DNA of 64,000 nt. It comes from Oceanobacillus senegalensis (lineage in GTDB: Bacteria; Bacillota; Bacilli; Bacillales; Amphibacillaceae). Under the pieces are notes generated by a model. That model worked only from the letters and a program-made list of their open reading frames with translations. It had not been told where the DNA came from and searched no databases. Position 1 is the stretch's first letter. Every line of letters starts with the position of its first letter. The position numbers and the translations under genes are program-made. Location of the stretch: NCBI RefSeq assembly GCF_900176885.1, contig NZ_LT839648.1, positions 2,189,740 through 2,253,739 on the forward strand. The letters are read 5' to 3'. Shown piece by piece: positions 1 through 64,000 of this stretch.

Positions 1-1
1 A

Positions 2-52
2 TTAAACGAAGTCAAGGAACAAAAACCAATAAATTTCTACGTTCGTGTACAT
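2..52 (-). pseudogene. Truncated start of a third GT-B-like paralogue
   Basis: A 16-codon reading frame begins with ATG at 52 and stops at TAA near the window edge. Its translation, MYTNVEIYWFLFLDFV, resembles the first residues of the next gene upstream (MNTYVRNYWSLYLDF) and of the 520-residue paralogue. The homologues continue with RDF, but this copy stops after LDFV. It lies directly downstream of the 66-1472 gene in the same orientation. It looks like a third paralogue broken by a nonsense or frameshift mutation. The rest is outside the window, so a frameshifted remainder cannot be examined. Confidence 0.45.
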
Positions 53-65
53 CACCTTCTTCTAA

Positions 66-1472
66 CTAGTTCGTTAGCCTATCAATTAACTGTTTCAAAC
101 GTTCCCCTGACTTCTTCATATCCGGATAAGCATATTGAAGGAATTTTTCCCGTTCTTTTTTGAAATACCTCACCCAATTAGAATCGTTGAAGTAGTTAAT
201 AATTAAATTACCTAAATTTTGAGGGTTTAATTGAACTAATTCCCCTAAGTTATTATAATACCCTGAATAATTCGGTATATTTCTATGCAATATGAATACC
301 GCTCTGTTTGCAATCATGGCTTCTAACCCTACTGTCGATGGATAAGTAACAACGCAATCAACTTGAGGAAGAATATCATACAAATTGAACGACTGTGTTG
401 AATGAACAAATGAAAATTCTCGAGTTAACTGGTGAGGAGTTTTAACAGGGTAGTCCTTAATCAATATATTTAAATCAACCTGTTTGGTGACGGTTTTGAT
501 TAACATTCGCCATTTATCAATGTTTTTATTTCCTCTAACAGCAATCAATAATGTTTTTTTCGATTTATCAAGCCCTAATTGTTTAAAAAATGTATTCTTT
601 GATATGGTAGGTGGCTGAAATGCTTGGTCAAATCTCGGATGCCCAATAATTTCACAAGAACCATTTAATGCCCCCCTCTGCTTATACCAATCTACCTCAA
701 ACTGACCATAAACCGCATCCACCGTTGCGATTTTAGGTATAAAGCCGAACTCATTTCCAATGATTCCGTGCTGCACACAAATAGAAGGGATACCTTTTTC
801 TGCAGCTACTAAAACTAATATCCGGTTGATATAACTGTGGGTAGTCGATACAATAACACATGACGTAGAAACCTCATCTAATAAAAGATGAGACTGTTCA
901 ATACCATTTACCAATTGTTTAATTTTTTTTAACAATAAAGATTGGAATGTTTTGTCCTTGTACAGATGATGGCCTCTGTATATATAAAACAAAGATTTTG
1001 CTTGTTTTTGCAATTGAAAGATTGCTTTTTTTGTATCCATTTTATAATCATTTAAATATTTGACTGGAATATTGTACATGGTTGATGGACTACTAGATTT
1101 TCGTTTGACACCCGAGCTGATAATCATGGATCGTTTATTAAAATAATCATAAAAAGTACGTGGGGGTAATCGAAGTACTCCATCGAGATGTATCATTACT
1201 TTTCCGTGTTTTTTTTTGACTATTTGCTTCTTTTGATGGGACTGAACATATTTATTAAAAATGCCTTGAATTGTTTTTTGATTATTTACTGTACTTTTTA
1301 ATCGTTCCATAAATTTTTCATGATATAACGCATTCCAAACCTCAGTATGGTGTCTAATTAAGCTAGGAAAATGAACAATATAGGATAGGGAAAAACCTTT
1401 ATATTTTAACTTTTCAAAATCGCGAATAAAGTCAAGGTATAAAGACCAATAGTTCCTTACATACGTATTCAT
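66..1472 (-). CDS. GT-B-like surface polysaccharide biosynthesis enzyme, paralogue 1
   Basis: The product is about 468 residues and probably cytoplasmic, with no signal peptide or membrane segment. The C-terminal two thirds looks like a GT-B fold of the CDP-glycerol glycerophosphotransferase or capsule-transferase kind. It has a QHGI motif followed by a VDAVYG segment and a GHPRFDQ motif, and a later TYPSTVGLEAM loop typical of a nucleotide-donor site. The ATG at 1472 is chosen because AGGAGGACATGG precedes it. An in-frame ATG 15 bases upstream would lie within that ribosome binding site. It is the last intact gene of a minus-strand operon with the 520-residue paralogue and a nucleotide-sugar dehydratase. 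The exact substrate cannot be read from the sequence. Synthesis of a spore-surface polysaccharide is inferred from the neighbours. Confidence 0.7.
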   Translation of the reverse strand: MNTYVRNYWSLYLDFIRDFEKLKYKGFSLSYIVHFPSLIRHHTEVWNALYHEKFMERLKSTVNNQKTIQGIFNKYVQSHQKKQIVKKKHGKVMIHLDGVLRLPPRTFYDYFNKRSMIISSGVKRKSSSPSTMYNIPVKYLNDYKMDTKKAIFQLQKQAKSLFYIYRGHHLYKDKTFQSLLLKKIKQLVNGIEQSHLLLDEVSTSCVIVSTTHSYINRILVLVAAEKGIPSICVQHGIIGNEFGFIPKIATVDAVYGQFEVDWYKQRGALNGSCEIIGHPRFDQAFQPPTISKNTFFKQLGLDKSKKTLLIAVRGNKNIDKWRMLIKTVTKQVDLNILIKDYPVKTPHQLTREFSFVHSTQSFNLYDILPQVDCVVTYPSTVGLEAMIANRAVFILHRNIPNYSGYYNNLGELVQLNPQNLGNLIINYFNDSNWVRYFKKEREKFLQYAYPDMKKSGERLKQLIDRLTN

Positions 1473-1495
1473 CCATGTCCTCCTCATCCATATTT

Positions 1496-3058
1496 TTATC
1501 CCGTCAACCTATTAATCAAGTTCTTTAATCGTTTCTCTGAATTGCTTAAACCAGGATAAGCGTAGTTCAGAAACTTCTTCCGTTTATTCTCTGTATACAC
1601 TCTAAATTGGCGATTTTTAAAATACTTTATCATTTGTGTAGCTAACACTCGTGGGTCTGTTTGAACCAAATCTCCTAACCTATTATAATAACCTGTATGG
1701 CCTGGAAAACTTTTGTTCAAAATAAACACAGGTTTACCGGCAATCATTGCTTCTAAACCTACTGTCGATGAATAAGCTATGACAGCATCAACGTTTGGGA
1801 ATATGTCATATATATGATAGTCTTGTGTTGAGTGAACAAATGGAAACTTTTTGGTTAGTACATGCGGTGTCTTACTTGGATAGTTTTTAATTAAGATATT
1901 AAGATTTATTTTTCTTGAAACTCTTTGAATAAATGTCTGCCATTTATCTATATCATCATTATTCCTGACTGCAATCATGATTGTTTTCCTATTTGAGGAT
2001 AAACCCAATTTTTTTTCGAATGTTTTTCGTGTTATTTTAGAGCGTGTGGATATTTGATCAAATCGAGGATGTCCGATAATTTCAACAGAGTGAATGGGAG
2101 CCCCTCTTTTTATATACCAGTTTCTCTCAAAATGACCATATACAGCATCAATCGTTGCAATTTTTGGTATATATCCAATTTCACTCGAAATAATTCCATG
2201 TTGCATACAAATAGTAGGAATTCCTTTTTCGGAAGCAACCACTGTCAAAACACGATTTACTATACTATGAGTAGTTGATACAATAATACAAGAAGGTGAT
2301 ACATCATTGAGAAAATTTATAGTCATTTCAATATAGTTGATGACTGTTTTGATGGTATTTAAAAGCCAATTTTGAAATTCCTTATCTTTATATAGATGGT
2401 GTTTCTTCAATCTTTTAAATATTAATCTCGCCTGATTCTGTACTTTCGTTACTGCAACTCTTGTATCCACTACATAATTATTTAAATTATAACTAGTCCT
2501 TTTCTTTTTAAGCACTGGTCTCTTTCTATGAACATCCTTCTTTTTCACCGCGCTTACCTTCATCGTATCTAGAGATACTGCTTTTTTTTTCGTTTTATTT
2601 TTGTTCGCTAACGGTCTTTTCACTTTCTTATTTGATTTCGTTTGATTTCCTTTATTTATCTTGCTATTTGATTGTTTTAATCGCTTCGGTTGTTTTCTCG
2701 TTTCAAGAAAAATTGTTTGGGACCCATCAAAACTGTTTATCGTTTTTGGTGATAAGCGGAGCAATTTGTCTAAATGTACTACAACTTTTCCAGGTTTCTT
2801 TTTGACCAGTTGCCTTTTTTCGTGTGCATTTACAAATGTATTAAATTCTTTTTGAAATTCTGTTTCGTCATTAACCTGATTTTTTACCTTTCTAATAAAA
2901 TTCGGATGATTTAATTCATTCATCAATGGTTCATTACGTAAAATGATGCTGCGAAAATTGCTTAAATGAGGTAATGAAAAACCCTTATATTTCAACTCCT
3001 TAAAATCACGGATAAAGTCTAATTGTAACGACCTAAAATTCTTTAAAAAAGTATCCAT
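1496..3058 (-). CDS. GT-B-like surface polysaccharide biosynthesis enzyme, paralogue 2, with Lys-rich insert
   Basis: This 520-residue protein is a clear paralogue of its downstream neighbour. It shares the N-terminal LDFIRDF and LKYKGFSLP segments, the QHGI motif, VYGHFERNWY, GHPRFDQ and the YSSTVGLEAMIAGKP donor-site loop. It differs by an insertion at about residues 121-188 that is extremely rich in lysine and arginine. The ATG follows AGGAGGTTATT. The gene lies 20 bases after the dehydratase gene and 23 bases before paralogue 1, so the three are probably one transcript. The fold is glycosyltransferase- or glycerophosphotransferase-like, but the donor and acceptor are unknown. The basic insert could contact nucleic acid, an acidic coat protein or an anionic polymer. 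Confidence 0.7.
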   Translation of the reverse strand: MDTFLKNFRSLQLDFIRDFKELKYKGFSLPHLSNFRSIILRNEPLMNELNHPNFIRKVKNQVNDETEFQKEFNTFVNAHEKRQLVKKKPGKVVVHLDKLLRLSPKTINSFDGSQTIFLETRKQPKRLKQSNSKINKGNQTKSNKKVKRPLANKNKTKKKAVSLDTMKVSAVKKKDVHRKRPVLKKKRTSYNLNNYVVDTRVAVTKVQNQARLIFKRLKKHHLYKDKEFQNWLLNTIKTVINYIEMTINFLNDVSPSCIIVSTTHSIVNRVLTVVASEKGIPTICMQHGIISSEIGYIPKIATIDAVYGHFERNWYIKRGAPIHSVEIIGHPRFDQISTRSKITRKTFEKKLGLSSNRKTIMIAVRNNDDIDKWQTFIQRVSRKINLNILIKNYPSKTPHVLTKKFPFVHSTQDYHIYDIFPNVDAVIAYSSTVGLEAMIAGKPVFILNKSFPGHTGYYNRLGDLVQTDPRVLATQMIKYFKNRQFRVYTENKRKKFLNYAYPGLSNSEKRLKNLINRLTG

Positions 3059-3078
3059 AATAACCTCCTAACTGATAA

Positions 3079-4077
3079 TTAAATTAACCCTGCTTTTTTT
3101 AGTAATAAACGTAATTCATTTCTATTTAACGGTGATTCATCCATTGAACTATACGTTCTTGTGCTTGCTTTTTTAGCATTTCTATAACTCCTTGTTTCCG
3201 TTCCTGGTAAAACATACATATCAGGTAATTCCCAAGCCAATCTAGCCTCATCTACTGTCATCAATTCTTCATACATTTTCTCTCCTGGCCTTAGTCCAAT
3301 TACTTCTTTAACGACTTCTTTACTCTTTATGTGATATTTTTTACATGTTTCTTCTATCAAAATATCAGCTAAGTCCCCTATATTTATTACTGGCATTTTT
3401 AATACAAAAATCTCTCCACCCTTAGCATCTTTAAGCGCATTTATTGTCAACTGTGTTGCCTGAGTCAATGTCATCATAAAGCGTGTCATATTCTTATCTG
3501 TAACAGTAACTCTCTTATTCTTCTTTATTTGCTCTTTAAAAAGAGGAATAACGGAACCTCTTGACCCCATCACATTGCCGAACCGTACACTTGCAAAAAC
3601 GGTTTGGTCTTCCGTTCTGTTGTATTCAGTTGCTGAGATTAACCTTTCGCCAAGAAGTTTTGTTGAACCATACGTATTCGTGGGAGAAATAGCCTTATCT
3701 GAACTTGTGAAAACTACTTTTCTAACATTTTGGTCAATAGCAGCTTCAATAACATTATGCGTTCCCTGAACATTTGTTTTAACCGCTTCGTACGGATTGT
3801 ACTCACAAGTATCGACTTGCTTCATCGCTGCTAAATGGAATACAAAATCAACCTCTCGCATAGCTTTAAATAGACAATCATAGTCACGAACATCACCTAT
3901 TATAAAGCGTAAGTTTTTTCTATCACCTAGTTCATCTTTTAGTTGTTGTTGTTTATATTCATCTCGACTAAATATCTTTATAACTTTTGGATTTTCTTTC
4001 AGTAAATGTTTAACGATACACTTACCGATTGTTCCCGTACCACCAATAACCAATATGTTTCTATTTTTGAAATACAC
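3079..4077 (-). CDS. UDP-GlcNAc 4,6-dehydratase-like SDR enzyme (FlaA1/PseB/CapD type)
   Basis: This 332-residue extended SDR enzyme probably converts UDP-N-acetylglucosamine to a 4-keto-6-deoxy sugar nucleotide for surface glycans. The NAD(P)-binding motif GGTGTIG lies at residues 12-18. The active-site string has D127, K128 and Y136, the same Asp-Lys-8-Tyr spacing as FlaA1 (D132, K133, Y141), followed by K140. It has the MKQVDTCEYNP segment of the PseB/CapD group and no N-terminal membrane domain, so it is a short soluble form. GTG is the start, with GAGGG seven bases upstream. As first gene of the operon it presumably supplies a modified sugar to the two GT-B-like proteins. Pseudaminic, bacillosamine or fucosamine-type products are equally possible. 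Confidence 0.8.
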   Translation of the reverse strand: MYFKNRNILVIGGTGTIGKCIVKHLLKENPKVIKIFSRDEYKQQQLKDELGDRKNLRFIIGDVRDYDCLFKAMREVDFVFHLAAMKQVDTCEYNPYEAVKTNVQGTHNVIEAAIDQNVRKVVFTSSDKAISPTNTYGSTKLLGERLISATEYNRTEDQTVFASVRFGNVMGSRGSVIPLFKEQIKKNKRVTVTDKNMTRFMMTLTQATQLTINALKDAKGGEIFVLKMPVINIGDLADILIEETCKKYHIKSKEVVKEVIGLRPGEKMYEELMTVDEARLAWELPDMYVLPGTETRSYRNAKKASTRTYSSMDESPLNRNELRLLLKKAGLI

Positions 4078-4384
4078 AACAGTTCCCTCATTCCTAATTC
4101 GTGGTTTAGCACTTTAAATAAGGATAAATTTTATTCTTAAAGATTCCATATATGTATATTAAGATGGACACGATTAGTTAAAGACCGCCACCTATTTCCA
4201 AAGCCTATTTATAAAAAGAGGGTACGAAATCTATTGTATATACCTAATCAAAAGCTCCAGCATCTTTATAACGAATAATATCTTATTCTTTCTTTAAAAA
4301 CTTGATATTCTACTATGCTAGACTTTAAGATAACGAATATGTTAAATGAAAAATAAAGAGGGGGATCCTCCCCCCTCTTTATTC
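4078..4384. other. Intergenic region with terminator
   Basis: This 307-base gap holds the terminator of the cysteine-rich gene on its right and the presumed promoter of the dehydratase operon on its left. The rest is very AT-rich. I found no ORF with a ribosome binding site and no convincing sigma-factor consensus. Confidence 0.5.
4352..4383 (-). terminator. Rho-independent terminator of cysteine-rich gene A
   Basis: A perfect 13-bp inverted repeat (AATAAAGAGGGGG and its complement) surrounds a 6-base loop immediately after the stop codon of the 4385-5083 gene. AT-rich sequence follows on the minus strand. Confidence 0.85.
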
Positions 4385-5083
4385 TTAAGCTCCATTACCA
4401 CCATTATTTCCATTGTCATTTCCATTGACAGGAAACACAACAGGGCATTGTGGTGGAATGGTTGGTGCAGGACATGGTGGGATAGGAAGCATATCTCTTG
4501 GTTGGCAGAAGTCAGCAACAATTTCAAGTGTTACATCAAAAGTGGATTGGATGCTTTGGCATAGACGTACAGTAACCGTTACATCTAATTCATCAATGTC
4601 TGTAGTTGTTCCAACATCACATGTAGCTGTACAAACAAAGCAATCTAAGTCCGTATACGTTACATCAATATCAGTACCATCTGGTGCACAAAGAATTACT
4701 TGTTCACAACGAGTGAATTCTACTGTACCTATTTCAACATTCGCGCCACCAAGGTCTGCTGCTAAATTTGCAAAGATTGTTACCTCGAAGTTTTTGCGAA
4801 TGTTTACCAGCTGTAATGTTACAAGTGCACCGTCTATTTCAAACTCTTGATCTTCCCGATCTAGAATTTCAATCGGGTCAACATCCGTAGGTGCAACCTC
4901 ACAAGTAACACTATTTAGGTCAATATCATCACACTCTAATTGATCACCAGTAACTGGATTAACCGGTAGTTCCAAGTCAGTTAAACTCAGATCAAATGTT
5001 GCTTCATTTAAAACCCAATCATAGACCTTCTCTGTATTAATACAAAGAAGCTCCTGACCCCCCGTTAAATTATTTGCTTGCAT
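4385..5083 (-). CDS. Cysteine-rich spore-surface (coat/crust-like) protein, copy A
   Basis: The product has 232 residues, no signal peptide and no membrane segment. It has twelve cysteines (14, 51, 61, 126, 132, 148, 151, 155, 175, 193, 204, 213), is very acidic and rich in beta-favouring residues, and ends in a proline stretch and an Asn/Gly-rich tail. The N-terminus carries INTEKVYDWV. Cytosolic mother-cell expression plus many cysteines fits a disulfide-cross-linked spore coat or crust protein. The promoter matches sigma-K, and the start codon follows GGAGGTG. It is nearly identical to the protein at 8361-9041, differing mostly near residues 41-75 and at the C-terminus. I do not recognise a named family, so the role is inferred from promoter, composition and neighbours. 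Confidence 0.72.
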   Translation of the reverse strand: MQANNLTGGQELLCINTEKVYDWVLNEATFDLSLTDLELPVNPVTGDQLECDDIDLNSVTCEVAPTDVDPIEILDREDQEFEIDGALVTLQLVNIRKNFEVTIFANLAADLGGANVEIGTVEFTRCEQVILCAPDGTDIDVTYTDLDCFVCTATCDVGTTTDIDELDVTVTVRLCQSIQSTFDVTLEIVADFCQPRDMLPIPPCPAPTIPPQCPVVFPVNGNDNGNNGGNGA

Positions 5084-5120
5084 TTTGCAAACACCTCCAG
5101 ATAAAAGTTATCCTCACCCA

Positions 5121-5150
5121 TAGATTATGCAACCTTTGTAAAAATGTCCT
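5121..5150 (-). promoter_or_regulatory. Sigma-K-like promoter of cysteine-rich gene A
   Basis: On the minus strand, CATAATCTA matches the sigma-K -10 consensus CATANNNTA. An AC dinucleotide sits at the -35 position with a 16-base spacer, about 40 bases before the start codon. The paralogue at 8361-9041 has an equivalent element, which supports it. Confidence 0.6.
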
Positions 5151-5363
5151 AGTGAAATAGCGGAAAATTTTCTGACGTAAAAAAATACGTTTTCATTTCT
5201 ATCTAAATCGTAGCCAACAACAAATAATACATAATTATCACGAATTTAATTTTCCATAATAATATATATTAATTGGTTCAATACAGGTGGTAAAGAATTA
5301 AATAAACTGGCAAACTTAGGAAAACGCATAACGAGGTTTTCAAACAAAGGAGGAACGAAGGGT

Positions 5364-5909
5364 ATGGAAGAGAACTATCAAGAACAAAGGAATGGTTATC
5401 TAAATCATGAACATAGAAATGATATATACACCCAAATTCAAAACATGCATGATTCCATTTACCAATTAAAACACGAGGTGCGGATGCTTAGAGAACAAAT
5501 TGATAGCATGCATATATCTGAAATGTATCAAATGATGAATGATGTCTTAAGTATGACGAATGATCATTTAACTATAGTAAAAAATGACATTGACTCTCAA
5601 AAAGAAGAATTTACCGAGATGAAACAGCAGTTGGATGAAAAAGCACCTAAACAGGCAACACCAAAACCATCCGAATACCGTCAATTACAAAGAATGCTTC
5701 AATCTTTCAATCGAGTGAACCCTGATCCCTTTTACCAAAATGGAATGAATCAACATGGTTCTAGACAACCACTCTCCAATAATCAAAATTTTCGCAATAC
5801 CCAAAGTACAATCGCAATGAAGGGGAATTCCAGGACCTTCCAGAATCCCCAAAGTTTAATAAATAAAAATATCATTACACGAACTTCAAGTTCAAAAAAC
5901 AAAAGATAG
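5364..5909 (+). CDS. Coiled-coil protein with basic tail, spore-surface module copy A
   Basis: The 181-residue protein has a predicted coiled coil at about residues 18-95 (heptads such as IYQLKHEVRMLREQIDSM). A Gln/Asn/Pro-rich linker follows, then a basic C-terminus ending NKNIITRTSSSKNKR. The coil, the PSEYRQLQRML element and the NIITRTS tail all recur in the 515-residue protein at 9345-10892, so the two are paralogues. The start ATG follows AAAGGAGGAACGAAGGGT. It is divergent from cysteine-rich gene A, exactly as the larger paralogue is from gene B. No known family is recognised. A scaffold or assembly role for the surface layer is inference. Confidence 0.75.
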   Translation: MEENYQEQRNGYLNHEHRNDIYTQIQNMHDSIYQLKHEVRMLREQIDSMHISEMYQMMNDVLSMTNDHLTIVKNDIDSQKEEFTEMKQQLDEKAPKQATPKPSEYRQLQRMLQSFNRVNPDPFYQNGMNQHGSRQPLSNNQNFRNTQSTIAMKGNSRTFQNPQSLINKNIITRTSSSKNKR

Positions 5910-5953
5910 CCATAATTAGATTGGATGGATTGTCATGTTTTAAACAATAGGAT

Positions 5954-5998
5954 GCTGTAGAGATGCTAATTTAACCTAAGCAAAGCATGCTCTACAGC
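5954..5998. terminator. Bidirectional terminator between convergent genes
   Basis: A 14-15 bp stem (GCTGTAGAGATGCT with AGCATGCTCTACAGC, one bulge) encloses a 16-base loop between the convergent coiled-coil gene and the surface-carbohydrate gene. The flanking T-runs are weak. Confidence 0.65.
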
Positions 5999-6011
5999 TC
6001 CATTTTCCCAG

Positions 6012-7271
6012 TTAAAACTTGTGAATAGTAAATAGGTTATTTCCTAATTTTTTTATAACAAAATCCCTTTTTGTCCCTTCTATTGCATCTAATTTTAAGA
6101 AAAAATCTTCTATTTCTTCTTGAGTCAAAGAAAAAATTCTTTTCTTTCTCTTTTTTCCTTTTATCCGGAATGATTTATTTGGTAAATTAAAAAACTCAGA
6201 TGCCTTTGATGGTACATGTAATGAATTAAATCGTTGAAGAATGTTTTCACATGAAAAACTGTCATTTGACCATTCCAAATAATCAAATAACCCCTTTTCA
6301 TTCACAAACCCCTTATCATTTCTTTGCAAATCTTTTTTCAATCGAACTTCTTCCAACGTAGCATGGAGTTCAGCAATAGAAGTGGCTTTAATCCCCAGTT
6401 TATTCGGAAGGCTCACACTCTTCTTATTAGATATAGGTGGATCATAAGAAATTAATGGTTTTTCTAATAAATATGCTTCGATACCTGATGTACATCCATT
6501 GTGTATGACTACCTTGGCAGCTAAAAGCCACTTAATAATATTCCCTTCATGAATTACTTTTACATTATTGTAATCAGCAAGCGCTTGTTTATAAGATTGA
6601 AAGTTTTCGCCTGGATGAGGCCTTACAATAAACATCGTATCCGGGAATTTCTCACACGTTTCTTTTATCATGTCTAGGAAAAGATAATATAACTTTTTTA
6701 TATCTTTAAAATGCGGATTATCTTTCATCCCCCTTGCAGTGTTATATTTAGAAAATCTTGTATTTATTAATATAAACTCGCCATATTCATCTATTAATCT
6801 ATTAGAACCTTCCTCATACATACTCCTAAATTTAGAAGTTAATAGGTCCAATCTTGGATTACCCACAACATGATACTTTTCTTCGTATTCAGGATAGGTC
6901 CTTGTAATAGCTTCCTTCTGATATTTCCCCCAACAATACTCATGGGTAACGAATTGAAGCATCTCCCGCCTCATTCTATCTCGAAAGTATTTTTCTTCGT
7001 TTATCAGCAATCCTTCTTCATCTAACTCCACTATTATATGTCCGTTATCTTTTGCATGCGTGATAACCCTTTTCCTAAAACCATGTGGATACCCCTTTGA
7101 AAAGAAAATACCATTAGGATATTCCTCGGATGCTAGTTCAACCATATAATGATCCCCTATAATCACTTGATAACCTTCCTTAACCGCATAGTAAGCTAAT
7201 AGTAACTTGGAATCCATCTCTCTGACCTTTACTTCAACTGGTAAGTATAACAATCCTTTGTTTTTGTTCAC
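6012..7271 (-). CDS. Surface carbohydrate biosynthesis protein (GT-B-like)
   Basis: This 419-residue protein resembles the surface carbohydrate biosynthesis family. The N-terminus has VEVKVREMDSKLLLAYYAV followed by GYQVIIGDH, the middle has VVGNPRLDLL, and a C-terminal HNGCTSGIEAYLLEKP loop is a typical nucleotide-sugar donor site of GT-B enzymes. A GTG start is used, preceded by AGAGGTGTATAAAG. The C-terminal 80 residues are lysine-rich. It sits between the two copies of the cysteine-rich/coiled-coil module, so glycosylation or polymer decoration of those surface proteins is a reasonable inference. The substrate is unknown, and family membership rests on motif memory rather than a search. 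Confidence 0.7.
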   Translation of the reverse strand: MNKNKGLLYLPVEVKVREMDSKLLLAYYAVKEGYQVIIGDHYMVELASEEYPNGIFFSKGYPHGFRKRVITHAKDNGHIIVELDEEGLLINEEKYFRDRMRREMLQFVTHEYCWGKYQKEAITRTYPEYEEKYHVVGNPRLDLLTSKFRSMYEEGSNRLIDEYGEFILINTRFSKYNTARGMKDNPHFKDIKKLYYLFLDMIKETCEKFPDTMFIVRPHPGENFQSYKQALADYNNVKVIHEGNIIKWLLAAKVVIHNGCTSGIEAYLLEKPLISYDPPISNKKSVSLPNKLGIKATSIAELHATLEEVRLKKDLQRNDKGFVNEKGLFDYLEWSNDSFSCENILQRFNSLHVPSKASEFFNLPNKSFRIKGKKRKKRIFSLTQEEIEDFFLKLDAIEGTKRDFVIKKLGNNLFTIHKF

Positions 7272-7341
7272 CTTTATACACCTCTTCTTATTCAGTGTAT
7301 CTTCCCTAAACAGAATGCATTTAATTTCTATTGTGAAACAA

Positions 7342-7375
7342 GTAAATAAGGCAAGTATTTACTCGCCTTATTTAC
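7342..7375 (-). terminator. Terminator of the 7401-8289 operon
   Basis: An 11-bp perfect inverted repeat (GTAAATAAGGC and complement) with a 12-base loop lies 26 bases after the stop codon at 7401, on the minus strand. Confidence 0.65.
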
Positions 7376-7400
7376 GTCTTTCTTCAAACGTTCGATTAGA

Positions 7401-7721
7401 TTAAACCTTCCCCCTCAAATCATCTAATATTTCCTCGAATGTTTCCTTGCTTTCCATTATCATCGAATCAATAGTTGATGAAATATCCTCTAAATCTATT
7501 AATTGAAATTCTTCTTTATTACCGTTTTCACCCTTATTTTCCAGGTGATTTAACATATAGGTTAATAACAGGTACAATGTGTTGCCTTCTAAAAAAATGA
7601 AACTATGATCGTCCTTTTCACGATAATCATTGGTCAATCGCTCTGTGTAGTCTTTCATATAATCCTGAATGAATTGTTTGATTAGCAATTGTTGGTCCTC
7701 ATTATTTCCGTTCTTATTCAT
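7401..7721 (-). CDS. Hypothetical acidic protein, second gene of a spore-surface island operon
   Basis: The 106-residue product is acidic and predicted helical, without signal or membrane segments. It contains NTLYLLLTYMLNHLENKG and an acidic C-terminal helix ending DDLRGKV. Its ATG overlaps the stop of the upstream 191-residue gene by eight bases, so translation is probably coupled. I recognise no family. Position between two copies of the spore-surface module is the only hint of function. Confidence 0.65.
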   Translation of the reverse strand: MNKNGNNEDQQLLIKQFIQDYMKDYTERLTNDYREKDDHSFIFLEGNTLYLLLTYMLNHLENKGENGNKEEFQLIDLEDISSTIDSMIMESKETFEEILDDLRGKV

Positions 7722-8289
7722 CTTCTTTTTGCTCCTCCTCTACTATTTTCCCATTTATATTAATCTGGTTAAGTGCATTCATTCCCTCCTGTAATTCATC
7801 GCCATATGTAAATCCTTGTATGCTGCCTTTATATGAAGATTTCGGGAGCCATTTTACTTGGAAATTGGAAAAAGTTAATGTTTCAGAAGGATCCAGTGTG
7901 TTCTTATGGGTAGGTTTCAACCAAAATTCTTGTTTATCGGTTGGCTCGTTTAATCGTTCCCATGCGTTTGATAATTGAACTTTTTGCTTGGAGTCTTTAT
8001 ATAGATATTTACCGGAAAAATCAAATAGTGCCTCTGGGGAAATTTTTATACAAATAATCGGATTCGTAAGTTGTTTTTGTCCGATGTTACGAATATGATA
8101 AGAACCAAGACACAGATTTTCATATCCTTTCTCATGAAAAATATGAAAGGTATAGGTAAAGTAACTAATAACATGAAGATTATTTGCTGTTTTTATTTCC
8201 GAAACCATTGTTTTTATTTCATTTAAATAAGAGGTATTCATTTTATGCCAATCTGCCATTTTTTTACGAATGTCCGTTATTCTTTCCAT
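7714..8289 (-). CDS. Hypothetical protein, first gene of a spore-surface island operon
   Basis: The 191-residue product starts with a helical N-terminus (about residues 1-40). A beta-rich segment follows, with SYHIRNIGQKQL and a LDPSETLTFSNFQVKW stretch typical of a beta-sandwich, and an acidic tail ends EEEQKEDE. The ATG at 8289 is preferred because GGGGGTG lies eight bases upstream; a TTG one codon earlier is also possible. It has no signal peptide or membrane segment. It is coupled to the 106-residue gene. The upstream gap is short and mostly filled by the terminator of cysteine-rich gene B, so low-level read-through may contribute to expression. No family is recognised. Confidence 0.65.
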   Translation of the reverse strand: MERITDIRKKMADWHKMNTSYLNEIKTMVSEIKTANNLHVISYFTYTFHIFHEKGYENLCLGSYHIRNIGQKQLTNPIICIKISPEALFDFSGKYLYKDSKQKVQLSNAWERLNEPTDKQEFWLKPTHKNTLDPSETLTFSNFQVKWLPKSSYKGSIQGFTYGDELQEGMNALNQININGKIVEEEQKEDE

Positions 8290-8315
8290 CAATCATTCAC
8301 CCCCACAGAAAAATA

Positions 8316-8342
8316 AAGAGAGAGAAAAAAATTCTCTCTCTT
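8316..8342 (-). terminator. Terminator of cysteine-rich gene B
   Basis: An 11-bp perfect stem (AAGAGAGAGAA and complement) with a 5-A loop lies directly downstream of the 8361-9041 gene. Confidence 0.7.
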
Positions 8343-8360
8343 CATCACTATGCTAAACGA

Positions 8361-9041
8361 TTATGCGTTATCACCATTTCCATTGACAGGAAACACAACA
8401 GGGCATTGTGGTGGAATGGTTGGTGCAGGACATGGTGGTAGTTCTAGTATATCTCTTGGTTGACAGAAGTCAGCAACAATTTCAAGCGTTACATCAAAAG
8501 TGGATTGGATGCTTTGGCATAGACGTACAGTAACTGTTACGTCTAATTCATCAATATCAGTAGTTGTTCCAACATCACATGTAGCTGTACAAACAAAGCA
8601 ATCTAAGTCCGTATACGTTACATCAATATCAGTACCATCTGGTGCACAAAGAATTACTTGTTCACAACGAGTGAATTCTACCGTACCTATTTCAACATTC
8701 GCGCCACCAAGGTCCGCTGCTAAATTTGCAAATATTGTTACTTCGAAGTTTTTGCGAATGTTTACCAGCTGTAATGTTACAATCGCTCCATCAATTTCAA
8801 ACTCTTGATCTTCTCGATCCAAAATTACAAATGGATCAACTTCCGTAGGTGCAACCTCACAAGTAACGCTATCCAGATCAAGGTCATCACATTCTAATTG
8901 ATCACCAGTAACTGGATTAAGCGGTAGTTCCAAGTCAGTTAAACTCAGATCAAATGTTGCTTCATTTAAAACCCAGTCATAGACCTTCTCTGTATTAATA
9001 CAAAGAAGCTCCTGACCCCCCGTTAAATTATTTGCTTGCAT
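8361..9041 (-). CDS. Cysteine-rich spore-surface (coat/crust-like) protein, copy B
   Basis: This 226-residue protein is nearly identical to the 4385-5083 product and keeps all twelve cysteines and the INTEKVYDWV start. The main differences are LNPVTGD and LDLDSV near residues 41-58, EVDPFVI near 67, the segment around residue 198, and a shorter Asn/Gly tail. The central coding DNA (about 8520-8780) is almost unchanged relative to copy A while the ends and flanks have diverged, which suggests recent duplication or gene conversion. The start follows GGAGGTGTTTGCAAA, identical in both copies, and a sigma-K-like promoter lies upstream. It is divergent from the larger coiled-coil gene. Function as a cross-linked spore surface component is inferred. 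Confidence 0.72.
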   Translation of the reverse strand: MQANNLTGGQELLCINTEKVYDWVLNEATFDLSLTDLELPLNPVTGDQLECDDLDLDSVTCEVAPTEVDPFVILDREDQEFEIDGAIVTLQLVNIRKNFEVTIFANLAADLGGANVEIGTVEFTRCEQVILCAPDGTDIDVTYTDLDCFVCTATCDVGTTTDIDELDVTVTVRLCQSIQSTFDVTLEIVADFCQPRDILELPPCPAPTIPPQCPVVFPVNGNGDNA

Positions 9042-9079
9042 TTTGCAAACACCTCCAAAATAAAATTATTTCTCATCCA

Positions 9080-9110
9080 TAGGCTATGCAACAAAAGGAA
9101 AAACCGTTTT
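9080..9110 (-). promoter_or_regulatory. Sigma-K-like promoter of cysteine-rich gene B
   Basis: The minus strand has CATAGCCTA (consensus CATANNNTA) with AC at -35 and a 17-base spacer, at the same distance from the start codon as in copy A. Confidence 0.6.
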
Positions 9111-9344
9111 AATAAAAGAGCGGAATTATTATTTTTTGTTCTAAATTAATGTCCAATGACATTCATCCAAATCCATACGGCATTCCTTAGCTTAAAATGA
9201 ATGAGCCATGCATAAGATGAATATAAACGGAACAGCAATTAACCAACAAATGCACATTATTAATTTAAATTACTGTTCCACGTTTATCACAAATTCATGA
9301 TTCATCAATAGTATATTAATGTGCTATAAAAAGGGTGAATAGAA
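9111..9344. other. Divergent intergenic region of the second spore-surface module
   Basis: The AT-rich gap between cysteine-rich gene B and the 515-residue coiled-coil gene presumably contains the plus-strand promoter. I could not assign a specific sigma factor to it, and I see no ORF in it. Confidence 0.4.
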
Positions 9345-10892
9345 ATGTATCCATATAGATTATATAACTCTGAGGACATTGAAAAATTAAAACGAGAAAT
9401 AGAGATTTATAGAAAAACAATAAGAAATGCTAATTCAGATAACGGAACGAAAGATGCTAAGTGGAAGAGCGAGTTATATGATTTGAAGTTAGAATTTTCC
9501 CAAGTAAAAGGAGAAATGATGGCTATGAAAGAAGTTTATCAAGAACAAATGAGTTTACAAAAGGAACAAGAGATTGCCGTACAGCTTCAGACAATGAATT
9601 ATTCGCTATATCAACTAAGACAAGAGGTCGATGAAATAAAAGGCGAACTGGAGCACATACGGTTTAATGATCTATTTAAAAAGATGAATTCCGTAATGAA
9701 TAAAACAAATGATTATTTAACAAAAATTAAACATCAAATTGACCAGCAGAATGAAGAATTCATACAATTAAAAGAAAAAGTGAATTCACTGAACTCACCA
9801 AAATCATCCGAGTATAGTCAATTGCGAAATATGTTAAACGCTTCAAATAACATAGAGCAAATTCCTAATCAAAATCGTATTACAGTCAGACAGCAACCAT
9901 CTTCCTTTCAAAGTACGAATCAATCGAGAAAACGAACAACATCGTTTCAGAATTCTCGATTGGATTTAAACAGAAATATTATCACACGTACATCCACCCC
10001 CCAAAGTAAAAATAATATGAAAAAATATAATAATACAAAAGAAAACACTTCCAAAGTTTTAAATCAAGAAAAGCAAGAACATCCACTTCCAAACCATTCC
10101 GATACACAGACCGAAATTTACTCAAATACGGAAGAAAAATCAAATAAACTTGGTGGAATCCATCCAGACCATCATGAAAAAACTCAAAAACAACCATTTG
10201 ATAACAAAGCCACTGAAACTCATATGGAGAGTCCTTTAAATGCTAATGAACTAGGAAAAACACAAATAAAACCCCAATCAACCGACAACCACCTTACCCA
10301 ACCAAAACCAAAAGAAGAGATTGCTAAAAACATGACATACAACGATGATGATCATATTGAATCATTAAATGAAAATGCAACTAAAACTAGTACCCAGAAG
10401 AATAGTGATCATATTGAAAAATCTTTAAATGAAAATACAACTAAAACTAGTACGCAGGAGAATAGTGACCATATTGAAAAGTCTTTAAATGAAAATACAA
10501 CTAAAACTAATACGCAGGAGAATAGTGACCATATTGAAGATTCTTTAAATAAAAATACAACTAAAACTAGTACGCAGCAGAATAGTGACCATTTTGAAAA
10601 GTCTTTAAATGAAAATACTACTAAAACTAATACACAGGAGAATAGTGACCATTTTGAAGATTCTTTAAATAAAAATACAACTAAAACTAGTACGCAGCAG
10701 AATAGTGACCATTTTGAAAAGTCTTTAAATGAAAATACAACTAAAACTAATACGCAGGAGAATGATCCTCAAAACAATAATGTAACACCTACGAAATCTG
10801 AAGACAAAAATGTCAAAAACAAGGATAAAGCGCCCGGATCAAAGCCTAAAAGTGATTTAGCATCATTTTTATCATTCTTCTGGAAAAGTTAA
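9345..10892 (+). CDS. Large coiled-coil/repeat protein, spore-surface module copy B
   Basis: The 515-residue protein has a long coiled coil (about residues 8-150). The PKSSEYSQLRNML element and NRNIITRTSTPQ then align it with the 181-residue paralogue. A long Asn/Thr/Lys-rich disordered region follows, with 20-residue repeats of the type NENTTKTSTQENSDHIEKSL at about 342-473, and a basic tail ending ASFLSFFWKS. It has no signal peptide. The final hydrophobic FLSFFWK segment could anchor or dock the protein. The gene is divergent from cysteine-rich gene B and lies one base before the JAMM peptidase gene, so the two are co-transcribed. The repeats look like a flexible, easily length-varying spacer as found in surface filaments. 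The exact function is unknown. Confidence 0.75.
   Translation: MYPYRLYNSEDIEKLKREIEIYRKTIRNANSDNGTKDAKWKSELYDLKLEFSQVKGEMMAMKEVYQEQMSLQKEQEIAVQLQTMNYSLYQLRQEVDEIKGELEHIRFNDLFKKMNSVMNKTNDYLTKIKHQIDQQNEEFIQLKEKVNSLNSPKSSEYSQLRNMLNASNNIEQIPNQNRITVRQQPSSFQSTNQSRKRTTSFQNSRLDLNRNIITRTSTPQSKNNMKKYNNTKENTSKVLNQEKQEHPLPNHSDTQTEIYSNTEEKSNKLGGIHPDHHEKTQKQPFDNKATETHMESPLNANELGKTQIKPQSTDNHLTQPKPKEEIAKNMTYNDDDHIESLNENATKTSTQKNSDHIEKSLNENTTKTSTQENSDHIEKSLNENTTKTNTQENSDHIEDSLNKNTTKTSTQQNSDHFEKSLNENTTKTNTQENSDHFEDSLNKNTTKTSTQQNSDHFEKSLNENTTKTNTQENDPQNNNVTPTKSEDKNVKNKDKAPGSKPKSDLASFLSFFWKS
10368..10763 (+). repeat. In-frame 60-bp tandem repeat array (6.6 copies)
   Basis: Six full units and one partial unit of 60 bp encode NEN/NKN-TTKT-S/N-TQ-E/Q-NSDH-I/F-E-K/D-SL. 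The later units alternate in pairs, giving a 120-bp higher-order repeat. All unit lengths are identical, so the frame is kept. Confidence 0.95.
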
Positions 10893-10893
10893 T

Positions 10894-11307
10894 ATGTCAA
10901 ACAATGAAATGGTTATTCCCCAAATTATATATGATCAAATGGTTGAATATGGAAGAGAAAATTTTCCATATGAAGCATGTGGTTTATTATCGGGAAGGGA
11001 AAATCATGTATATTCTTTGTGGCCTTTAAAAAATAGTTGGAAATCAGTAAACCGTTTTTTTGTAAAAAAAGATACCGTTGAGCGTGTTATACGACAAATT
11101 GAACAACGAGAGGAGCAGGTATTAGCGATATACCACACTCATCCATTCACAGCACCTGTTCCTTCAAGCTATGATATAAGGAACCATCCAGATAATAAGG
11201 TAGCAATGGTAATTACTTCTTATAAAACATGCCCTCCTAAAACGAAATGGTATCAAATTCAAGGATCCAATTATACGGAACGTTATTTTTGCTTAAAAAC
11301 ATTGTAA
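10894..11307 (+). CDS. JAMM/MPN (Mov34-type, M67) metallopeptidase
   Basis: This 137-residue protein has the complete JAMM zinc-peptidase signature. Glu27 lies in PYEACGLLSG, and H81-T-H83 is followed by seven residues and then S91-S-Y-D94, matching E...HxH(x7)SxxD. It is a minimal single-domain protein without signal peptide, so it acts in the cytoplasm, probably of the mother cell. Such enzymes cleave isopeptide or C-terminal peptide bonds, for example from ubiquitin-like carrier proteins. The start codon is one base after the stop of the repeat protein, indicating tight coupling. Its substrate may therefore be a protein of the neighbouring surface module, but that is inference. No ThiS/MoaD-like or E1-like gene is nearby. 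Confidence 0.85.
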   Translation: MSNNEMVIPQIIYDQMVEYGRENFPYEACGLLSGRENHVYSLWPLKNSWKSVNRFFVKKDTVERVIRQIEQREEQVLAIYHTHPFTAPVPSSYDIRNHPDNKVAMVITSYKTCPPKTKWYQIQGSNYTERYFCLKTL

Positions 11308-11371
11308 TAGCCCGTACATTTGGAAGAGAACTACAATATAATATACTATCACTTAGAAAAGGAGTGATGTT

Positions 11372-11491
11372 TTGAAAGCAAAACAGAAGATGAAAAGTCA
11401 TTCCAATTCATTAAAACGAAAAAAACCAATTGTCATTAATTCATCATCCAAGACCATTAAAAGAAAAAGCAGAGGTTGCTGCTTGAAATAA
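11372..11491 (+). CDS. Small highly basic protein (39 aa)
   Basis: A TTG start preceded by AAAAGGAGTGATGT opens a 39-residue frame rich in Lys, Arg and Ser that ends RGCCLK. It lies 64 bases after the JAMM gene on the same strand. Strong ribosome binding, composition and position suggest a small spore-associated protein. I recognise no family. Confidence 0.55.
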   Translation: MKAKQKMKSHSNSLKRKKPIVINSSSKTIKRKSRGCCLK

Positions 11492-11504
11492 ATTTATATG
11501 TATC

Positions 11505-11576
11505 ATTCTTTAAATAAAATTATATGAATTTATTCTTTAAATAAAATTTAGTGAATAATTCTTTTTAAATAAAATT
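11505..11576 (+). repeat. Three direct copies of a 17-bp AT-rich repeat
   Basis: ATTCTTTAAATAAAATT occurs at 11505-11521 and 11532-11548, and with two extra T at 11558-11576. Confidence 0.8.
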
Positions 11577-11599
11577 CAGTACGTGTATGTTATCTCCAG

Positions 11600-11780
11600 T
11601 CATAGGTCCTGAGCGCTAGCCTGTTCTTAGTAAGTCTTCCCTCTAATTTTTAGTTGATGTTGACTTTCAACTCAGGGGTATAAGTGCGACTAAGCCTCTG
11701 GTTCAAACCAATCGGCAAAACTTCTTTATGGGGTCATTCGATGAAGGTAGTCTTGCTACAGCTCTAGCGCGTTGTGGTCG
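11600..11780 (+). ncRNA. Possible structured RNA or mobile-element remnant
   Basis: This segment is richer in GC than its surroundings. It has complementary arms GCGCTAG (about 11610) and CTAGCGC (about 11763), a TGGTT/ACCA hairpin, a GTAG/CTAC hairpin just before the closing arm, and a T-rich run (CTTTTCTTTTAT) after it. No frame with a start and ribosome binding site is present. A non-coding RNA or the end of a lost IS element are both possible. The strand is a guess from the T-run. Confidence 0.3.
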
Positions 11781-11966
11781 TAACTTTTCTTTTATACAAT
11801 TTAAGAATTTTATACTTTAACGAGTCACTTACAAATGATTTGATATCCCCCCGGTAAACAAATTATTTGATCTCCAAAAACATTGTAATAAAATGAAAGA
11901 TAAAATAGATGATAGTTTTTTATTGTTCACGTTCTCCATCTTAAGTGCAATTAATTACTTCATCAT

Positions 11967-12021
11967 AAAAAAGGCTTCTGTCCTAAAAACCTAAATGGAT
12001 ATAGGATGGAATGCCTTTTTT
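11967..12021. terminator. Imperfect terminator-like inverted repeat
   Basis: AAAAAAGGC-TTC-TGTCCTA pairs with TAGGATGGAATGCCTTTTTT across about 18 bases. No gene ends immediately upstream, so it may be a leftover of a deleted operon or end the RNA candidate. Confidence 0.5.
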
Positions 12022-12318
12022 AAGATGGAAACAAATGCAAAAGCATTTGCTCCTAATGAATCTAACATGCAACATACATACACCCAACTCACTCTTTATT
12101 TGGAAAAGAAAAAAGTAGTATAATTGATTTATCGACTGTGGCATGTCTATGCTATAATTCTGTATATGGACAAAAGAAATTTCTATAAATGAGTTCGTAC
12201 GAAAGCCAGCCATATTCATTACTTTAATTTTATACATATATAAACGTCTTTGAAAGGTTATAACTTATAATACAGAAGGCGTTACACCTGATTTATTGGT
12301 TTGAAAGGAGGTCTCCAT

Positions 12319-13534
<1,216 letters not shown>

Positions 13535-13553
13535 TATATTTTCTACAGAGCAA

Positions 13554-13588
13554 TAAAAGGCATTCTGATTTGATCAGAATGCCTTTTA
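13554..13588. terminator. trpS terminator
   Basis: A perfect 15-bp stem (AAAAGGCATTCTGAT) with a 3-base loop ends in TTTTATA, between the convergent trpS and yjbA genes. It probably works in both directions. Confidence 0.9.
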
Positions 13589-13661
13589 TATAGTTAAATA
13601 AATTATTAATGTAATACTTATTTCTCCATGGGATTCAACTATCTCTATGTTGAATGTCTAG

Positions 13662-14429
13662 TTATTTTTGGTTAGATGTATTTTGTTCCTGACCATTCTC
13701 CGCTTCCCACATTTTTTCAAGAAACGGCTGACCTTTAATTAATTTCCCACATAAATCTTCATGTGCTTGACTCCAGCCTTCCTTCACACCATTGTAAAGT
13801 GTATTCCAGACTTTCTCCTCATTCATATAACGAATATATGGGTATTGTTTAGGGTCCCATTCTGTAAGCCAATAACGCAATTCCTCTAGGTTATTCGTGG
13901 TACGTAGTTGGTCCATTGCAATCATCATTAACTGCTTTAATTGACGTTCTTTTCTAGTTAAACCGAATACTAATTCAGGTTCCATTGACAGTAGATGATA
14001 CTCTTTTTGATAGCTTTCATCTTCAAATCCAAATGATTGAGGTTTTGTTTTTTTAATCATGTCGTAGACCAATTGTTCTTGTCTAGGTATTAATCTACTT
14101 TTTCGAATTGGTATTTGATAACCGATTGTGTCAAATGCAATAATATCTTCACCATTCGTAACCACACAAGCATACTCTACAACAGACCTTTCATGCCCTT
14201 TACGTATATAGGCACGTTTATGAATGGTATCAAGTAAATCCTCAGGCAAGTCATGCATATCATTTTCAATGTATTCAAACAATCCAGATGTTATGTAGAT
14301 AAGCGGGACTTGATCTAATAGTTCAATACCATCATCTTTACGCCATTCATGAAAATAACATACATTATAGCCATTTTCTTCACCTTCAAACCAATTCACC
14401 CAAACATCATGCAAATATAACATAAACAA
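13662..14429 (-). CDS. yjbA: YjbA family protein (DUF3603)
   Basis: The 255-residue soluble protein starts [18 protein letters not shown], typical of the YjbA/DUF3603 family found beside trpS in Bacillus. It is Trp/Tyr-rich in its first half and ends in a polar tail. The molecular role is unknown. Position convergent to trpS is conserved. It has no membrane segments. Confidence 0.85.
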
Positions 14430-14599
14430 CCCTCGCTTTAATAAAACTTATAACTTCATTCCTTTTTTTCAACATGTTATTCATTTATCTTGTTTCAGCT
14501 GAACAAATTATTGTAACTTACCATACATTATGACCAGCATTGCGAAAAAATATTCTTTTCATAATAGACTAGGTAAGAAAGTATAAAAATTTAAGCGCT

Positions 14600-14690
14600 A
14601 TTCCTTTTGTAAGCAAAAAAAGTCGCGTTCAGCTCCGGCGAGACTTCCCTGCACCCCCGTACGGTGCTAAACGGGCGCCCTTAGATTTTG
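14600..14690. other. GC-rich intergenic patch
   Basis: This stretch is much richer in GC than its surroundings and has overlapping inverted repeats, such as CCCGT with ACGGG and GCACC with GGTGC, plus GGGCGCCC. It may be a degenerate dispersed repeat. No ORF is supported. Confidence 0.4.
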
Positions 14691-14698
14691 TTATACGA

Positions 14699-14905
14699 TT
14701 ATGGGTTGTTCGGGTATCGTAAAAGTACTAAAGCCATCAGTAAAAAGCCGAATGGGAGAAAATAGCATTCTATCCTTCCGCTAACAAATATAAAATAATC
14801 AGCCCAAGTCAAGCCAGCGGGCAAAAAGTTCAAATAAGCAATTAAGGTAACTCCACCAGTAACAGCTAGTCCAAATCCAAGCATAAATATAAATATATAA
14901 CCCAT
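14699..14905 (-). CDS. Small membrane protein (68 aa)
   Basis: The protein is almost entirely hydrophobic, with two predicted membrane helices (about residues 1-27 and 35-62) joined by a short loop with Trp and Asp. The ATG follows TAGGTGGCAAT. It lies downstream of fabF on the same strand but beyond the fabF terminator, so it has its own transcript. Function is not known. Confidence 0.65.
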   Translation of the reverse strand: MGYIFIFMLGFGLAVTGGVTLIAYLNFLPAGLTWADYFIFVSGRIECYFLPFGFLLMALVLLRYPNNP

Positions 14906-15089
14906 ATTGCCACCTACACTTGTCCACTTTTAATCTATATTTATGCTTGTCCATGATTGGACATGCCTTTAAAATTTATGTGCATCGACATTTAGTCCAT
15001 TATAACGCTAGGGAAATACCTACACCATCCAGTGATGCTGAGTTTCCTTCAAGTAAAGCATAAGGCAACAATTCTTTAGAAAAAACAAA

Positions 15090-15123
15090 AAAACTGATCA
15101 GCCAACAATAGCTGATCAGTTTT
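15090..15123 (-). terminator. fabH-fabF operon terminator
   Basis: A perfect 13-bp stem (AAAACTGATCAGC) with an 8-base loop lies nine bases after the fabF stop codon. Confidence 0.9.
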
Positions 15124-15131
15124 CTCATTCT

Positions 15132-16373
15132 TTATCCGTTATATTTTTTGAAAATCAAGGATACGTTATGTCCACCAAAGCCTAGTGAGTTACTCATGAC
15201 CATATTTACCTGCTGTTCCCTTGCCTCGTTCGGTACATAGTCCAGATCACAGTCTTCGTCTGGGGTTTCATAATTAATCGTTGGTGGGATGATACTTTTA
15301 TTTATTGCTAGTAATGAGATAACCGCTTCGATACCACCTGCAGCTCCAAGTAAATGTCCAGTCATTGACTTTGTAGAAGAGATCGGAAGTTTGTTAGCAT
15401 GCTCATCAAAAACAGCTTTAATAGCCTGTGTTTCATATTTATCGTTTAACGCTGTACTTGTACCATGGGCATTGACATAATCTATTTCTTCTGCGGAAAT
15501 CCCGGCATCTGAGATGGCATGTTGCATAGCACGTGTCGCTCCCTCACCATTTTCAGCCGGTGCTGTAATGTGGTAAGCATCACCTGTTGCACCATACCCG
15601 ACGATTTCACCATAAATATGAGCTCCACGTTCTAATGCTTTATCCAAGGATTCCATTACTAAAATACCAGCGCCCTCACCCATCACAAAACCATCACGAT
15701 TTTTATCAAACGGACGACTTGCCGTTTTGGGATCATCGTTTGTAGATAATGCTTTAGAGGACGAAAATCCAGCAAAGGCCATGTCAGAGATAGGTGCTTC
15801 TGTTCCGCCAGTAATGATATAGTCAACATCCCCTCTTTGTACGGCTTTATAGGCATCTCCAATAGAATTCGCTCCAGACGCACAAGCGGTAACTGTACAT
15901 GAGTTGATTCCTCTTGCACCCAATTGGATGGATACTTGACCAGCAGCCATATCTGGTATCATCATTGGAACGAAAAACGGACTTACACGGCGTGGTCCTT
16001 TATTCATTAAAATGGTATGTTGCTCTTCCCATGTTTTCATACCACCAATTCCAGATCCAATCCATACACCAACACGATCACGATTATCGTCATTGATATC
16101 TAATTTTGCATCTTCCACTGCCATTTTTGCTGCTGCAACAGCATATTGCGTAAATGGATCCATTTTTCTTGCATCTTTTTTCTCCATATAATCTTTTGGT
16201 TCAAAATCTTTTATTTCGGCTGCCACTTTTGCAGGATACTTCTCTTTATCAATTTTAGTTACAAAATCAATTCCTGATTTACCAGTTACAATACTTTCCC
16301 ACATGGACTCTACATTATTTCCAACAGGGGTTACTGCGCCTAAACCTGTAATAACTACTCGCTTTTGCTCCAT
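15132..16373 (-). CDS. fabF: 3-oxoacyl-[ACP] synthase II
   Basis: The 413-residue condensing enzyme elongates acyl-ACP with malonyl-ACP in type II fatty acid synthesis. The nucleophile is Cys164 in the [11 protein letters not shown] motif, with active-site histidines in [11 protein letters not shown] and GHLLGAAGG. The start is the ATG at 16373, preceded by GGAAGGAGGATATAGT; the length then equals that of B. subtilis FabF. An ATG six codons upstream would lie within the ribosome binding site. It is 28 bases downstream of fabH and shares its FapR-type control. Confidence 0.96.
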
Positions 16374-16401
16374 ACTATATCCTCCTTCCAAATTCCATTC
16401 A

Positions 16402-17340
16402 TTATTTGCCCCAACGTAATGCTATTGAACCCCAAGTTAATCCACCACCAAAGCCAACAAGAACAACATTATCATCTTCCTTAATCTTCCCTTCCTGAAC
16501 TGACTCTGACAATGCAATTGGAATGGATGCAGCAGATGTATTTCCATATTTTTTAATGGATTGATTCATTCTGTCTTCTGAAATTCCTAGTCGCTGTCTA
16601 GCAGCCTCCATGATTCGAATATTTGCTTGATGAGGAATCAAATAATCTACATCTTCTTTTTGTAATCCTGCTTTTTCAATTACATGAACAGAAGCTTCCG
16701 GCATTTTCCGTACAGCAAATTTAAAGACCTCTCGACCATTCATAGCTAAATAACCATCAGCTTTTTGATAAAGATGTTTTCCTCCTGTACCGTCTGAACC
16801 TAATTCATAAGACAAAATTCCTCTACCCTCAGATACCTCTCCTAATACCGCTGAACCTGCTCCATCTCCGAAAAGGACACATGTACTGCGATCAGACCAA
16901 TCGGTAATTTTAGATAGCTTTTCTACACCTACTATTAGTACATGTTTATATACTTTTGATTCGATAAATTGTTTCGCAGTTGCGACAGCATACATAAACC
17001 CTGAGCAAGCTGCACTAACATCCATTGCGGCAGCATTAATAGCTCCAAGCTTTTCTTGAAGCATACAGGCCACAGATGGAAATGGTGTGTCTGGAGTTAC
17101 AGTTGCTACTAAAATTAAATCAATTTCTTCTGGTTCTAATTTTGCATCTTCTAATGCTTGTAATGCAGCGTTATAAGCCATATCAGAAGTATCCATATCA
17201 TCTTCTGCTATTCGTCTTTCTTCAATTCCTGTTCTTGTACGAATCCATTCATCACTTGTATCTACCATTTTTTCTAAATCATTATTTGTTATAACTTTTG
17301 GTGGGACATAATGCCCTATTCCTAAAAAACCAACACTCAT
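16402..17340 (-). CDS. fabH: 3-oxoacyl-[ACP] synthase III
   Basis: The 312-residue KAS III starts fatty acid synthesis by condensing a short (in Bacilli, branched) acyl-CoA with malonyl-ACP. The catalytic triad is visible as Cys112 in [12 protein letters not shown], His in [10 protein letters not shown] and Asn in KYGNTSAAS. The ATG at 17340 follows AAGGAGCGGTTAACA and gives the usual length; the longer frame adds 15 unrelated residues. It is the first gene of the fabH-fabF operon, preceded by a FapR-like operator and by med. It matches the fabHA copy of B. subtilis in position. Confidence 0.96.
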
Positions 17341-17387
17341 TGTTAACCGCTCCTTAATAGAAGGTATATACGTTATTAAAATCAATT

Positions 17388-17406
17388 CTTATGACTTGGT
17401 ACTAAT
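17388..17406 (-). promoter_or_regulatory. FapR operator upstream of fabH
   Basis: The minus strand reads ATTAGTACCAAGTCATAAG. Its ATTAGTACC half and imperfect dyad fit the B. subtilis FapR operator, which represses fab genes until malonyl-CoA accumulates. It lies 48 bases upstream of the fabH start. Confidence 0.7.
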
Positions 17407-17446
17407 TTTAATATATATAAGGGTAGATAGCAAGAAAAAGCAAATT

Positions 17447-18403
17447 TTATTTCTCATTCGGTAAGAGATTTGTATCAATATACTCCTCAACCGTTTCATC
17501 TAACTCGTTACGAAATTGTTCTGAAATACGTTGATTAAACTCTCCCATGGTAATAACTTCATCCTGAAAGTCAAAGGTAAGTATATCTCCTTTCAGCTTT
17601 CCTTTATTAAATTGTTCAGCAGTAATTTCATACAACTTGTCTACACGTTGTATCGTACTTGTCAATACGGTATTTGGTGCTAGTTCTAATTGATCTTCCA
17701 CATAACCTATTACATATAGATTGTCCTTAGCTGCCAGTCTAATAATCTCTTCACTAAATGAATCTCCTGTGGGATAAAACACATCCACTCCTTCTTTTTT
17801 CATGGATTCATACAATGAAATCGCAGTTTTTAAATCATTCCAACTTTTAATATAATCAATTTCTACAACAGCATTTGGATTTTGATATTTAACCCCTTCA
17901 TAAAAACCTTCTATTTCCGGTTGCCATAGAAAAGAAGCGATGACTCCAACCTTATTCGTATTCGTCATTTCACCAGCAACCATTCCACCAAAAAATCCCA
18001 TGGCATGACTATTAAAATTAAGACTTGTTACATTTTCACTATGAAGGCTACCATTAAAATATACAAAATGTACGTCAGGGTAAAAACGAGCGATATCTAA
18101 GAAATAATCCCCGTACTTACTGCTATGTCCGAAAATTAGGTTAACACCATCCTGAACAAATTCATCAACCGCTACTCGTATTTCTTCCTCGGTATTAATA
18201 TTTTCTTTATAAAATATATCCGTTTCAAAAGTTTCACCGATTTGCTGTAGTCCTCGATAACCACTTTCATTCCATGCATTTCCTTCAATCGTACTATCAA
18301 CCAGCATGCCTACATTTTGAATATTCCCCGATTCGAAATAACTGCATCCAGTTAAGAAAAATAAAAAGGAGATAAGGTAGAGTATTTTATTGAACGATCT
18401 CAA
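17447..18403 (-). CDS. med: Med-type lipoprotein, positive regulator of comK (BMP family)
   Basis: The product is about 318 residues with a lipoprotein signal (hydrophobic stretch then LTGC) and a BMP/PnrA-type periplasmic-binding domain. Shared blocks with B. subtilis Med include VGMLVDSTI, MGFFGGMVAGEMT, VGVIASFLWQPE and NTVLTSTIQRVDK. Med raises competence gene expression in B. subtilis through an unclear route. TTG at 18403 fits GGAG at an eight-base distance; GTG three codons upstream is the alternative. Unlike B. subtilis, no comZ gene follows it before fabH. comK itself is present at 42.5 kb. Confidence 0.85.
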   Translation of the reverse strand: MRSFNKILYLISFLFFLTGCSYFESGNIQNVGMLVDSTIEGNAWNESGYRGLQQIGETFETDIFYKENINTEEEIRVAVDEFVQDGVNLIFGHSSKYGDYFLDIARFYPDVHFVYFNGSLHSENVTSLNFNSHAMGFFGGMVAGEMTNTNKVGVIASFLWQPEIEGFYEGVKYQNPNAVVEIDYIKSWNDLKTAISLYESMKKEGVDVFYPTGDSFSEEIIRLAAKDNLYVIGYVEDQLELAPNTVLTSTIQRVDKLYEITAEQFNKGKLKGDILTFDFQDEVITMGEFNQRISEQFRNELDETVEEYIDTNLLPNEK

Positions 18404-18480
18404 AAAAGGCACTCCAATCTTTAATGCACTTCTCTACATTCTTTTCATAGTCCCATTATACCCATCTAGACAATGATTTT

Positions 18481-19083
18481 CTAATTTTGAGGGTAAAAAT
18501 TTTTATATCGTTCATAATGAGTTAATACATTGTCTTTCTTTTTTGTAATGAAATTTTTATCATTCATATAGATACCATTTTCTATATCATTTCTATTCAC
18601 CTTCATTTCCTTTTCATTAGGTAATTTGGAAGAGTTTACCCATTGAACGAGTGCTGAAGTAAAGTCATGGATATATATAGCATCCTCTTTAAACTCTTTT
18701 GAATCGAAAGAAAGTAGTTTTCCATCGTGATAGAAGCCATTTTGATTCATAGGCATCCATTCTCCAAATAATAATGCCTGTATATGAACGGTATTCTCAT
18801 TTAAAGAATGTATCGTTTCTTCATCTGAATTAATAACGAATATTCGTTCTGCATGAGGAACATCTATTTCTTTATTATGCCCTATTATTATACATGTACT
18901 ATATATTTTCCTCTCTTTACCCGAAACGAAAGAAAACGAACTGTTTCTCCCAAAAAACATAGATAAATCATCTGAAATGTTCCTATCTATAACTCCATCT
19001 ACCTCATGCTGATTATCTAAAAGCTCATTTACAACATGAAAACCAATCCATTGATTACAATTTACAACGAGTACAGACATCAT
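18481..19083 (-). CDS. YjaV-like degenerate NAD(P)-binding protein
   Basis: The 200-residue protein has an N-terminal Rossmann-like start (VLVVNCNQWIGFHVVNELL), where the usual glycine motif is degraded to NCNQWIG. It lacks an obvious SDR catalytic Tyr-Lys pair. The position directly upstream of med on the same strand equals that of yjaV in B. subtilis. The ATG follows AAAGGAGGATA. A non-catalytic, perhaps regulatory role is inferred. Identification rests mainly on synteny. Confidence 0.6.
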   Translation of the reverse strand: MMSVLVVNCNQWIGFHVVNELLDNQHEVDGVIDRNISDDLSMFFGRNSSFSFVSGKERKIYSTCIIIGHNKEIDVPHAERIFVINSDEETIHSLNENTVHIQALLFGEWMPMNQNGFYHDGKLLSFDSKEFKEDAIYIHDFTSALVQWVNSSKLPNEKEMKVNRNDIENGIYMNDKNFITKKKDNVLTHYERYKNFYPQN

Positions 19084-19416
19084 TATCCTCCTTTATTATC
19101 GTTAGGAAATTAAAATTTTTTAAATCCCATGCTTAAGGAAAAAGCCTTTTGGTCACCCTTTTTAGGACGAAAACCTTTTTTAGTATATCGTGTAGTTTAC
19201 ACTCCTCTGCATGGAATACATGAAATAGCGAATCACGAGGTAATACATGAAGTTGCTTCACTGAAGAACGGTCAAGTTTAAGTTTTTCTAAGAATCCAAG
19301 AATATAGGACGAATTAATCCTTTTCCTTTATCTTCTATTTTGGTAAACTATACGTAAGAATGTAAGAAATCTATACATGCTTATGAAATTGAATAGTAAA
19401 ATGTGAGGTGTAAACG
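19084..19416. other. Intergenic region with an orphan open frame
   Basis: The minus strand is open from 19327 to a TAA at 19133 (64 codons, protein-like SSYILGFLEKLKLDR...VKQLHVLPRDSLFHVF) but has no ATG, GTG or TTG start with a ribosome binding site. It may be a gene fragment. Nothing else was recognised. Confidence 0.35.
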
Positions 19417-19590
19417 GTGCGATACATAGTTTCTATTATATGGGCTGTACTAATTAGTGGGGCTATCTCTTATGTACTTACAAGTATGGGTGGGGATCCA
19501 TTTGTTCTTTTTGACATGCTGGTCCTTGCAGGTATTCTTTCAGTAGCAACATTTCTATTAGGCGATGGAATTCTAACCGATAAGTATTAA
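19417..19590 (+). CDS. yjzD: YjzD family small membrane protein (DUF2929)
   Basis: The frame is 57 residues from GTG (GTGAGGTGTAAACG upstream). It has two hydrophobic segments, at residues 3-22 and 31-49, and the MRYIVSIIWAVLISGAISYV start typical of YjzD/DUF2929. It lies upstream of the yjaV-med-fabH block, as yjzD does in B. subtilis. Function is unknown. A strong terminator follows. Confidence 0.75.
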   Translation: MRYIVSIIWAVLISGAISYVLTSMGGDPFVLFDMLVLAGILSVATFLLGDGILTDKY

Positions 19591-19602
19591 ATACGTAAGT
19601 TT

Positions 19603-19634
19603 AAACCCTTGCCGACAAGGACTGGCAAGGGTTT
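19603..19634. terminator. Bidirectional terminator yjzD / coat-like gene
   Basis: A perfect 11-bp stem (AAACCCTTGCC) with a 10-base loop lies between two convergent genes. Confidence 0.85.
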
Positions 19635-19639
19635 CGTTA

Positions 19640-20080
19640 TTAATACCAAGGTAATGTACTAAGTGCAACTAAGGCAGCTAACGGAAGAACTAGTCTTCTA
19701 AACCTTCTAGGTGGTCTGCCATACCAATAACCATAGCCTGGGTATCCATATCCCGGAAAACCATAGCCTGGAAATCCATAACCGAATTGGCGATGTTGAT
19801 CTTGCACCTGACCGTCCATTCCATCTTGATTTCGCATGTTACTATACATTCCCGGATATTGTGGATAATTGTGCATATGGCCCATCCCAGACTGGTATCC
19901 ATCATATCCCATTTCTTGGGTTGAATCTATCGGTAGTGCAAAATAAACATATTCATCGTCTAAACCTGTAACAATCCCATCAAACTTTGTTCCATCTGTT
20001 GTTTCTGCAAGTACATATGAATGCATATGCTTTTTACATAAATCATATATATGATGATGATTTTGATAATGTTTTTTCAT
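19640..20080 (-). CDS. Sm-like/Gly-Tyr-rich protein, probable spore-associated
   Basis: The 146-residue protein has an N-terminal domain (about 1-55) with LCKKHMHSYVLAETTDG and FDGIVTGLDDEYVYFALP, resembling a small Sm-like beta barrel. A Met/Gln/Asn-rich linker follows, then a GYGFPGYGFPGYGYPGYGYW repeat region and a hydrophobic tail (LVLPLAALVALSTLPWY). Gly-Tyr-Pro repeats are common in coat proteins that become tyrosine cross-linked. A sigma-K-like element lies upstream. The N-terminal domain type is widespread in Bacillaceae without known function. Spore localisation is inference. Confidence 0.65.
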   Translation of the reverse strand: MKKHYQNHHHIYDLCKKHMHSYVLAETTDGTKFDGIVTGLDDEYVYFALPIDSTQEMGYDGYQSGMGHMHNYPQYPGMYSNMRNQDGMDGQVQDQHRQFGYGFPGYGFPGYGYPGYGYWYGRPPRRFRRLVLPLAALVALSTLPWY

Positions 20081-20102
20081 TTTCTAAAACCTCCTCACCA
20101 AC

Positions 20103-20131
20103 TAAGCTATTCATTAGCCTATAGGATGGTG
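20103..20131 (-). promoter_or_regulatory. Possible sigma-K promoter of the Gly-Tyr-rich gene
   Basis: The minus strand has ACC at -35, a 16-base spacer and AATAGCTTA at -10, one mismatch from CATANNNTA. Confidence 0.35.
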
Positions 20132-20240
20132 ACTATAAGAAAATCAACTATTTAATGAAATACAAGGTAATACTAACGATTTATGTAAATCCGATGAATA
20201 TCGAGAACTAGAGCTAGATGTAGATTAAGGAGAGAAACCA

Positions 20241-21062
20241 ATGGATTTTTTTGAGAAACTTACCACATTAATTCAATATTTATTTTTAGGACTGGTACAA
20301 GGTGTTACAGAACCTATTCCAATTTCATCAAGTGGACATCTTGTTATTTTTAGAGAGTTATTTGGAATTGAAAAAGAAGGACTATCATTCGAAATCTTTG
20401 TAAACTTCGCTTCATTACTTGCAGTTCTTTTAATTTATCGAGAAGATATTATCAGACTAATAAAAAATGGTGCCCTCTATCTTTTCAAGAAAGAAGAGAC
20501 AGCAAAAAGCGATTTTATGTTTATCGTCTACCTTGTTATCGCAACTATTCCAGTTGGGGTAGTTGGTGTGTTATTCGGAGATGCAATTGGAGCAGCATTA
20601 AGCAATCCAGTTGTTGTTGGGTATACTTTACTTATTACAGCTGCTGCAGTATGGATCATTAGAAATATGCGTGGACGAAAGAATGATGGAGATTTAACAA
20701 CAAAAGATGCTATCATTGTTGGATTAGCGCAGACCATTGCTGTAACACCTGGAATCAGCCGCTCCGGATCAACTATTGTTGCTTCCATGCTAGTCGGCAT
20801 GAAACAAGAAACTGCATTACGCTTTTCATTTTTACTATACATTCCAGTTAGCCTTGGAACAACTATCTTAGAGGTCCCAGAAATGGTTGGTTCAAGCGAA
20901 TTTCAGACAATGCTTATCCCTAATTTAATAGCGTTCCTTGCCTCATTCGTCGCAACCTATTTTGCATTAAAATGGTTTATGAATATCATGGCTAGGGGAA
21001 ACTTAAAATACTTCTCCTACTACTGTGTCGTTGTCGGTTTACTCGTTATTTTATTCTTGTAA
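20241..21062 (+). CDS. uppP: Undecaprenyl-diphosphate phosphatase (UppP/BacA)
   Basis: The 273-residue polytopic membrane enzyme recycles undecaprenyl pyrophosphate for cell-wall synthesis and can give bacitracin resistance. The first signature is [16 protein letters not shown] (Glu24 and the SSSGH string). The second is [11 protein letters not shown], with the catalytic Arg. EPIPISSSG differs from the more common EFLPISSTG and marks a subgroup. About eight helices are predicted. ATG follows AAGGAGAGAAACCA. It stands alone between its own terminator and a divergent coat-like gene. Confidence 0.92.
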
Positions 21063-21065
21063 CAA

Positions 21066-21099
21066 AAAAGCTCTTCTCATAACTTCGAGAAGAGCTTTT
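21066..21099. terminator. Bidirectional uppP / csp terminator
   Basis: A perfect 13-bp stem (AAAAGCTCTTCTC) with an 8-base loop lies between convergent genes. Confidence 0.9.
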
Positions 21100-21108
21100 C
21101 ATTTTCAT

Positions 21109-21309
21109 TTATGACTTTTCAACATTAGATGCTTGTGGGCCACGGTCACCTTCCACTATTTCGAACGTAACCTCTTGTCCTTCATCTAATGTCTTAAATC
21201 CTTCTCCTTGAATAGCAGAATAATGTACGAAAACATCGTCTCCACCTTCTACTTCGATAAAGCCAAAGCCTTTATCTGCGTTAAACCATTTTACAGTACC
21301 TCTGTTCAA
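21109..21309 (-). CDS. CspA-family cold-shock protein
   Basis: The 66-residue single OB-fold RNA/ssDNA chaperone has RNP1 (KGFGFIEV) and RNP2 (VFVHYSAI) motifs. The start is TTG at 21309: TGGAGGAATTTTTC precedes it and the length matches Bacillus CspB/C/D. Upstream ATGs in the frame lie in the leader, which probably forms the usual cold-shock 5' UTR. Which csp paralogue it is cannot be decided here. Confidence 0.93.
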
Positions 21310-21636
21310 GAAAAATTCCTCCATATCTTTAATAATTCTTAATAAGCCCATTTTGGACTATATATAAGTTTATTTTCCCTTAAAAACATCTTTCTATACA
21401 TGTTAAAATAAATAAAAATACATTTTCCTGTAATTTCTTATTTTTAACCTTCAAATGCAAACATTAACTGTGTAATTTGAATTCTGCACGTGTGGATTTC
21501 CGCTTTGGACACTTGCATTATGTGAACACGACATCGTGTTGGCTTAAGTTTGCTCACCTGCAGTGGAAAACGTAGTGTATTTCTGTAGCGATAATCACGC
21601 ACTATTAATGAAATAACAGTTATAAATAGAAAACAG

Positions 21637-21689
21637 CCATAAAAAAGCACTTACGCAATCATTACGAATTCGCAAGTGCTTTTTTATGG
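21637..21689 (-). terminator. yitW terminator
   Basis: A perfect 16-bp stem (CCATAAAAAAGCACTT and complement) lies ten bases after the stop of the gene at 21700. The 21400-21636 stretch beside it contains no supported gene. Confidence 0.85.
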
Positions 21690-21699
21690 TAGTTTTTTA

Positions 21700-22011
21700 T
21701 CAATCTGGAATTCCCAAAGCGATTTTAGCATAGCGAGACATTTTTTCTTTGGACCAAGGTGGGTTCCAAACAATATTAACTTCCGTCTCTTTTACTTCAG
21801 GGATATCGGATAGCGCAAATTTCACATCACGCTCAATATGCGCGGATAGTGGACAACCCATTGCTGTAAGTGTCATCGTAACTGTACAAAGACCTTCGTC
21901 ATTTAATTCAGCATCATATACCAACCCTAAGTTAACAATATCTATGCCTAATTCAGGGTCAATTACATTCTCTAATGCCCCCATAAGATTTTCTTTTAAA
22001 GCTTCATCCAT
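21700..22011 (-). CDS. yitW: Metal-sulfur cluster assembly factor (MIP18/DUF59; YitW/SufT-like)
   Basis: The 103-residue protein has the DUF59 core: NVIDPELGIDIVNLGLVY, then TMTLTAMGCPLSAHIERDV with a conserved Cys, and VNIVWNPPWSKEKMS at the C-terminus. It assists maturation of Fe-S proteins. The start follows AAAGGGAGGTTAATGGA. It is followed by yitV and yitU homologues, as in B. subtilis. Confidence 0.9.
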   Translation of the reverse strand: MDEALKENLMGALENVIDPELGIDIVNLGLVYDAELNDEGLCTVTMTLTAMGCPLSAHIERDVKFALSDIPEVKETEVNIVWNPPWSKEKMSRYAKIALGIPD

Positions 22012-22109
22012 TCCATTAACCTCCCTTTTATACCTTTCTTATATTTAAACATACTTTCACATATTTTCAAATGATATAAATCACACCTAAGAATGTTGGG
22101 AAATTTTTT

Positions 22110-22871
22110 TTACAGGTACGTTTCAAACCATTTTACTGTTTCCAATTTTGCTGGACGGCTCACCTTATGATCACGATTTACTTCTTTTACGTAACGAATA
22201 TGCTCTTGTTGTTTATATTGTTTTTTTGCTTCTACATAAAAGCTATAGGAATGATCAAACGGTACAACTGAATCATTTTCTCCATGCCAAAAAAACAACG
22301 GGCGATTATTTAATTTTTCAACCTTTAATGATAAATCAATGGACTTAAGCTGATCATACAGTTGATTTAGCATTTCATCTGTGATTGGAAGGTTTACCAT
22401 TTTACGGTAATTATCCACTAACGTTTTGGCAAACATGGAAATTTTCGGCGATCCCATCAAAATTGCTGCAACATTAATCCAAGAGAATTGTGTTAATGCA
22501 GCTGAAGTTGTTATTCCCCCCATGCTAGTGCCTGCAAGCCCAATTCGTTCATCTAAAATTAATTCATTATCCTCAAAGTATTCTTTGATGGATTGAATGT
22601 CTTTTAAATTTTGCATTACAATATCCCAGAAAGCAATGGTTCGATTAAGTTGTGAAATACCATTTTCCCGTTCTCCATGATGTAAACTATCAGGAAGGAT
22701 TACGCGAAAGCCTTTCTCAGCAAGTAAATAGGCTAAATCTAGGTTATGTTCCTTTGCACTAGTAAATCCGTGTTGATATATGATAAGTGGTAATTTTTGT
22801 TTTTCCTCCACTAAATCTACTACGATTAAGCTAGGTATTTGATTTATTTCTTTTTTCAATACGCCAATCAT
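22110..22871 (-). CDS. yitV: Alpha/beta-hydrolase esterase, YitV family
   Basis: This 253-residue serine hydrolase has YQHGFTSAKEHN (oxyanion region), a nucleophile elbow GTSMGG, a lid with Met/Phe residues, and C-terminal Asp (GENDSVVPF) and His (RDHKVS) acid/base residues. It is cytosolic, with no signal peptide. The physiological ester is unknown. It is divergent from yitU. Confidence 0.85.
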   Translation of the reverse strand: MIGVLKKEINQIPSLIVVDLVEEKQKLPLIIYQHGFTSAKEHNLDLAYLLAEKGFRVILPDSLHHGERENGISQLNRTIAFWDIVMQNLKDIQSIKEYFEDNELILDERIGLAGTSMGGITTSAALTQFSWINVAAILMGSPKISMFAKTLVDNYRKMVNLPITDEMLNQLYDQLKSIDLSLKVEKLNNRPLFFWHGENDSVVPFDHSYSFYVEAKKQYKQQEHIRYVKEVNRDHKVSRPAKLETVKWFETYL

Positions 22872-23042
22872 TTTGCGTCTCTCCTTGCCATTATAATAGT
22901 TCTATTTTAAAGGGAATTCATCTTTTCAAGCATACATGTACTATCTTAACTAATTATTTACAACTTTAACAAGCTTTTAACAAAAAATAACTTTACATGT
23001 AAGGTTTTGCACTATAAACTTAGGGCATATGAGGTGAATGTG

Positions 23043-23873
23043 ATGAAAAAAAGACATTTAATTGCTTTAGATTTAGATGGAACGCTATTAACAGATCAAA
23101 AGGTAATTAGTCCCCGTACAAAGTGTACTGTCCAAACTGCGATTCAAGAAGGTCATATCGTGGTCATTGCAACGGGTAGACCACATCGTGCAAGCATTGG
23201 TTATTATCATGAACTTCAGTTAGATACACCGATGGTAAATTTTAACGGAGCTCTTATCCATCATCCTACAGATAGAAAATGGGATGTTCTCCATAACCCA
23301 ATGCCTATACGCACCGCCAGGCAAATTATTGATGCGTGTTATGATTTAGAAGTCCATAATATTCTTGCTGAAATTATGGACAATGTATACCTTGATCAGT
23401 ACGATGAAAAGATATTAGAGATCTTTCACGAGTCAAAAGATGATACACCAATTACCATTGGAAACCTAAAACATAAATTAAAAGAGGATCCGACTTCCCT
23501 TCTTATTTATCCAAAAGAAGAGGATATTTTAAGATTACGGAATCATTTAACAGAATATCATGCCGAATTGATTGAACATAGAAAATGGGGTGCACCTTAT
23601 AATGTCATTGAGATTGTTAAAAAAGGTATGAATAAAGCGGTCGGCCTACAGAAAATTGCCCACTACTTTAATATACCTAAAGATCATATTATCGCATTCG
23701 GTGATGAAGATAATGATTTAGAAATGATTGATTATGCTGGTGTTGGCGTAGCAATGGAAAATGGAATTAATGAATTAAAGCAAATTGCTAATCATGTCAC
23801 CAATACAAATGAACAAGATGGTGTTGGAGAATTCTTAGAAAATTATTTGCAATTGAACATAAAATCGGTATAG
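23043..23873 (+). CDS. yitU: HAD-superfamily (Cof type) phosphatase YitU
   Basis: The 276-residue HAD enzyme has motif I DLDGTLL, motif II TGRPHRA (Thr), a C2-type cap, motif III Lys in NKAVGLQKI and motif IV GDEDNDLEMI. B. subtilis YitU dephosphorylates the riboflavin intermediate 5-amino-6-(5-phosphoribitylamino)uracil, and this orthologue probably does too. ATG at 23043 is preferred (GAGGTGAATGTG upstream); the longer frame begins 12 codons earlier without a good site. A hairpin terminator follows at 23913. Confidence 0.85.
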   Translation: MKKRHLIALDLDGTLLTDQKVISPRTKCTVQTAIQEGHIVVIATGRPHRASIGYYHELQLDTPMVNFNGALIHHPTDRKWDVLHNPMPIRTARQIIDACYDLEVHNILAEIMDNVYLDQYDEKILEIFHESKDDTPITIGNLKHKLKEDPTSLLIYPKEEDILRLRNHLTEYHAELIEHRKWGAPYNVIEIVKKGMNKAVGLQKIAHYFNIPKDHIIAFGDEDNDLEMIDYAGVGVAMENGINELKQIANHVTNTNEQDGVGEFLENYLQLNIKSV

Positions 23874-23912
23874 TTTACCATGCTTATAAATTTAATTATC
23901 AGTCATACTATT

Positions 23913-23937
23913 AGTGAACGTTTCAAAAGCGTTCACT
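23913..23937 (+). terminator. yitU terminator
   Basis: An 8-bp stem (AGTGAACG/CGTTCACT) is followed by TTTACTTTTTG. Confidence 0.7.
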
Positions 23938-24020
23938 TTTACTTTTTGAGCATGAGTTTGGAGTTAGGACAAAATTTCAGGTTTTCCAATTGATTCTGAA
24001 TCTCTGAAGGAGGAATTAGT

Positions 24021-24164
24021 TTGGGAAAAAGAAGTAAATCAAAACGATTTATACAGCAAGGGGCTGACTCCGTTAGAAAGCATGCTGAAAGATTCCCCTA
24101 TCGTTCCACATTGTCCGAACGAAACAGAGAAAAGAATGATACAGACACATTAGGAGGGTTTTAA
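24021..24164 (+). CDS. Small basic protein (47 aa), possible spore protein
   Basis: A TTG start with GAAGGAGGAATTAG upstream opens a frame of 47 residues, MGKRSKSKRF...TDTLGGF, highly charged and resembling minor small acid-soluble spore proteins in composition. Its stop codon abuts the start of the next gene, and the AGGAGG of the next ribosome binding site lies inside its last codons, so the two are translationally coupled. No family is certain. Confidence 0.6.
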   Translation: MGKRSKSKRFIQQGADSVRKHAERFPYRSTLSERNREKNDTDTLGGF

Positions 24165-24356
24165 TTGCAAAACAATTTATTCCAACAAGCAAAGAATGCG
24201 GTTAATAACTTAATGAAAATGAATGGTACCAATGAAGCCGAAAAACAAGCTGCACAGAATGCAATTCAATCAGCATATGCTGAAGCTTCTCCTGAAGAAA
24301 AACAGCAATTACAACAGCTTGAGCAGCAATTAAAACAGCAAAACCAATTAAAATAA
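24165..24356 (+). CDS. DUF3813 family protein (YitR-like)
   Basis: The 63-residue helical, Gln-rich protein begins NNLFQQAKNAVNNLM, the pattern of the YitR/DUF3813 family in the same chromosomal neighbourhood of Bacillus. The start is TTG with AGGAGGGTTTTAA directly upstream. The C-terminus is a glutamine-rich helix. Function is unknown, and it is co-transcribed with the preceding basic protein. Confidence 0.65.
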   Translation: MQNNLFQQAKNAVNNLMKMNGTNEAEKQAAQNAIQSAYAEASPEEKQQLQQLEQQLKQQNQLK

Positions 24357-24403
24357 CCTCTGCATATTGCTTACGGTGAGTTCGGGAATTTTCCTAAGCA
24401 CCT

Positions 24404-24432
24404 ATCCTCATCCTTGTTATAAGGGTGGGGAT
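24404..24432 (+). terminator. Terminator of the 24021-24356 operon
   Basis: A 12-bp near-perfect stem (ATCCTCATCCTT with AAGGGTGGGGAT) and a 5-base loop, followed by a short T-run. Confidence 0.6.
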
Positions 24433-24501
24433 GTTACTTTATTCCAACCTCAGAATCTGCTAATATAGAGATAACAATGAAAGAAGAAGGTGGAATGAAT
24501 T

Positions 24502-24765
24502 ATGAGTATTCGAGTAGAAAGTACTCCAAACCCAAATGCCATGAAATTTACAACAGATAGTATTATTTTCGAAGGAACTTCAAGTGTTTCCGTTATGCCT
24601 GGTGATACAAGTGAGCATGCAATATTAAACGACTTAATGAAAATAGATGGTGTAGATAATGTTTTTGGATATCAAAATTTTATTACCATTAATAAACAAT
24701 TTGATGTGGAGTGGGATAGCCTTACACCTAAAGTAACAGAAATTATGGAAAAATACGGGTATTAA
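24502..24765 (+). CDS. Nfu/NifU N-terminal domain protein
   Basis: The 87-residue protein carries the Nfu_N signature PNPNAMKF at residues 9-16, with the fold continuing to the C-terminus. Such stand-alone domains bind Fe-S scaffold proteins. There is no CxxC, so it does not itself hold a cluster like the C-terminal NifU domain. ATG follows AAGAAGGTGGAATGAATT. Confidence 0.85.
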   Translation: MSIRVESTPNPNAMKFTTDSIIFEGTSSVSVMPGDTSEHAILNDLMKIDGVDNVFGYQNFITINKQFDVEWDSLTPKVTEIMEKYGY

Positions 24766-24798
24766 ATTTTGTAATATAGAATTATACATAACAAAAGC

Positions 24799-24839
24799 AG
24801 AGCTAAAAAGCCAGTAAATTTCAATGCTTTATTAGCTCT
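24799..24839. terminator. Bidirectional terminator
   Basis: AGAGCTAAAAAGC pairs with GCTTTATTAGCTCT (one bulge) between the convergent Nfu_N and lipoprotein genes. Confidence 0.75.
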
Positions 24840-24852
24840 TCTTTTTTATTAT

Positions 24853-25224
24853 TTAACTTTGGATATCAATCGGTATATAGTTCGGATTTAACATTTTACC
24901 TTTTCCATCTTTTGAATAGATTACAATGACTGGAGGTTCCTCACTCTTCCCTACTCGCTCCGTAATAATTGATTTAATTTCGATGTCAACCCATGTATCT
25001 TTGTCTACTTCCACTTTTTGTTCTTCTTTTAAAACTTCTTCCCCCTGTTCCATTCGATAATAAATTTCTGAACCGGATACGTTTGCTTCTGCTGTTACAT
25101 GTACTTTCTTGTTATCTACATTTACATCCACATTTCTTAATTCAAACGTAGCTGCTTCTTCATCAACGTTATTACAACCAACTAATAGAATGGCCATACA
25201 ACAAATTAAAAGAAAATATTTCAT
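24853..25224 (-). CDS. Small lipoprotein
   Basis: The 123-residue protein has a lipoprotein signal (MKYFLLICCMAILLVGC, lipobox LVGC) and an all-beta, Ig-like extracellular domain with alternating charged and hydrophobic residues. It lies 18 bases downstream of yitT on the same strand and is likely co-transcribed. Function is unknown. Confidence 0.75.
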   Translation of the reverse strand: MKYFLLICCMAILLVGCNNVDEEAATFELRNVDVNVDNKKVHVTAEANVSGSEIYYRMEQGEEVLKEEQKVEVDKDTWVDIEIKSIITERVGKSEEPPVIVIYSKDGKGKMLNPNYIPIDIQS

Positions 25225-25242
25225 ATCTTCTCCCTCCGATTT

Positions 25243-26085
25243 TCAATCACGTCTAAAGAATCCATAAATCCCTGCCGTATCTACTATATTTGTAAAAGCC
25301 TCGGGATCAACGTCATAAATAATGGATTCCAAATCATATAACTCATACCTTGTAACTACTAGGTATAGCATATTCTTATCTGTTTTTGTATACGCTCCTA
25401 CAGCTGGAAGTATCGTTATTCCTCTGACTAAACGATTATGAATAGCCTTTTGCAATTCTTCCGCTTTATGTGTAATAATCATGGCTGTTACTTTTTCATG
25501 ACGAGTATGGAGAGCATCAATTACTCTCGTTGATACGTAAAGGGTTAACATCGTATACAACGCATTTTCTGGCTCATAAAGTATTCCAGCTAATACAATG
25601 ATTACACTGTTCATAATTAAAAAGTAATTACCTATTGGCTTATCCTTCATTCGGGACAAAATCATAGCAACAATATCCATTCCACCTGTAGACGCCCCAT
25701 GCTTTAAGGTAAGTCCAATACCTACTCCGGCTAAAACCCCACCAAAAACAGCATTTAGGATTATATCATCAGACAAACCCATTACAGGTAAAATTTCAAG
25801 AAAAAGAGTGGAAAACACAACCGATACAATACTATAAATTGTAAACCCTTTTCCAACTTTAAACCACCCTAATATCAAAACGGGGACATTTAGTAAGAAT
25901 AAAATAATCCCTGTACTTAAACCAATCCCTAGAAAATCATTAAATATGCTCGCGATTATTTGTGCAGCACCGGTGAATCCACTTGCATACACATTCGCTT
26001 CGATTAGAAAGAAGTTCAGCGATATCGCATTTAATAATCCCCCTAGGATAACAATAAAAATACGTTTTGCCTCAACCATAAACAT
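25243..26085 (-). CDS. yitT: YitT family membrane protein (DUF161/DUF2179)
   Basis: The 280-residue protein has five or six membrane helices in the first 190 residues (DUF161), including the GGVLAGVGIGLTLKHGASTGG signature, and a C-terminal DUF2179 cytosolic domain (VTAMIITHKAEELQKAI, GITILPAVGAYT). It is a probable transporter of unknown substrate. ATG follows AAGGAGAGTTTGCT. The order with yitU and degV matches B. subtilis. Confidence 0.88.
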   Translation of the reverse strand: MFMVEAKRIFIVILGGLLNAISLNFFLIEANVYASGFTGAAQIIASIFNDFLGIGLSTGIILFLLNVPVLILGWFKVGKGFTIYSIVSVVFSTLFLEILPVMGLSDDIILNAVFGGVLAGVGIGLTLKHGASTGGMDIVAMILSRMKDKPIGNYFLIMNSVIIVLAGILYEPENALYTMLTLYVSTRVIDALHTRHEKVTAMIITHKAEELQKAIHNRLVRGITILPAVGAYTKTDKNMLYLVVTRYELYDLESIIYDVDPEAFTNIVDTAGIYGFFRRD

Positions 26086-26267
26086 AGCAAACTCTCCTTA
26101 GTTCATTTTCTAAACATCCATTAAATCCGTTTAATTAATTACACTTCCATAATCAATCACTAAATGAAAATAGGAAGATCAAAGATATCCTAAACTTTGA
26201 CTAATTTTCTGTATCACTATACACTTAAAATGAAAGAGATGAAACTATTGATTGCAGGTGAAAATAT

Positions 26268-27134
26268 ATGACAATTAAAATACTCACGGATTCTGCATGT
26301 GATTTAACCGAAGAACATTATAACGAATTTGATATTGAAATGGTACCCTTAACAGTAAATTTAGATGAAATAGAATATGAGGATGGAAAAACAATTGAAC
26401 CTAAAACGGTATATGATTCTATGAGAGAGGGGAAAACACCTAAGACTTCCCAGGTATCTCCACAAACGTTTAAACGGGTCTTTACCTCCTATGCTGAGAT
26501 AAATCAACCATTAGTATACATTGCATTTTCTTCTCAATTATCTGGGACCTTTCAAACCGCTAAAATGGTAGAAAAAGAAGTTAAAGAAAAATATCCTGAT
26601 GCTCCTATACATGTATTAGATACGAAATGTGCTTCGCTTGGCCATGGTTTAGTTGTTTTACATGCCGCAAAACAAGCAAAAAAAGGTGCTTCACTCCAAG
26701 AAATCATGGATGACATAAAATTTCATGCTGAACACATGGAGCATATTTTTACAGTTGACGATTTAGAATATTTATATCGTGGTGGTAGAGTTAGCAAAAC
26801 GGCAGCCTTCGTCGGATCTCTACTTAAAATAAAACCACTTCTTCACGTGGAGGACGGAAAGCTAATCCCCCTTGAAAAAATTCGTGGTTCCAAAAAGGTA
26901 CTTGGTAGAATGCTTGATTTAATGGGAGAAAGAAGTGCAGACCTTACAAATCAAGTCATTGGTATCAGTCATGGGGATGACCGCGAGCGTGCTGAACAAT
27001 TAGCATCCATGTTACAGGAAAAGTTTAACGTACGTGAAGAAAATATTGTCATCGAAATGGTTGGAGCAGCTATTGGTGCACATGCTGGTCCTGGAACTAT
27101 CGCTTTATTCTTTTCTAATAAACCTGATAAATAA
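26268..27134 (+). CDS. DegV family fatty-acid-binding protein (YitS/FakB-like)
   Basis: The 288-residue protein starts IKILTDSACDL and has TSQVSPQTF (Thr-Ser lipid carboxylate contacts), FSSQLSGTFQTA and GRVSKTAAFVGSLLKIKPLL, all hallmarks of DegV/FakB. These proteins present fatty acids to FakA kinase or bind lipids. It is equivalent in position to B. subtilis yitS. ATG follows AGGTGAAAAT. Confidence 0.9.
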   Translation: MTIKILTDSACDLTEEHYNEFDIEMVPLTVNLDEIEYEDGKTIEPKTVYDSMREGKTPKTSQVSPQTFKRVFTSYAEINQPLVYIAFSSQLSGTFQTAKMVEKEVKEKYPDAPIHVLDTKCASLGHGLVVLHAAKQAKKGASLQEIMDDIKFHAEHMEHIFTVDDLEYLYRGGRVSKTAAFVGSLLKIKPLLHVEDGKLIPLEKIRGSKKVLGRMLDLMGERSADLTNQVIGISHGDDRERAEQLASMLQEKFNVREENIVIEMVGAAIGAHAGPGTIALFFSNKPDK

Positions 27135-27138
27135 ATCC

Positions 27139-27187
27139 AAAAAGCTTGCTTTACATCTAAGATATTAATTAGAAAGCAAGCTTTTTT
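27139..27187 (+). terminator. degV terminator
   Basis: A perfect 14-bp stem (AAAAAGCTTGCTTT and complement) followed by TTTTTT. Confidence 0.85.
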
Positions 27188-27336
27188 GTTTTCTAATGTA
27201 TACAGTAAATAAAATACTATACCCTATCTTTTAGTAGTTTAAACTACTTTTTCTTCAAAAAAAGCATGATTAAAAATTTCTCATCATATATATACAAATA
27301 TATAACGAGAAAGTTATCTTTTAAGGGGGAATAACC

Positions 27337-27558
27337 ATGCTCATACATGATTTAGTAGATATGTTTATCACCGAACGAAACCACACTCCAGATTCCGTGA
27401 ATAATTTACTTGACTATTTCCAATACAAATACATTGCTGGCGAAATCAATATTAAAGATTATCGCCATATTTTTACCTATCTACATAAGAAAGGAGCAGT
27501 ATCCGCTTTTGAGTATATTGAAGAACGACCAATAAAGCAGTATCACTACAGTTTTTAA
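27337..27558 (+). CDS. YppF-like small protein
   Basis: The 73-residue soluble protein starts MLIHDLVDMFITERNHTPDS, with LLDYFQYKYIAGEINIKDYRH in the middle, resembling the YppF family of Bacillus (helical, about 62 residues). The C-terminus is extended (EERPIKQYHYSF). ATG follows AAGGGGGAATAACC. It is monocistronic. Function is unknown. Confidence 0.7.
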   Translation: MLIHDLVDMFITERNHTPDSVNNLLDYFQYKYIAGEINIKDYRHIFTYLHKKGAVSAFEYIEERPIKQYHYSF

Positions 27559-27676
27559 CGTACTTTTTCTAGTGCTTCTACATTTTGCAAAATTTGTTTA
27601 GGATATGATTGGTATCTGACATGATACCTTCTTTTTATTAATCAAAAATAGTTTTTCTAAGGGCAACAAAAAATAC

Positions 27677-27727
27677 GAGGCTGGGACTACTCTTTCGCAT
27701 TAAACACTTTGATTATGTCCCAACCTC
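27677..27727. terminator. Terminator hairpin
   Basis: GAGGCTGGGAC pairs with GTCCCAACCTC (one G-U), with A- and T-rich flanks (AAAAAATA / TATTTTTT) that extend the stem. It can serve genes on both sides. Confidence 0.75.
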
Positions 27728-27736
27728 ACTATTTTT

Positions 27737-27814
27737 TTAACTCCAAACCTCACTTAAAATAATAGAACTAAGCGTTACGCATGCAGCTAATGTGAAAACG
27801 ATTAAGCCTAACAT
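27737..27814 (-). CDS. Possible 25-aa membrane peptide
   Basis: MLGLIVFTLAACVTLSSII plus a short SEVWS tail is a single predicted membrane helix. ATG follows GGTGGAGGTGTAGTGGA, a near-ideal ribosome binding site, and a terminator follows the stop. The frame is too short for statistics, so its reality rests on the ribosome binding site and hydrophobicity. Confidence 0.45.
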   Translation of the reverse strand: MLGLIVFTLAACVTLSSIILSEVWS

Positions 27815-27869
27815 TCCACTACACCTCCACCTTTCCATTGTTAAAATAGGAATTATATAGGAAAAGGAC

Positions 27870-29366
27870 TTATCCTATTTCACGCTTTCTTTGTTTCATG
27901 CTTAAATAAATGACACCCACAATAAAGATTAAAAATACACCACCAACAAAGCTAATAAATGTCCAATTCAAACCAGTATTTGGCTGTACATGGTATACTT
28001 CTGCAGTCTCACGAGCTAAACCAATACGGTATACTCCCTCATCATTTTCACGTACAAGATTATCACCGAGATAACCTCTTAATTGCAAACCAGAGTCTAA
28101 ATTTGTTACAGCTAAATCCTGTGACTCACTACTATTATTTATTGCAATATAAAACGTTTCTCCGTTATAGGAACGGCGAAATACACTCATTGCATTACTA
28201 GAACCAACTAATTCAAAATCTCCAAATTGCAATGCAGGAAACTGCTTCCTTAGTGATGAAATTTGATGATAGAATTCCTGTAAATCTGAATCTCCACTAT
28301 TAAATCGTACTAATTGTTGCGCTTCTTCTGCATTAGCGCCATACATCGGGATTTCGGACCCTTGGTAAATAGATGGTATTCCTGGGGTTGTGAACATATA
28401 AGTTAACGCCAATTTCCACGCTGTAAGTGCATTTCGTCCCCCTTCAGCTAATTCTTGCGTGAATCGCTTCGAGTACATATCATCCATTGCTAACAATGGT
28501 ACCTGATTATTACTAGATTCCCATACTTCATAAATATTCAATACATCTTGATTGACCTTTGAAAAAGTCTCTACCATCACTTCTGTTAAAGGAGGGTTAT
28601 CGATTACTTGAATCTCTGTATTTTCTAGTATCACTTCCGAATTTTCATCCGTAATCAATGTATCTCCAAGTAAATAGAAGCCAGGATTTTCTTCCCTAAT
28701 TTGACTTGTTAAGGCCTCCAAAAAATCTATTGGTATTTGATCAATAGCCTGAAAATGTAATCCATCAATATCTGTTTCTTCCATCCAATATTTTGCAACA
28801 TCTGTTATATATTCTTGTACTTCTGTATTATCAAGATTTAGAGCCTTTGCTCCACTTGTCCATTTTGGTCCCTCTATTTCTTGATTATCTAGAATCCAGT
28901 TTTCTTTTTCAGAATCCTGTACAAATGGATGATTAGGTGACACATAATTCGCCATAAATTCCATTACTACTTTAATATTTCGTTTATGTGCTTCTTCTAT
29001 TAATAAATTAAATTCTTCTAACGTACCGAACTGTTCTTCTACTTCATAAAAGTCCTCGACCCAATAACCATGGTAGCCTTTTTCTGAGTTATTCATGATT
29101 GGTGAAAGTGAAATGGTTGTAACTCCTACTTCAACTAAATCATCTAATTTATCAATAATACCCTGAAAATCACCACCATGATAGGCTAGCGGATCATCCG
29201 TGTTAACCCCTTCATCATTGGAGTGATCGCCATTGTTATACCGGTCAATTAAAATAGAATAAATAAACTCTTCCTGGATTTCTTCTTCTGCTGCATACAA
29301 TGTAGCTGGATTCCATCCAAGAAAAAAGATACTAATAATTGAAACTATACTTATTAATTTTTTCAT
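27870..29366 (-). CDS. Membrane-anchored GH13 alpha-amylase homologue lacking catalytic residues
   Basis: The 498-residue protein has a signal peptide (residues 1-25), a GH13 (beta/alpha)8 barrel with the calcium-loop pattern DRYNNGDHSNDEG, a C-terminal beta domain, and a membrane helix (about 468-490) before a basic KQRKRE tail. It is thus extracytoplasmic and doubly anchored or held by its C-terminus. The barrel clearly belongs to the amylase family (GYHGYWVEDFY, TTPGIPSIYQGSE). However, the nucleophile Asp is Gln206, the acid/base Glu is Asp235, and the NHD transition-state Asp is Tyr298. The invariant Arg of region II is His204 and the region I His is Tyr141. Hydrolysis is therefore unlikely, and a carbohydrate-binding or structural role is inferred. 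Start M at 29366 follows GGTGGGGGAACGTTTA. Confidence 0.85.
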   Translation of the reverse strand: MKKLISIVSIISIFFLGWNPATLYAAEEEIQEEFIYSILIDRYNNGDHSNDEGVNTDDPLAYHGGDFQGIIDKLDDLVEVGVTTISLSPIMNNSEKGYHGYWVEDFYEVEEQFGTLEEFNLLIEEAHKRNIKVVMEFMANYVSPNHPFVQDSEKENWILDNQEIEGPKWTSGAKALNLDNTEVQEYITDVAKYWMEETDIDGLHFQAIDQIPIDFLEALTSQIREENPGFYLLGDTLITDENSEVILENTEIQVIDNPPLTEVMVETFSKVNQDVLNIYEVWESSNNQVPLLAMDDMYSKRFTQELAEGGRNALTAWKLALTYMFTTPGIPSIYQGSEIPMYGANAEEAQQLVRFNSGDSDLQEFYHQISSLRKQFPALQFGDFELVGSSNAMSVFRRSYNGETFYIAINNSSESQDLAVTNLDSGLQLRGYLGDNLVRENDEGVYRIGLARETAEVYHVQPNTGLNWTFISFVGGVFLIFIVGVIYLSMKQRKREIG

Positions 29367-29550
29367 TAAACGTTCCCCCACCAACAAAATGTGTTACTGC
29401 TTCTATTATTAACCAATCAAGGAAATAGTCAACATGAATTCCAATATTGTTAAAAAGGATTCACTTTTTAATACAAAAATTGCATCTGTCCTATACATTG
29501 AAGCTAGACAAAACTATACCTCCACAATTTTTTTCACTACTTGAAAAAGG

Positions 29551-29580
29551 AAAAGGTTGCCCAAATTTAGGCAACCTTTT
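29551..29580. terminator. yisL terminator
   Basis: A perfect 11-bp stem (AAAAGGTTGCC) with an 8-base loop. The minus strand continues with C/T-rich sequence. Confidence 0.75.
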
Positions 29581-29636
29581 TTCATGATCCGATAAAGTAA
29601 AATTTAATTTTACTGTCAATTAGCCTTCGACAGCAA

Positions 29637-29996
29637 TTACATAGGTAGACGAATAAAGCCTAATACTAAGACAATAATGAGTGCAATCACAAATTGAATC
29701 CACCCAGCCTTTGCAGGTTTTGCTTTAGCTTTTTTAACCAATATCATTTCCATAACAGCAATTAACCAAATTCCGGCTATTGCTTTGGTTATCGCCTCAG
29801 CAAATAATGGCATCTGGATACTTGCAAAGTAACCTCCTAATAAATCTCCACCAGTATACAAAATAAATAAGTAATCAAGTCTTAAAATCATCTGAACGAT
29901 TTTTGCGGGCTTTGCTTTCCCTTGATTTTGCAGAGCGATCACTACTATAAATAAAATAAAGCCTAATACCCAAGAAGTAATGTGCATGTGTGTCAT
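29637..29996 (-). CDS. yisL: YisL family membrane protein (DUF1516)
   Basis: The 119-residue protein has four membrane helices, with the family pattern MTHMHITSWVLGFILF at the N-terminus and LRLDYLFILYTGGDLL. Lys-rich loops lie at 27-35 and 87-95. The gene is equivalent to B. subtilis yisL near gerP. Function is unknown. Confidence 0.88.
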   Translation of the reverse strand: MTHMHITSWVLGFILFIVVIALQNQGKAKPAKIVQMILRLDYLFILYTGGDLLGGYFASIQMPLFAEAITKAIAGIWLIAVMEMILVKKAKAKPAKAGWIQFVIALIIVLVLGFIRLPM

Positions 29997-30110
29997 TATG
30001 TATCCTCCCTTTTAATTTCAAGAAATTTACTATCGATATCATAACATGTTAAATTTAAAAGGTCATTTGTTAACTAACTAGATATATTTTAAATGTTGTC
30101 CTTTTAAAAC

Positions 30111-31280
30111 TTATTTCCGAAGTGGTTGTCGATACCAATAGGTTAGACTCCTCCATATCCATTCAAGTGGTCCAAAACGAAATCTACTCACCCACCATTT
30201 ACTAATAAGAATCTGACAGGTATAAATAATAAAAACCATTAATACTCCCAAAAGGGGACTAACTTTTCCATATAAACCAAAGCCAATACCATAAAAGAGG
30301 ATAAAACAAATAATCGATTGGAAAATATAATTCGACAATGCCATTCTTCCAACATACGTAAACGGCTTAATGATTTTTTGTCCCTTTTTATTTCCTGCAA
30401 TCAAAGTTATAGAAATAATATAGAATAATGCGGAAAACGTCCCACCTACATTATCCTGGGCAAAGGAAAACCACCTCGGATTTCCCAATAGGTAAGGGCC
30501 AAGTTTTAACCCAATAAATAAAACGAATGAAATAGTCCACAGTTTCCATAAAATAGATTTATGTTTATTTGGTTCATGTAGCCATCTCTTCTCTGCCAAA
30601 AACATTCCAAATAAAAAAAGAGGTAACAATACAAGAGTTAAAAAGAAAATAGTTAAAGGAGTGTTGGAATACATCCAATCTTGATAGTTTTGCATCCAAA
30701 TTATGGATAAACTGTTGCTTTGATAATTGGAAAAGGCTTGGTCAATTCTAGCTTCATTTCCAATACTTAAATAATTTCTTGATAAATAGGACAGGAATGT
30801 TATAAAGACAACATTTCCACTTAGTAATATGAAACCAACAATCAGCTTTGTTCTTGCTTCAAGCTTCAAAAATAACAATAAGATAATACCAACAAACCCA
30901 TATGTTAAAAGAATATCCCCATGCCATATTAGAAAGGCATGAATCGCTCCCATGGCAAACAAAATAGTTAACCTTCTAACTAGGAATGGATAAACCGGTA
31001 TCCCCTTTACAAAAGTCCGTTCTTTCATCATTTGTATCCCAAATCCAAACAGTATGGAGAATAATGTATAAAAACTTGCCTGGAAAAATATATCAATTAT
31101 TTCAAGTGTCCACTGACTAATATCAGACATCCATATCTCCATCTGTCCCCCGTATAAAAAGTACGGAGCACCAAATGCACCAATATTAACAATAAAAATT
31201 CCGAATATAGCAAACCCTCTTGCTGCATCAATCCATTCAAGACGCTTACCTTCTTGTATAGGGGAAACATCATTATTCAT
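30111..31280 (-). CDS. DUF418 family membrane protein
   Basis: The 389-residue polytopic protein starts with a polar segment then RLEWIDAARGFAIFGIFIVN, a hallmark of the YeiB/DUF418 group related to heparan-alpha-glucosaminide N-acetyltransferases. At least nine hydrophobic segments are seen, and the C-terminal GPLEWIWRSLTYW is the conserved DUF418 end. It may acylate or transport a surface molecule. It is divergent from gerP. Confidence 0.85.
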   Translation of the reverse strand: MNNDVSPIQEGKRLEWIDAARGFAIFGIFIVNIGAFGAPYFLYGGQMEIWMSDISQWTLEIIDIFFQASFYTLFSILFGFGIQMMKERTFVKGIPVYPFLVRRLTILFAMGAIHAFLIWHGDILLTYGFVGIILLLFLKLEARTKLIVGFILLSGNVVFITFLSYLSRNYLSIGNEARIDQAFSNYQSNSLSIIWMQNYQDWMYSNTPLTIFFLTLVLLPLFLFGMFLAEKRWLHEPNKHKSILWKLWTISFVLFIGLKLGPYLLGNPRWFSFAQDNVGGTFSALFYIISITLIAGNKKGQKIIKPFTYVGRMALSNYIFQSIICFILFYGIGFGLYGKVSPLLGVLMVFIIYTCQILISKWWVSRFRFGPLEWIWRSLTYWYRQPLRK

Positions 31281-31351
31281 TCATACCTTTTCCTTTCTAA
31301 AAATCCAATCCCTTATTTTAATTAGAGAATATGAAAAGTTAATTACTTTTC

Positions 31352-31378
31352 AACATTTCTAGGATACAACATAAACTA
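31352..31378 (+). promoter_or_regulatory. Sigma-K promoter of the gerP operon
   Basis: CATAAACTA matches the -10 consensus CATANNNTA. CAAC at -35 lies at the right distance (15-base spacer after AC), 20 bases before gerPA. gerP is transcribed late in the mother cell in B. subtilis. Confidence 0.7.
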
Positions 31379-31397
31379 TAGCAAAGGAGGATTTTGT

Positions 31398-31610
31398 ATG
31401 CCTGCAAAAGTTGGAGCAGTTAAAGTAACTAGCGTATCCTCTTCAAGCATTTTTAATATTGGAGATGTTTATTCGATGGCACCAATCAGTAATGCAAAAA
31501 CATATGCAGGAGGCGGATCCTTCAATACCGGTAGTGGAATTCGAATAAATGTTAACGATTCCTATACGTATATAAATGATACAGATAAATTGGATCAGCC
31601 TGTAAATTAG
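31398..31610 (+). CDS. gerPA: Spore germination protein GerPA
   Basis: The 70-residue protein starts MPAKVGAVKVTSVSSSSIFNIGDVY, the GerPA/GerPF fold with an SSSIFNIGD core and GGGSFNTGSG. The six-gene gerP operon makes the spore coat permeable to small germinants. ATG follows AAAGGAGGATTTTGT. It is the first gene after the sigma-K promoter. Confidence 0.92.
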   Translation: MPAKVGAVKVTSVSSSSIFNIGDVYSMAPISNAKTYAGGGSFNTGSGIRINVNDSYTYINDTDKLDQPVN

Positions 31611-31623
31611 TTGGGGTGATACG

Positions 31624-31830
31624 ATGAACATTACTATTCACCAAACCATAAATATCCATTTATTAAAGATTGGATCCATTACGAATTCATCTGTCGTACA
31701 AATAGGTAGTACTGGAAGCATACAATCCCAATCCGACATCCATAATACTGGTGGTTTTACAGAATTAGCCGAACAGGCAATTCCTCAAGATATTGTTGAT
31801 CCGCCCCTTGTCCCTCTCTCTCCTCAATGA
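31624..31830 (+). CDS. gerPB: Spore germination protein GerPB
   Basis: The 68-residue protein has N-terminal INITIHQTI-like sequence, SITNSSVVQIGSTGSIQS and a Pro-rich end VPLSPQ, matching GerPB. It lies 13 bases after gerPA with GGGGTGATACG upstream of ATG. The role is coat permeability with the other GerP proteins. Confidence 0.9.
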   Translation: MNITIHQTINIHLLKIGSITNSSVVQIGSTGSIQSQSDIHNTGGFTELAEQAIPQDIVDPPLVPLSPQ

Positions 31831-31971
31831 AAACACGTACAGCACATTTTTGCATAGACTGATATAGGCAACTGTCTAATGCTGTTAAGAATCACATATA
31901 AGATAGAGTCTACTCATATAATAACATGGGACTTTAAGAATAAAAGACTCTTAAGACAGGGGGCACTCTTT

Positions 31972-32553
31972 ATGTATGGCAACAATTGGAGTCAATACAT
32001 GCATGAAATCCAACAATACATCCAATATCAGGATGCTAAAATCAAAGAACTAGAGGAACGAATCCAAGCACTTGAGGCTAAACAACAGGACCATAACAGC
32101 ACGAATATTGAAAGGATAGAATATAAATTTGATCAATTAAAGATTGAAACCCTATCCGGTTCATTGCATATTGGCCTCACCCCTGAAGATATACAAAATA
32201 TGGATGACTTAGCATTAGGACACTCAAACCAGGCTGTCCCAGTAAATAAAACAACACCATTGCATCAACAATTAGCTTCAGAATTACAATCCTGGTTCCA
32301 AAAGGAAGGACCATCTATCATCAGGGATATTGCTAAAAATTATAACAAAAAAATTGATGATTCCCATGAAATACTCTTACTACAGGATATTCAAAAACAA
32401 CTCCCTGAGCGAATAACTTATTATAATGAGCAAGCAAAAAATAACCAATCTATAACAAATGATGAAGAATTCAGAAATTACATTGATGAACAAATTAAGG
32501 AAGAAATTCACCATTCCTTATCTCAATATATAAATAACTGGAGGGGAGAATAA
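31972..32553 (+). CDS. gerPC: Spore germination protein GerPC
   Basis: The 193-residue protein has an N-terminal helix (residues 1-15) and a coiled coil at 16-45 (YIQYQDAKIKELEERIQAL). An acidic GerPC domain follows with KIETLSGSLHIGLTP and a C-terminal helical end. ATG at 31972 (MYGNN) is preferred: GACAGGGGGCACTCTTT is upstream and it matches GerPC proteins. The longer frame adds 31 residues from the gerPB-gerPC spacer. Confidence 0.9.
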   Translation: MYGNNWSQYMHEIQQYIQYQDAKIKELEERIQALEAKQQDHNSTNIERIEYKFDQLKIETLSGSLHIGLTPEDIQNMDDLALGHSNQAVPVNKTTPLHQQLASELQSWFQKEGPSIIRDIAKNYNKKIDDSHEILLLQDIQKQLPERITYYNEQAKNNQSITNDEEFRNYIDEQIKEEIHHSLSQYINNWRGE

Positions 32554-32556
32554 TAG

Positions 32557-32742
32557 ATGATTATGGAAGTTCATAATTGGGGGCTTTGTGTTGAAAAAGT
32601 AGAAATTGACAGCGTTGGAGCCTCCTCCGTGTTTTTAATCGGAGATAATGAATCAATCGTACTATCATCTTTTTTTGACACGCCACCTGAGAGCTATAAG
32701 GTTGGAAACTTAGTACCACTCTTCGGAATTACTACAAGATAA
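32557..32742 (+). CDS. gerPD: Spore germination protein GerPD
   Basis: The 61-residue protein has the GerPD pattern: VHNWGLCVEKVEIDSVGASS, VFLIGDNESI and FDTPPES. ATG overlaps the AGGGGAGAATAATAG leader right after the gerPC stop. It is part of the coat-permeability operon. Confidence 0.9.
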   Translation: MIMEVHNWGLCVEKVEIDSVGASSVFLIGDNESIVLSSFFDTPPESYKVGNLVPLFGITTR

Positions 32743-32757
32743 TTTGGGGTGAAATGA

Positions 32758-33150
32758 TTGCAAAAGCGTACATCCGACGTGACTCAAATAAATGTGACCG
32801 CTATCTCAAGCAGCTCCATTCTCAATCTTGGCGATACACATCAAGTACAACCTAAGATGAAAGGAATCGCAGTCCAAAAAGAAGGGGAAACCTTTCAAGG
32901 TGATTTAAAGTTCGAGAATTTTCCAATTTTCCAAAGAAAAGCTAACTGGCCAGATTACCAACCAACTTCAAACGTACAAAAAATAACCTTTCATCACAAC
33001 CCTACCATTCATGTCAAGCAAGTATATTTATTAGCCTTAAGTACTTCATCTATTTTCCAAGTAGGTAATATTAACCACATTTCATCTGAAGCAAGAATAA
33101 AACACTTCCGGATTATACTAGAAGAAGACGAAGATGAAGATGAAGGTTAA
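32758..33150 (+). CDS. gerPE: Spore germination protein GerPE
   Basis: The 130-residue protein has two GerP-type repeats: VTAISSSSILNLGDTHQVQP at the start and VYLLALSTSSIFQVGNINH near the end. A very acidic tail (EEDEDEDEG) follows. The start is TTG with GGGGTGAAATGA upstream. It is separated from gerPF by an unusual 199-base spacer. Confidence 0.88.
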   Translation: MQKRTSDVTQINVTAISSSSILNLGDTHQVQPKMKGIAVQKEGETFQGDLKFENFPIFQRKANWPDYQPTSNVQKITFHHNPTIHVKQVYLLALSTSSIFQVGNINHISSEARIKHFRIILEEDEDEDEG

Positions 33151-33214
33151 CAACATATTACATTCTTTCATAGTTTAACAATATAGTGAATATAAAGTAA
33201 ATCAGGAGTTTATT

Positions 33215-33319
33215 GGCTGCCCGCCCCCACTTATATTTCTTGAAATATCTCAAACTCTTGAACAGGGGGTTATCTAGTGCCGACAATGCTAAAGGACGCG
33301 GCATTTTTGTCGGTCAGCC
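33215..33319 (+). other. Folded spacer between gerPE and gerPF
   Basis: The spacer can form nested hairpins. GGCTG (33215) pairs with CAGCC (33315), CCCCC (33225) with GGGGG (33265), and CCGACAA-TGC (33280) with GCA-TTT-TTGTCGG (33301). No ORF is present. It could be a dispersed repeat or an RNA element moderating gerPF. Confidence 0.5.
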
Positions 33320-33349
33320 AGTTAATCACGTGATAAAGTAGGTGTTAAA

Positions 33350-33568
33350 ATGCCATCGATTGTTGGACCTATCAAAATAAACAATGTTGGCGGTGGGGTT
33401 ATTAATTTTGGGGATGCATTCTACTTGTCGCCAAAGAGCACTTCCAAAACTAATGCTGGGTCAGGAGGATTAAATACCGGAGATTTTATCAATACAAACA
33501 ATGGATATAGCACTACTCGCACATTAGACCCAGATTTAGCCGATCAAACGCAAACTGGAAATGCATAA
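33350..33568 (+). CDS. gerPF: Spore germination protein GerPF
   Basis: The 72-residue protein starts MPSIVGPIKINNVGGGVINFGD and continues FYLSPKSTSK, GGLNTGDF and LDPDLADQ, as in GerPF. It is a paralogue of GerPA and the last gene of the operon. ATG follows AGTAGGTGTTAAA. A very strong terminator follows. Confidence 0.92.
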   Translation: MPSIVGPIKINNVGGGVINFGDAFYLSPKSTSKTNAGSGGLNTGDFINTNNGYSTTRTLDPDLADQTQTGNA

Positions 33569-33578
33569 GAAGTTTAAA

Positions 33579-33634
33579 GACATAAATAATAGCATGCGTA
33601 ATAGGAATTCCTTCTGCATGCTATTATTTATGTC
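33579..33634 (+). terminator. gerP operon terminator
   Basis: A perfect 19-bp stem (GACATAAATAATAGCATGC and complement) with an 18-base loop, followed by ATCTTTTTT. Confidence 0.92.
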
Positions 33635-33700
33635 ATCTTTTTTATAACATCCAAGAAGGATTGATTCTTCAAATTCGCAAATACACCATAAAGTGAACCT

Positions 33701-33737
33701 CAATCAGTGGGGGTTTTCTTTCATCCCCCACTGATTG
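33701..33737. repeat. Perfect hairpin, head of a dispersed intergenic element
   Basis: A 13-bp perfect stem (CAATCAGTGGGGG) flanks an 11-base loop containing CTTTCAT. A related hairpin occurs near 43449-43480 (GGGAGG, TTCTTTCA, then CTTCCCACTGA). The 320-base gap 33569-33888 contains only this, the gerP terminator and the repeat at 33756-33857. Confidence 0.6.
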
Positions 33738-33755
33738 TTAAATTCGGGCTTTTAG

Positions 33756-33857
33756 GGGCAGTTTATACCACAAGGGTATGACACAAGGCCTTCCCCCACC
33801 TAAAATGATTCATGTTTCCTCCATTTTTGAGATGGGGGTATTACTGCCCCTTAACCT
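33756..33857. repeat. Dispersed intergenic repeat, copy 1
   Basis: AGGGGCAGT and ACTGCCCCT form the outer arms, and CCCCCA with TGGGGG the inner ones. The right 43 bases (from TTTCCTCCATTTTTGA to TACTGCCCCTTAACCT) recur almost unchanged at 63080-63122. Confidence 0.7.
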
Positions 33858-33888
33858 GCGATAAATTCCTAGAGCTAGTTAGCTAACT

Positions 33889-36800
33889 CTATTCTGTTTT
33901 CCCTGGAACTTCCACTAATAGCTGCTTTGAAAAGAAATACAAATACGTCCCTATTACCGGTTGCTTCCAGATTTGTTCAATAGCATGGCGGTACAAATTC
34001 ATTTGTGTTTCATATCTTCTAATTAATTTATCCTTCAAACTGTCTGTAAGGTCTTCCGTGATTGCATCTGTCTTATAATCTAAAATAACCCAACCATTTT
34101 CTCGTGGGATTAGGCAGTCAATGACACCTTGGACAAGCACACGCTCTTCGTCACCTGACCAAGTTGCATATACCTCACTAGCTGAAACGGTTAAGCTAAA
34201 TGGTACCTCGCGACGAATTATGGATGATTCTTTTATCATTTCAGAAGCGACGTCTGTTTCATAAAATTGCTCAATTGCTGGAATATCAATAACTTGCTGT
34301 TCTTGCCTTGTTAAAATTTCTTTCTCTACAAGCTTTTCCAGCTCCTCCTCAATTTCGAATGAACTCAACTTCTTCGCAAGCGGTAAGTGTTGCATGACGG
34401 TGTGCATGGCAGTACCTTTTTCAGCAGCGGTTATAATTTTTTCTTTTTGCATAAATTTCGGACGCTTAATAATCGGCGCACGAAAATCTTTAACAAGTTG
34501 ATCTGCACTATACTCATCCTTGATTTCACGTTGTCGCTTAATTTCTGTAACCGATTGTTTAGCTCGAGAGGTTACTGCCTGTTGATACGGATATTGGTAG
34601 AATAGTTTTTCATTCACTTCTCTTTCTAGTTCTTCATCCTCTATATTAATAGGAGCCCATTTCATTAATTTTTCTTTTAATTGTGCTTCTGTTTTATTTG
34701 ATGGTTCCTCGAGATTCGTGTAATCACTAGCATGCACAACGGAAATATCCCATTCTGAAGGGTCAATCTGTATTTCCTTTAAAACCGCATCCTTTAATTC
34801 TTTAGAACGTAATATAGTACTGCCATGGTGACGCATCAATGCTGGACCGACCCAATCGAGATAGGAGTTTGCATCAGAACGAAAATATGCAGGTAGAATC
34901 CACTCCGAGTGATCAACCATCTTCTGCCACTTTTCCAATTTTTTCTTGATGGAATCTACATTACCAACCATCACTAACTTTTCTTTCGGCCTTGTTAAGG
35001 CTACGTATAGAACACGCATTTCCTCCGCTAGCAATTCCCGCTTTGTCTCTACGTATAGTGCATGGAAAAACAATGTAGGGTATGTAATTCGTTTAATAGG
35101 ATCAATATATTTGCTCGCAAAACCTAAATCCTTATGAGCTAAATACTTGCCCTTAAGATCCTGCATATTAAATTGTTTATCCATCGCCCCCATAATGACT
35201 ACAGGAAATTCCAGTCCCTTACTTTTATGGATGGTCATAATCCGAACCACATCTTCTTGTTCACTTAATGCCCGCGCTGCACCTAAATCATCACCACGTT
35301 CTTCCATCCGTTCGATAAAGCGTAAAAATCGAAATAGTCCTCGGAATGATGTAGATTCATATCCCCTCGCACGGTCGTATAGTGCGCGTAAATTCGCTTG
35401 ACGTTGCCTGCCCCCTGGTATTCCTCCAACAAAATCATAATATCCTGTTTCTTGATAAATATCCCAAATCAATTCGGATAATGCACCTTGTCTAGAAGCC
35501 AAACGGAATTGATTTAATTGCTGTAAAAATTCAGCTATTTTTTCTGCCGTTTCATTGGATTCCTGTTCCTTATATTTCTTTAGTGCCTCATAATACGAAT
35601 TGTATTTATCAGCCAACCGAACCTTAGCTAATTCATCTTCAGTTAATCCGACAATTGGGGATTTTAATACCGATGCCAGCGGAATATCCTGTCTCGGATT
35701 ATCAATTGTTTTAAGTAGGCTTATCATAATCTTGACTTCGATGGCCTCAAAATATCCAGTTGAAAGCTCAGCATATACTGGGATCCCTTGATTTTTTAAT
35801 TCATCCGCAATCGTTGGTGCCCATGTCATAGAACGTAGTAAAATAACGATATCACGATATTGAATATCGCGCTGCATCCCCGTCCCTTTATCAAACACCT
35901 GTAATGGACTTTGACCATCTTCTTTACCAATCCAACCATTTATTTTCTCGGCATATGCTCTCGCTTCAACCTGAGCTTTTTCAAGGTCCTGGAAATCTTC
36001 TGCATCCTCTGTATCATTTTCCTTTGCTTCCTCTTTATCACGATCAATAATTAAAAGCTCTGGATTTGGTTCAGGAAACTCCAATTCATCATACATTTTA
36101 TTTCCATAGATTAATTCAGCCTTATCATCATAATCAATTTCACCTAATGCTTCGTCTAGGATTTGTCTGAATATATAATTGGCACCGATTAAAACATGTT
36201 CACGACTTCTAAAATTCCTTGCTAAGTCAATCCGTTTACCAGTCACACCTTCATTGGCAAACTGTTTATATTTTTGAATAAACAAAGACGGCTCAGCATG
36301 TCGGAAGCGATAAATACTTTGCTTTACGTCCCCAACCATAAACCTATTTCCAGGACCCTCTTGATCACTAATTAAGGATAATATCGTTTCCTGAACAAGG
36401 TTGGTATCCTGATACTCATCGACAAGTACTTCACTAAACTGATTTTGAAATTCTATCGCGACCTTGGATGGAATTAAATTCGTTTGCGTCGATCCCTCTT
36501 CTATTAATAACTGTAAACAGTAGTGCTCAATATCTGAAAAGTCAACCAGACCTCTCTCTCGTTTTTGTTCCTTGAATCGTATATCAAATTGTTTCACCAA
36601 TTTTGTTAAATGTTTAATAATGGGTGCCATCTCTTTCATATCTTCCATATGGCTTGAAAGGTCCCTACTAAACCACTTATTCTTTAGGGTGTCATTCCAT
36701 TTCTTTTTATAGCCTTCTCTTAATTTCTTAAACTGCTTAATTTTCGTATCGTCAATTATTTCCCCTTTACCTTTTCTTCCAGAAAGCTTTTGAAACGTGT

Positions 36801-37644
36801 TATCTTCATCTATCATAAATGCTTGTAAGGATTCCCATGTTTGAAAATGAGCCTTGGCATTTTGTAATAATAATTGATCTGCTTCAATGGTTTTTGCATA
36901 ATAGTGTGGACCGTCACTCTCCCTTGTTAAATCTAAGGCAAGCTGCATTTCTTGCTCCATAGCTGAAAATTGTTCCATAACTTCTCGCTTTAGGAGATCT
37001 AACCATGCTAGGTCCTCTTCCTCCCAGTCCTCTGGAACATCATAAGTCTCACCCAATCTATCCAACCATAGTTCAGGCCAAGGATTTTTAACCGAAAAAT
37101 CGTATAGGTCATAAATGACTTTTTCCACTTCAACATCACTACGATCACTGGAAAACCGGTCTACCACTGCATAGAATTTATCTCTTTCTTCTCCCTCATG
37201 GCCATACCATTCCTCAAATAAATCATCCATTACTTCCTGTTTAATGATGTCTGCTTCCATATCATCAGCGATTCGAAATCCTGGATCAATATCGAGCAAA
37301 TAATAGTACTTTCTAACAACATCTAAACAGAATGAATGCAACGTGGATATAGATGCTTTCTGTAATAAGGAAATCTGCTTTTTCAGATGAAGGGATGTTG
37401 GATTTTGCTCTAACGCCTCTTCTAATGCCACCCCTACTCTATTTCGCATTTCCTGTGCAGCAGCATTTGTAAATGTAACAACAAGTAAGGAGTCAATGTC
37501 TACTGGTTGGTCTTTCTTCAACAGCTTTTGGATAATCCGTTCAACAAGGACTGCCGTTTTCCCTGACCCTGCAGCTGCAGCAACAAGGATATCACTACCA
37601 TCCGTATATATTGCCTCTTCCTGTTCTTTTGTCCAACTAACCAT
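33889..37644 (-). CDS. addA: ATP-dependent helicase/nuclease subunit A
   Basis: The 1251-residue UvrD-like helicase with nuclease domain is the motor and one nuclease of AddAB, the RecBCD counterpart that processes double-strand breaks at Chi. Walker A AAAAGSGKT lies at about residues 22-30, DEYQDT is the Walker B/Q region, and the C-terminal nuclease motif is ILDYKTD. ATG at 37644 follows GAGGAGGGGCAATTGG; a GTG six codons earlier would lie in that ribosome binding site. It overlaps the addB stop by eight bases. sbcD, sbcC and yisB, which follow addA in B. subtilis, are absent here. Confidence 0.96.
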   Translation of the reverse strand: MVSWTKEQEEAIYTDGSDILVAAAAGSGKTAVLVERIIQKLLKKDQPVDIDSLLVVTFTNAAAQEMRNRVGVALEEALEQNPTSLHLKKQISLLQKASISTLHSFCLDVVRKYYYLLDIDPGFRIADDMEADIIKQEVMDDLFEEWYGHEGEERDKFYAVVDRFSSDRSDVEVEKVIYDLYDFSVKNPWPELWLDRLGETYDVPEDWEEEDLAWLDLLKREVMEQFSAMEQEMQLALDLTRESDGPHYYAKTIEADQLLLQNAKAHFQTWESLQAFMIDEDNTFQKLSGRKGKGEIIDDTKIKQFKKLREGYKKKWNDTLKNKWFSRDLSSHMEDMKEMAPIIKHLTKLVKQFDIRFKEQKRERGLVDFSDIEHYCLQLLIEEGSTQTNLIPSKVAIEFQNQFSEVLVDEYQDTNLVQETILSLISDQEGPGNRFMVGDVKQSIYRFRHAEPSLFIQKYKQFANEGVTGKRIDLARNFRSREHVLIGANYIFRQILDEALGEIDYDDKAELIYGNKMYDELEFPEPNPELLIIDRDKEEAKENDTEDAEDFQDLEKAQVEARAYAEKINGWIGKEDGQSPLQVFDKGTGMQRDIQYRDIVILLRSMTWAPTIADELKNQGIPVYAELSTGYFEAIEVKIMISLLKTIDNPRQDIPLASVLKSPIVGLTEDELAKVRLADKYNSYYEALKKYKEQESNETAEKIAEFLQQLNQFRLASRQGALSELIWDIYQETGYYDFVGGIPGGRQRQANLRALYDRARGYESTSFRGLFRFLRFIERMEERGDDLGAARALSEQEDVVRIMTIHKSKGLEFPVVIMGAMDKQFNMQDLKGKYLAHKDLGFASKYIDPIKRITYPTLFFHALYVETKRELLAEEMRVLYVALTRPKEKLVMVGNVDSIKKKLEKWQKMVDHSEWILPAYFRSDANSYLDWVGPALMRHHGSTILRSKELKDAVLKEIQIDPSEWDISVVHASDYTNLEEPSNKTEAQLKEKLMKWAPINIEDEELEREVNEKLFYQYPYQQAVTSRAKQSVTEIKRQREIKDEYSADQLVKDFRAPIIKRPKFMQKEKIITAAEKGTAMHTVMQHLPLAKKLSSFEIEEELEKLVEKEILTRQEQQVIDIPAIEQFYETDVASEMIKESSIIRREVPFSLTVSASEVYATWSGDEERVLVQGVIDCLIPRENGWVILDYKTDAITEDLTDSLKDKLIRRYETQMNLYRHAIEQIWKQPVIGTYLYFFSKQLLVEVPGKTE

Positions 37645-40600
37645 CCAATTGCCCCTCCTCACTTATTTTTTCTAGTATTTCATCGTCTTTCATATCTTTT
37701 AATTTATGGTAATCATTTTCTTCCAAAGTAGGATCAAATTGACAAACGGAAAGAAATGGACAATATGTACATGCAACTTGGTTTTTACTTTGAAATGGAT
37801 TCAGATGCACTCTACCTGATGTGATATCTAACCCTGCTTTTTCCATTAAATAATGGATGTGGCCTTGTAGTTTAGTAAATGTTTCCCGCTCTGCCACCTT
37901 AGATTCTTTTTTACTGAATCCACCGTTCTTTTTAATTGCTGCTGGGATTATATCACTGCGTTTTAGACCTGATGCATCCTCCATGGAAACATCCATCATT
38001 TGGACTATCTCTTCATCAGACAGTAAAAGTCCTTTCATCTTAAATTTCTTAAAGAGCTCTGTATCAATTTGATTAGAATCCAAATTATTATCTCTAGTAA
38101 TCATTGGGTTATGCACATGAAAATAAAGTACTCCTGCAGGTGTTGCTTTTTGCTGTAGCCATGCTTCGGAATGGGTTAAAACAACGTCCAGATATGCAAG
38201 CATTTGCAGTGCAAGTCCATAATATACATCCACTAGATTTAACCCTTTGTCACTCGATTTATAATCAATAATTCGTAAATAAAGCTCATCCGTACTTATT
38301 GCCTTATCCACACGGTCAATTCTTCCCCGAAGTAGTAGCTTATAACCATTTGGAAGTTTCATCGAAAGTGGTGGAAGCTTTTCCCCCACACCAAACCCTA
38401 ATTCTAGCCCTACTGGTGAAAAATGACTCATTCTTGCTTGCTCACTTAAAATAAATGTTGCTCTTGCAATAACCTCTTGTAACTTTTGACTAATATACTG
38501 ATGTCGATTTGTACTATGCAAAATTTGATGTTGTAATATTGGTGCTAAGTTTCCTACTGCTTTACTCGCATAGGAATTTGCATCCTTCTGAGTGATTGCC
38601 GAAAAATCTCTACCTTCCTTTTGTATCCATTCTGTAATAATTTTAAGTGCTTCATGGAAAAGCATGCCAATATCCGGTGCATCTAATTTGTAAGTTTTAC
38701 GCTCATCTAATCCTAAGCTATATTTGGCAAAATGCTGGTAAGAGCATCTGTAATAGGATTCTAGCCTACTCACACTAGCCTTAATTTCCTTTGGATAAAG
38801 CTCTTTTACTGTATTCTCTTCTAAATCAACTGGATTATTTTGATAATACAAGCTTTGTAGAACTTTATAGGTTGTACTATTTTTTGGTTCATTTTTTATA
38901 TACCAATTTAATACTTGCCACCAAACTGGCTGAATTGGATATCCCTTTTGTGTACGTGAAAGCTGTACAGTAAGAGCAGATTTTGTTTTAACAGGCGTAG
39001 TAATAAATCGCTCCGCTTCATATAATTCATCCGGATCCTGTAAAAGTAGACGTTTCGAATTTGATGGAAATAAGTCCTCCATCCGCTTTATGAGCTGTGA
39101 TGGAAGTTTTGCCTTTCCTTCTTCATCACTTAACGGATAACTTACCCATAACCGGTCCTTTGCAGCGGTAAATGCTAGGTACATATAAAACCAATCATTA
39201 AGGAGCATACGCTTACTGCTATCTGCTAACTGAATCCCCTGAAAGGCTAGTCTTTCACGTTCTTCCTCATTAATCATCCCTTCAGCAGGTGGTTTCATTG
39301 GCCATACACCATCATTTACTCCTAGTAAAAAGGTACATTTGATACCACTTATACGTGAACGATCAATGGACCCTATTATGACATGATCAATACTTGGGGG
39401 AACATGTGAGAAGGTTAACGTTTCAAATCCAGCATCAAGAGCGGAACGGAAGGTTGTGAGGGACATTTCCTCTTCCCCAGCCATTTCAACAATCTCATCT
39501 AATAACTGGATAACAGCGTTCCAAACTTGATCTTGCTCTCTTCCTTTTTCCAATTGACCTTGCTCATCATAATACATACGCATCTTTTCCAAACGATTTG
39601 GAACCTGAAGTTTTTCAAGTAGTAAATATACTATTTCAGATAACTCTTTAACTGTTTTCGCACTGCGAATACCCTCATCAAATGATTGTAATACTTGTAC
39701 TACTTGAGAACGGTAACGATTTATCCGCTTCTGGGTTTCCATTTCGCGGTTAGTCTGTGCAGCTTGATCAAAACCACGAAAACGTTGAAACTTCCATTCC
39801 TTCTCACTAAACCAACGCTCCCTAGATCGGATACCATATTCGAGGACATAATTTTCTAGTTCATCGATAGCATCATTGGAGAGTGGATACTCCTCATCTG
39901 AAGGACGTATAAATCCTGTTTTTAACACACGGAATACCGCCTCATATCGCCAATTTCCTTCAACAATATCTAAACATGAGCGAATCAATTCAATTAGCGG
40001 ATGATTAAGCATTGTCCGTTTCTCATCAATAAAAACAGGAATACCGTGATCATCAAAAATGGTATGAATCAAATCCTGATACATTTCAGTTTGTCTGACA
40101 AATACAGCAATATCCTGGAAACGATACTTTTCTTCACGTACAAGCCTAAGAATTTCCTGTGCCGCTCCTTCTACTTCCGCTCTGGGATGAACCGCCTCTG
40201 CTAATTGAAGATGGGCTTCTCCGTTATAAGCAGGTGCTGGTCTCGTATCAAAATGCTGTTCTAAATGGGCAAAGTATGGTCGGTTACGAAATTTTCCATT
40301 CTCTGGTTCCATTATTATTGTTTCATCGGTAGTAATTTGATTTTCAACTGCTATTTGTTGTAAGACATGATAGGTTTCTGTTGTTTGATAAAAAAGATCT
40401 AGTTCATTTACTTCCCTAACCGGATCGTCCAATGTTAGTGTGACGGTAACCGTTTTAGATAGTCGCATTAATTCTGCGACTACCTCTAGCTCCTGTGGTG
40501 TAAAGCTGTGAAAGCCATCCAGATAGATTTCAGCACCCTGTAAAAGCTTAGATTCCTTCATTTTTTCAGCAAGTAATTGGAGTTGATCTTCATTATCAAT

Positions 40601-41146
40601 GTAGTGCCCCTGTAATGCTAGGACTAACCTGTCATAAATATAAAGTAAATCTTCTAATTTTTGAGTGAGTACTTCTTCCCCAGGTTCTTTATGTACAAAC
40701 TGCTTCATATGTTCAATTTGTGCCTTTAGTACTTCCGGAGAAACTTGATATCGCTTAAATTCAGCAATCATTTCTTCTAATTGTTTCAGAAAACCTTGTT
40801 TTTCTAAAACCTTATTAAAGGTTTTCCAATCACCTTGTCTTTCTTCAATTATTTTACGCAGCATCATTTGAATCCCTACAGAACTAATAAATTGCTTTGT
40901 TGCACCACCAGTTTCTTGTAGGATGCGCCATGCTAGTCTAGAAAAACTGACAACTTGTGCTCTAATGCTACCCTGAATCTCTTGATCATTAAATAACGTA
41001 TATTCTTGTTGGAACGTCATTTGATCTGGGACAATATAAAAAATAGATTTCCCTAAAGGGCTTTGTAGCTGCTTTTCTTTTATTTCATCTAAAACTCTTC
41101 CACTTTTCCCAGTCCCTGATCTTCCCAAAATAAAGCGGAGTCCCAT
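37637..41146 (-). CDS. addB: ATP-dependent helicase/nuclease subunit B
   Basis: The 1169-residue partner of AddA has Walker A GRSGTGKS at the N-terminus, an inactivated helicase core that recognises Chi, and a C-terminal RecB-like nuclease (RIIDYKSSDKG). Cysteines for the [4Fe-4S] staple are visible: one in YRCSYQHF near residue 800 and three in CTYCPFLSVC near the end. The start ATG follows ATGGAGGATATAAC. It is co-transcribed with addA. Confidence 0.96.
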   Translation of the reverse strand: MGLRFILGRSGTGKSGRVLDEIKEKQLQSPLGKSIFYIVPDQMTFQQEYTLFNDQEIQGSIRAQVVSFSRLAWRILQETGGATKQFISSVGIQMMLRKIIEERQGDWKTFNKVLEKQGFLKQLEEMIAEFKRYQVSPEVLKAQIEHMKQFVHKEPGEEVLTQKLEDLLYIYDRLVLALQGHYIDNEDQLQLLAEKMKESKLLQGAEIYLDGFHSFTPQELEVVAELMRLSKTVTVTLTLDDPVREVNELDLFYQTTETYHVLQQIAVENQITTDETIIMEPENGKFRNRPYFAHLEQHFDTRPAPAYNGEAHLQLAEAVHPRAEVEGAAQEILRLVREEKYRFQDIAVFVRQTEMYQDLIHTIFDDHGIPVFIDEKRTMLNHPLIELIRSCLDIVEGNWRYEAVFRVLKTGFIRPSDEEYPLSNDAIDELENYVLEYGIRSRERWFSEKEWKFQRFRGFDQAAQTNREMETQKRINRYRSQVVQVLQSFDEGIRSAKTVKELSEIVYLLLEKLQVPNRLEKMRMYYDEQGQLEKGREQDQVWNAVIQLLDEIVEMAGEEEMSLTTFRSALDAGFETLTFSHVPPSIDHVIIGSIDRSRISGIKCTFLLGVNDGVWPMKPPAEGMINEEERERLAFQGIQLADSSKRMLLNDWFYMYLAFTAAKDRLWVSYPLSDEEGKAKLPSQLIKRMEDLFPSNSKRLLLQDPDELYEAERFITTPVKTKSALTVQLSRTQKGYPIQPVWWQVLNWYIKNEPKNSTTYKVLQSLYYQNNPVDLEENTVKELYPKEIKASVSRLESYYRCSYQHFAKYSLGLDERKTYKLDAPDIGMLFHEALKIITEWIQKEGRDFSAITQKDANSYASKAVGNLAPILQHQILHSTNRHQYISQKLQEVIARATFILSEQARMSHFSPVGLELGFGVGEKLPPLSMKLPNGYKLLLRGRIDRVDKAISTDELYLRIIDYKSSDKGLNLVDVYYGLALQMLAYLDVVLTHSEAWLQQKATPAGVLYFHVHNPMITRDNNLDSNQIDTELFKKFKMKGLLLSDEEIVQMMDVSMEDASGLKRSDIIPAAIKKNGGFSKKESKVAERETFTKLQGHIHYLMEKAGLDITSGRVHLNPFQSKNQVACTYCPFLSVCQFDPTLEENDYHKLKDMKDDEILEKISEEGQLDG

Positions 41147-41262
41147 GTTATATCCTCCATTCTTTTTATACTATGTCTAATTTAATCAGAGCCCCTATCT
41201 AAAAGATAGAAGCTCTATATAGGGGTTGTTACTGAAATATTGTAGAATTCCTTTATTGGTAT

Positions 41263-41916
41263 CTATTCCTCAACATTAGATTTCTGTTCTCGCTCCACTT
41301 TTTTTTCAAATCGCTTTTCAATCAATTTACCAATCAACCAGAATAACCCAATGATGATAAGAACAATAATGGTTTTCAATGGATTCTCAGCGAATTCCAT
41401 AATACTCGATCCAACATAAGATATGGAAAAAATCATCACCGACTTACCAAGGAGCACTGCTAAGATAAACTGTTGTATGCTTATTTTAGATAAACCTGCT
41501 ACCACATTTATAATGGAAGATGGGGAAAACGGAAAAGCTAGAAGCAAGAACAATGGACCAAACCCATGCTTTTCTACCCAAGTAGTAACCGCACTGATTT
41601 GCTTGTTTTTTCGTATCTTTTCCACCCATTTTCTGGTTCTTAGTTGACGAATGATGATAAAAACGATAATTGCACCAACACTTGCCCCAATCCACGAAAG
41701 TAGAAATCCTTCTAATAATCCATAAGCAGCTGCATTCCCGATAACAAATACAATTAACGGTAAAAACGGCAGGAACGCTTCTATAAATGGGAGCAAAATG
41801 CCGGGAAGGGGCCCAAGTCCTTCATATTGGTCCAATAATTGAAGAATAAATTCCTCTACACCCTCTTTTTCGAGCATTACTTGCCAATTAGAAAAGTTTA
41901 TATTCATGATATACAT
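41263..41916 (-). CDS. TVP38/TMEM64 (SNARE-associated/DedA-like) membrane protein, YhjE-like
   Basis: The product is about 217 residues with five to six membrane helices. The core signature is FPFSPSSIINVVAGLSKI, preceded by GNAAAYGLLEGFLLSWIGASVG. Proteins of this fold are candidate lipid scramblases or flippases. The C-terminus is Lys/Glu-rich. ATG at 41916 has GAGGAG ten bases upstream; ATG three codons later is also possible. It is the yhjE position beside addB and yhjD. Confidence 0.82.
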   Translation of the reverse strand: MYIMNINFSNWQVMLEKEGVEEFILQLLDQYEGLGPLPGILLPFIEAFLPFLPLIVFVIGNAAAYGLLEGFLLSWIGASVGAIIVFIIIRQLRTRKWVEKIRKNKQISAVTTWVEKHGFGPLFLLLAFPFSPSSIINVVAGLSKISIQQFILAVLLGKSVMIFSISYVGSSIMEFAENPLKTIIVLIIIGLFWLIGKLIEKRFEKKVEREQKSNVEE

Positions 41917-42184
41917 GTAAAAAATACTCCTCATTATGTACAAAATCTATTTTGTTCTATTAGTGTGTGTTCCATTAGTAGGTTAAAAAGAACCTGTCGG
42001 CTAAGATTTTTACCGGACTATTTGAACATCCTCTATTATTAACCATTTCATTCTTTCTAATATTTATTTTATCTCATGATGAGTGCCACTGTCTTTTCAT
42101 TTTACTAAAAAATATTTATTAATGTTGTATTTTTAGCTTATTATATCATATAATAGAACAAATGTTCCTTTTAGGAGGTTTTTT

Positions 42185-42574
42185 ATGCGTTATCTTCATG
42201 AGGATGAATTAAAAATTGCAACAAGGTTCCTTTTCCTTTCCATGGCAATGGTCGTCATAAAACAAGATATTGCCCATTTTCAAAACGGAAAATTTAAAAT
42301 CAATGAACCGTATCTTGAACTTCTTGAAAAAATGGCTTCTTTGGCAAGAAATGAACGTAGAAGACTTCGGAAAGTAATGGAGGACAGAAAGATTCAGGTT
42401 GTTCGTCTAAATAAAAACGATTCCTTTTCCTCTTTTCTCTTTCTTTGTCAAGGAAGGGAAGAAAAGCGGAATTATTTTAATCCTGTCATACGAAAAGAAG
42501 TAGAAGAAATTATTAGAAATCTAATGAAAAAGGCTCTGCAACCATCTCAGGCTTCTGCTGCTGCAAAGACTTAA
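42185..42574 (+). CDS. yhjD: YhjD family protein
   Basis: The 129-residue, mostly helical cytosolic protein starts MRYLHEDELKIATRFLFLSMAMVVI and has RNERRRLRKVM in the middle, typical of the Bacillus YhjD family of unknown function. ATG follows TTTAGGAGGTTTTTT. Its last 62 bases overlap the 3' end of comK on the opposite strand. Confidence 0.85.
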   Translation: MRYLHEDELKIATRFLFLSMAMVVIKQDIAHFQNGKFKINEPYLELLEKMASLARNERRRLRKVMEDRKIQVVRLNKNDSFSSFLFLCQGREEKRNYFNPVIRKEVEEIIRNLMKKALQPSQASAAAKT

Positions 42575-43043
42575 GCCTTTTATTCAACATATAACGAAAT
42601 TGTGCTGTTCGTTGTACTTGATTAATTAATATTCCATACGAAACATCTAAATTCAGAGCCTTTCCACTTTTAAAAGTAATTTCTGTAAGATGGTTTGTTA
42701 CCTTTCTCAGTTTACTTATGTGGGAATGAGCAATCCAAGAGCACTTTTTATTTTTAGGTGAACTTGTTGGAAAAAAATACATTCCACTAGAGGGGTCAAC
42801 AGAAATAGGTGTTTTATGGGTAATGCCACATATATCCCTAGTCCCGTCCTGCCTCCCTTTGAGGCTTGATCCAAAATACTTACAGGCTTCATTGATGACT
42901 TGGTGTGGAGGTTTCTCGACAATATACTCTACATCTTCTTCTATCACTTTCGAAACAAGATTTTCATCTAAGTCGCGATATGAAAGTATTGCCAAAGTAA
43001 GTGGGTGTATCTCGTAATTCGGGGTATCAAAATAATCTACCAT
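42513..43043 (-). CDS. comK: Competence transcription factor ComK
   Basis: The 176-residue protein matches ComK in order: CKYFGSSLKGRQDGT, ITHKTPISVDPSSGMYFFPT, CSWIAHSHISKL, LNLDVSYGILINQVQRTAQFR. ComK activates DNA-uptake and recombination genes, including addAB in B. subtilis. The protein ends at EPFSLDF and lacks the roughly 20-residue C-terminal extension that contains the MecA-recognised FMLYPK in B. subtilis. ATG follows GGAAAGAAGGTTATTAC. The gene overlaps yhjD tail-to-tail, so antisense interference is possible. Med, a known upstream activator, is encoded at 17.4 kb. Confidence 0.92.
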   Translation of the reverse strand: MVDYFDTPNYEIHPLTLAILSYRDLDENLVSKVIEEDVEYIVEKPPHQVINEACKYFGSSLKGRQDGTRDICGITHKTPISVDPSSGMYFFPTSSPKNKKCSWIAHSHISKLRKVTNHLTEITFKSGKALNLDVSYGILINQVQRTAQFRYMLNKRLKSLQQQKPEMVAEPFSLDF

Positions 43044-43156
43044 GTAATAACCTTCTTTCCATTTTAGAAAATGAAAAGAAAGTGGCTTACAGATAATTTA
43101 CCAAAATTTGCATAAAAAGGAAAGTAAAAAGAGGAAATTATCAAAAATAATTATCA

Positions 43157-43309
43157 TCAATCTTGTGAATCAGTACTTTCAGATTCCTCTTTTTCTACTT
43201 CTACATGTACCTTTTCTTTACCTATTTCCTGATTTTTAACTGAAAAATCAGGATTCAATATCGTGAATGTTTCCAATTCAGGGTTTTTATTTTTATCCAT
43301 ATCCATCAT
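43157..43309 (-). CDS. Small acidic protein (50 aa) upstream of comK
   Basis: The frame MMDMDKNKNPELETFTILNP...SESTDSQD is acidic, with a strong ribosome binding site (GAAGAGGAG directly before ATG). It lies 113 bases upstream of comK on the same strand. B. subtilis has a small gene, yhzC, near this position, but I cannot confirm homology. No membrane or signal sequence is seen. Confidence 0.5.
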   Translation of the reverse strand: MMDMDKNKNPELETFTILNPDFSVKNQEIGKEKVHVEVEKEESESTDSQD

Positions 43310-43789
43310 CTCCTCTTCCTTATTTTACCTAATGGGCATTCATTTCATACCAAAAAATCTTTAAAATATTGTTAGAGTGTGGAACAATTTCTTAGTAATG
43401 AATGAACAGTCACTCATACCACATAATATAAAGTGTTTCTTCCATTAATGGGAGGTATTCTTTCACTTCCCACTGAAACAAAGGATAAAGGCGCAACATT
43501 AACCCACAATGGGAAATCTGAATTTTTACAATTATCTTTAATTATATTATAAATGATTTTAATTTTCAACCGTAGGCGCTATCATCAAATGTTTCGTAAT
43601 CTCATGAAAAAAACAGTCCACCTCATTGGTGAACTGTATCTTATGGGTTATGGTGAAATTGTCACGCCCAACTTCGACTTACAGGACATGCTAATACAAA
43701 CGCCCTAGACAAATGATTTCAGTTGGACGAGTAACCTTCATCCTATGACGTGGTATTCTATGCCGGCAATGGCGCTTGCGCTTTTGTAT
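43310..43789. other. Non-coding region between the small acidic gene and lplJ
   Basis: It holds a GGGAGG/CTTCCC hairpin (43449-43480) related to the one at 33701, a CAGTCCACC/GGTGAACTG hairpin (43613-43635), and a GC-richer tail (43740-43785) just downstream of lplJ. No gene is supported. Confidence 0.5.
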
Positions 43790-44785
43790 TTAATAAAGTA
43801 AGCTTATAAAGTCTTCTTTTGAAATTTTACCTAAGTAATGTGGCACTTCTACATCTTTTAGAGCTTCTTCAATGGCATTCTTCTCATGTCTGACGCCTGC
43901 TAATTTTTCTTCTAATTCTTTTACATCACCGATACCGAAGAAGTCCCCGTATATCGCGCAGTTGTTTATTACCCCTTTTTGTACATCAAGACGAACATCC
44001 ACTAAACCTGCAGGGAATTTATGCGATTCTTGAACATTATATGATGGTGATTTCCCGTAATTCCATTCCCATTTTTGATATCTATTTATAGATATCTCAT
44101 GAATGTTTTGCCAGTCTTCCTCTGTCAATTCATATTCTGGAACATCCTTTACGTCATCTACTTCGAAAATACTTTTAAGAATAGCTTCTTTAAATTCCTG
44201 CATGGTGATTTTCTCATCAAGAAATTCTGAAATATTAGCAACACGACTGCGGATTGACTTGATTCCCTTGGACTCAATTTTTTCTTTTTTCACTTTTAAT
44301 GCATTAGTAACCTCTTCAAGCTGAGAATCAAGCATTAATGTTCCATGACTAAACATTCTTCCTTTTGTTGAGAACATGGCATTACCCGAAATTTTACGTC
44401 CTTCTACAGCCATATCATTTCGCCCTTGAACTTCAGCAGGAACTCCTAGATCATTTAAAACTTTAACAATAGGTTTTAAGAACTTAGCAAAGTTTTGGAA
44501 GCTCTCTCCATCATCTTTGGTGATGAAGCTAAAGTTTAGGTTTTGTTCATCATGATAAACGGCTCCACCACCAGAAAGACGACGAACAACTTTGATTCCT
44601 TTTTCATCCACATAATCCGTATTAATTTCTTCTATAGTATTTTGATTTCTACCGATAATGATGGATGGTTTGTTTATGTAGAACAATAGAAATGTATCCG
44701 TTTCACCGAAGTTTTCTAAAATATATTCCTCAATAGCCAAATTGACCATTGGATCGGTAATTCCTTTATTATCAATAAATTTCAT
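43790..44785 (-). CDS. lplJ: Lipoate-protein ligase
   Basis: The 331-residue ligase activates lipoate with ATP and attaches it to lipoyl domains for scavenging. Signature residues are RRLSGGGAVYHDEQNLNFS, KISGNAMFS with the catalytic Lys, and HGTLMLDSQLEEV, plus the C-terminal accessory domain from about residue 240. The length equals B. subtilis LplJ (YhfJ), and it lies beside yhfI as there. ATG follows GGGAGGCATAAGAT. Confidence 0.94.
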   Translation of the reverse strand: MKFIDNKGITDPMVNLAIEEYILENFGETDTFLLFYINKPSIIIGRNQNTIEEINTDYVDEKGIKVVRRLSGGGAVYHDEQNLNFSFITKDDGESFQNFAKFLKPIVKVLNDLGVPAEVQGRNDMAVEGRKISGNAMFSTKGRMFSHGTLMLDSQLEEVTNALKVKKEKIESKGIKSIRSRVANISEFLDEKITMQEFKEAILKSIFEVDDVKDVPEYELTEEDWQNIHEISINRYQKWEWNYGKSPSYNVQESHKFPAGLVDVRLDVQKGVINNCAIYGDFFGIGDVKELEEKLAGVRHEKNAIEEALKDVEVPHYLGKISKEDFISLLY

Positions 44786-44865
44786 ATCTTATGCCTCCCA
44801 AATTATGTTCATTATTTATGTTTAATCCAACTAATTATAACATTTATTTGCGTAACTTTTTATCA

Positions 44866-45597
44866 TTAGGCTTCCCACACTACTCCTTCTTTGGCTAACA
44901 AAACCTGACCATCAAACTGTTCCTTAGCTTCTGCAATTAGTTGCTCTTGGTTCCCATATTGAGGTAAATGTGATAATACAAGGCTTTTTACGGAAGCTTG
45001 TGCAGCAATTTTACCGGCTTCCACACTATTCATATGCCCGGCCTTTGATCCATCTTGTCCTGCATAGTAATTACAATCTGTTATAAGCAAGTCTGCATCT
45101 TTTGAAAAAGCCTCCCACTCCTCTTTATAACTCGTATCTGCTGTATAAACAATAACAGATTCCCCATCTGTTATACGGAAACCATAACAAGAAACAGGAT
45201 GACTAGTTTTTAAAAATGAAATAGAAAAAGGTCCAATAATTAATGATTCACTTGGGTCATAGGCTATTCCCTTTGTATAACTATGGGCCAGGGATTGAAA
45301 TCCGTTTACATCTTCTTTATGCCCATAAATTGGCAAAACCGCATCATTTCCAGTTACATAATAATGAATCAGTTTAGCATATTGTAAAACACCGATGTCT
45401 GCCACATGATCATGATGGTAATGGGATACAATAACAGCATCCAATTCGGACACTTGTTTGTATTTTTGTAGTTTTGATAATGAACCGCTGCCAACGTCTA
45501 TTAATAGTGAAAAATCCCCCTTCTCCAGTAAATAGGATGAAGTTGCTCCATCCGTTGCAGGGAAGCCACCCCAATAACCGATAATTGTTAATTTCAA
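44866..45597 (-). CDS. yhfI: Metallo-beta-lactamase-fold hydrolase, YhfI family
   Basis: The 243-residue protein has the zinc motif SHYHHDHVADI, an upstream Asp (LIDVGSG), HMNSVEAGKIA and a final SHLP. The fold is RNase Z/YhfI-like. The start is TTG at 45597 (MKLTIIGYWGG), with AGGTGTG six bases upstream, as in homologues; GTG three codons earlier is the alternative. The physiological substrate is unknown. Confidence 0.85.
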   Translation of the reverse strand: MKLTIIGYWGGFPATDGATSSYLLEKGDFSLLIDVGSGSLSKLQKYKQVSELDAVIVSHYHHDHVADIGVLQYAKLIHYYVTGNDAVLPIYGHKEDVNGFQSLAHSYTKGIAYDPSESLIIGPFSISFLKTSHPVSCYGFRITDGESVIVYTADTSYKEEWEAFSKDADLLITDCNYYAGQDGSKAGHMNSVEAGKIAAQASVKSLVLSHLPQYGNQEQLIAEAKEQFDGQVLLAKEGVVWEA

Positions 45598-45698
45598 ATA
45601 AATCACACCTTTTTTTCAAAAATGTTATACAACAGTATTGACAACCAAGAAACTGTTGCATATAATTGTATTATAACAAGAACAAGGAGGAAACATTC

Positions 45699-45827
45699 AT
45701 GATCAACGTAATCGAATTTTTTAGAAACTTACCTAAGAAAAAATGTAGACAATGTGGTGGAGAAATCTTCGAAAAGGCTGATTGTTACGGAAACATCTGC
45801 GACGAATGTGATCATCCAGCACGATAA
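45699..45827 (+). CDS. yhfH: YhfH family zinc-finger-like small protein
   Basis: The 42-residue protein has CRQCGG (residues 16-19) and CDEC (34-37) pairs plus Cys29, a small zinc ribbon. ATG follows AACAAGGAGGAAACATTC. It is divergent from yhfI, as in Bacillus. Function is unknown. Confidence 0.8.
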   Translation: MINVIEFFRNLPKKKCRQCGGEIFEKADCYGNICDECDHPAR

Positions 45828-46047
45828 GTGATTTGAAAAGATTTCAATTAACTTGTTATACAACAAAACTCCATTCATTTTGATATGCCATGAAAAATTT
45901 ACTCTTCATTCTCTTATTATAATACAGCTGTAGAACAGTTGTATTTTTTTGTGTCCAAATCCCCTTAGTGTTATTACACATATCGCCCCAAATTACGGGC
46001 TTACGTTAAACTTTCGTACTCGATCCACCTTTATTATCTCATTAAAA

Positions 46048-46083
46048 AACCAACTCCAAACATAATAATGCTTAAAGTTGGTT
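46048..46083 (-). terminator. hem operon terminator
   Basis: AACCAACT and AGTTGGTT form an 8-bp stem directly after the hemY stop, with a T-run (GTTTTTTAAT) on the minus strand. Confidence 0.6.
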
Positions 46084-46093
46084 CATACTTTGC

Positions 46094-47497
46094 TTAATTT
46101 AGGAATTCTATTACATCCGCTGCTGCTTGTTCTCCTTTCGCAATACAATCTGGGATTCCAGCTCCGTCATAGGAACTACCCACTAAATAAAGACCTGGTA
46201 GCAAATCACCCACACTTTGTCGGACTGAATTCACCAGCTCTAAATGACCTACATTGTACTGTGGGCGAGAGTCTCTCCATCTTGTCACAAGAGAAAATTC
46301 GGGTTTCCCTTTTATTTTCATGATTTTCTTCAAATCTTTCAAAACAATTTCTGTAATTTCCTCATCAGAATAGTCAACAATGGATTGATCGCTCGGTTTC
46401 CCTACATAACTGCGTAATAACACCTTCCCTTTCGGTGTCGTTGTTGGCCATTTTTTATTCGTCCAAGTACATGCTGTAATCCGATATTTGTCACTATTTC
46501 TTGATACTTGAAAACCAGTCCCATCAATATCATTTTTGATAGCAGACTTGTCAAAGGCTAATACAACATTTGCTGAGGAAACTGCAGGTATGTCATATAG
46601 TTTTTTCATGAAATCATATTGACTAAGCATACGTGGAACAGCGTCGTGCTGTGTTGCTATAATAACAGCGTCTGCCTTTTCCACCATTCCATTGCTTAAA
46701 AGTACATGATATCCCTGTTCTTTTTTCTCAATATGATCCACCGCTGTATTTACAGAAAAAATATTCTTATCCATTTCTTCTACAAGACGATGAACAAGTG
46801 TTTCTAATCCATTTTCAAAAGAGAAGAACATACTTGTCTTATTTTTCATCTTCTTTTTATTAGATTTTGGCATGGTTTTTTGAAGCCCTTTCATCAAACT
46901 GCCATATTTCTGTTCTAAATGATAAAAATTTGGATAAGTTGCCATGAGGCTCATATCATCAATATCACCTGAATGGATACCAGACAATAGTGGAGAGATT
47001 TGACTATCAACAATCTCATTTCCAAAACGATGACGCATAAATGCACCTAACGACTGATCTTCCAATGGTTTACTCTTTGGTAAAAATAAATCACGTAATG
47101 CACATAACTTTCCTTTTGATGAAATGAGTCCAGATGATAATAAAGGGCCCACTTCTTTTGGAATTCCCATAAAGGTTCCCTTTGGCAATTTATGTAGTTT
47201 ATTATTGGCTAAAATATAAGATTGACCTGTTGCATTACGAATGACCTTTTCTTCCAGTCCTAGTTCGTTTACTAGATTTACAGCAGCTGGCTTTCTTACT
47301 AATAATGAGTCCGGTCCTTTTTCAATTGTATAACCATCTTTTTTAATTGATTGAATCTTTCCACCTAAGCGGTCACTTGCCTCAACGAGTTTAATACGAT
47401 ATGGTAGATGCTTTTCCTTCATTGTCTTTTGTAAATAGTAGGCAGCGGACAATCCGGTAATTCCGCCACCTACGATAACGATATTTCTTTTATTCAT
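46094..47497 (-). CDS. hemY: Coproporphyrinogen III oxidase (HemY/CgoX type)
   Basis: The 467-residue FAD enzyme oxidises coproporphyrinogen III to coproporphyrin III in the Gram-positive haem route. The dinucleotide motif GGGITGLSAAYYL is at the N-terminus, followed by LGGKIQS and EKGPDSLL. The C-terminal FAD motif is GLYLVGSSYDGAGIPDCIA. Its ATG overlaps the hemH stop by one base (TAATG). It is the last gene of hemE-hemH-hemY, the order found in B. subtilis. Confidence 0.95.
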   Translation of the reverse strand: MNKRNIVIVGGGITGLSAAYYLQKTMKEKHLPYRIKLVEASDRLGGKIQSIKKDGYTIEKGPDSLLVRKPAAVNLVNELGLEEKVIRNATGQSYILANNKLHKLPKGTFMGIPKEVGPLLSSGLISSKGKLCALRDLFLPKSKPLEDQSLGAFMRHRFGNEIVDSQISPLLSGIHSGDIDDMSLMATYPNFYHLEQKYGSLMKGLQKTMPKSNKKKMKNKTSMFFSFENGLETLVHRLVEEMDKNIFSVNTAVDHIEKKEQGYHVLLSNGMVEKADAVIIATQHDAVPRMLSQYDFMKKLYDIPAVSSANVVLAFDKSAIKNDIDGTGFQVSRNSDKYRITACTWTNKKWPTTTPKGKVLLRSYVGKPSDQSIVDYSDEEITEIVLKDLKKIMKIKGKPEFSLVTRWRDSRPQYNVGHLELVNSVRQSVGDLLPGLYLVGSSYDGAGIPDCIAKGEQAAADVIEFLN

Positions 47498-48429
47498 TAC
47501 GCTTCACTCTTTGTTACATTTAATACAACTTCGGCAAGTGTATTAATAAATTGTGGATGTGAATTAGGCATTTCAGGACGATAATACGGAACGCCTAACT
47601 CATCACATACTACCTTACATTCATAATCATTATCGTATAATACCTCTAAATGATCCGCTACGAATCCTACAGGTGCATATACAAATGAACGGTAGCCGTC
47701 CTCATATAAATCACGTGTTAAATCTTGTACATCTGGTCCAAGCCACGGATCAGGTGTATTTCCTTCACTTTGCCAACCTAAAGCATAATTAGTAACCCCG
47801 GATTCCCTTGAGACCATGTCAGCTGTTTCTTTTAATTGGTTAGGATATGGATCTCCATTTTGTAAAATTTTCTCTGGTAGGCTATGTGCAGAAACAATAA
47901 GAACAGCTTTTTCTCGTTCCTCATCTGACATACCTTCATAAACTTCTTTAATTCCATCAGCCCAGAATTTAATAAATCCAGGTTCGTTATACCAGCTCTG
48001 AACAGGTTTAATGGAAACCCCCTGTTTTTCACCCTCACTTACAGCACGATCATTATATGATTTCACACTAAATGTAGAATAATGCGGAGCTAGAACAATT
48101 GACACTGCGTCTTTAATTCCATCCTTCGCCATTTCTTGTACAGTATCTTCAATAAAAGGATGGATATGTTTTAATCCGATATATGCTTTATACTCGTACT
48201 CATCCTGACTAGAGTTCAATGCTTCCTCTAATGCTTTAGTTTGTTCCTCCGTAATTTTTGCTAACGGTGATGTACCACCAATTGCTTTATATCGATCTTT
48301 TAAATCCTGAAGTGCTTCTGGCTCAGGCTTTCTACCATGACGAATATGGGTATAATAAGGTTCAATATCCTCTTCTTTATATGGTGTACCATATGCCATT
48401 ACTAATAATCCTAATTTCTTTTTACTCAC
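47497..48429 (-). CDS. hemH: Coproporphyrin III ferrochelatase
   Basis: The 310-residue enzyme inserts Fe(II) into coproporphyrin III. Signature blocks are [20 protein letters not shown], the metal-binding His in [17 protein letters not shown] and [12 protein letters not shown] with the second active-site Glu. GTG at 48429 is chosen (AGAGGTG nine bases upstream, homologous start MSKKK); GTG four codons earlier is possible. It lies 27 bases downstream of hemE. Confidence 0.95.
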
Positions 48430-48456
48430 TTTTTCATGCACCTCTTTGTAAAATAT

Positions 48457-49491
48457 CTATCTGTTTGTATATTCATGAATAAAATTAGTTAATTCTTTTA
48501 ATGTTGCTGGTTGCACTTCCGGTGTAACTCCATGACCAAGATTGAAGACATATTTCCCTCGTTCCATGCCCTCATCTAAAATGGCTTTGACACGATTTTC
48601 TATTGTTTCCCAGTTCGTTAATAAAATAGATGGATCAAGATTTCCTTGTACTACCTTTGTTACACCCATTTCATGTGCTTCCTTAATAGAGGTTCTCCAG
48701 TCAAGACCAATAACATCAACTGGTAAATCATTCCATTCAAGCAGTAGATGTCTTGCACCGACACCGAAAATAATTAATGGAACCTGTAAATGACGGAGTT
48801 CAGAAAATATTCTTGTCATGACAGGCTTAATAAATACACGATAATCCGGAGCATCCAGAGCGCCTACCCATGAATCAAATATTTGAATAGCTCTAGCGCC
48901 TGCCTCAACCTGAGCCTCTACATAGGTAATAATCATATCTGCTAACTTATCCATTAAAAGAAACCAAGTTTCAGGTTCACGATACATTAATGCTTTGGTT
49001 TTACCGTAATTTTTAGATGGCCCACCCTCAATCATGTAGCTAGCAAGTGTGAATGGCGCACCACTAAAACCAATTAACGGAACTTCAAGTTGTTCTTCCG
49101 TTAAAAGACGAATCGTATCCAACACGTAAGGAACATCTGCTTTAGGGTTGATTTCTCCTAAGTTTTCCACATCTTGAAAGTTTCTAATTGGATTATGAAT
49201 GACTGGACCAATACCAGATTTAATTTCCACATCAATTCCAAGTGCAGGTAGTGGACTCATAATATCCTTATATAAAATAGCCGCATCTGTACCATAATTT
49301 TCAACCGGCAGCCTTGTAACATAGGCACAAAGTTCCGGCTGATGTGTAATTTCAAATAAAGAATATTTTTCTTTAAGTTTACGGTATTCCGGCTGGGACC
49401 TTCCAGCTTGGCGCATAAACCACGCCGGAATATAATCTGTTTCTTCACCATTGTAGGCTCTAATAATTGTTTCATTCAGTTTTTTAGACAT
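48457..49491 (-). CDS. hemE: Uroporphyrinogen decarboxylase
   Basis: The 344-residue enzyme removes four acetate carboxyls from uroporphyrinogen III. It has [16 protein letters not shown] (Arg active site), [15 protein letters not shown] with the catalytic Asp, [17 protein letters not shown] and [14 protein letters not shown] at 49491 fits AAAGGATGGAAAAT; an ATG three codons earlier lies within it. It is the first gene of the hem operon. The pbpF gene found upstream in B. subtilis is missing. Confidence 0.95.
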
Positions 49492-50075
49492 ATTTTCCAT
49501 CCTTTGGTTAGTAATACTATCACTACTATAAGGTTAACAAATTAAAAAGTGTAGTAATAATCAATTTTTGTCATGAAATTGACTAATTTCATGATATAAA
49601 AGCGATACCGGTAAACATCATACAAGCAATCGACTATTTTTCTAGTTTTCTGCTCTATCATGACAAAAATTCCCTCAACACTCTCCATATTGCCAGGGAA
49701 ATAATGACTATCCTAACACTGGCTGACACCAATGAATCCAACGATACGATACCCGCCACATCATAATTGAAATGAACCATTCCCGCAACCGTTTGAATTA
49801 CTAATTTAATTTATCGAATTCTGTACTTTATATTTTATATAGTAAAGACCCACTTTCTCTGCAGTTCTACTCTTTTTTATTTACCAATAAACTAGATTAC
49901 AGTGATTATTATACGACATTTTTTGACAACAGAAAAGGAAAATAAATTTTATATAATAATTATTATAATTTGGTATAATTTAAGTATGCAAATTCATGTT
50001 TTTTTCATTACTACTCATTTCTTTTTAGATTTTAGGGTATTATAATAACAGGAAAGGTTTAGGGAGGTTGATTTG
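49492..50075. other. Divergent region between hemE and hmoB
   Basis: This 584-base AT-rich gap carries the promoters of two opposing haem functions. A TATAAT hexamer at 49974 and the PerR-like box sit on the hmoB side. A short Trp-rich frame on the minus strand (about 49730-49800) has no ribosome binding site and is not called. Confidence 0.5.
49954..49968 (+). promoter_or_regulatory. PerR/Fur-like box upstream of hmoB
   Basis: TAATAATTATTATAA matches the 7-1-7 PerR box TTATAATNATTATAA at all but one informative position. It sits five bases before a TATAAT -10 hexamer at 49974-49979, so it overlaps the -35 region. Confidence 0.45.
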
Positions 50076-50582
50076 ATGCATGCCCATATGACAAATGGAA
50101 CACTAGACTTCCTGAAAAAGCTAACAGAATCTCATCCTCAGATGACATTCTACTTCATGACAGGTAGTGGTGGTGCGCTAGCCTATTACGAAGACAGGAA
50201 TAAAAAAAGTATTTTTAGTTCCGGAAGATCATATGAAGTTCTTAAAGAGGCAGGAGACCTAATCCAAGAGGGCTATGTTATTATGAGCACCATTCCTATT
50301 ACAGAAGAAAATCAAGCAGCCTATGAGGATCGAATAAAAAGTAATCTCCAACAGGTATTACCAGGTTCGAATGCATTTCGCTTTCTTCGTCCTACAAAAG
50401 GAAATAAATATGTTGTACTGATTCATTGGAATACTGTTTCCGCTTATGAAATATGGAAAAGGTCTGACAACTATGATAAAACCTTGCAAATTCTTGCAAG
50501 CAAGAAATCTGCATACCATGGAGATATTCCTTTTACCACCTCATATCATATGCATAAGGATGAAGCAGAAAAGTCAAGTTAA
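50076..50582 (+). CDS. hmoB: Haem-degrading monooxygenase HmoB (YhgC)
   Basis: The 168-residue protein has an N-terminal extension and a C-terminal ABM (ferredoxin-like) domain with FRFLRPTKGNKYVVLIHWNT and a YEIWKRSDNY segment, as in IsdG-type HmoB. It opens haem to release iron. ATG at 50076 has GGAGG eight bases upstream; TTG one codon earlier is an alternative. It is divergent from the haem-synthesis operon, as yhgC is near hemEHY in B. subtilis. Confidence 0.85.
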   Translation: MHAHMTNGTLDFLKKLTESHPQMTFYFMTGSGGALAYYEDRNKKSIFSSGRSYEVLKEAGDLIQEGYVIMSTIPITEENQAAYEDRIKSNLQQVLPGSNAFRFLRPTKGNKYVVLIHWNTVSAYEIWKRSDNYDKTLQILASKKSAYHGDIPFTTSYHMHKDEAEKSS

Positions 50583-50611
50583 CTAGAATAGTTTCCAGTT
50601 AACTTGACTTT
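50570..50611. terminator. Bidirectional terminator hmoB / thioredoxin-like gene
   Basis: A 14-bp perfect stem (AAGTCAAGTTAACT and complement), extended by A-T pairs, overlaps the hmoB stop codon. Confidence 0.85.
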
Positions 50612-50612
50612 C

Positions 50613-51092
50613 TTAATTTAAAACATATTCATCAAAGAATGCTTGAAACTCTTCTTCTGATCTTTGTCCAACAATCCGACCGACTTCTTCCCCATTTTCA
50701 AAGTGAACCAAAGTAGGTGTTGATTGTATTTGATAAGGTATACCTTCTTCGCCAAATTCTAATAGATTGTATTTCTTCATATCTATCCCATTCTCTTCCG
50801 CCAATGGTACGAGATATGGTGTCGTGTTTTGACAATAGACACATGTTGGACTATAGAAATACACGGTAACATCTTCCCCATTTTCTAATCGTTCGCTTAG
50901 TTCATCTGGCAAGATTTGATTTTTATAATTCGGATCATCCAATTGATCAATGGTAGCCTGTTCCAAATCAGTTGTTCCATATGGATTATCCGCACCTTTT
51001 AATGCCTGATTATTTTGATATTGTACAACAAAAAATAGCGCAATCACTAATACAGCAATAACTCCAACAATTGCGAGCATTTTCTTACCCAT
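50613..51092 (-). CDS. Membrane-anchored thioredoxin-like protein
   Basis: The 159-residue protein has an N-terminal membrane anchor (residues 5-24) and an extracytoplasmic thioredoxin fold with the redox motif CVYC (SPTCVYCQNT) and cis-Pro in STPTLVHF. Its start overlaps the bdbC stop by eight bases. It probably acts with BdbC in disulfide formation outside the membrane, for example on competence pseudopilins. It is shorter than BdbD and closer to BdbA-like proteins. Confidence 0.85.
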   Translation of the reverse strand: MGKKMLAIVGVIAVLVIALFFVVQYQNNQALKGADNPYGTTDLEQATIDQLDDPNYKNQILPDELSERLENGEDVTVYFYSPTCVYCQNTTPYLVPLAEENGIDMKKYNLLEFGEEGIPYQIQSTPTLVHFENGEEVGRIVGQRSEEEFQAFFDEYVLN

Positions 51093-51540
51093 TATTGACT
51101 CCTCCTTTTTCCTTAGCTAGTTCCTTTAATAGAGCTAGATGCAATACAAATATTATTATAAATGCCATTAATGCCAAAAATGGTATGGTAATAAAACCAA
51201 AATAATTTACATAAACAACGTTACACGGTACTCCACCTGTACAGGAACCTCCTATCTCCTGAAGTGCAGGGACTTTCTGAATTAGATAATGGTAGGCCGA
51301 AACTAACATACCGATTCCGCTCAATATAATCCCAGGAAGTGCCATATTTATTTCTTTCTTTATGGCTGCTATACCATAAATAACTACAAGCGGATACATA
51401 AGGATACGCTGATACCAACATAGCTCACAAGGAAGATACCCCATAATTTCAGAATAGAACAAACTACCTGTCATTGCAACAAATGCCTGAATCCATATTA
51501 GCAGTAATAGGTTTTCAGCCCGTTTGGTTAATTTCACCAC
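51085..51540 (-). CDS. bdbC: Disulfide oxidoreductase BdbC (DsbB family)
   Basis: The 151-residue protein has four membrane helices. The first periplasmic-side loop has the CELC quinone-coupled pair (PCELCWYQRILMYP), and the second loop has the CTGGVPC pair. It reoxidises a thioredoxin-like partner using quinone. GTG start after AGAGAGGAAATAACGTA. It is the first gene of a two-gene operon. Confidence 0.92.
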   Translation of the reverse strand: MVKLTKRAENLLLLIWIQAFVAMTGSLFYSEIMGYLPCELCWYQRILMYPLVVIYGIAAIKKEINMALPGIILSGIGMLVSAYHYLIQKVPALQEIGGSCTGGVPCNVVYVNYFGFITIPFLALMAFIIIFVLHLALLKELAKEKGGVNNG

Positions 51541-51649
51541 TACGTTATTTCCTCTCTATTGGAATTCTTTACCTCCATGTTATAACGTGTATTATACACG
51601 ACAAAATTTACAATTTACAATAAGATTACTAAAAATAACGATGACAAAT

Positions 51650-52357
51650 TTACGAATTATTTTTATCAACGCTCCATTGGGTAAGTTTTTCATAAAGATA
51701 GATCAAGCCAATTAAACATATAAATCCAAGGGTGAATCCTGCAAAAACATCGGTCAAATAATGAACATTAATAATATACCTACTTATACCAATTAAAAAA
51801 ACAATGAAAGAAAAAATAAATTGTATGGCCAAAGAGATTCCTCTTGACTTTATTTTTCTCGCTAAAAAGTAGGCAAATAATCCATAGCAAACCATTGATA
51901 TCATTGCATGTCCTGATGGAAAGCTATTCCCTATGGCATTTGCTTGTTCTAGAATAGTTGGTCTTTCACGTTGAATCAAATCTTTTATCCATTTATTTAA
52001 TTCATAAGTTAATAAGGTTCCTCCTGAAAATAATACTGGTAAAAGAAGATTTTTATAAAGAACCCCTAGAGTAATAGCCATCACAATGACGATGGGAACA
52101 AGAAAGTGTCTAGAACCAAGATTCGTAATCATCAAAAAGATCGTATAGAAATTTGTATGACCTAAACTTTCTGCTAAATTTCTTGTCCATTGATCAATAA
52201 ATGGAACATATCCATTGATAATTTGTATTATCCAAATACCTATAGTAAATAATACCACTACAAAAAAAGACCATAGTACATTTCGCAAAATGAAAGTCTC
52301 CCTTGTCCTAAATTCCTTAGATGTAGTATACCAAAATTTACTCCATATCATTATCAT
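51650..52357 (-). CDS. PAP2 family phosphatase
   Basis: The 235-residue membrane protein has six helices and the three PAP2 motifs: KDLIQRERP, FPSGH and SRYIINVHYLTDV. It dephosphorylates lipid phosphates, such as phosphatidylglycerol phosphate or undecaprenyl pyrophosphate. The start could be either of two ATGs two codons apart. Confidence 0.9.
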   Translation of the reverse strand: MIMIWSKFWYTTSKEFRTRETFILRNVLWSFFVVVLFTIGIWIIQIINGYVPFIDQWTRNLAESLGHTNFYTIFLMITNLGSRHFLVPIVIVMAITLGVLYKNLLLPVLFSGGTLLTYELNKWIKDLIQRERPTILEQANAIGNSFPSGHAMISMVCYGLFAYFLARKIKSRGISLAIQFIFSFIVFLIGISRYIINVHYLTDVFAGFTLGFICLIGLIYLYEKLTQWSVDKNNS

Positions 52358-52528
52358 TCACTCTCAAAACGAAGTATTTTTTCATTATTATTGGAACTTC
52401 TGCCGTGAAAAAAGTAACAAACGATACATAAAGAGCTATGAAAAAATACGATTATCGTAGTATATCTCCGTAAAGTTATTCGATAAATGATATAATTATG
52501 AAAAATGTCTTAAAGGTGGGGATTTAGC

Positions 52529-53740
52529 TTGCTTAAACAAGTACATAAAGAAATTGAAGAATTATTTCCAGAAATGGTAGAAATTCGGAGATACCTTCAT
52601 CAGTATCCAGAACTGTCCTTCCAAGAAACAAATACAGCGAAATATATTGCTAACTTCTATAAAGAATTAGGTATTCCCTATCGAACCAATGTCGGTGGAA
52701 ATGGAGTTATCGCGACACTAAAAGGGGGTAAACCTGGTAAAACGATTGCCCTTAGAGCTGATTTTGATGGATTACCAATTCAAGATGAGAAGGATGTTGA
52801 ATATAAATCAAAAGTGGATGGTGTCATGCATGCATGTGGTCACGATGGTCATACAGCAACTCTATTAATACTTGCTAAAGTAATGAAAAAGTATCAAGAT
52901 GAGCTCCCTGGAACCATTGAATTCCTGCATCAGCATGCAGAGGAATATGCGCCAGGTGGAGCGAAACCAATTATAGAATCAGGTGCGATTAATCACGTGG
53001 ACGCAGTATTTGGTACACATCTTTGGTCAACTACCCCTTTAGGAAAATTACAAATATCAAATGACGTTATTATGGCCGGTGCAGATCGATTTGAAATCAT
53101 TATTAAAGGAAAGGGTGGTCATGGTGCATACCCACATGAAACAAAAGATGCGATTGTTATTGCTTCCCAGTTAGTCACGGATTTCCAACAAATAATAAGT
53201 AGAAGAATCGATCCATTGGAATCAGGAGTAATCACAGTTGGCTCGTTTCACGCAGGTGATGCCTTTAATGTGATAGCAGATTCTGCGAAAATCGTAGGAA
53301 CAGTTAGACATTTTAATTTAGGTATACAAGAGAAAATTATAAGGGAAATAGAAAGAATTACTAATGGGGTTTGTATAGCTAGTGATGCCGCCTATGAATT
53401 TGATTATTTTAAAGGTTATCCTCCATTAGTTAATCACGAAAAAGAGGCTAAACTGGTTGTTGAAGCAAGTCAATCCATTGAGGAAATACATACGGTGGAT
53501 AAGAATGTCAAACCATTTATGGCCGGTGAAGATTTTGCATATTACACAATGAAAAAACCAGGCGCATTTTTCTTTACCGGGGCACAAAAACAGGCGAATC
53601 CATACCCACATCACCATCCTAAATTTGATTTTGATGAGCGAGCAATGCCTATTGCAGCTAAAACACTTATTGGTGCGTACTTTGTATATCAAAATACAAG
53701 GGAAAGCTGCTCTCAAGAAAATGAGATGATGCGTAAATAA
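52529..53740 (+). CDS. yhaA: M20 family N-acyl-amino-acid amidohydrolase (YhaA-like)
   Basis: The 403-residue metallo-amidohydrolase has RRYLHQYPELSFQE, the metal ligands in HACGHDGHTA and QHAEE, and the dimerisation domain GKGGHGAYPHETKDA. FMAGEDFAYY is near the end. It hydrolyses N-acylated amino acids. TTG start with AAAGGTGGGGATTTAGC upstream. It is convergent to ecsB; in B. subtilis yhaA also follows the ecs genes. Confidence 0.88.
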   Translation: MLKQVHKEIEELFPEMVEIRRYLHQYPELSFQETNTAKYIANFYKELGIPYRTNVGGNGVIATLKGGKPGKTIALRADFDGLPIQDEKDVEYKSKVDGVMHACGHDGHTATLLILAKVMKKYQDELPGTIEFLHQHAEEYAPGGAKPIIESGAINHVDAVFGTHLWSTTPLGKLQISNDVIMAGADRFEIIIKGKGGHGAYPHETKDAIVIASQLVTDFQQIISRRIDPLESGVITVGSFHAGDAFNVIADSAKIVGTVRHFNLGIQEKIIREIERITNGVCIASDAAYEFDYFKGYPPLVNHEKEAKLVVEASQSIEEIHTVDKNVKPFMAGEDFAYYTMKKPGAFFFTGAQKQANPYPHHHPKFDFDERAMPIAAKTLIGAYFVYQNTRESCSQENEMMRK

Positions 53741-53785
53741 TGCTATGGAAATACACTACGTATTATAAACAAAAAACGAAAAGTA

Positions 53786-53824
53786 GCCTAAAAAGAAGGG
53801 GAAGTCTCCCCTCTTTTTTTAGGC
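53786..53824. terminator. Bidirectional yhaA / ecsB terminator
   Basis: GCCTAAAAAGA and TCTTTTTTTAGGC form the outer stem, with an inner AGGGGA/TCCCCT hairpin. It overlaps the end of ecsB. Confidence 0.75.
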
Positions 53825-55033
53825 AAGTTTTGCTTTAACATAACCATGGATAAAGACTACACTAAATAAGATTCCTCCTACTAATGCAAGTATAAATCCT
53901 AAGTATTCTTGAGTAAGCACAAATAGTAATGCAAAAATTGCGGTTTGAAAAAAGCTTAACTGATATAGGATTTTTATCATGGATTGTTTTCTATCTCTTT
54001 GTTCAATCGGATAGAGGTCCAACCACATATTGGTACGATGATGATGGTATAATGCCATCATTTGAAACACACTTAAATAGATAAACAAGATGCTAAATAC
54101 TACCTTTATCCACATGTTTGGAACCAAATAGATAAAAAGCCCACCCATGACTATTAATCGAAAATACATACCAATGTATTCCCCGCTACGAACAAAGGTA
54201 ATACGATATAAATAATCGTAACTGTACTTTTTCTGATGAGGAATTCCTCTAGTAACCAAATTGACTAGCCATTGCCGTTTTTTTACACGAGCTTTTAAGT
54301 GGGGTACGTCTGCAAACATGTTAGCAAAACGATAAAAAGCTTGTAATCGATGTTGATCCTTTTCAATAAGAAGATCCCAATTAACTCCCACATATTTTTT
54401 GGAAACGGAATAATCGTAAAAGAAAATGAACACAAATAATAACGCGATAATTCCAGCAAACAGCACATCTCCTCTTACTAAGAAATAAAAAAAGGCAATG
54501 TTTAATAAAGAACGAGCAAGAATATCCATTTTTCGACTTTTTTTATCTCTAACCTTAAGCATCCACCAATTTGCAATAAGATTCCCTAATTTTAGAATGA
54601 GTAATAAGAGAAGTGTCAGTAAATATGTACTTCCAGACCTTTCCTCATACATAGAAAAATATAATGGACCTAATGCTGCTGCAAGTAAAAAAATTAAATA
54701 TAGCTGTATAACAAAACTATAAGTAATGGAATGACGGAAATAAGCACCCATACGATCTTCTGCTACGATGATAAAAACGAGGTCTGGTTCCTTTAATAGA
54801 GTTCTTACAGGACTGTAACTAGCTACTAAACCGAACAAAAGACCAATAATAATAGCAGTCGGGAAGTGATCAGGCAATTGTTTTAACCATTGCTGGTAAT
54901 ACACTGCCAATGTGGATATTAAAAAGAAAATCACAATAAGCATGTGTCCATTTAAGATATAACGCAAATACCTCCCTAATTCTTTCATATGGGCAGATAA
55001 GCGTTGCTTATAAAAGGAATGAGAATCAAACAT
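53819..55033 (-). CDS. ecsB: ABC transporter permease EcsB
   Basis: The 404-residue polytopic protein has an N-terminal LKELGRYLRYILNGH-like start, paired helices and SYSPVRTLLKEPDLVFI, which is characteristic of EcsB. With EcsA it forms an exporter affecting secretion, competence and regulated proteolysis. Its ATG overlaps the ecsA stop by eight bases. No ecsC follows, unlike in B. subtilis. Confidence 0.92.
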   Translation of the reverse strand: MFDSHSFYKQRLSAHMKELGRYLRYILNGHMLIVIFFLISTLAVYYQQWLKQLPDHFPTAIIIGLLFGLVASYSPVRTLLKEPDLVFIIVAEDRMGAYFRHSITYSFVIQLYLIFLLAAALGPLYFSMYEERSGSTYLLTLLLLLILKLGNLIANWWMLKVRDKKSRKMDILARSLLNIAFFYFLVRGDVLFAGIIALLFVFIFFYDYSVSKKYVGVNWDLLIEKDQHRLQAFYRFANMFADVPHLKARVKKRQWLVNLVTRGIPHQKKYSYDYLYRITFVRSGEYIGMYFRLIVMGGLFIYLVPNMWIKVVFSILFIYLSVFQMMALYHHHRTNMWLDLYPIEQRDRKQSMIKILYQLSFFQTAIFALLFVLTQEYLGFILALVGGILFSVVFIHGYVKAKLA

Positions 55034-55769
55034 GGCTATCTTCCTTTGTTAGCTGTACATATAAATCATCTAATGTAGCATTAGACATATTAAAGGACTC
55101 GCGTAATTCGTCCAATGTCCCCATTACTCGTATTGTTCCTTCATGTAAAATCACAAAACGATCACAGTAGCGCTCAGCTGTTGCTAAAATGTGGGTGGAC
55201 ATTAAAACGCCAGAACCATTATTTTTCATTTCATTCATTAACTGCAAATATGATTGAATACCTAAAGGATCTAGTCCAACAAAAGGCTCGTCCACAATAT
55301 ATAAAGGTGGTTCAATTAAAAATGCACACATGATCATTACTTTTTGACGCATTCCTTTAGAAAAATGGACAGGAAACCAATTTAATTTTTTCTCTAAACG
55401 AAACTCTTTTAATAGTGGTGGAAGTCTTTTTTCAAAAACGTTTTCATCTATTCCATAAGCCATTGCAGTCAATCGTAAATGCTCATAAAGTGTGAGTTCA
55501 TCATAGAGTATCGGCATTTCAGGGATATAGGCCATTTGATTGCGATAGGTTGTCGGATTTTCTTTAAATGTTTTTCCATTCACTTTAATCGTACCTTTTT
55601 TTGGTTGCATCAAACCTATAACATGCTTGATGGTTGTACTCTTCCCCGCCCCGTTTAAACCTATTAACCCAACAATTTCTTTGGGCCGAACGTCAAAAGA
55701 AATACCATGTAACACATTTTTATGAGTATATCCTCCATAAAGATTATCTATATGTAGCAATGAATCCAA
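55026..55769 (-). CDS. ecsA: ABC transporter ATP-binding protein EcsA
   Basis: The 247-residue ATPase has Walker A GLNGAGKST, signature FSKGMRQK (degenerate, as usual in this group), Walker B PPLYIVDEP and H-loop STHI. TTG start with GGAGGAATAGAC. It is divergent from hit across a one-kilobase region with two structured RNA-like elements. Confidence 0.94.
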   Translation of the reverse strand: MDSLLHIDNLYGGYTHKNVLHGISFDVRPKEIVGLIGLNGAGKSTTIKHVIGLMQPKKGTIKVNGKTFKENPTTYRNQMAYIPEMPILYDELTLYEHLRLTAMAYGIDENVFEKRLPPLLKEFRLEKKLNWFPVHFSKGMRQKVMIMCAFLIEPPLYIVDEPFVGLDPLGIQSYLQLMNEMKNNGSGVLMSTHILATAERYCDRFVILHEGTIRVMGTLDELRESFNMSNATLDDLYVQLTKEDSHV

Positions 55770-55926
55770 GTCTATTCCTCCTCTACACTACCTTTGATTT
55801 TATCATTTTTACCTATCATTTCCAAAATAAACTGTCAGTCAAATATCGACAACTAGTAAATCATTTGCGTAACAGTATGTAGGCACCAATTCCGTAAAAT
55901 ATGGTATAAGAACCTAAAATACAGTT

Positions 55927-56302
55927 CATAATAGGTAGTGAAGAAACGGGGTGCAACAAACACTCTAGCGTGTGAATCACAAATGAGGTGTTAGTGATCG
56001 AGTTACTAATGTAATTTCGTGTTATTAATTAAACACAAATGAGGTGTTAGTGAACGATAACTAATCTAACGTTTTGTGAACCAATACCACACAAATGAGG
56101 TGTTCGTGTTGGCGTTCTAATGACTGAAAACCCTTTTGCCAGAACCCATCTCATCCCTGAGATGCTGACAAAAAGGTTTTTGTAAACAGAAGTTAAATTC
56201 AATTTAACGTAGTTTACGGTCCCCACTCATTAGTCTTACCACCTCGTTTCTTCATATGGAATAGACCCTTTCGCTTGGGAGGCGAATAGGGTTTATTCTT
56301 TT
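55927..56302 (+). ncRNA. Structured RNA-like element, tandem copy 1
   Basis: No ORF of useful length exists here. A long-range stem closes the element: GTGAAGAAACGGGGT (55938-55952) can pair with ACCTCGTTTCTTCAT (56241-56255) over 15 bp with two G-U pairs. CACAAATGAGGTGTT occurs at 55978, 56034 and 56090, exactly 56 nt apart, each time as a CAC/GTG-stemmed hairpin with loop AAATGAG. An AAAACC...GGTTTT compound hairpin (56127-56180), a GTAAAC/GTTTAC hairpin and a final GAATAGACCC/AGGGTTTATTC terminator with six T follow. The strand is inferred from the terminator. Rfam identity is unknown to me. Confidence 0.7.
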
Positions 56303-56360
56303 TTCTACATCATCCTTCCTTTTACTTAAAAATTATTGTATATGAACGTAATATCCGGTC

Positions 56361-56737
56361 CATAATACGTAGTGAAGAAACGGGGTGCAACAAACACTCT
56401 AACGTGTGAATCACAAATGAGGTGTTAGTGATCGAGTTACTAATGTAATTTCGTGTTATTAATTAAACACAAATGAGGTGTTAGTGAACGATAACTAATC
56501 TTATGTTTTGTGAACCAATACCACACAAATGAGGTGTTCGTGTTGGCGTTCTAATGACTGAAAACCCTTTTGCCAGAACCCATCTCACCCCTGAGATGCT
56601 GACAAAAAGGTTTTTGTAAACAAAAGTTAAATTCGATTTAACGTAAGTTTACAGGTCCCCGATCATTAGTTTTACCGACCTCGTTTCTTCATACAGAATA
56701 GACCCATTCGCTCGGAAGGCGGATAGGGTCTATTCTT
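56361..56737 (+). ncRNA. Structured RNA-like element, tandem copy 2
   Basis: This second copy lies 434 bases downstream of the first and keeps every structural feature: stem arms at 56372-56386 and 56678-56692, the three CACAAATGAGGTGTT motifs at 56412, 56468 and 56524 (again 56 nt apart), the AAAACC/GGTTTT hairpin and the final AGAATAGACCC hairpin. Substitutions lie mostly in loops and in the distal third. It ends 90 bases before hit, so it could act as an independent RNA or as a hit leader. Confidence 0.7.
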
Positions 56738-56827
56738 CTGTTACAACAAATATTAAACTAATTACTTTACTTTCGGCCCTTAACCTATATAGAATAATGT
56801 TAATCAGACAAAGGAGTGTGTTAATTT

Positions 56828-57256
56828 ATGGGTCATGAAGATTGCATTTTTTGTAAAATTATCAATGGTGACCTTCCTTCAGCAAAAGTTTACGAAGATG
56901 ATTACGTGTATGCATTTTTGGATATTTCCCAGGTTACAAAGGGACATACACTAGTTATTCCAAAAACGCATACTAAAAACATCTTTGAAACACCAGCAGA
57001 AGTTTCAAAGGAGCTATTTGAACGAATTCCTAAAGTTGCTAACGCCATTAAAGAGGCCTATAACCCCCTCGGTATGAACTTATTGAATAATAACGGGGCA
57101 GACGCTGAACAATCCGTATTCCACTTACATATTCACTTAATTCCACGTTACGGTGAAGGTGATGGATATTCGCCAAATTGGACGACTCATACAGATGATT
57201 ATACACCTGATAAACTACAAGAGATTGCTGCCGAGATTAATCAAAACATTAAATAA
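56828..57256 (+). CDS. hit: HIT family hydrolase (Hit)
   Basis: The 142-residue histidine-triad protein is a nucleotide phosphoramidase/AMP-lysine hydrolase type. The triad is H99-L-H101-I-H103 in SVFHLHIHLIPR. CIFCKI at the N-terminus and further residues bind zinc. ATG follows ACAAAGGAGTGTGTTAATTT. It is divergent from ecsAB, as in B. subtilis. Confidence 0.93.
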   Translation: MGHEDCIFCKIINGDLPSAKVYEDDYVYAFLDISQVTKGHTLVIPKTHTKNIFETPAEVSKELFERIPKVANAIKEAYNPLGMNLLNNNGADAEQSVFHLHIHLIPRYGEGDGYSPNWTTHTDDYTPDKLQEIAAEINQNIK

Positions 57257-57385
57257 TGTGTCATAACGGGGGAGTCTCCAATCTATTCAGCATATCAGAA
57301 ATCAGAAGAGACTGAAATTTAAAATTAGGACTTTTTATTCAATGAAAATTCTGTTATAATATCAGTACATTCCGCAGCTGACAAA

Positions 57386-57434
57386 TAGTGTACAGTTGGG
57401 AATAAATAGAAAAGAAAAGCAGAGACGAGGAGAG
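57386..57434 (+). promoter_or_regulatory. TRAP-type (G/U)AG site overlapping the trpP ribosome binding site
   Basis: GAG triplets at 57422, 57427 and 57432 are each separated by exactly two bases, and the last overlaps the Shine-Dalgarno GAGGAGAG. TAG triplets occur upstream at 57386 and 57407. In B. subtilis TRAP represses trpP translation through such a site. Confidence 0.5.
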
Positions 57435-57440
57435 TTAAAA

Positions 57441-57962
57441 ATGAATATTCGTATTTTAATTACGTTGTCCTTATTTGTAGGAATCGGTACCGTATTGCAT
57501 GCGGTTGTACCAGGTTTTGTATTTGGAGTAAAACCAGATATGCTATTATCCATGATGTTTCTAGGTATTTTCTTATTTCCAAAAGCAAAATATGTTTTAC
57601 TACTTGCACTAGTATCCGGAATAATATCAGCACTAACTACTCAAGCACCTGGAGGACAAATTGCTAACTTGATTGACAAATCCATTACTGCATTTGTTAT
57701 TCTAGCATTGTTCTTACTCTTACAAAATAAAGTGAAGAATACGATTAATGCACCAGCACTAACTTTTATAGGGACACTAATTAGCGGATCTATTTTTGCA
57801 ACGGTTGTAGCATTAATCGCTGGATTAGGCGAAGGTGGATTTATCGTGTTGTTTACAACGGCCATCTTACCAGCAGCACTAGTTAATACAGTCATTATGG
57901 TAGTTGTTTTTCCAATCGTTCAATCCATTATGAAACGAACAAAATTTGCTACAGCTATATAG
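57441..57962 (+). CDS. trpP: Tryptophan transporter TrpP
   Basis: The 173-residue membrane protein has five to six helices, with MNIRILITLSLFVGIGTVLH, PGFVFGVKPDMLLSMMFLGI and TQAPGGQIANLIDK typical of TrpP (YhaG). ATG at 57441 follows GAGGAGAGTTAAAA; the longer frame begins 15 codons earlier in the leader. The ribosome binding site lies within GAG repeats suited to TRAP. It lies between hit and yhaH, as in B. subtilis. Confidence 0.9.
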   Translation: MNIRILITLSLFVGIGTVLHAVVPGFVFGVKPDMLLSMMFLGIFLFPKAKYVLLLALVSGIISALTTQAPGGQIANLIDKSITAFVILALFLLLQNKVKNTINAPALTFIGTLISGSIFATVVALIAGLGEGGFIVLFTTAILPAALVNTVIMVVVFPIVQSIMKRTKFATAI

Positions 57963-57977
57963 GATTCAATTTATAGA

Positions 57978-58014
57978 AAAAAGATCCTCTGGCATAACCT
58001 GTCAGAGGTTTTTT
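57978..58014 (+). terminator. trpP terminator
   Basis: A CCTCTG/CAGAGG stem extended by A-T pairs, followed by TTTTTT. Confidence 0.75.
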
Positions 58015-58133
58015 ACGCTAGACATATCAATAGTTTTTAACGTGTATACTCCTATACTTATTTACACACGATTGCTAGTAGTAAGGTGGAAGGAAATGGT
58101 ATAATAAAATAGTTAGGAAAGGAGCGAATATAC

Positions 58134-58508
58134 ATGTCTAGAGCAAAATCACTTGTATTTGGGCTTATTGTTGGTGGAGCTGTCAGTGCTTCTGTTGCAT
58201 TATTAACTACACCATCATCAGGGAGAGAGTTACGCAATCGAGTAAAAGATCAAAGTGTTGATTTACGAGAACTGTTTTATCATTTAAAAGAAGATGGATT
58301 ACGTCTTAAAAATCAACTTACTGAAACCTCTAAGGAAAGTGCAGTCCTTATTAAAGATTTGACACAAGATATTAAACAGTCTGTTGAGGATTGGAAACAA
58401 ACCGTTGAACCTCATCAAGAAAACATCCACACCTATCTCGAGCAAATTGAAAGCAGTTTAAAAGATTTAGAAGAAAAAGTTAAAAAACAAAATCAAGAAA
58501 CAACTTAA
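58134..58508 (+). CDS. yhaH: YtxH-domain protein YhaH
   Basis: The 124-residue protein has one N-terminal membrane helix (FGLIVGGAVSASVALLTTP), GRELR and then a long amphipathic coiled-coil tail, as in YtxH/YhaH proteins. It is probably membrane-associated; function is unclear. ATG follows AGGAAAGGAGCGAATATAC. Confidence 0.88.
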   Translation: MSRAKSLVFGLIVGGAVSASVALLTTPSSGRELRNRVKDQSVDLRELFYHLKEDGLRLKNQLTETSKESAVLIKDLTQDIKQSVEDWKQTVEPHQENIHTYLEQIESSLKDLEEKVKKQNQETT

Positions 58509-58509
58509 G

Positions 58510-58543
58510 ACAAAAGCTTTCTCATAACGAGAAAGCTTTTTGT
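58510..58543 (+). terminator. yhaH terminator
   Basis: A 14-bp stem (ACAAAAGCTTTCTC) with a 5-base loop and a T-run. Confidence 0.85.
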
Positions 58544-58648
58544 ATTCATAACTATTATTTTTTTCGATGCTCTCTCCATTTGTAATAATTTCAAATGCGA
58601 CAGCAACACCTACCTAATGTTTTAACTTTTGCAGTTTCCCAAGACAAA

Positions 58649-58677
58649 AAAAGCTGATATAAAACATATCAGCTTTT
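58649..58677 (-). terminator. opuA operon terminator
   Basis: A 12-bp perfect stem (AAAAGCTGATAT) with a 5-base loop, followed on the minus strand by TTTTTTTGTC. Confidence 0.85.
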
Positions 58678-58694
58678 ATTAAAGTTCTATTTTA

Positions 58695-59606
58695 TTATTT
58701 GATACCTTCTGTCCATTCAGCAACTTTATCTGGATTTGCTTCCACCCAGTCAGCAGCTGCATCAGCTGGATCCGCACCGTCTTGGATAGCTACCATTACT
58801 TCTTCCATATCAGCTGTTTCCCAATAGAAATTATCCAATACTTGGTATGCTTCTGGAGCATCTTCTTCTAATCCTTCACGAACCATTGTTTTAATCACTT
58901 CTGCTTCACCATACGTTCCTTTAGGATCTTCTAAATATTTAAGGTCATACTTACCAAATTTCCAGTGAGGAGACCAACCAGTTACAACAATTTCCTCTTC
59001 ATTCTCATAAGCTTGACCTAAGGCTGTTGCCATCGCACCACTTGAAGAAGTTTTTAATTCCCAATCAGCTAAGTTTTCATATTCTTCTAAAGCTCGTTCA
59101 GTAGCAGCAACAACACCTGCACCAGGCTCAATACCTGTGATCGTTTGATCTGCTTCGTCCGTCAAATCAGCAATGGAATCTACATCCATGTATGATGGAA
59201 CAACCATTCCAATTTTAGCACCTTCTAGGTTCGGTCCAAGATCAACCATTTGATCACCATATTCCTCGTATTGAGCAGCGTGTGTTCCTGGCATCCATGC
59301 AGCTACCATACCATCTACTTCCCCACTAGCTACTGCTTCCCACATAACCGCATTATCAAGTGGAGTTAATTCAACATCATAACCTAAGTCTTCCAGTACT
59401 TTTCCAATAACATTAGTCGATGCGATTTCTGTATCCCATTCTACATAAGTTAGTTCAAGTTCTTGACCGTCAATGGATGCTGATTCCTCTGTACCTTCCT
59501 CAGAACCTGTATCCGTTTCTTCTTCGGCAGCTCCACAGCCTGCTGCAAATAATGATAATGAAAGTCCGGCAGCAATACCAAGACGTTTCCAACCTAATTT
59601 AGCCAT
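58695..59606 (-). CDS. opuAC: Glycine betaine ABC transporter substrate-binding lipoprotein
   Basis: The 303-residue protein has a lipoprotein signal (SLFAAGC), an acidic linker and an OpuAC-type domain with VEWDTEIASTNVIGKVLEDL and MVAAWMPGTHAAQYEEYGDQ, whose Trp residues form the aromatic betaine cage, plus TGWSPHWKF. It captures glycine betaine or related compatible solutes. It is the last gene of opuAA-opuAB-opuAC. Confidence 0.92.
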   Translation of the reverse strand: MAKLGWKRLGIAAGLSLSLFAAGCGAAEEETDTGSEEGTEESASIDGQELELTYVEWDTEIASTNVIGKVLEDLGYDVELTPLDNAVMWEAVASGEVDGMVAAWMPGTHAAQYEEYGDQMVDLGPNLEGAKIGMVVPSYMDVDSIADLTDEADQTITGIEPGAGVVAATERALEEYENLADWELKTSSSGAMATALGQAYENEEEIVVTGWSPHWKFGKYDLKYLEDPKGTYGEAEVIKTMVREGLEEDAPEAYQVLDNFYWETADMEEVMVAIQDGADPADAAADWVEANPDKVAEWTEGIK

Positions 59607-59680
59607 AACTAAATAACTCCCCTTCTTAAAATATTTCTTTTTATATGAGAACTTTTCCTAAAGAAAAGATACCATCACAT

Positions 59681-60541
59681 TTAGTCTTCCTTCTTCTTAT
59701 TCATATTTTGTGTAATACGGTCAATTATAATTGCTAATATAACAATACCAAGTCCTGCTACAAAACCTGTACCAACCTGTGCACGTTGTAATGAGGATAG
59801 TACTTCCCTACCTAGACCAGGTGCCCCAATCATGGATGCTATAACAACCATCGATAGTGCTAACATGACCGTCTGGTTTATACCTGCCATAATGGTTGAT
59901 TTGGCCATCGGTAATTCAACTTTAAATAATTTTTGAGTTCCGGTACTACCGAAAGCATCTGCCGCTTCAACTAATTCTTCGGATACTTGTCGTATACCTA
60001 GGTTTGTAAAGCGGACTGTAGGTGGTGTTGCAAAGATTAACGAAGCAAACACACCTGGTACCATACCAATACCGAAAAACGCAACTGCCGGGATTAAATA
60101 AACGAATGCTGGCATCGTCTGCATAAAGTCCAATATCGGAGTAATGATTGCATTTGCAATTTTACTTTTCGACATTAATATACCAATCGGTACACCAATA
60201 ATTACACATAATATACTTGCAAGTAACACTAACGTAACAGTGTTCATTAAGTCTTCCCAATGTCCTTGATTATAAATTAACCAAAGGCCGACAATAGAAA
60301 ATGCAGGAAGTCCAAATCTTTTGCCTGAAACAAAGAAGGCAATTAGCGCGACAGCAATGATAAATATAACTGGAGGTATATTTATCAATACCTCTTCCGC
60401 AACAAATTCCATAAAATTGCCAAAATGGGTATTTATCGGATCAAATAGGAATGAAAAAATATCTGTTATTTTATCTGTAAACCACTCTGTCCCTTCAGCT
60501 ATCGGGATCTCAGGAACAAAGTCTAATACGGTATTAAGCAT
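59681..60541 (-). CDS. opuAB: Glycine betaine ABC transporter permease
   Basis: The 286-residue permease has seven or more helices. The region [19 protein letters not shown] and the EAA loop [20 protein letters not shown] are typical of OpuAB/ProW. Its ATG overlaps the opuAA stop by eight bases. Confidence 0.94.
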
Positions 60542-61742
60542 TTTCTATGTTCACCTCACTCTCACCAGCAAGTGCTGCAATTACGGAGCCACGAACAATG
60601 ATACCTACTAATTTTCCATCTTCTACAACCGTTACTGGTACTGATGAGTCATAAATAATGGTGAAAATATCATTCAATGCCGTATCTTTCTCGACAATTG
60701 GCATGTCTTTCTGAATAATATCATCTAGATTTTTAATTTCCTTTTTATGTGCCTCTGAAGCATCTTCAGCGGTGATATATCCTTTTAGGTTTCTTTTGCT
60801 ATCGATAACGAAAATACTAGAAAGTCCTTCTTCACGCATGCGCTCTAATGCTACACGTGGTCCATGTTTTTCAATATTAATTGTTTCTGGACGTTTCATA
60901 ATATGCTGAGCTGTTAATACTTTGGAGACATCAACATCCTCCACAAATTTCTCAACATAATCATTTGCTGGGTTGACCAATATTTCCTCCGGTGTACCAA
61001 TTTGAACAATGGATCCATCTTTCATTAAGGCAATTCGATCCCCTAAACGTAATGCTTCATCTAAATCGTGGGTAATAAATAAAATTGTTTTTTGCATAGA
61101 TGTTTGTAAATCCATTAATTCATCCTGCATTTCTTTTCGAATTAATGGGTCAAGGGCAGAAAAGGCTTCATCCATTAGTAAAACCTTTGGATCATTAGCA
61201 AGTGCTCGCGCAAGTCCCACTCGTTGCTGCATCCCACCTGATAGCTGTCCTGGTAATTGATGGATATAACCACCTAGTCCTACTAATTCAAGAGCTTCTT
61301 TAGCCTTTTTTTGACGTTCCTCTTTTGGAACATTTTGTACTTCTAGACCGTATTCTGCATTTTCTAGAATTGTTCGATGTGGAAACAAACCAAATTTCTG
61401 AAACACCATACTTAATTTTTCTCGTCGAACATTTCTCAAAGCAGATTTATCCATTTTAGATAAATCTTCTCCGTCTATTAAGATTGTGCCTGAAGTTGGC
61501 TCGATTAACCTATTAATTAACCGAACTAATGTAGATTTACCACTTCCTGATAAACCCATTATAACGAAAATTTCACCGGGTTCCACGGAGAATGAGGCTT
61601 GATTTACCCCTACCGTACTACCAGTTTCCTTTAATATTTCTTCTTTAGACTTTCCTTCATCTAAACGTTTTAAAGCTTGCTTTACATTTTTACCAAATAC
61701 CTTAGTTAGTTTTTCTACTTCAATAATTGGCACATCTTTCAC
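60534..61742 (-). CDS. opuAA: Glycine betaine ABC transporter ATP-binding protein
   Basis: The 402-residue ATPase has Walker [10 protein letters not shown], signature LSGGMQQR, Walker [10 protein letters not shown], and C-terminal tandem CBS domains (from about residue 280) that gate transport by ionic strength. It is the first gene of the operon. Osmotic and GbsR-type control are likely, given the divergent regulator. Confidence 0.95.
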
Positions 61743-61857
61743 CTCTTTCCTTACAATTTAGATTGAACTTTCACAAATAAAATATGACTTACATGTTTTA
61801 CCAAAGTTAAAGATGATCACCAAAAACAATTTCGAAACAGTAATTCGCTACTTTAAT

Positions 61858-61887
61858 ACTATATACCTAATTGTTCATTTTACACAA
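61858..61887 (-). promoter_or_regulatory. Likely sigma-A promoter of opuA
   Basis: The minus strand has TTGTGT (61882-61887), a 16-base spacer and TATATA (or TATAGT with an 18-base spacer), about 115 bases upstream of opuAA. Confidence 0.5.
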
Positions 61888-61913
61888 ACATTAAATACCG
61901 TTATTTAAGTATA

Positions 61914-61947
61914 TATTTTACGTACAGTTTAAACTGTACGTAAAATA
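61914..61947. promoter_or_regulatory. 34-bp perfect palindrome, candidate GbsR-type operator
   Basis: TATTTTACGTACAGTTT is followed directly by its exact reverse complement. It lies between divergent opuAA and the GbsR-like gene, 26 bases upstream of the opuA -35. There is no T-run, so a terminator is unlikely. Confidence 0.65.
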
Positions 61948-62047
61948 CGACATTTTTCCTTTAAATTCCTTAAAAATACTTAAAAATACTATGCAATGAT
62001 ACATTTTTCAATATCTGCTAATTGTTGTAGGGTTAATAGAGAGGGGA

Positions 62048-62548
62048 ATGGTTGAATTTATGAGTATAACAGAAAATGAAAAAATCATGCAAAATATCAT
62101 GATTGAATTCACGAAGACAGTGGAAATGTTCGGATTAAATCCGATGGAATCACGTTTATTTTCTTATTTATATCTTTCCGGGAATGCACTTACACTAGAT
62201 GACATGGGGGAAGCTTTAGGAAAAAGTAAAACATCTATGAGTACAAATATTCGTAGTCTACTAGATTTAAATTTAGTTACACGCGTCTGGAAAAAAGGTG
62301 TACGAAAGGACTTATATAAAGCGAACTCACCTCTATATAAAAGCTTCATGGATTTTTATCTGAAAAAGTGGAAGGACGCTATGATTTATCAAAAAAGGTC
62401 ACTTGAGGACATTCAACATCAGTTAGATGAGGGACCAATACAGCATTATCCATCAACCGAACTGCTACATACGGCAGAAAGGTTGAGGGAGATCATTGAT
62501 TTCCATAAGGAATTGGAGGCATTATTTCAGCGCATTAATAAGGAATAG
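62048..62548 (+). CDS. GbsR/OpcR family transcriptional repressor
   Basis: The 166-residue MarR-superfamily winged helix has GLNPMESRLFSYLYLSG (start of the HTH), LTLDDMGEALGKSKTSMSTNIRSL (recognition) and ARVWKKGVRKDLY-like wing residues, as in GbsR and OpcR. These proteins repress choline or betaine uptake and synthesis genes. Being divergent from opuA, it probably controls opuA. ATG at 62048 is close to GAGAGGGG; ATG four codons later (62060) is also plausible. Confidence 0.85.
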   Translation: MVEFMSITENEKIMQNIMIEFTKTVEMFGLNPMESRLFSYLYLSGNALTLDDMGEALGKSKTSMSTNIRSLLDLNLVTRVWKKGVRKDLYKANSPLYKSFMDFYLKKWKDAMIYQKRSLEDIQHQLDEGPIQHYPSTELLHTAERLREIIDFHKELEALFQRINKE

Positions 62549-62550
62549 GG

Positions 62551-62904
62551 TTACTTTCTCCGATATTTGGACCAATCATTAATGATTCTGGTAAACTCAG
62601 ACATTAAAGAAGGATAATATCCTTCTTTTTTTAATGCCAAGATTGTCTCATCGGGGTCTAACTTTTCATTAAGCATTCCTGCAAATTGAATAAGTAATGA
62701 AGTAAAATCAATAAGGCCTTCTTCTTTTTGTTGCTTATATGTTAAATTAAGGTCACTAAGAAATTCCATTAATTCTTCGTATTCTTCTTCTGTCATATTT
62801 TTTTCAATGATCATCTTAATAAATGGATACTGATCGATGTCTATAATTTTAGAAATTAATCGGATATGAAATGAAGAAGAATGATCCATCCTTATATTCT
62901 TCAA
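62551..62904 (-). CDS. yhaI: YhaI family protein (DUF1878)
   Basis: The 117-residue acidic helical protein has LISKIIDIDQYPFIKMIIEK, EEEYEELMEFLSDLN and a C-terminal EFTRIINDW, typical of YhaI. It has a TTG start; an ATG five codons later is possible. It converges with the GbsR-type gene with only two bases between the stop codons and no terminator. Confidence 0.82.
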   Translation of the reverse strand: MKNIRMDHSSSFHIRLISKIIDIDQYPFIKMIIEKNMTEEEYEELMEFLSDLNLTYKQQKEEGLIDFTSLLIQFAGMLNEKLDPDETILALKKEGYYPSLMSEFTRIINDWSKYRRK

Positions 62905-63257
62905 CGCTAAAGACCCCCATTATTCTCTTTAATGTCCTGATATTTATGCTAAAAGTATGTATTCAAAAACCTCTTTAATTAAATCTTCTTCATGAATATA
63001 TAAAATTCCTGCATGTCCATATTTCCCTACCGTACATAATTACATATTCCCTACTCATCCCCACCAAAAAGGGTTGGTTTTTCCTCCATTTTTGATGTGA
63101 GGGTATTACTGCCCCTTAACCTTTGATATAAATAAAATGTAAATCATATTTCACAATAAATAAATGAAAAACCTATTGATTTTTTATCCAAAACGTACTA
63201 TTATTTCTGAAGTGTTATGGAGACGTGTAAACTATAAAAGCATGGGAGTGAATAAGC
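62905..63257. other. Intergenic region with a dispersed repeat
   Basis: It contains the second copy of the dispersed repeat (63080-63122) and the promoter of the next gene. No small gene with a ribosome binding site was found. Confidence 0.5.
63080..63122. repeat. Dispersed intergenic repeat, copy 2
   Basis: These 43 bases match 33815-33857 with only a few substitutions (TTTCCTCCATTTTTGA ... GGGTATTACTGCCCC). A CCCCACC run just before it corresponds to the inner arm in copy 1. Confidence 0.7.
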
Positions 63258-63800
63258 ATGAACTGCTGGAAAACAATAAAACTAAGAAAAGAAATTGGAT
63301 TGAATCGTATTATTCTCACATCTTTTTTTCTAAGCATACTAACTTTCATTATATTTTACGTTCCTTTTTCCATATATCATGGTCCCAATCGTTCCCATGA
63401 AGCAGGGTTTATACCATTTGTAATTTCCCTTTGCTTTTTACCGACGATACATTCCTTTATCCATATTTTACCATTAATCATGATGAAAAAAAGAGTTAAA
63501 ATAAACTATAAACTAAAAATGAAATATGTACCTATTTTCACTTATTATACAAAATCGCATATGAATAAAAATATTCTCATTATTGTTCTTTTATCACCAA
63601 CGGTATTCATAACAATGCCTGGGATGATAACTACTTATTTATATGCGGAATATTATCTGTATTCATTACTATTTACTTGTATTCATGTCGGTGTATCGTA
63701 TATTGATTTTTGGTATCTAGTTCAAATTAAACGTGCACCTAAAAAGGCATTTATCCAAAATGCTAATGATGGATTAGATATTCTACTAAAAGCAAACTAA
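63258..63800 (+). CDS. DUF3267 membrane protein (YhaJ-like)
   Basis: The 180-residue protein has four predicted helices (about 18-37, 50-76, 107-127, 131-152). An N-terminal MNCWKTIKLRKEIG and a His in the second helix (TIHSFIHILPLIM) are seen in DUF3267 proteins, some of which are site-2-protease-like. It stands in the place of yhaJ after yhaI. ATG follows GGGAGTGAATAAGC. Confidence 0.75.
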   Translation: MNCWKTIKLRKEIGLNRIILTSFFLSILTFIIFYVPFSIYHGPNRSHEAGFIPFVISLCFLPTIHSFIHILPLIMMKKRVKINYKLKMKYVPIFTYYTKSHMNKNILIIVLLSPTVFITMPGMITTYLYAEYYLYSLLFTCIHVGVSYIDFWYLVQIKRAPKKAFIQNANDGLDILLKAN

Positions 63801-63830
63801 CGAATCTGGACAGATCCCAGATTCGTTTTT
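63800..63830 (+). terminator. Terminator of the DUF3267 gene
   Basis: A 10-bp perfect stem (ACGAATCTGG) with a 7-base loop, followed by seven T. Confidence 0.85.
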
Positions 63831-64000
63831 TTATTTTGACTTGCTCCTGAAAGTTTGTTGCTAGACAAAATAAATAGTATATACAGTCGTTTATTTAATC
63901 AGGTTTTATGTAAATAATGCTTCGAAAACTAAAGAATCAGCATAAAAGCTATTTATTTTGTCAAAGCTTTCTCATTATAAATGTGGCATAATTAAGTGAA

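Follow-up and report, generated by a model that had tools for sequence, protein, structure and literature searches.

The closest described system is the forespore small RNA of the hinT-ecsA gap. In B. subtilis, ncr1670 is located in this gap (PMC3574147) and is the same RNA as S357 (PMC4410918). The S357 homologue of B. velezensis, Bvs196, is a 294-nt forespore sRNA of the same gap that is controlled by sigma F and chiefly by sigma G, and PMC9147052 describes abundant forespore expression, a spore-resistance phenotype of the knockout, conserved stems with variable loops, and 3' ends that are conserved within Bacillus. Two other sRNAs resemble in part the RNA of the window, the window being the whole stretch of 64,000 nucleotides from Oceanobacillus senegalensis that was analyzed. 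CsfG (RF00516, opposite strand) is also a forespore sigma-F/G sRNA conserved in spore formers, according to work cited in PMC8216469 and PMC9147052, but it lies at a separate locus (G000:C4:1894353-1894476) and has a CU-rich core instead of the GRGGUG repeats of the window RNA. RF00516 gives no match to the window RNA, and its sole match in G000 is elsewhere. Rfam RF00516 models the ylbH strand, and CsfG is the opposite strand. RosA, the sponge of RoxS and FsrA, likewise stands alone as an sRNA and has G-rich regions, among them one that resembles the SD of a 7-aa ORF, but differs in being CcpA-controlled (PMC8216469).

The ecsA-hit gap of the window comprises two copies of one non-coding RNA gene, 434 bases apart. 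DNA self-comparison places the element copies at about 55910-56304 and 56344-56740, and the RNAs measure about 367-369 nt from closing stem to terminator. Each copy has a forespore-type promoter, a long-range closing stem, three exact occurrences of AAATGAGGTGT (motif A), a 3' hairpin domain, and a terminator. The features, with the basis of each assignment, are as follows.

55026-55769, minus strand: ecsA, divergent neighbour (ORF, synteny)
55904-55933, plus strand: copy 1 promoter, GTATA-N18-CATAATA, sigma-G/F type (pattern match)
55938-56304, plus strand: RNA copy 1, closing stem to terminator (sequence and fold)
55938-55952, plus strand: copy 1 closing stem P1, 5' strand, pairing with 56241-56255 (fold, covariation)
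55981-55991, plus strand: copy 1 motif A, first, AAATGAGGTGT (motif match)
56037-56047, plus strand: copy 1 motif A, second (motif match)
56093-56103, plus strand: copy 1 motif A, third (motif match)
56117-56233, plus strand: copy 1 3' domain (covariation, weak for the GTAAAC hairpin)
56241-56255, plus strand: copy 1 closing stem P1, 3' strand (fold)
56260-56304, plus strand: copy 1 intrinsic terminator (fold, covariation alignment, pattern)
56338-56367, plus strand: copy 2 promoter, GTATA-N18-CATAATA (pattern match)
56372-56740, plus strand: RNA copy 2, closing stem to terminator (sequence and fold)
56415-56425, plus strand: copy 2 motif A, first (motif match)
56471-56481, plus strand: copy 2 motif A, second (motif match)
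56527-56537, plus strand: copy 2 motif A, third (motif match)
56678-56692, plus strand: copy 2 closing stem P1, 3' strand, pairing with 56372-56386 (fold)
56697-56740, plus strand: copy 2 intrinsic terminator (fold, pattern)
56766-56795, plus strand: housekeeping-type promoter of hit, 3' of the copy 2 terminator (pattern match)
56828-57256, plus strand: hit (hinT), neighbour (ORF, synteny, PF01230 match)

The promoter matches follow the sigma-G/F and housekeeping consensus sequences. From promoter sequence and homology, the RNA would be expressed in the forespore of O. senegalensis. A sequence-only reading of this DNA had proposed two tandem copies at a distance of 434 bases, and that offset is recovered, with 93.1% identity over 408 columns in the local self-alignment; the global alignment of copy 1 with copy 2 spans 398 columns, of which 28 are substitutions and 4 are gaps. 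The 15-bp closing stem it described is found at the positions listed and is present in the minimum-energy folds of both copies, and its AAAACC/GGTTTT hairpin and terminators are also present in both, by folds and patterns. Its three-hairpin array survives as three modules but not as three separate hairpins, because modules 1 and 2 pair with each other in the minimum-energy fold and module 3 alone forms a separate hairpin. The statement that differences between the copies spare stems and core motifs holds for all three copies of the motif, for the closing stem's 5' strand, and for the stem of the AAAACC hairpin, but not for the GTAAAC hairpin and the terminator, where differences occur as they do in the promoter spacer; one inserted base adjoins the 3' strand of the closing stem. 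In copy 1, the 3' domain consists of a CTAAT/ATTAG stem around the AAAACC/GGTTTT hairpin, the GTAAAC hairpin, and a GUCCCC segment (56219-56224). As had been noted, there is no ORF of useful size, the sole ORF of at least 40 aa inside the element being 59 aa long and on the opposite strand. Fold energies lie well below those of dinucleotide shuffles on the plus strand of both copies (z -8.2 and -8.6), and the reverse strand folds equally well (z -8.4), so the strand call rests on promoter, terminator, and motif, and not on energy.

The Rfam 15 families (tmRNA, 6S, RNase P, OLE, riboswitches) give no match at the gathering score in the 64-kb window. A permissive Rfam scan of the locus gives a best E no better than 0.25, and a scan of four relatives' loci, including those of B. 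spizizenii and B. velezensis, yields no match. The claim that the element cannot be matched to a known RNA holds for Rfam but fails for the literature, where the element corresponds to the described S357/ncr1670/Bvs196; the direct hit to a known family that the same reading had named as evidence against itself is therefore found in print and not in Rfam. The window RNA shares with S357/Bvs196 the hinT-ecsA gap, the strand towards hit, the promoter type, the motif, the complementary ends, and the terminator, and S357/Bvs196 carries AAAUGAGGUGU/C in three copies, like each window copy. In the gaps of B. spizizenii and B. velezensis, the same strand carries three occurrences of AAATGAGGTGT/C, ends that are complementary to each other, and a terminator. 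B. velezensis matches the whole promoter pattern, B. spizizenii only its -10 part, CATCATA. In B. velezensis (L144), the predicted start plus 294 nt falls on the terminator end, in agreement with the Bvs196 length given in PMC9147052. The motif is present in 78 of the 78 named loci kept among the best 80 of 556 relatives fetched, and within these best 80 the named homologues include Bacillus, Metabacillus, Peribacillus, and others. In contrast to Bvs196 with its 294 nt, the window RNA is about 367 nt long and its gene is tandemly duplicated. When 26 named Bacillaceae loci, among them B. velezensis, were searched for the window 3' hairpin domain with its covariance model R2, no hit surpassed E 0.18; this result and the published pattern of conserved stems with variable loops count against the identity. 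The case for homology is thus built on position, strand, promoter, motif, and closing ends. On this evidence, read from sequence and synteny, the window RNA is an orthologue of S357/Bvs196. The element very probably represents two complete tandem gene copies of the S357/ncr1670/Bvs196 forespore sRNA family, and each of the two has a sigma-G/F-type promoter and an intrinsic terminator of its own. What is new here is a tandemly duplicated member of a known, little-studied RNA; the open-access texts that were searched yielded no account of the SD-like motif and its repetition, of the occurrence outside Bacillus, or of the gene's duplication.

The sequence-only reading regarded the element as a structured plus-strand non-coding RNA gene duplicated in place and asked for covariation of its stems across relatives, which is observed. 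Among 26 sequences, 20 of the 47 named pairs have two-sided changes, compared with a shuffled mean of 12.9 and none of 500 shuffles as high. Two-sided changes occupy 64 cells against 21.6 in the shuffled set of the same 26 sequences, relatedness being uncorrected in these figures. Slid pairing controls drop to 9-14 pairs with two-sided changes. Further pair types show no excess in the 26 sequences, since 37 of 500 shuffles reach the observed value. The 3' domain taken alone has 10 of 33 pairs with two-sided changes (shuffled mean 7.6, 39 of 500 shuffles as high, again with relatedness uncorrected) in 26 cells against 11.9 shuffled, and its pair types are not in excess. Support for the GTAAAC hairpin is weak, with 66% of cells paired and no two-sided change. 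The R2 structure was set by hand; model R1 is sequence-only (RNAalifold returned no pair on alignment A1) and was not used. For the closing ends, 51 non-redundant RNAs were taken, order-wide, from the 97 with a promoter match. The 5' end pairs with its own 3' zone at -22.3 kcal/mol and with those of the others at -16.7, and the own 3' zone ranks first in 15 of the 51, where about 1 is expected. A loosened form of the forespore consensus, GHATR-N16-18-CANNNTA, sought upstream of the first motif, is matched in 98 of 146 regions (L043, excluded from the genome counts below, included); mononucleotide shuffles give 3.35 and the reverse strand 1.

By DNA search, the element is present in 25 of 98 genomes, the own genome included; hit adjoins it at 27 of 27 loci and ecsA at 25 of 27, and the two loci without ecsA lie at the start of one contig. 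For the remaining 73 genomes, the DNA upstream of hit was fetched and read for the degenerate 11-mer. By this criterion the motif is upstream of hit in 65 of the 98 sampled genomes, own included: 25 of the 25 from the DNA search, 3 of 11 of the same genus, 11 of 22 of the same family, and 26 of 40 of other families. This count is on the low side, because L055 and L066 match R2 (E 3.2e-4 and 8.4e-06) but lack the exact 11-mer and are counted as absent. The R2 matches L044 and L045 (E 8e-06 and 9e-05), with no hit gene in the fetched DNA, were left out of the counts, and L043 (same genome as L058), L204 (no hit found), and L206 (hit elsewhere) were dropped before counting. Five loci have no recognised ecsA (L081, L084, L092, L093, L115), and for these 1500 bases upstream of hit were used. 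Among the 73 genomes, hit-upstream regions without the motif are shorter (median 281 vs 591 bases). A spaced two-motif pattern occurs in 34 of the 98 genomes and its reversed form in 0. In a phylum scan, the same pattern matches 2 of 398 genomes, namely the own genome and one outside the order (1 of 391, with 1 also for the reversed control). Seven of the 398 belong to the order of the window and the own genome alone is matched, so the two-motif pattern is strict. At that strictness there is no evidence for the RNA outside the order, the natural reading of the named homologues being that this order is Bacillales. SigG is above the cut-off in 96 of the 98 genomes; the two genomes below it lack the motif, as do many with SigG. 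An R2 scan of 397 genomes found 9, but scored only 7 of roughly 800-2,700 candidates per listed genome and hence says little about distribution, for which the hit-upstream reading was used instead.

Duplication is recurrent in this RNA. A second whole-gene tandem duplication is found in another family (G078, L100; 451 columns at 81%, intergenic 101-545 and 756-1186), and several Metabacillus-type relatives have 161-246 columns duplicated inside the RNA. In two genomes (G042, L246; G056, L248) a three-module paralogue lies away from ecsA and hit, one of them with a forespore-type promoter match, and these paralogues at other loci indicate that the RNA is an independent unit. Other repeats were seen near the gene. 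In L019 (G045), similar repeats form an array that precedes the RNA (intergenic 206-602, 80-88% identity over 89-292 columns), and L011, L015, L029, and L031, as well as L010, have a GC-rich repeat-like insert, such as GTCCGAAGACC, beside the RNA gene. A second motif, roughly RGGRGATGRTNRCNTTGAAC, alternates by eye with motif A in L088, L091, L094, L096, L097, L100, L101, and L112. Its GGAGATGAT is one base from the SD GGAGGTGAT, and its short core occurs 0 times in the B. subtilis group loci L136-L161 and 1-2 times in many others.

The description of the element as a large regulatory RNA was sound but incomplete, as it did not name the Shine-Dalgarno (SD)-like 11-mer that occurs three times per copy. 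Degenerate motif A has 419 matches in 178 regions (0-8 per region, at least one in 145); the 419 count two P1-strand look-alikes of the window copies, whereas the set of 413 modules excludes both, and the window has six true copies. A search of nine genomes with the complement of the 11-mer gave 72 sites; of the 30 that were examined, 16 are located elsewhere than in the RNA. In 12 of the 16, in a comparison without a random purine-rich 11-mer control, the 11-mer stands upstream of a start codon that opens an ORF of 58 aa or longer, and it is very likely their Shine-Dalgarno sequence. In the RNA itself, an AUG follows GRGG by 4-11 nt in only 4 of 413 modules against 63.8 in shuffles, and ATG, GTG, and TTG combined follow in 87 against 139.9. 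GUG is present at a spacing of 5 nt in 82 of the 413, so start codons are depleted, not absent; since the flank YUGYNAAAGAC is itself conserved, the modules are not independent cases of this depletion. The ORFs from the 413 modules all stay below 30 aa and end within the region.

The substitutions in the motif follow base pairing with the 16S tail. There are 354 distinct motif copies with at most one mismatch, and 83 of them carry one. At positions paired with the tail, 58 of 67 substitutions keep the pair (A>G opposite U) and 9 break it; the other 16 of the 83 fall on the two unpaired positions. The overall bias is A>G 58 to G>A 4. The change U>G at position 4, which gives a perfect SD, never occurs among the 83 single variants, and this U is nearly fixed. 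The own genome has 15 copies of the 16S anti-SD tail, which was found in 7 of 10 genomes searched. In 14 RNAs, anti-SD duplexes compared with block shuffles have a mean z of -1.45 (reversed control +0.18) and a spread of -0.3 to -5.3, a modest and uneven excess, and for the window RNA the best anti-SD site is the closing-stem strand (z -0.4). The hairpin directly after the 11-mer has a weak pairing excess in 248 modules, with z of 2.9 to 3.3 for three pairs and -2.7 for the next outer pair. Three other explanations of the motif were rejected: an accessible loop, as its predicted accessibility shows no excess over random 11-mers (0.37 vs 0.36); a small ORF (ATG AGG TGT), as third positions are fixed and no long ORF follows; and a conserved antisense target, as none is common outside the RNA loci among the 30 examined of 72 sites in nine genomes.

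A mechanism in which the RNA acts as a multivalent Shine-Dalgarno decoy in the forespore is tentatively proposed, at somewhat below an even chance. Each module would offer an SD-like AAAUGRGGUGU to the ribosome, almost never with an AUG behind it, and the 16S rRNA 3' end may pair through GRGGUG:CACCUC plus AAA:UUU with one mismatch. The forespore RNA would then bind 30S subunits without productive initiation, and translation could be damped or redirected as the spore shuts down. Duplication of the gene would double dose and sites, six in the window. The fixed U at position 4 may prevent over-tight binding or may betray a protein partner, and the published antisense sites between motifs might represent a second activity. 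In favor of the decoy are the SD use of the 11-mer elsewhere, the avoidance of AUG together with retained anti-SD complementarity, the pairing-preserving substitutions, the excess of anti-SD duplexes, and the 16S tail, and the variable module number, with its gene or internal duplications, is counted as support. Against it stand the absence of U>G, since a pure decoy should tolerate or favor a perfect SD, as well as the GUG modules, the average accessibility, and the modest anti-SD excess with its weak value for the window RNA. The A>G pattern could also reflect a purine-reading protein. Ribosomes outnumber most sRNAs, which also counts against a decoy, and the published interactions (spo0A, sspN-tlp) map between motifs 1 and 2. 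Identity with the S357 family combined with the multivalent decoy is the best joint explanation, and its chances are about even.

Among the alternatives, a trans-acting antisense sRNA like that described for Bvs196, in which loops pair with forespore mRNAs such as spo0A and sspN-tlp and the repeats serve as a scaffold, has a limited probability. Bvs196 binds both targets in vitro (Kd 3.6 uM for spo0A and 74 nM for sspN-tlp) and its deletion has phenotypes in B. velezensis (PMC9147052); a C-rich segment, GUCCCC, is likewise conserved in the window RNA, and RoxS and other B. subtilis sRNAs act through C-rich regions (PMC8216469). This reading nevertheless leaves the most conserved part, the repeated SD-like 11-mer, unexplained. 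The published Bvs196 sites sit between motifs 1 and 2, and no shared sense target was found outside the RNA loci among the 30 examined sites of the 11-mer or its complement. A protein scaffold, with the motif and its short 3' hairpin bound by an RNA-binding protein in several copies per RNA, is unlikely. It would suit the strict conservation of the motif including the U at position 4, the weak pairing excess of the hairpin, and the variable number of modules, but the substitutions obey a base-pairing rule and the same 11-mer serves as SD elsewhere.

The remaining two explanations have far less room. That the RNA acts as a sponge for a C/U-rich SD-targeting sRNA such as CsfG, as RosA does with RoxS, is very improbable, even though CsfG is also a forespore RNA with a gene in 15 of 15 genomes tested (L120-L134) and a nearly invariant CU-rich core, and a G-rich sponge is known in B. 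subtilis (PMC8216469). In 14 RNAs, the CsfG tail forms no better duplexes than its reversed control does (mean z -0.93 vs -0.96) and the CsfG loop has a mean z of -0.22, so that neither gives a specific signal and the CsfG sponge was rejected; the best CsfG pairing sites lie mostly outside motif A, and the CsfG core has no CACCUC in 15 of 15. Least probable by far is that the element serves as a riboswitch or other 5' leader of hit, or that it encodes several small translated ORFs. The RNA does lie directly upstream of hit on the same strand, and the GUG modules have SD spacing, but it has its own terminator followed by a separate promoter match for hit, which speaks against a leader, paralogues lie away from hit in two genomes, and the modules open no ORF of at least 30 aa.

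The conserved repeats in an sRNA with a knockout phenotype suggest a mechanism, namely SD mimics without AUG. A wider and rather doubtful proposal takes S357/Bvs196 as the founding member of a class of forespore SD-decoy RNAs that would span the Bacillales. With 1-7 SD mimics on a closed scaffold and gain and loss of modules and gene copies, these RNAs would hold 30S subunits non-productively during spore maturation and contribute to translational silencing and possibly to ribosome storage in the spore. The absence of Rfam matches in the five loci scanned means that routine annotation would miss the S357 family, and the RNA is easily missed although the motif is upstream of hit in most of the sampled genomes of other families. 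Translation silencing during sporulation is called not well understood in PMC11339384, and the SD-mimic reading would make it directly testable by mutations of a few bases in B. subtilis.
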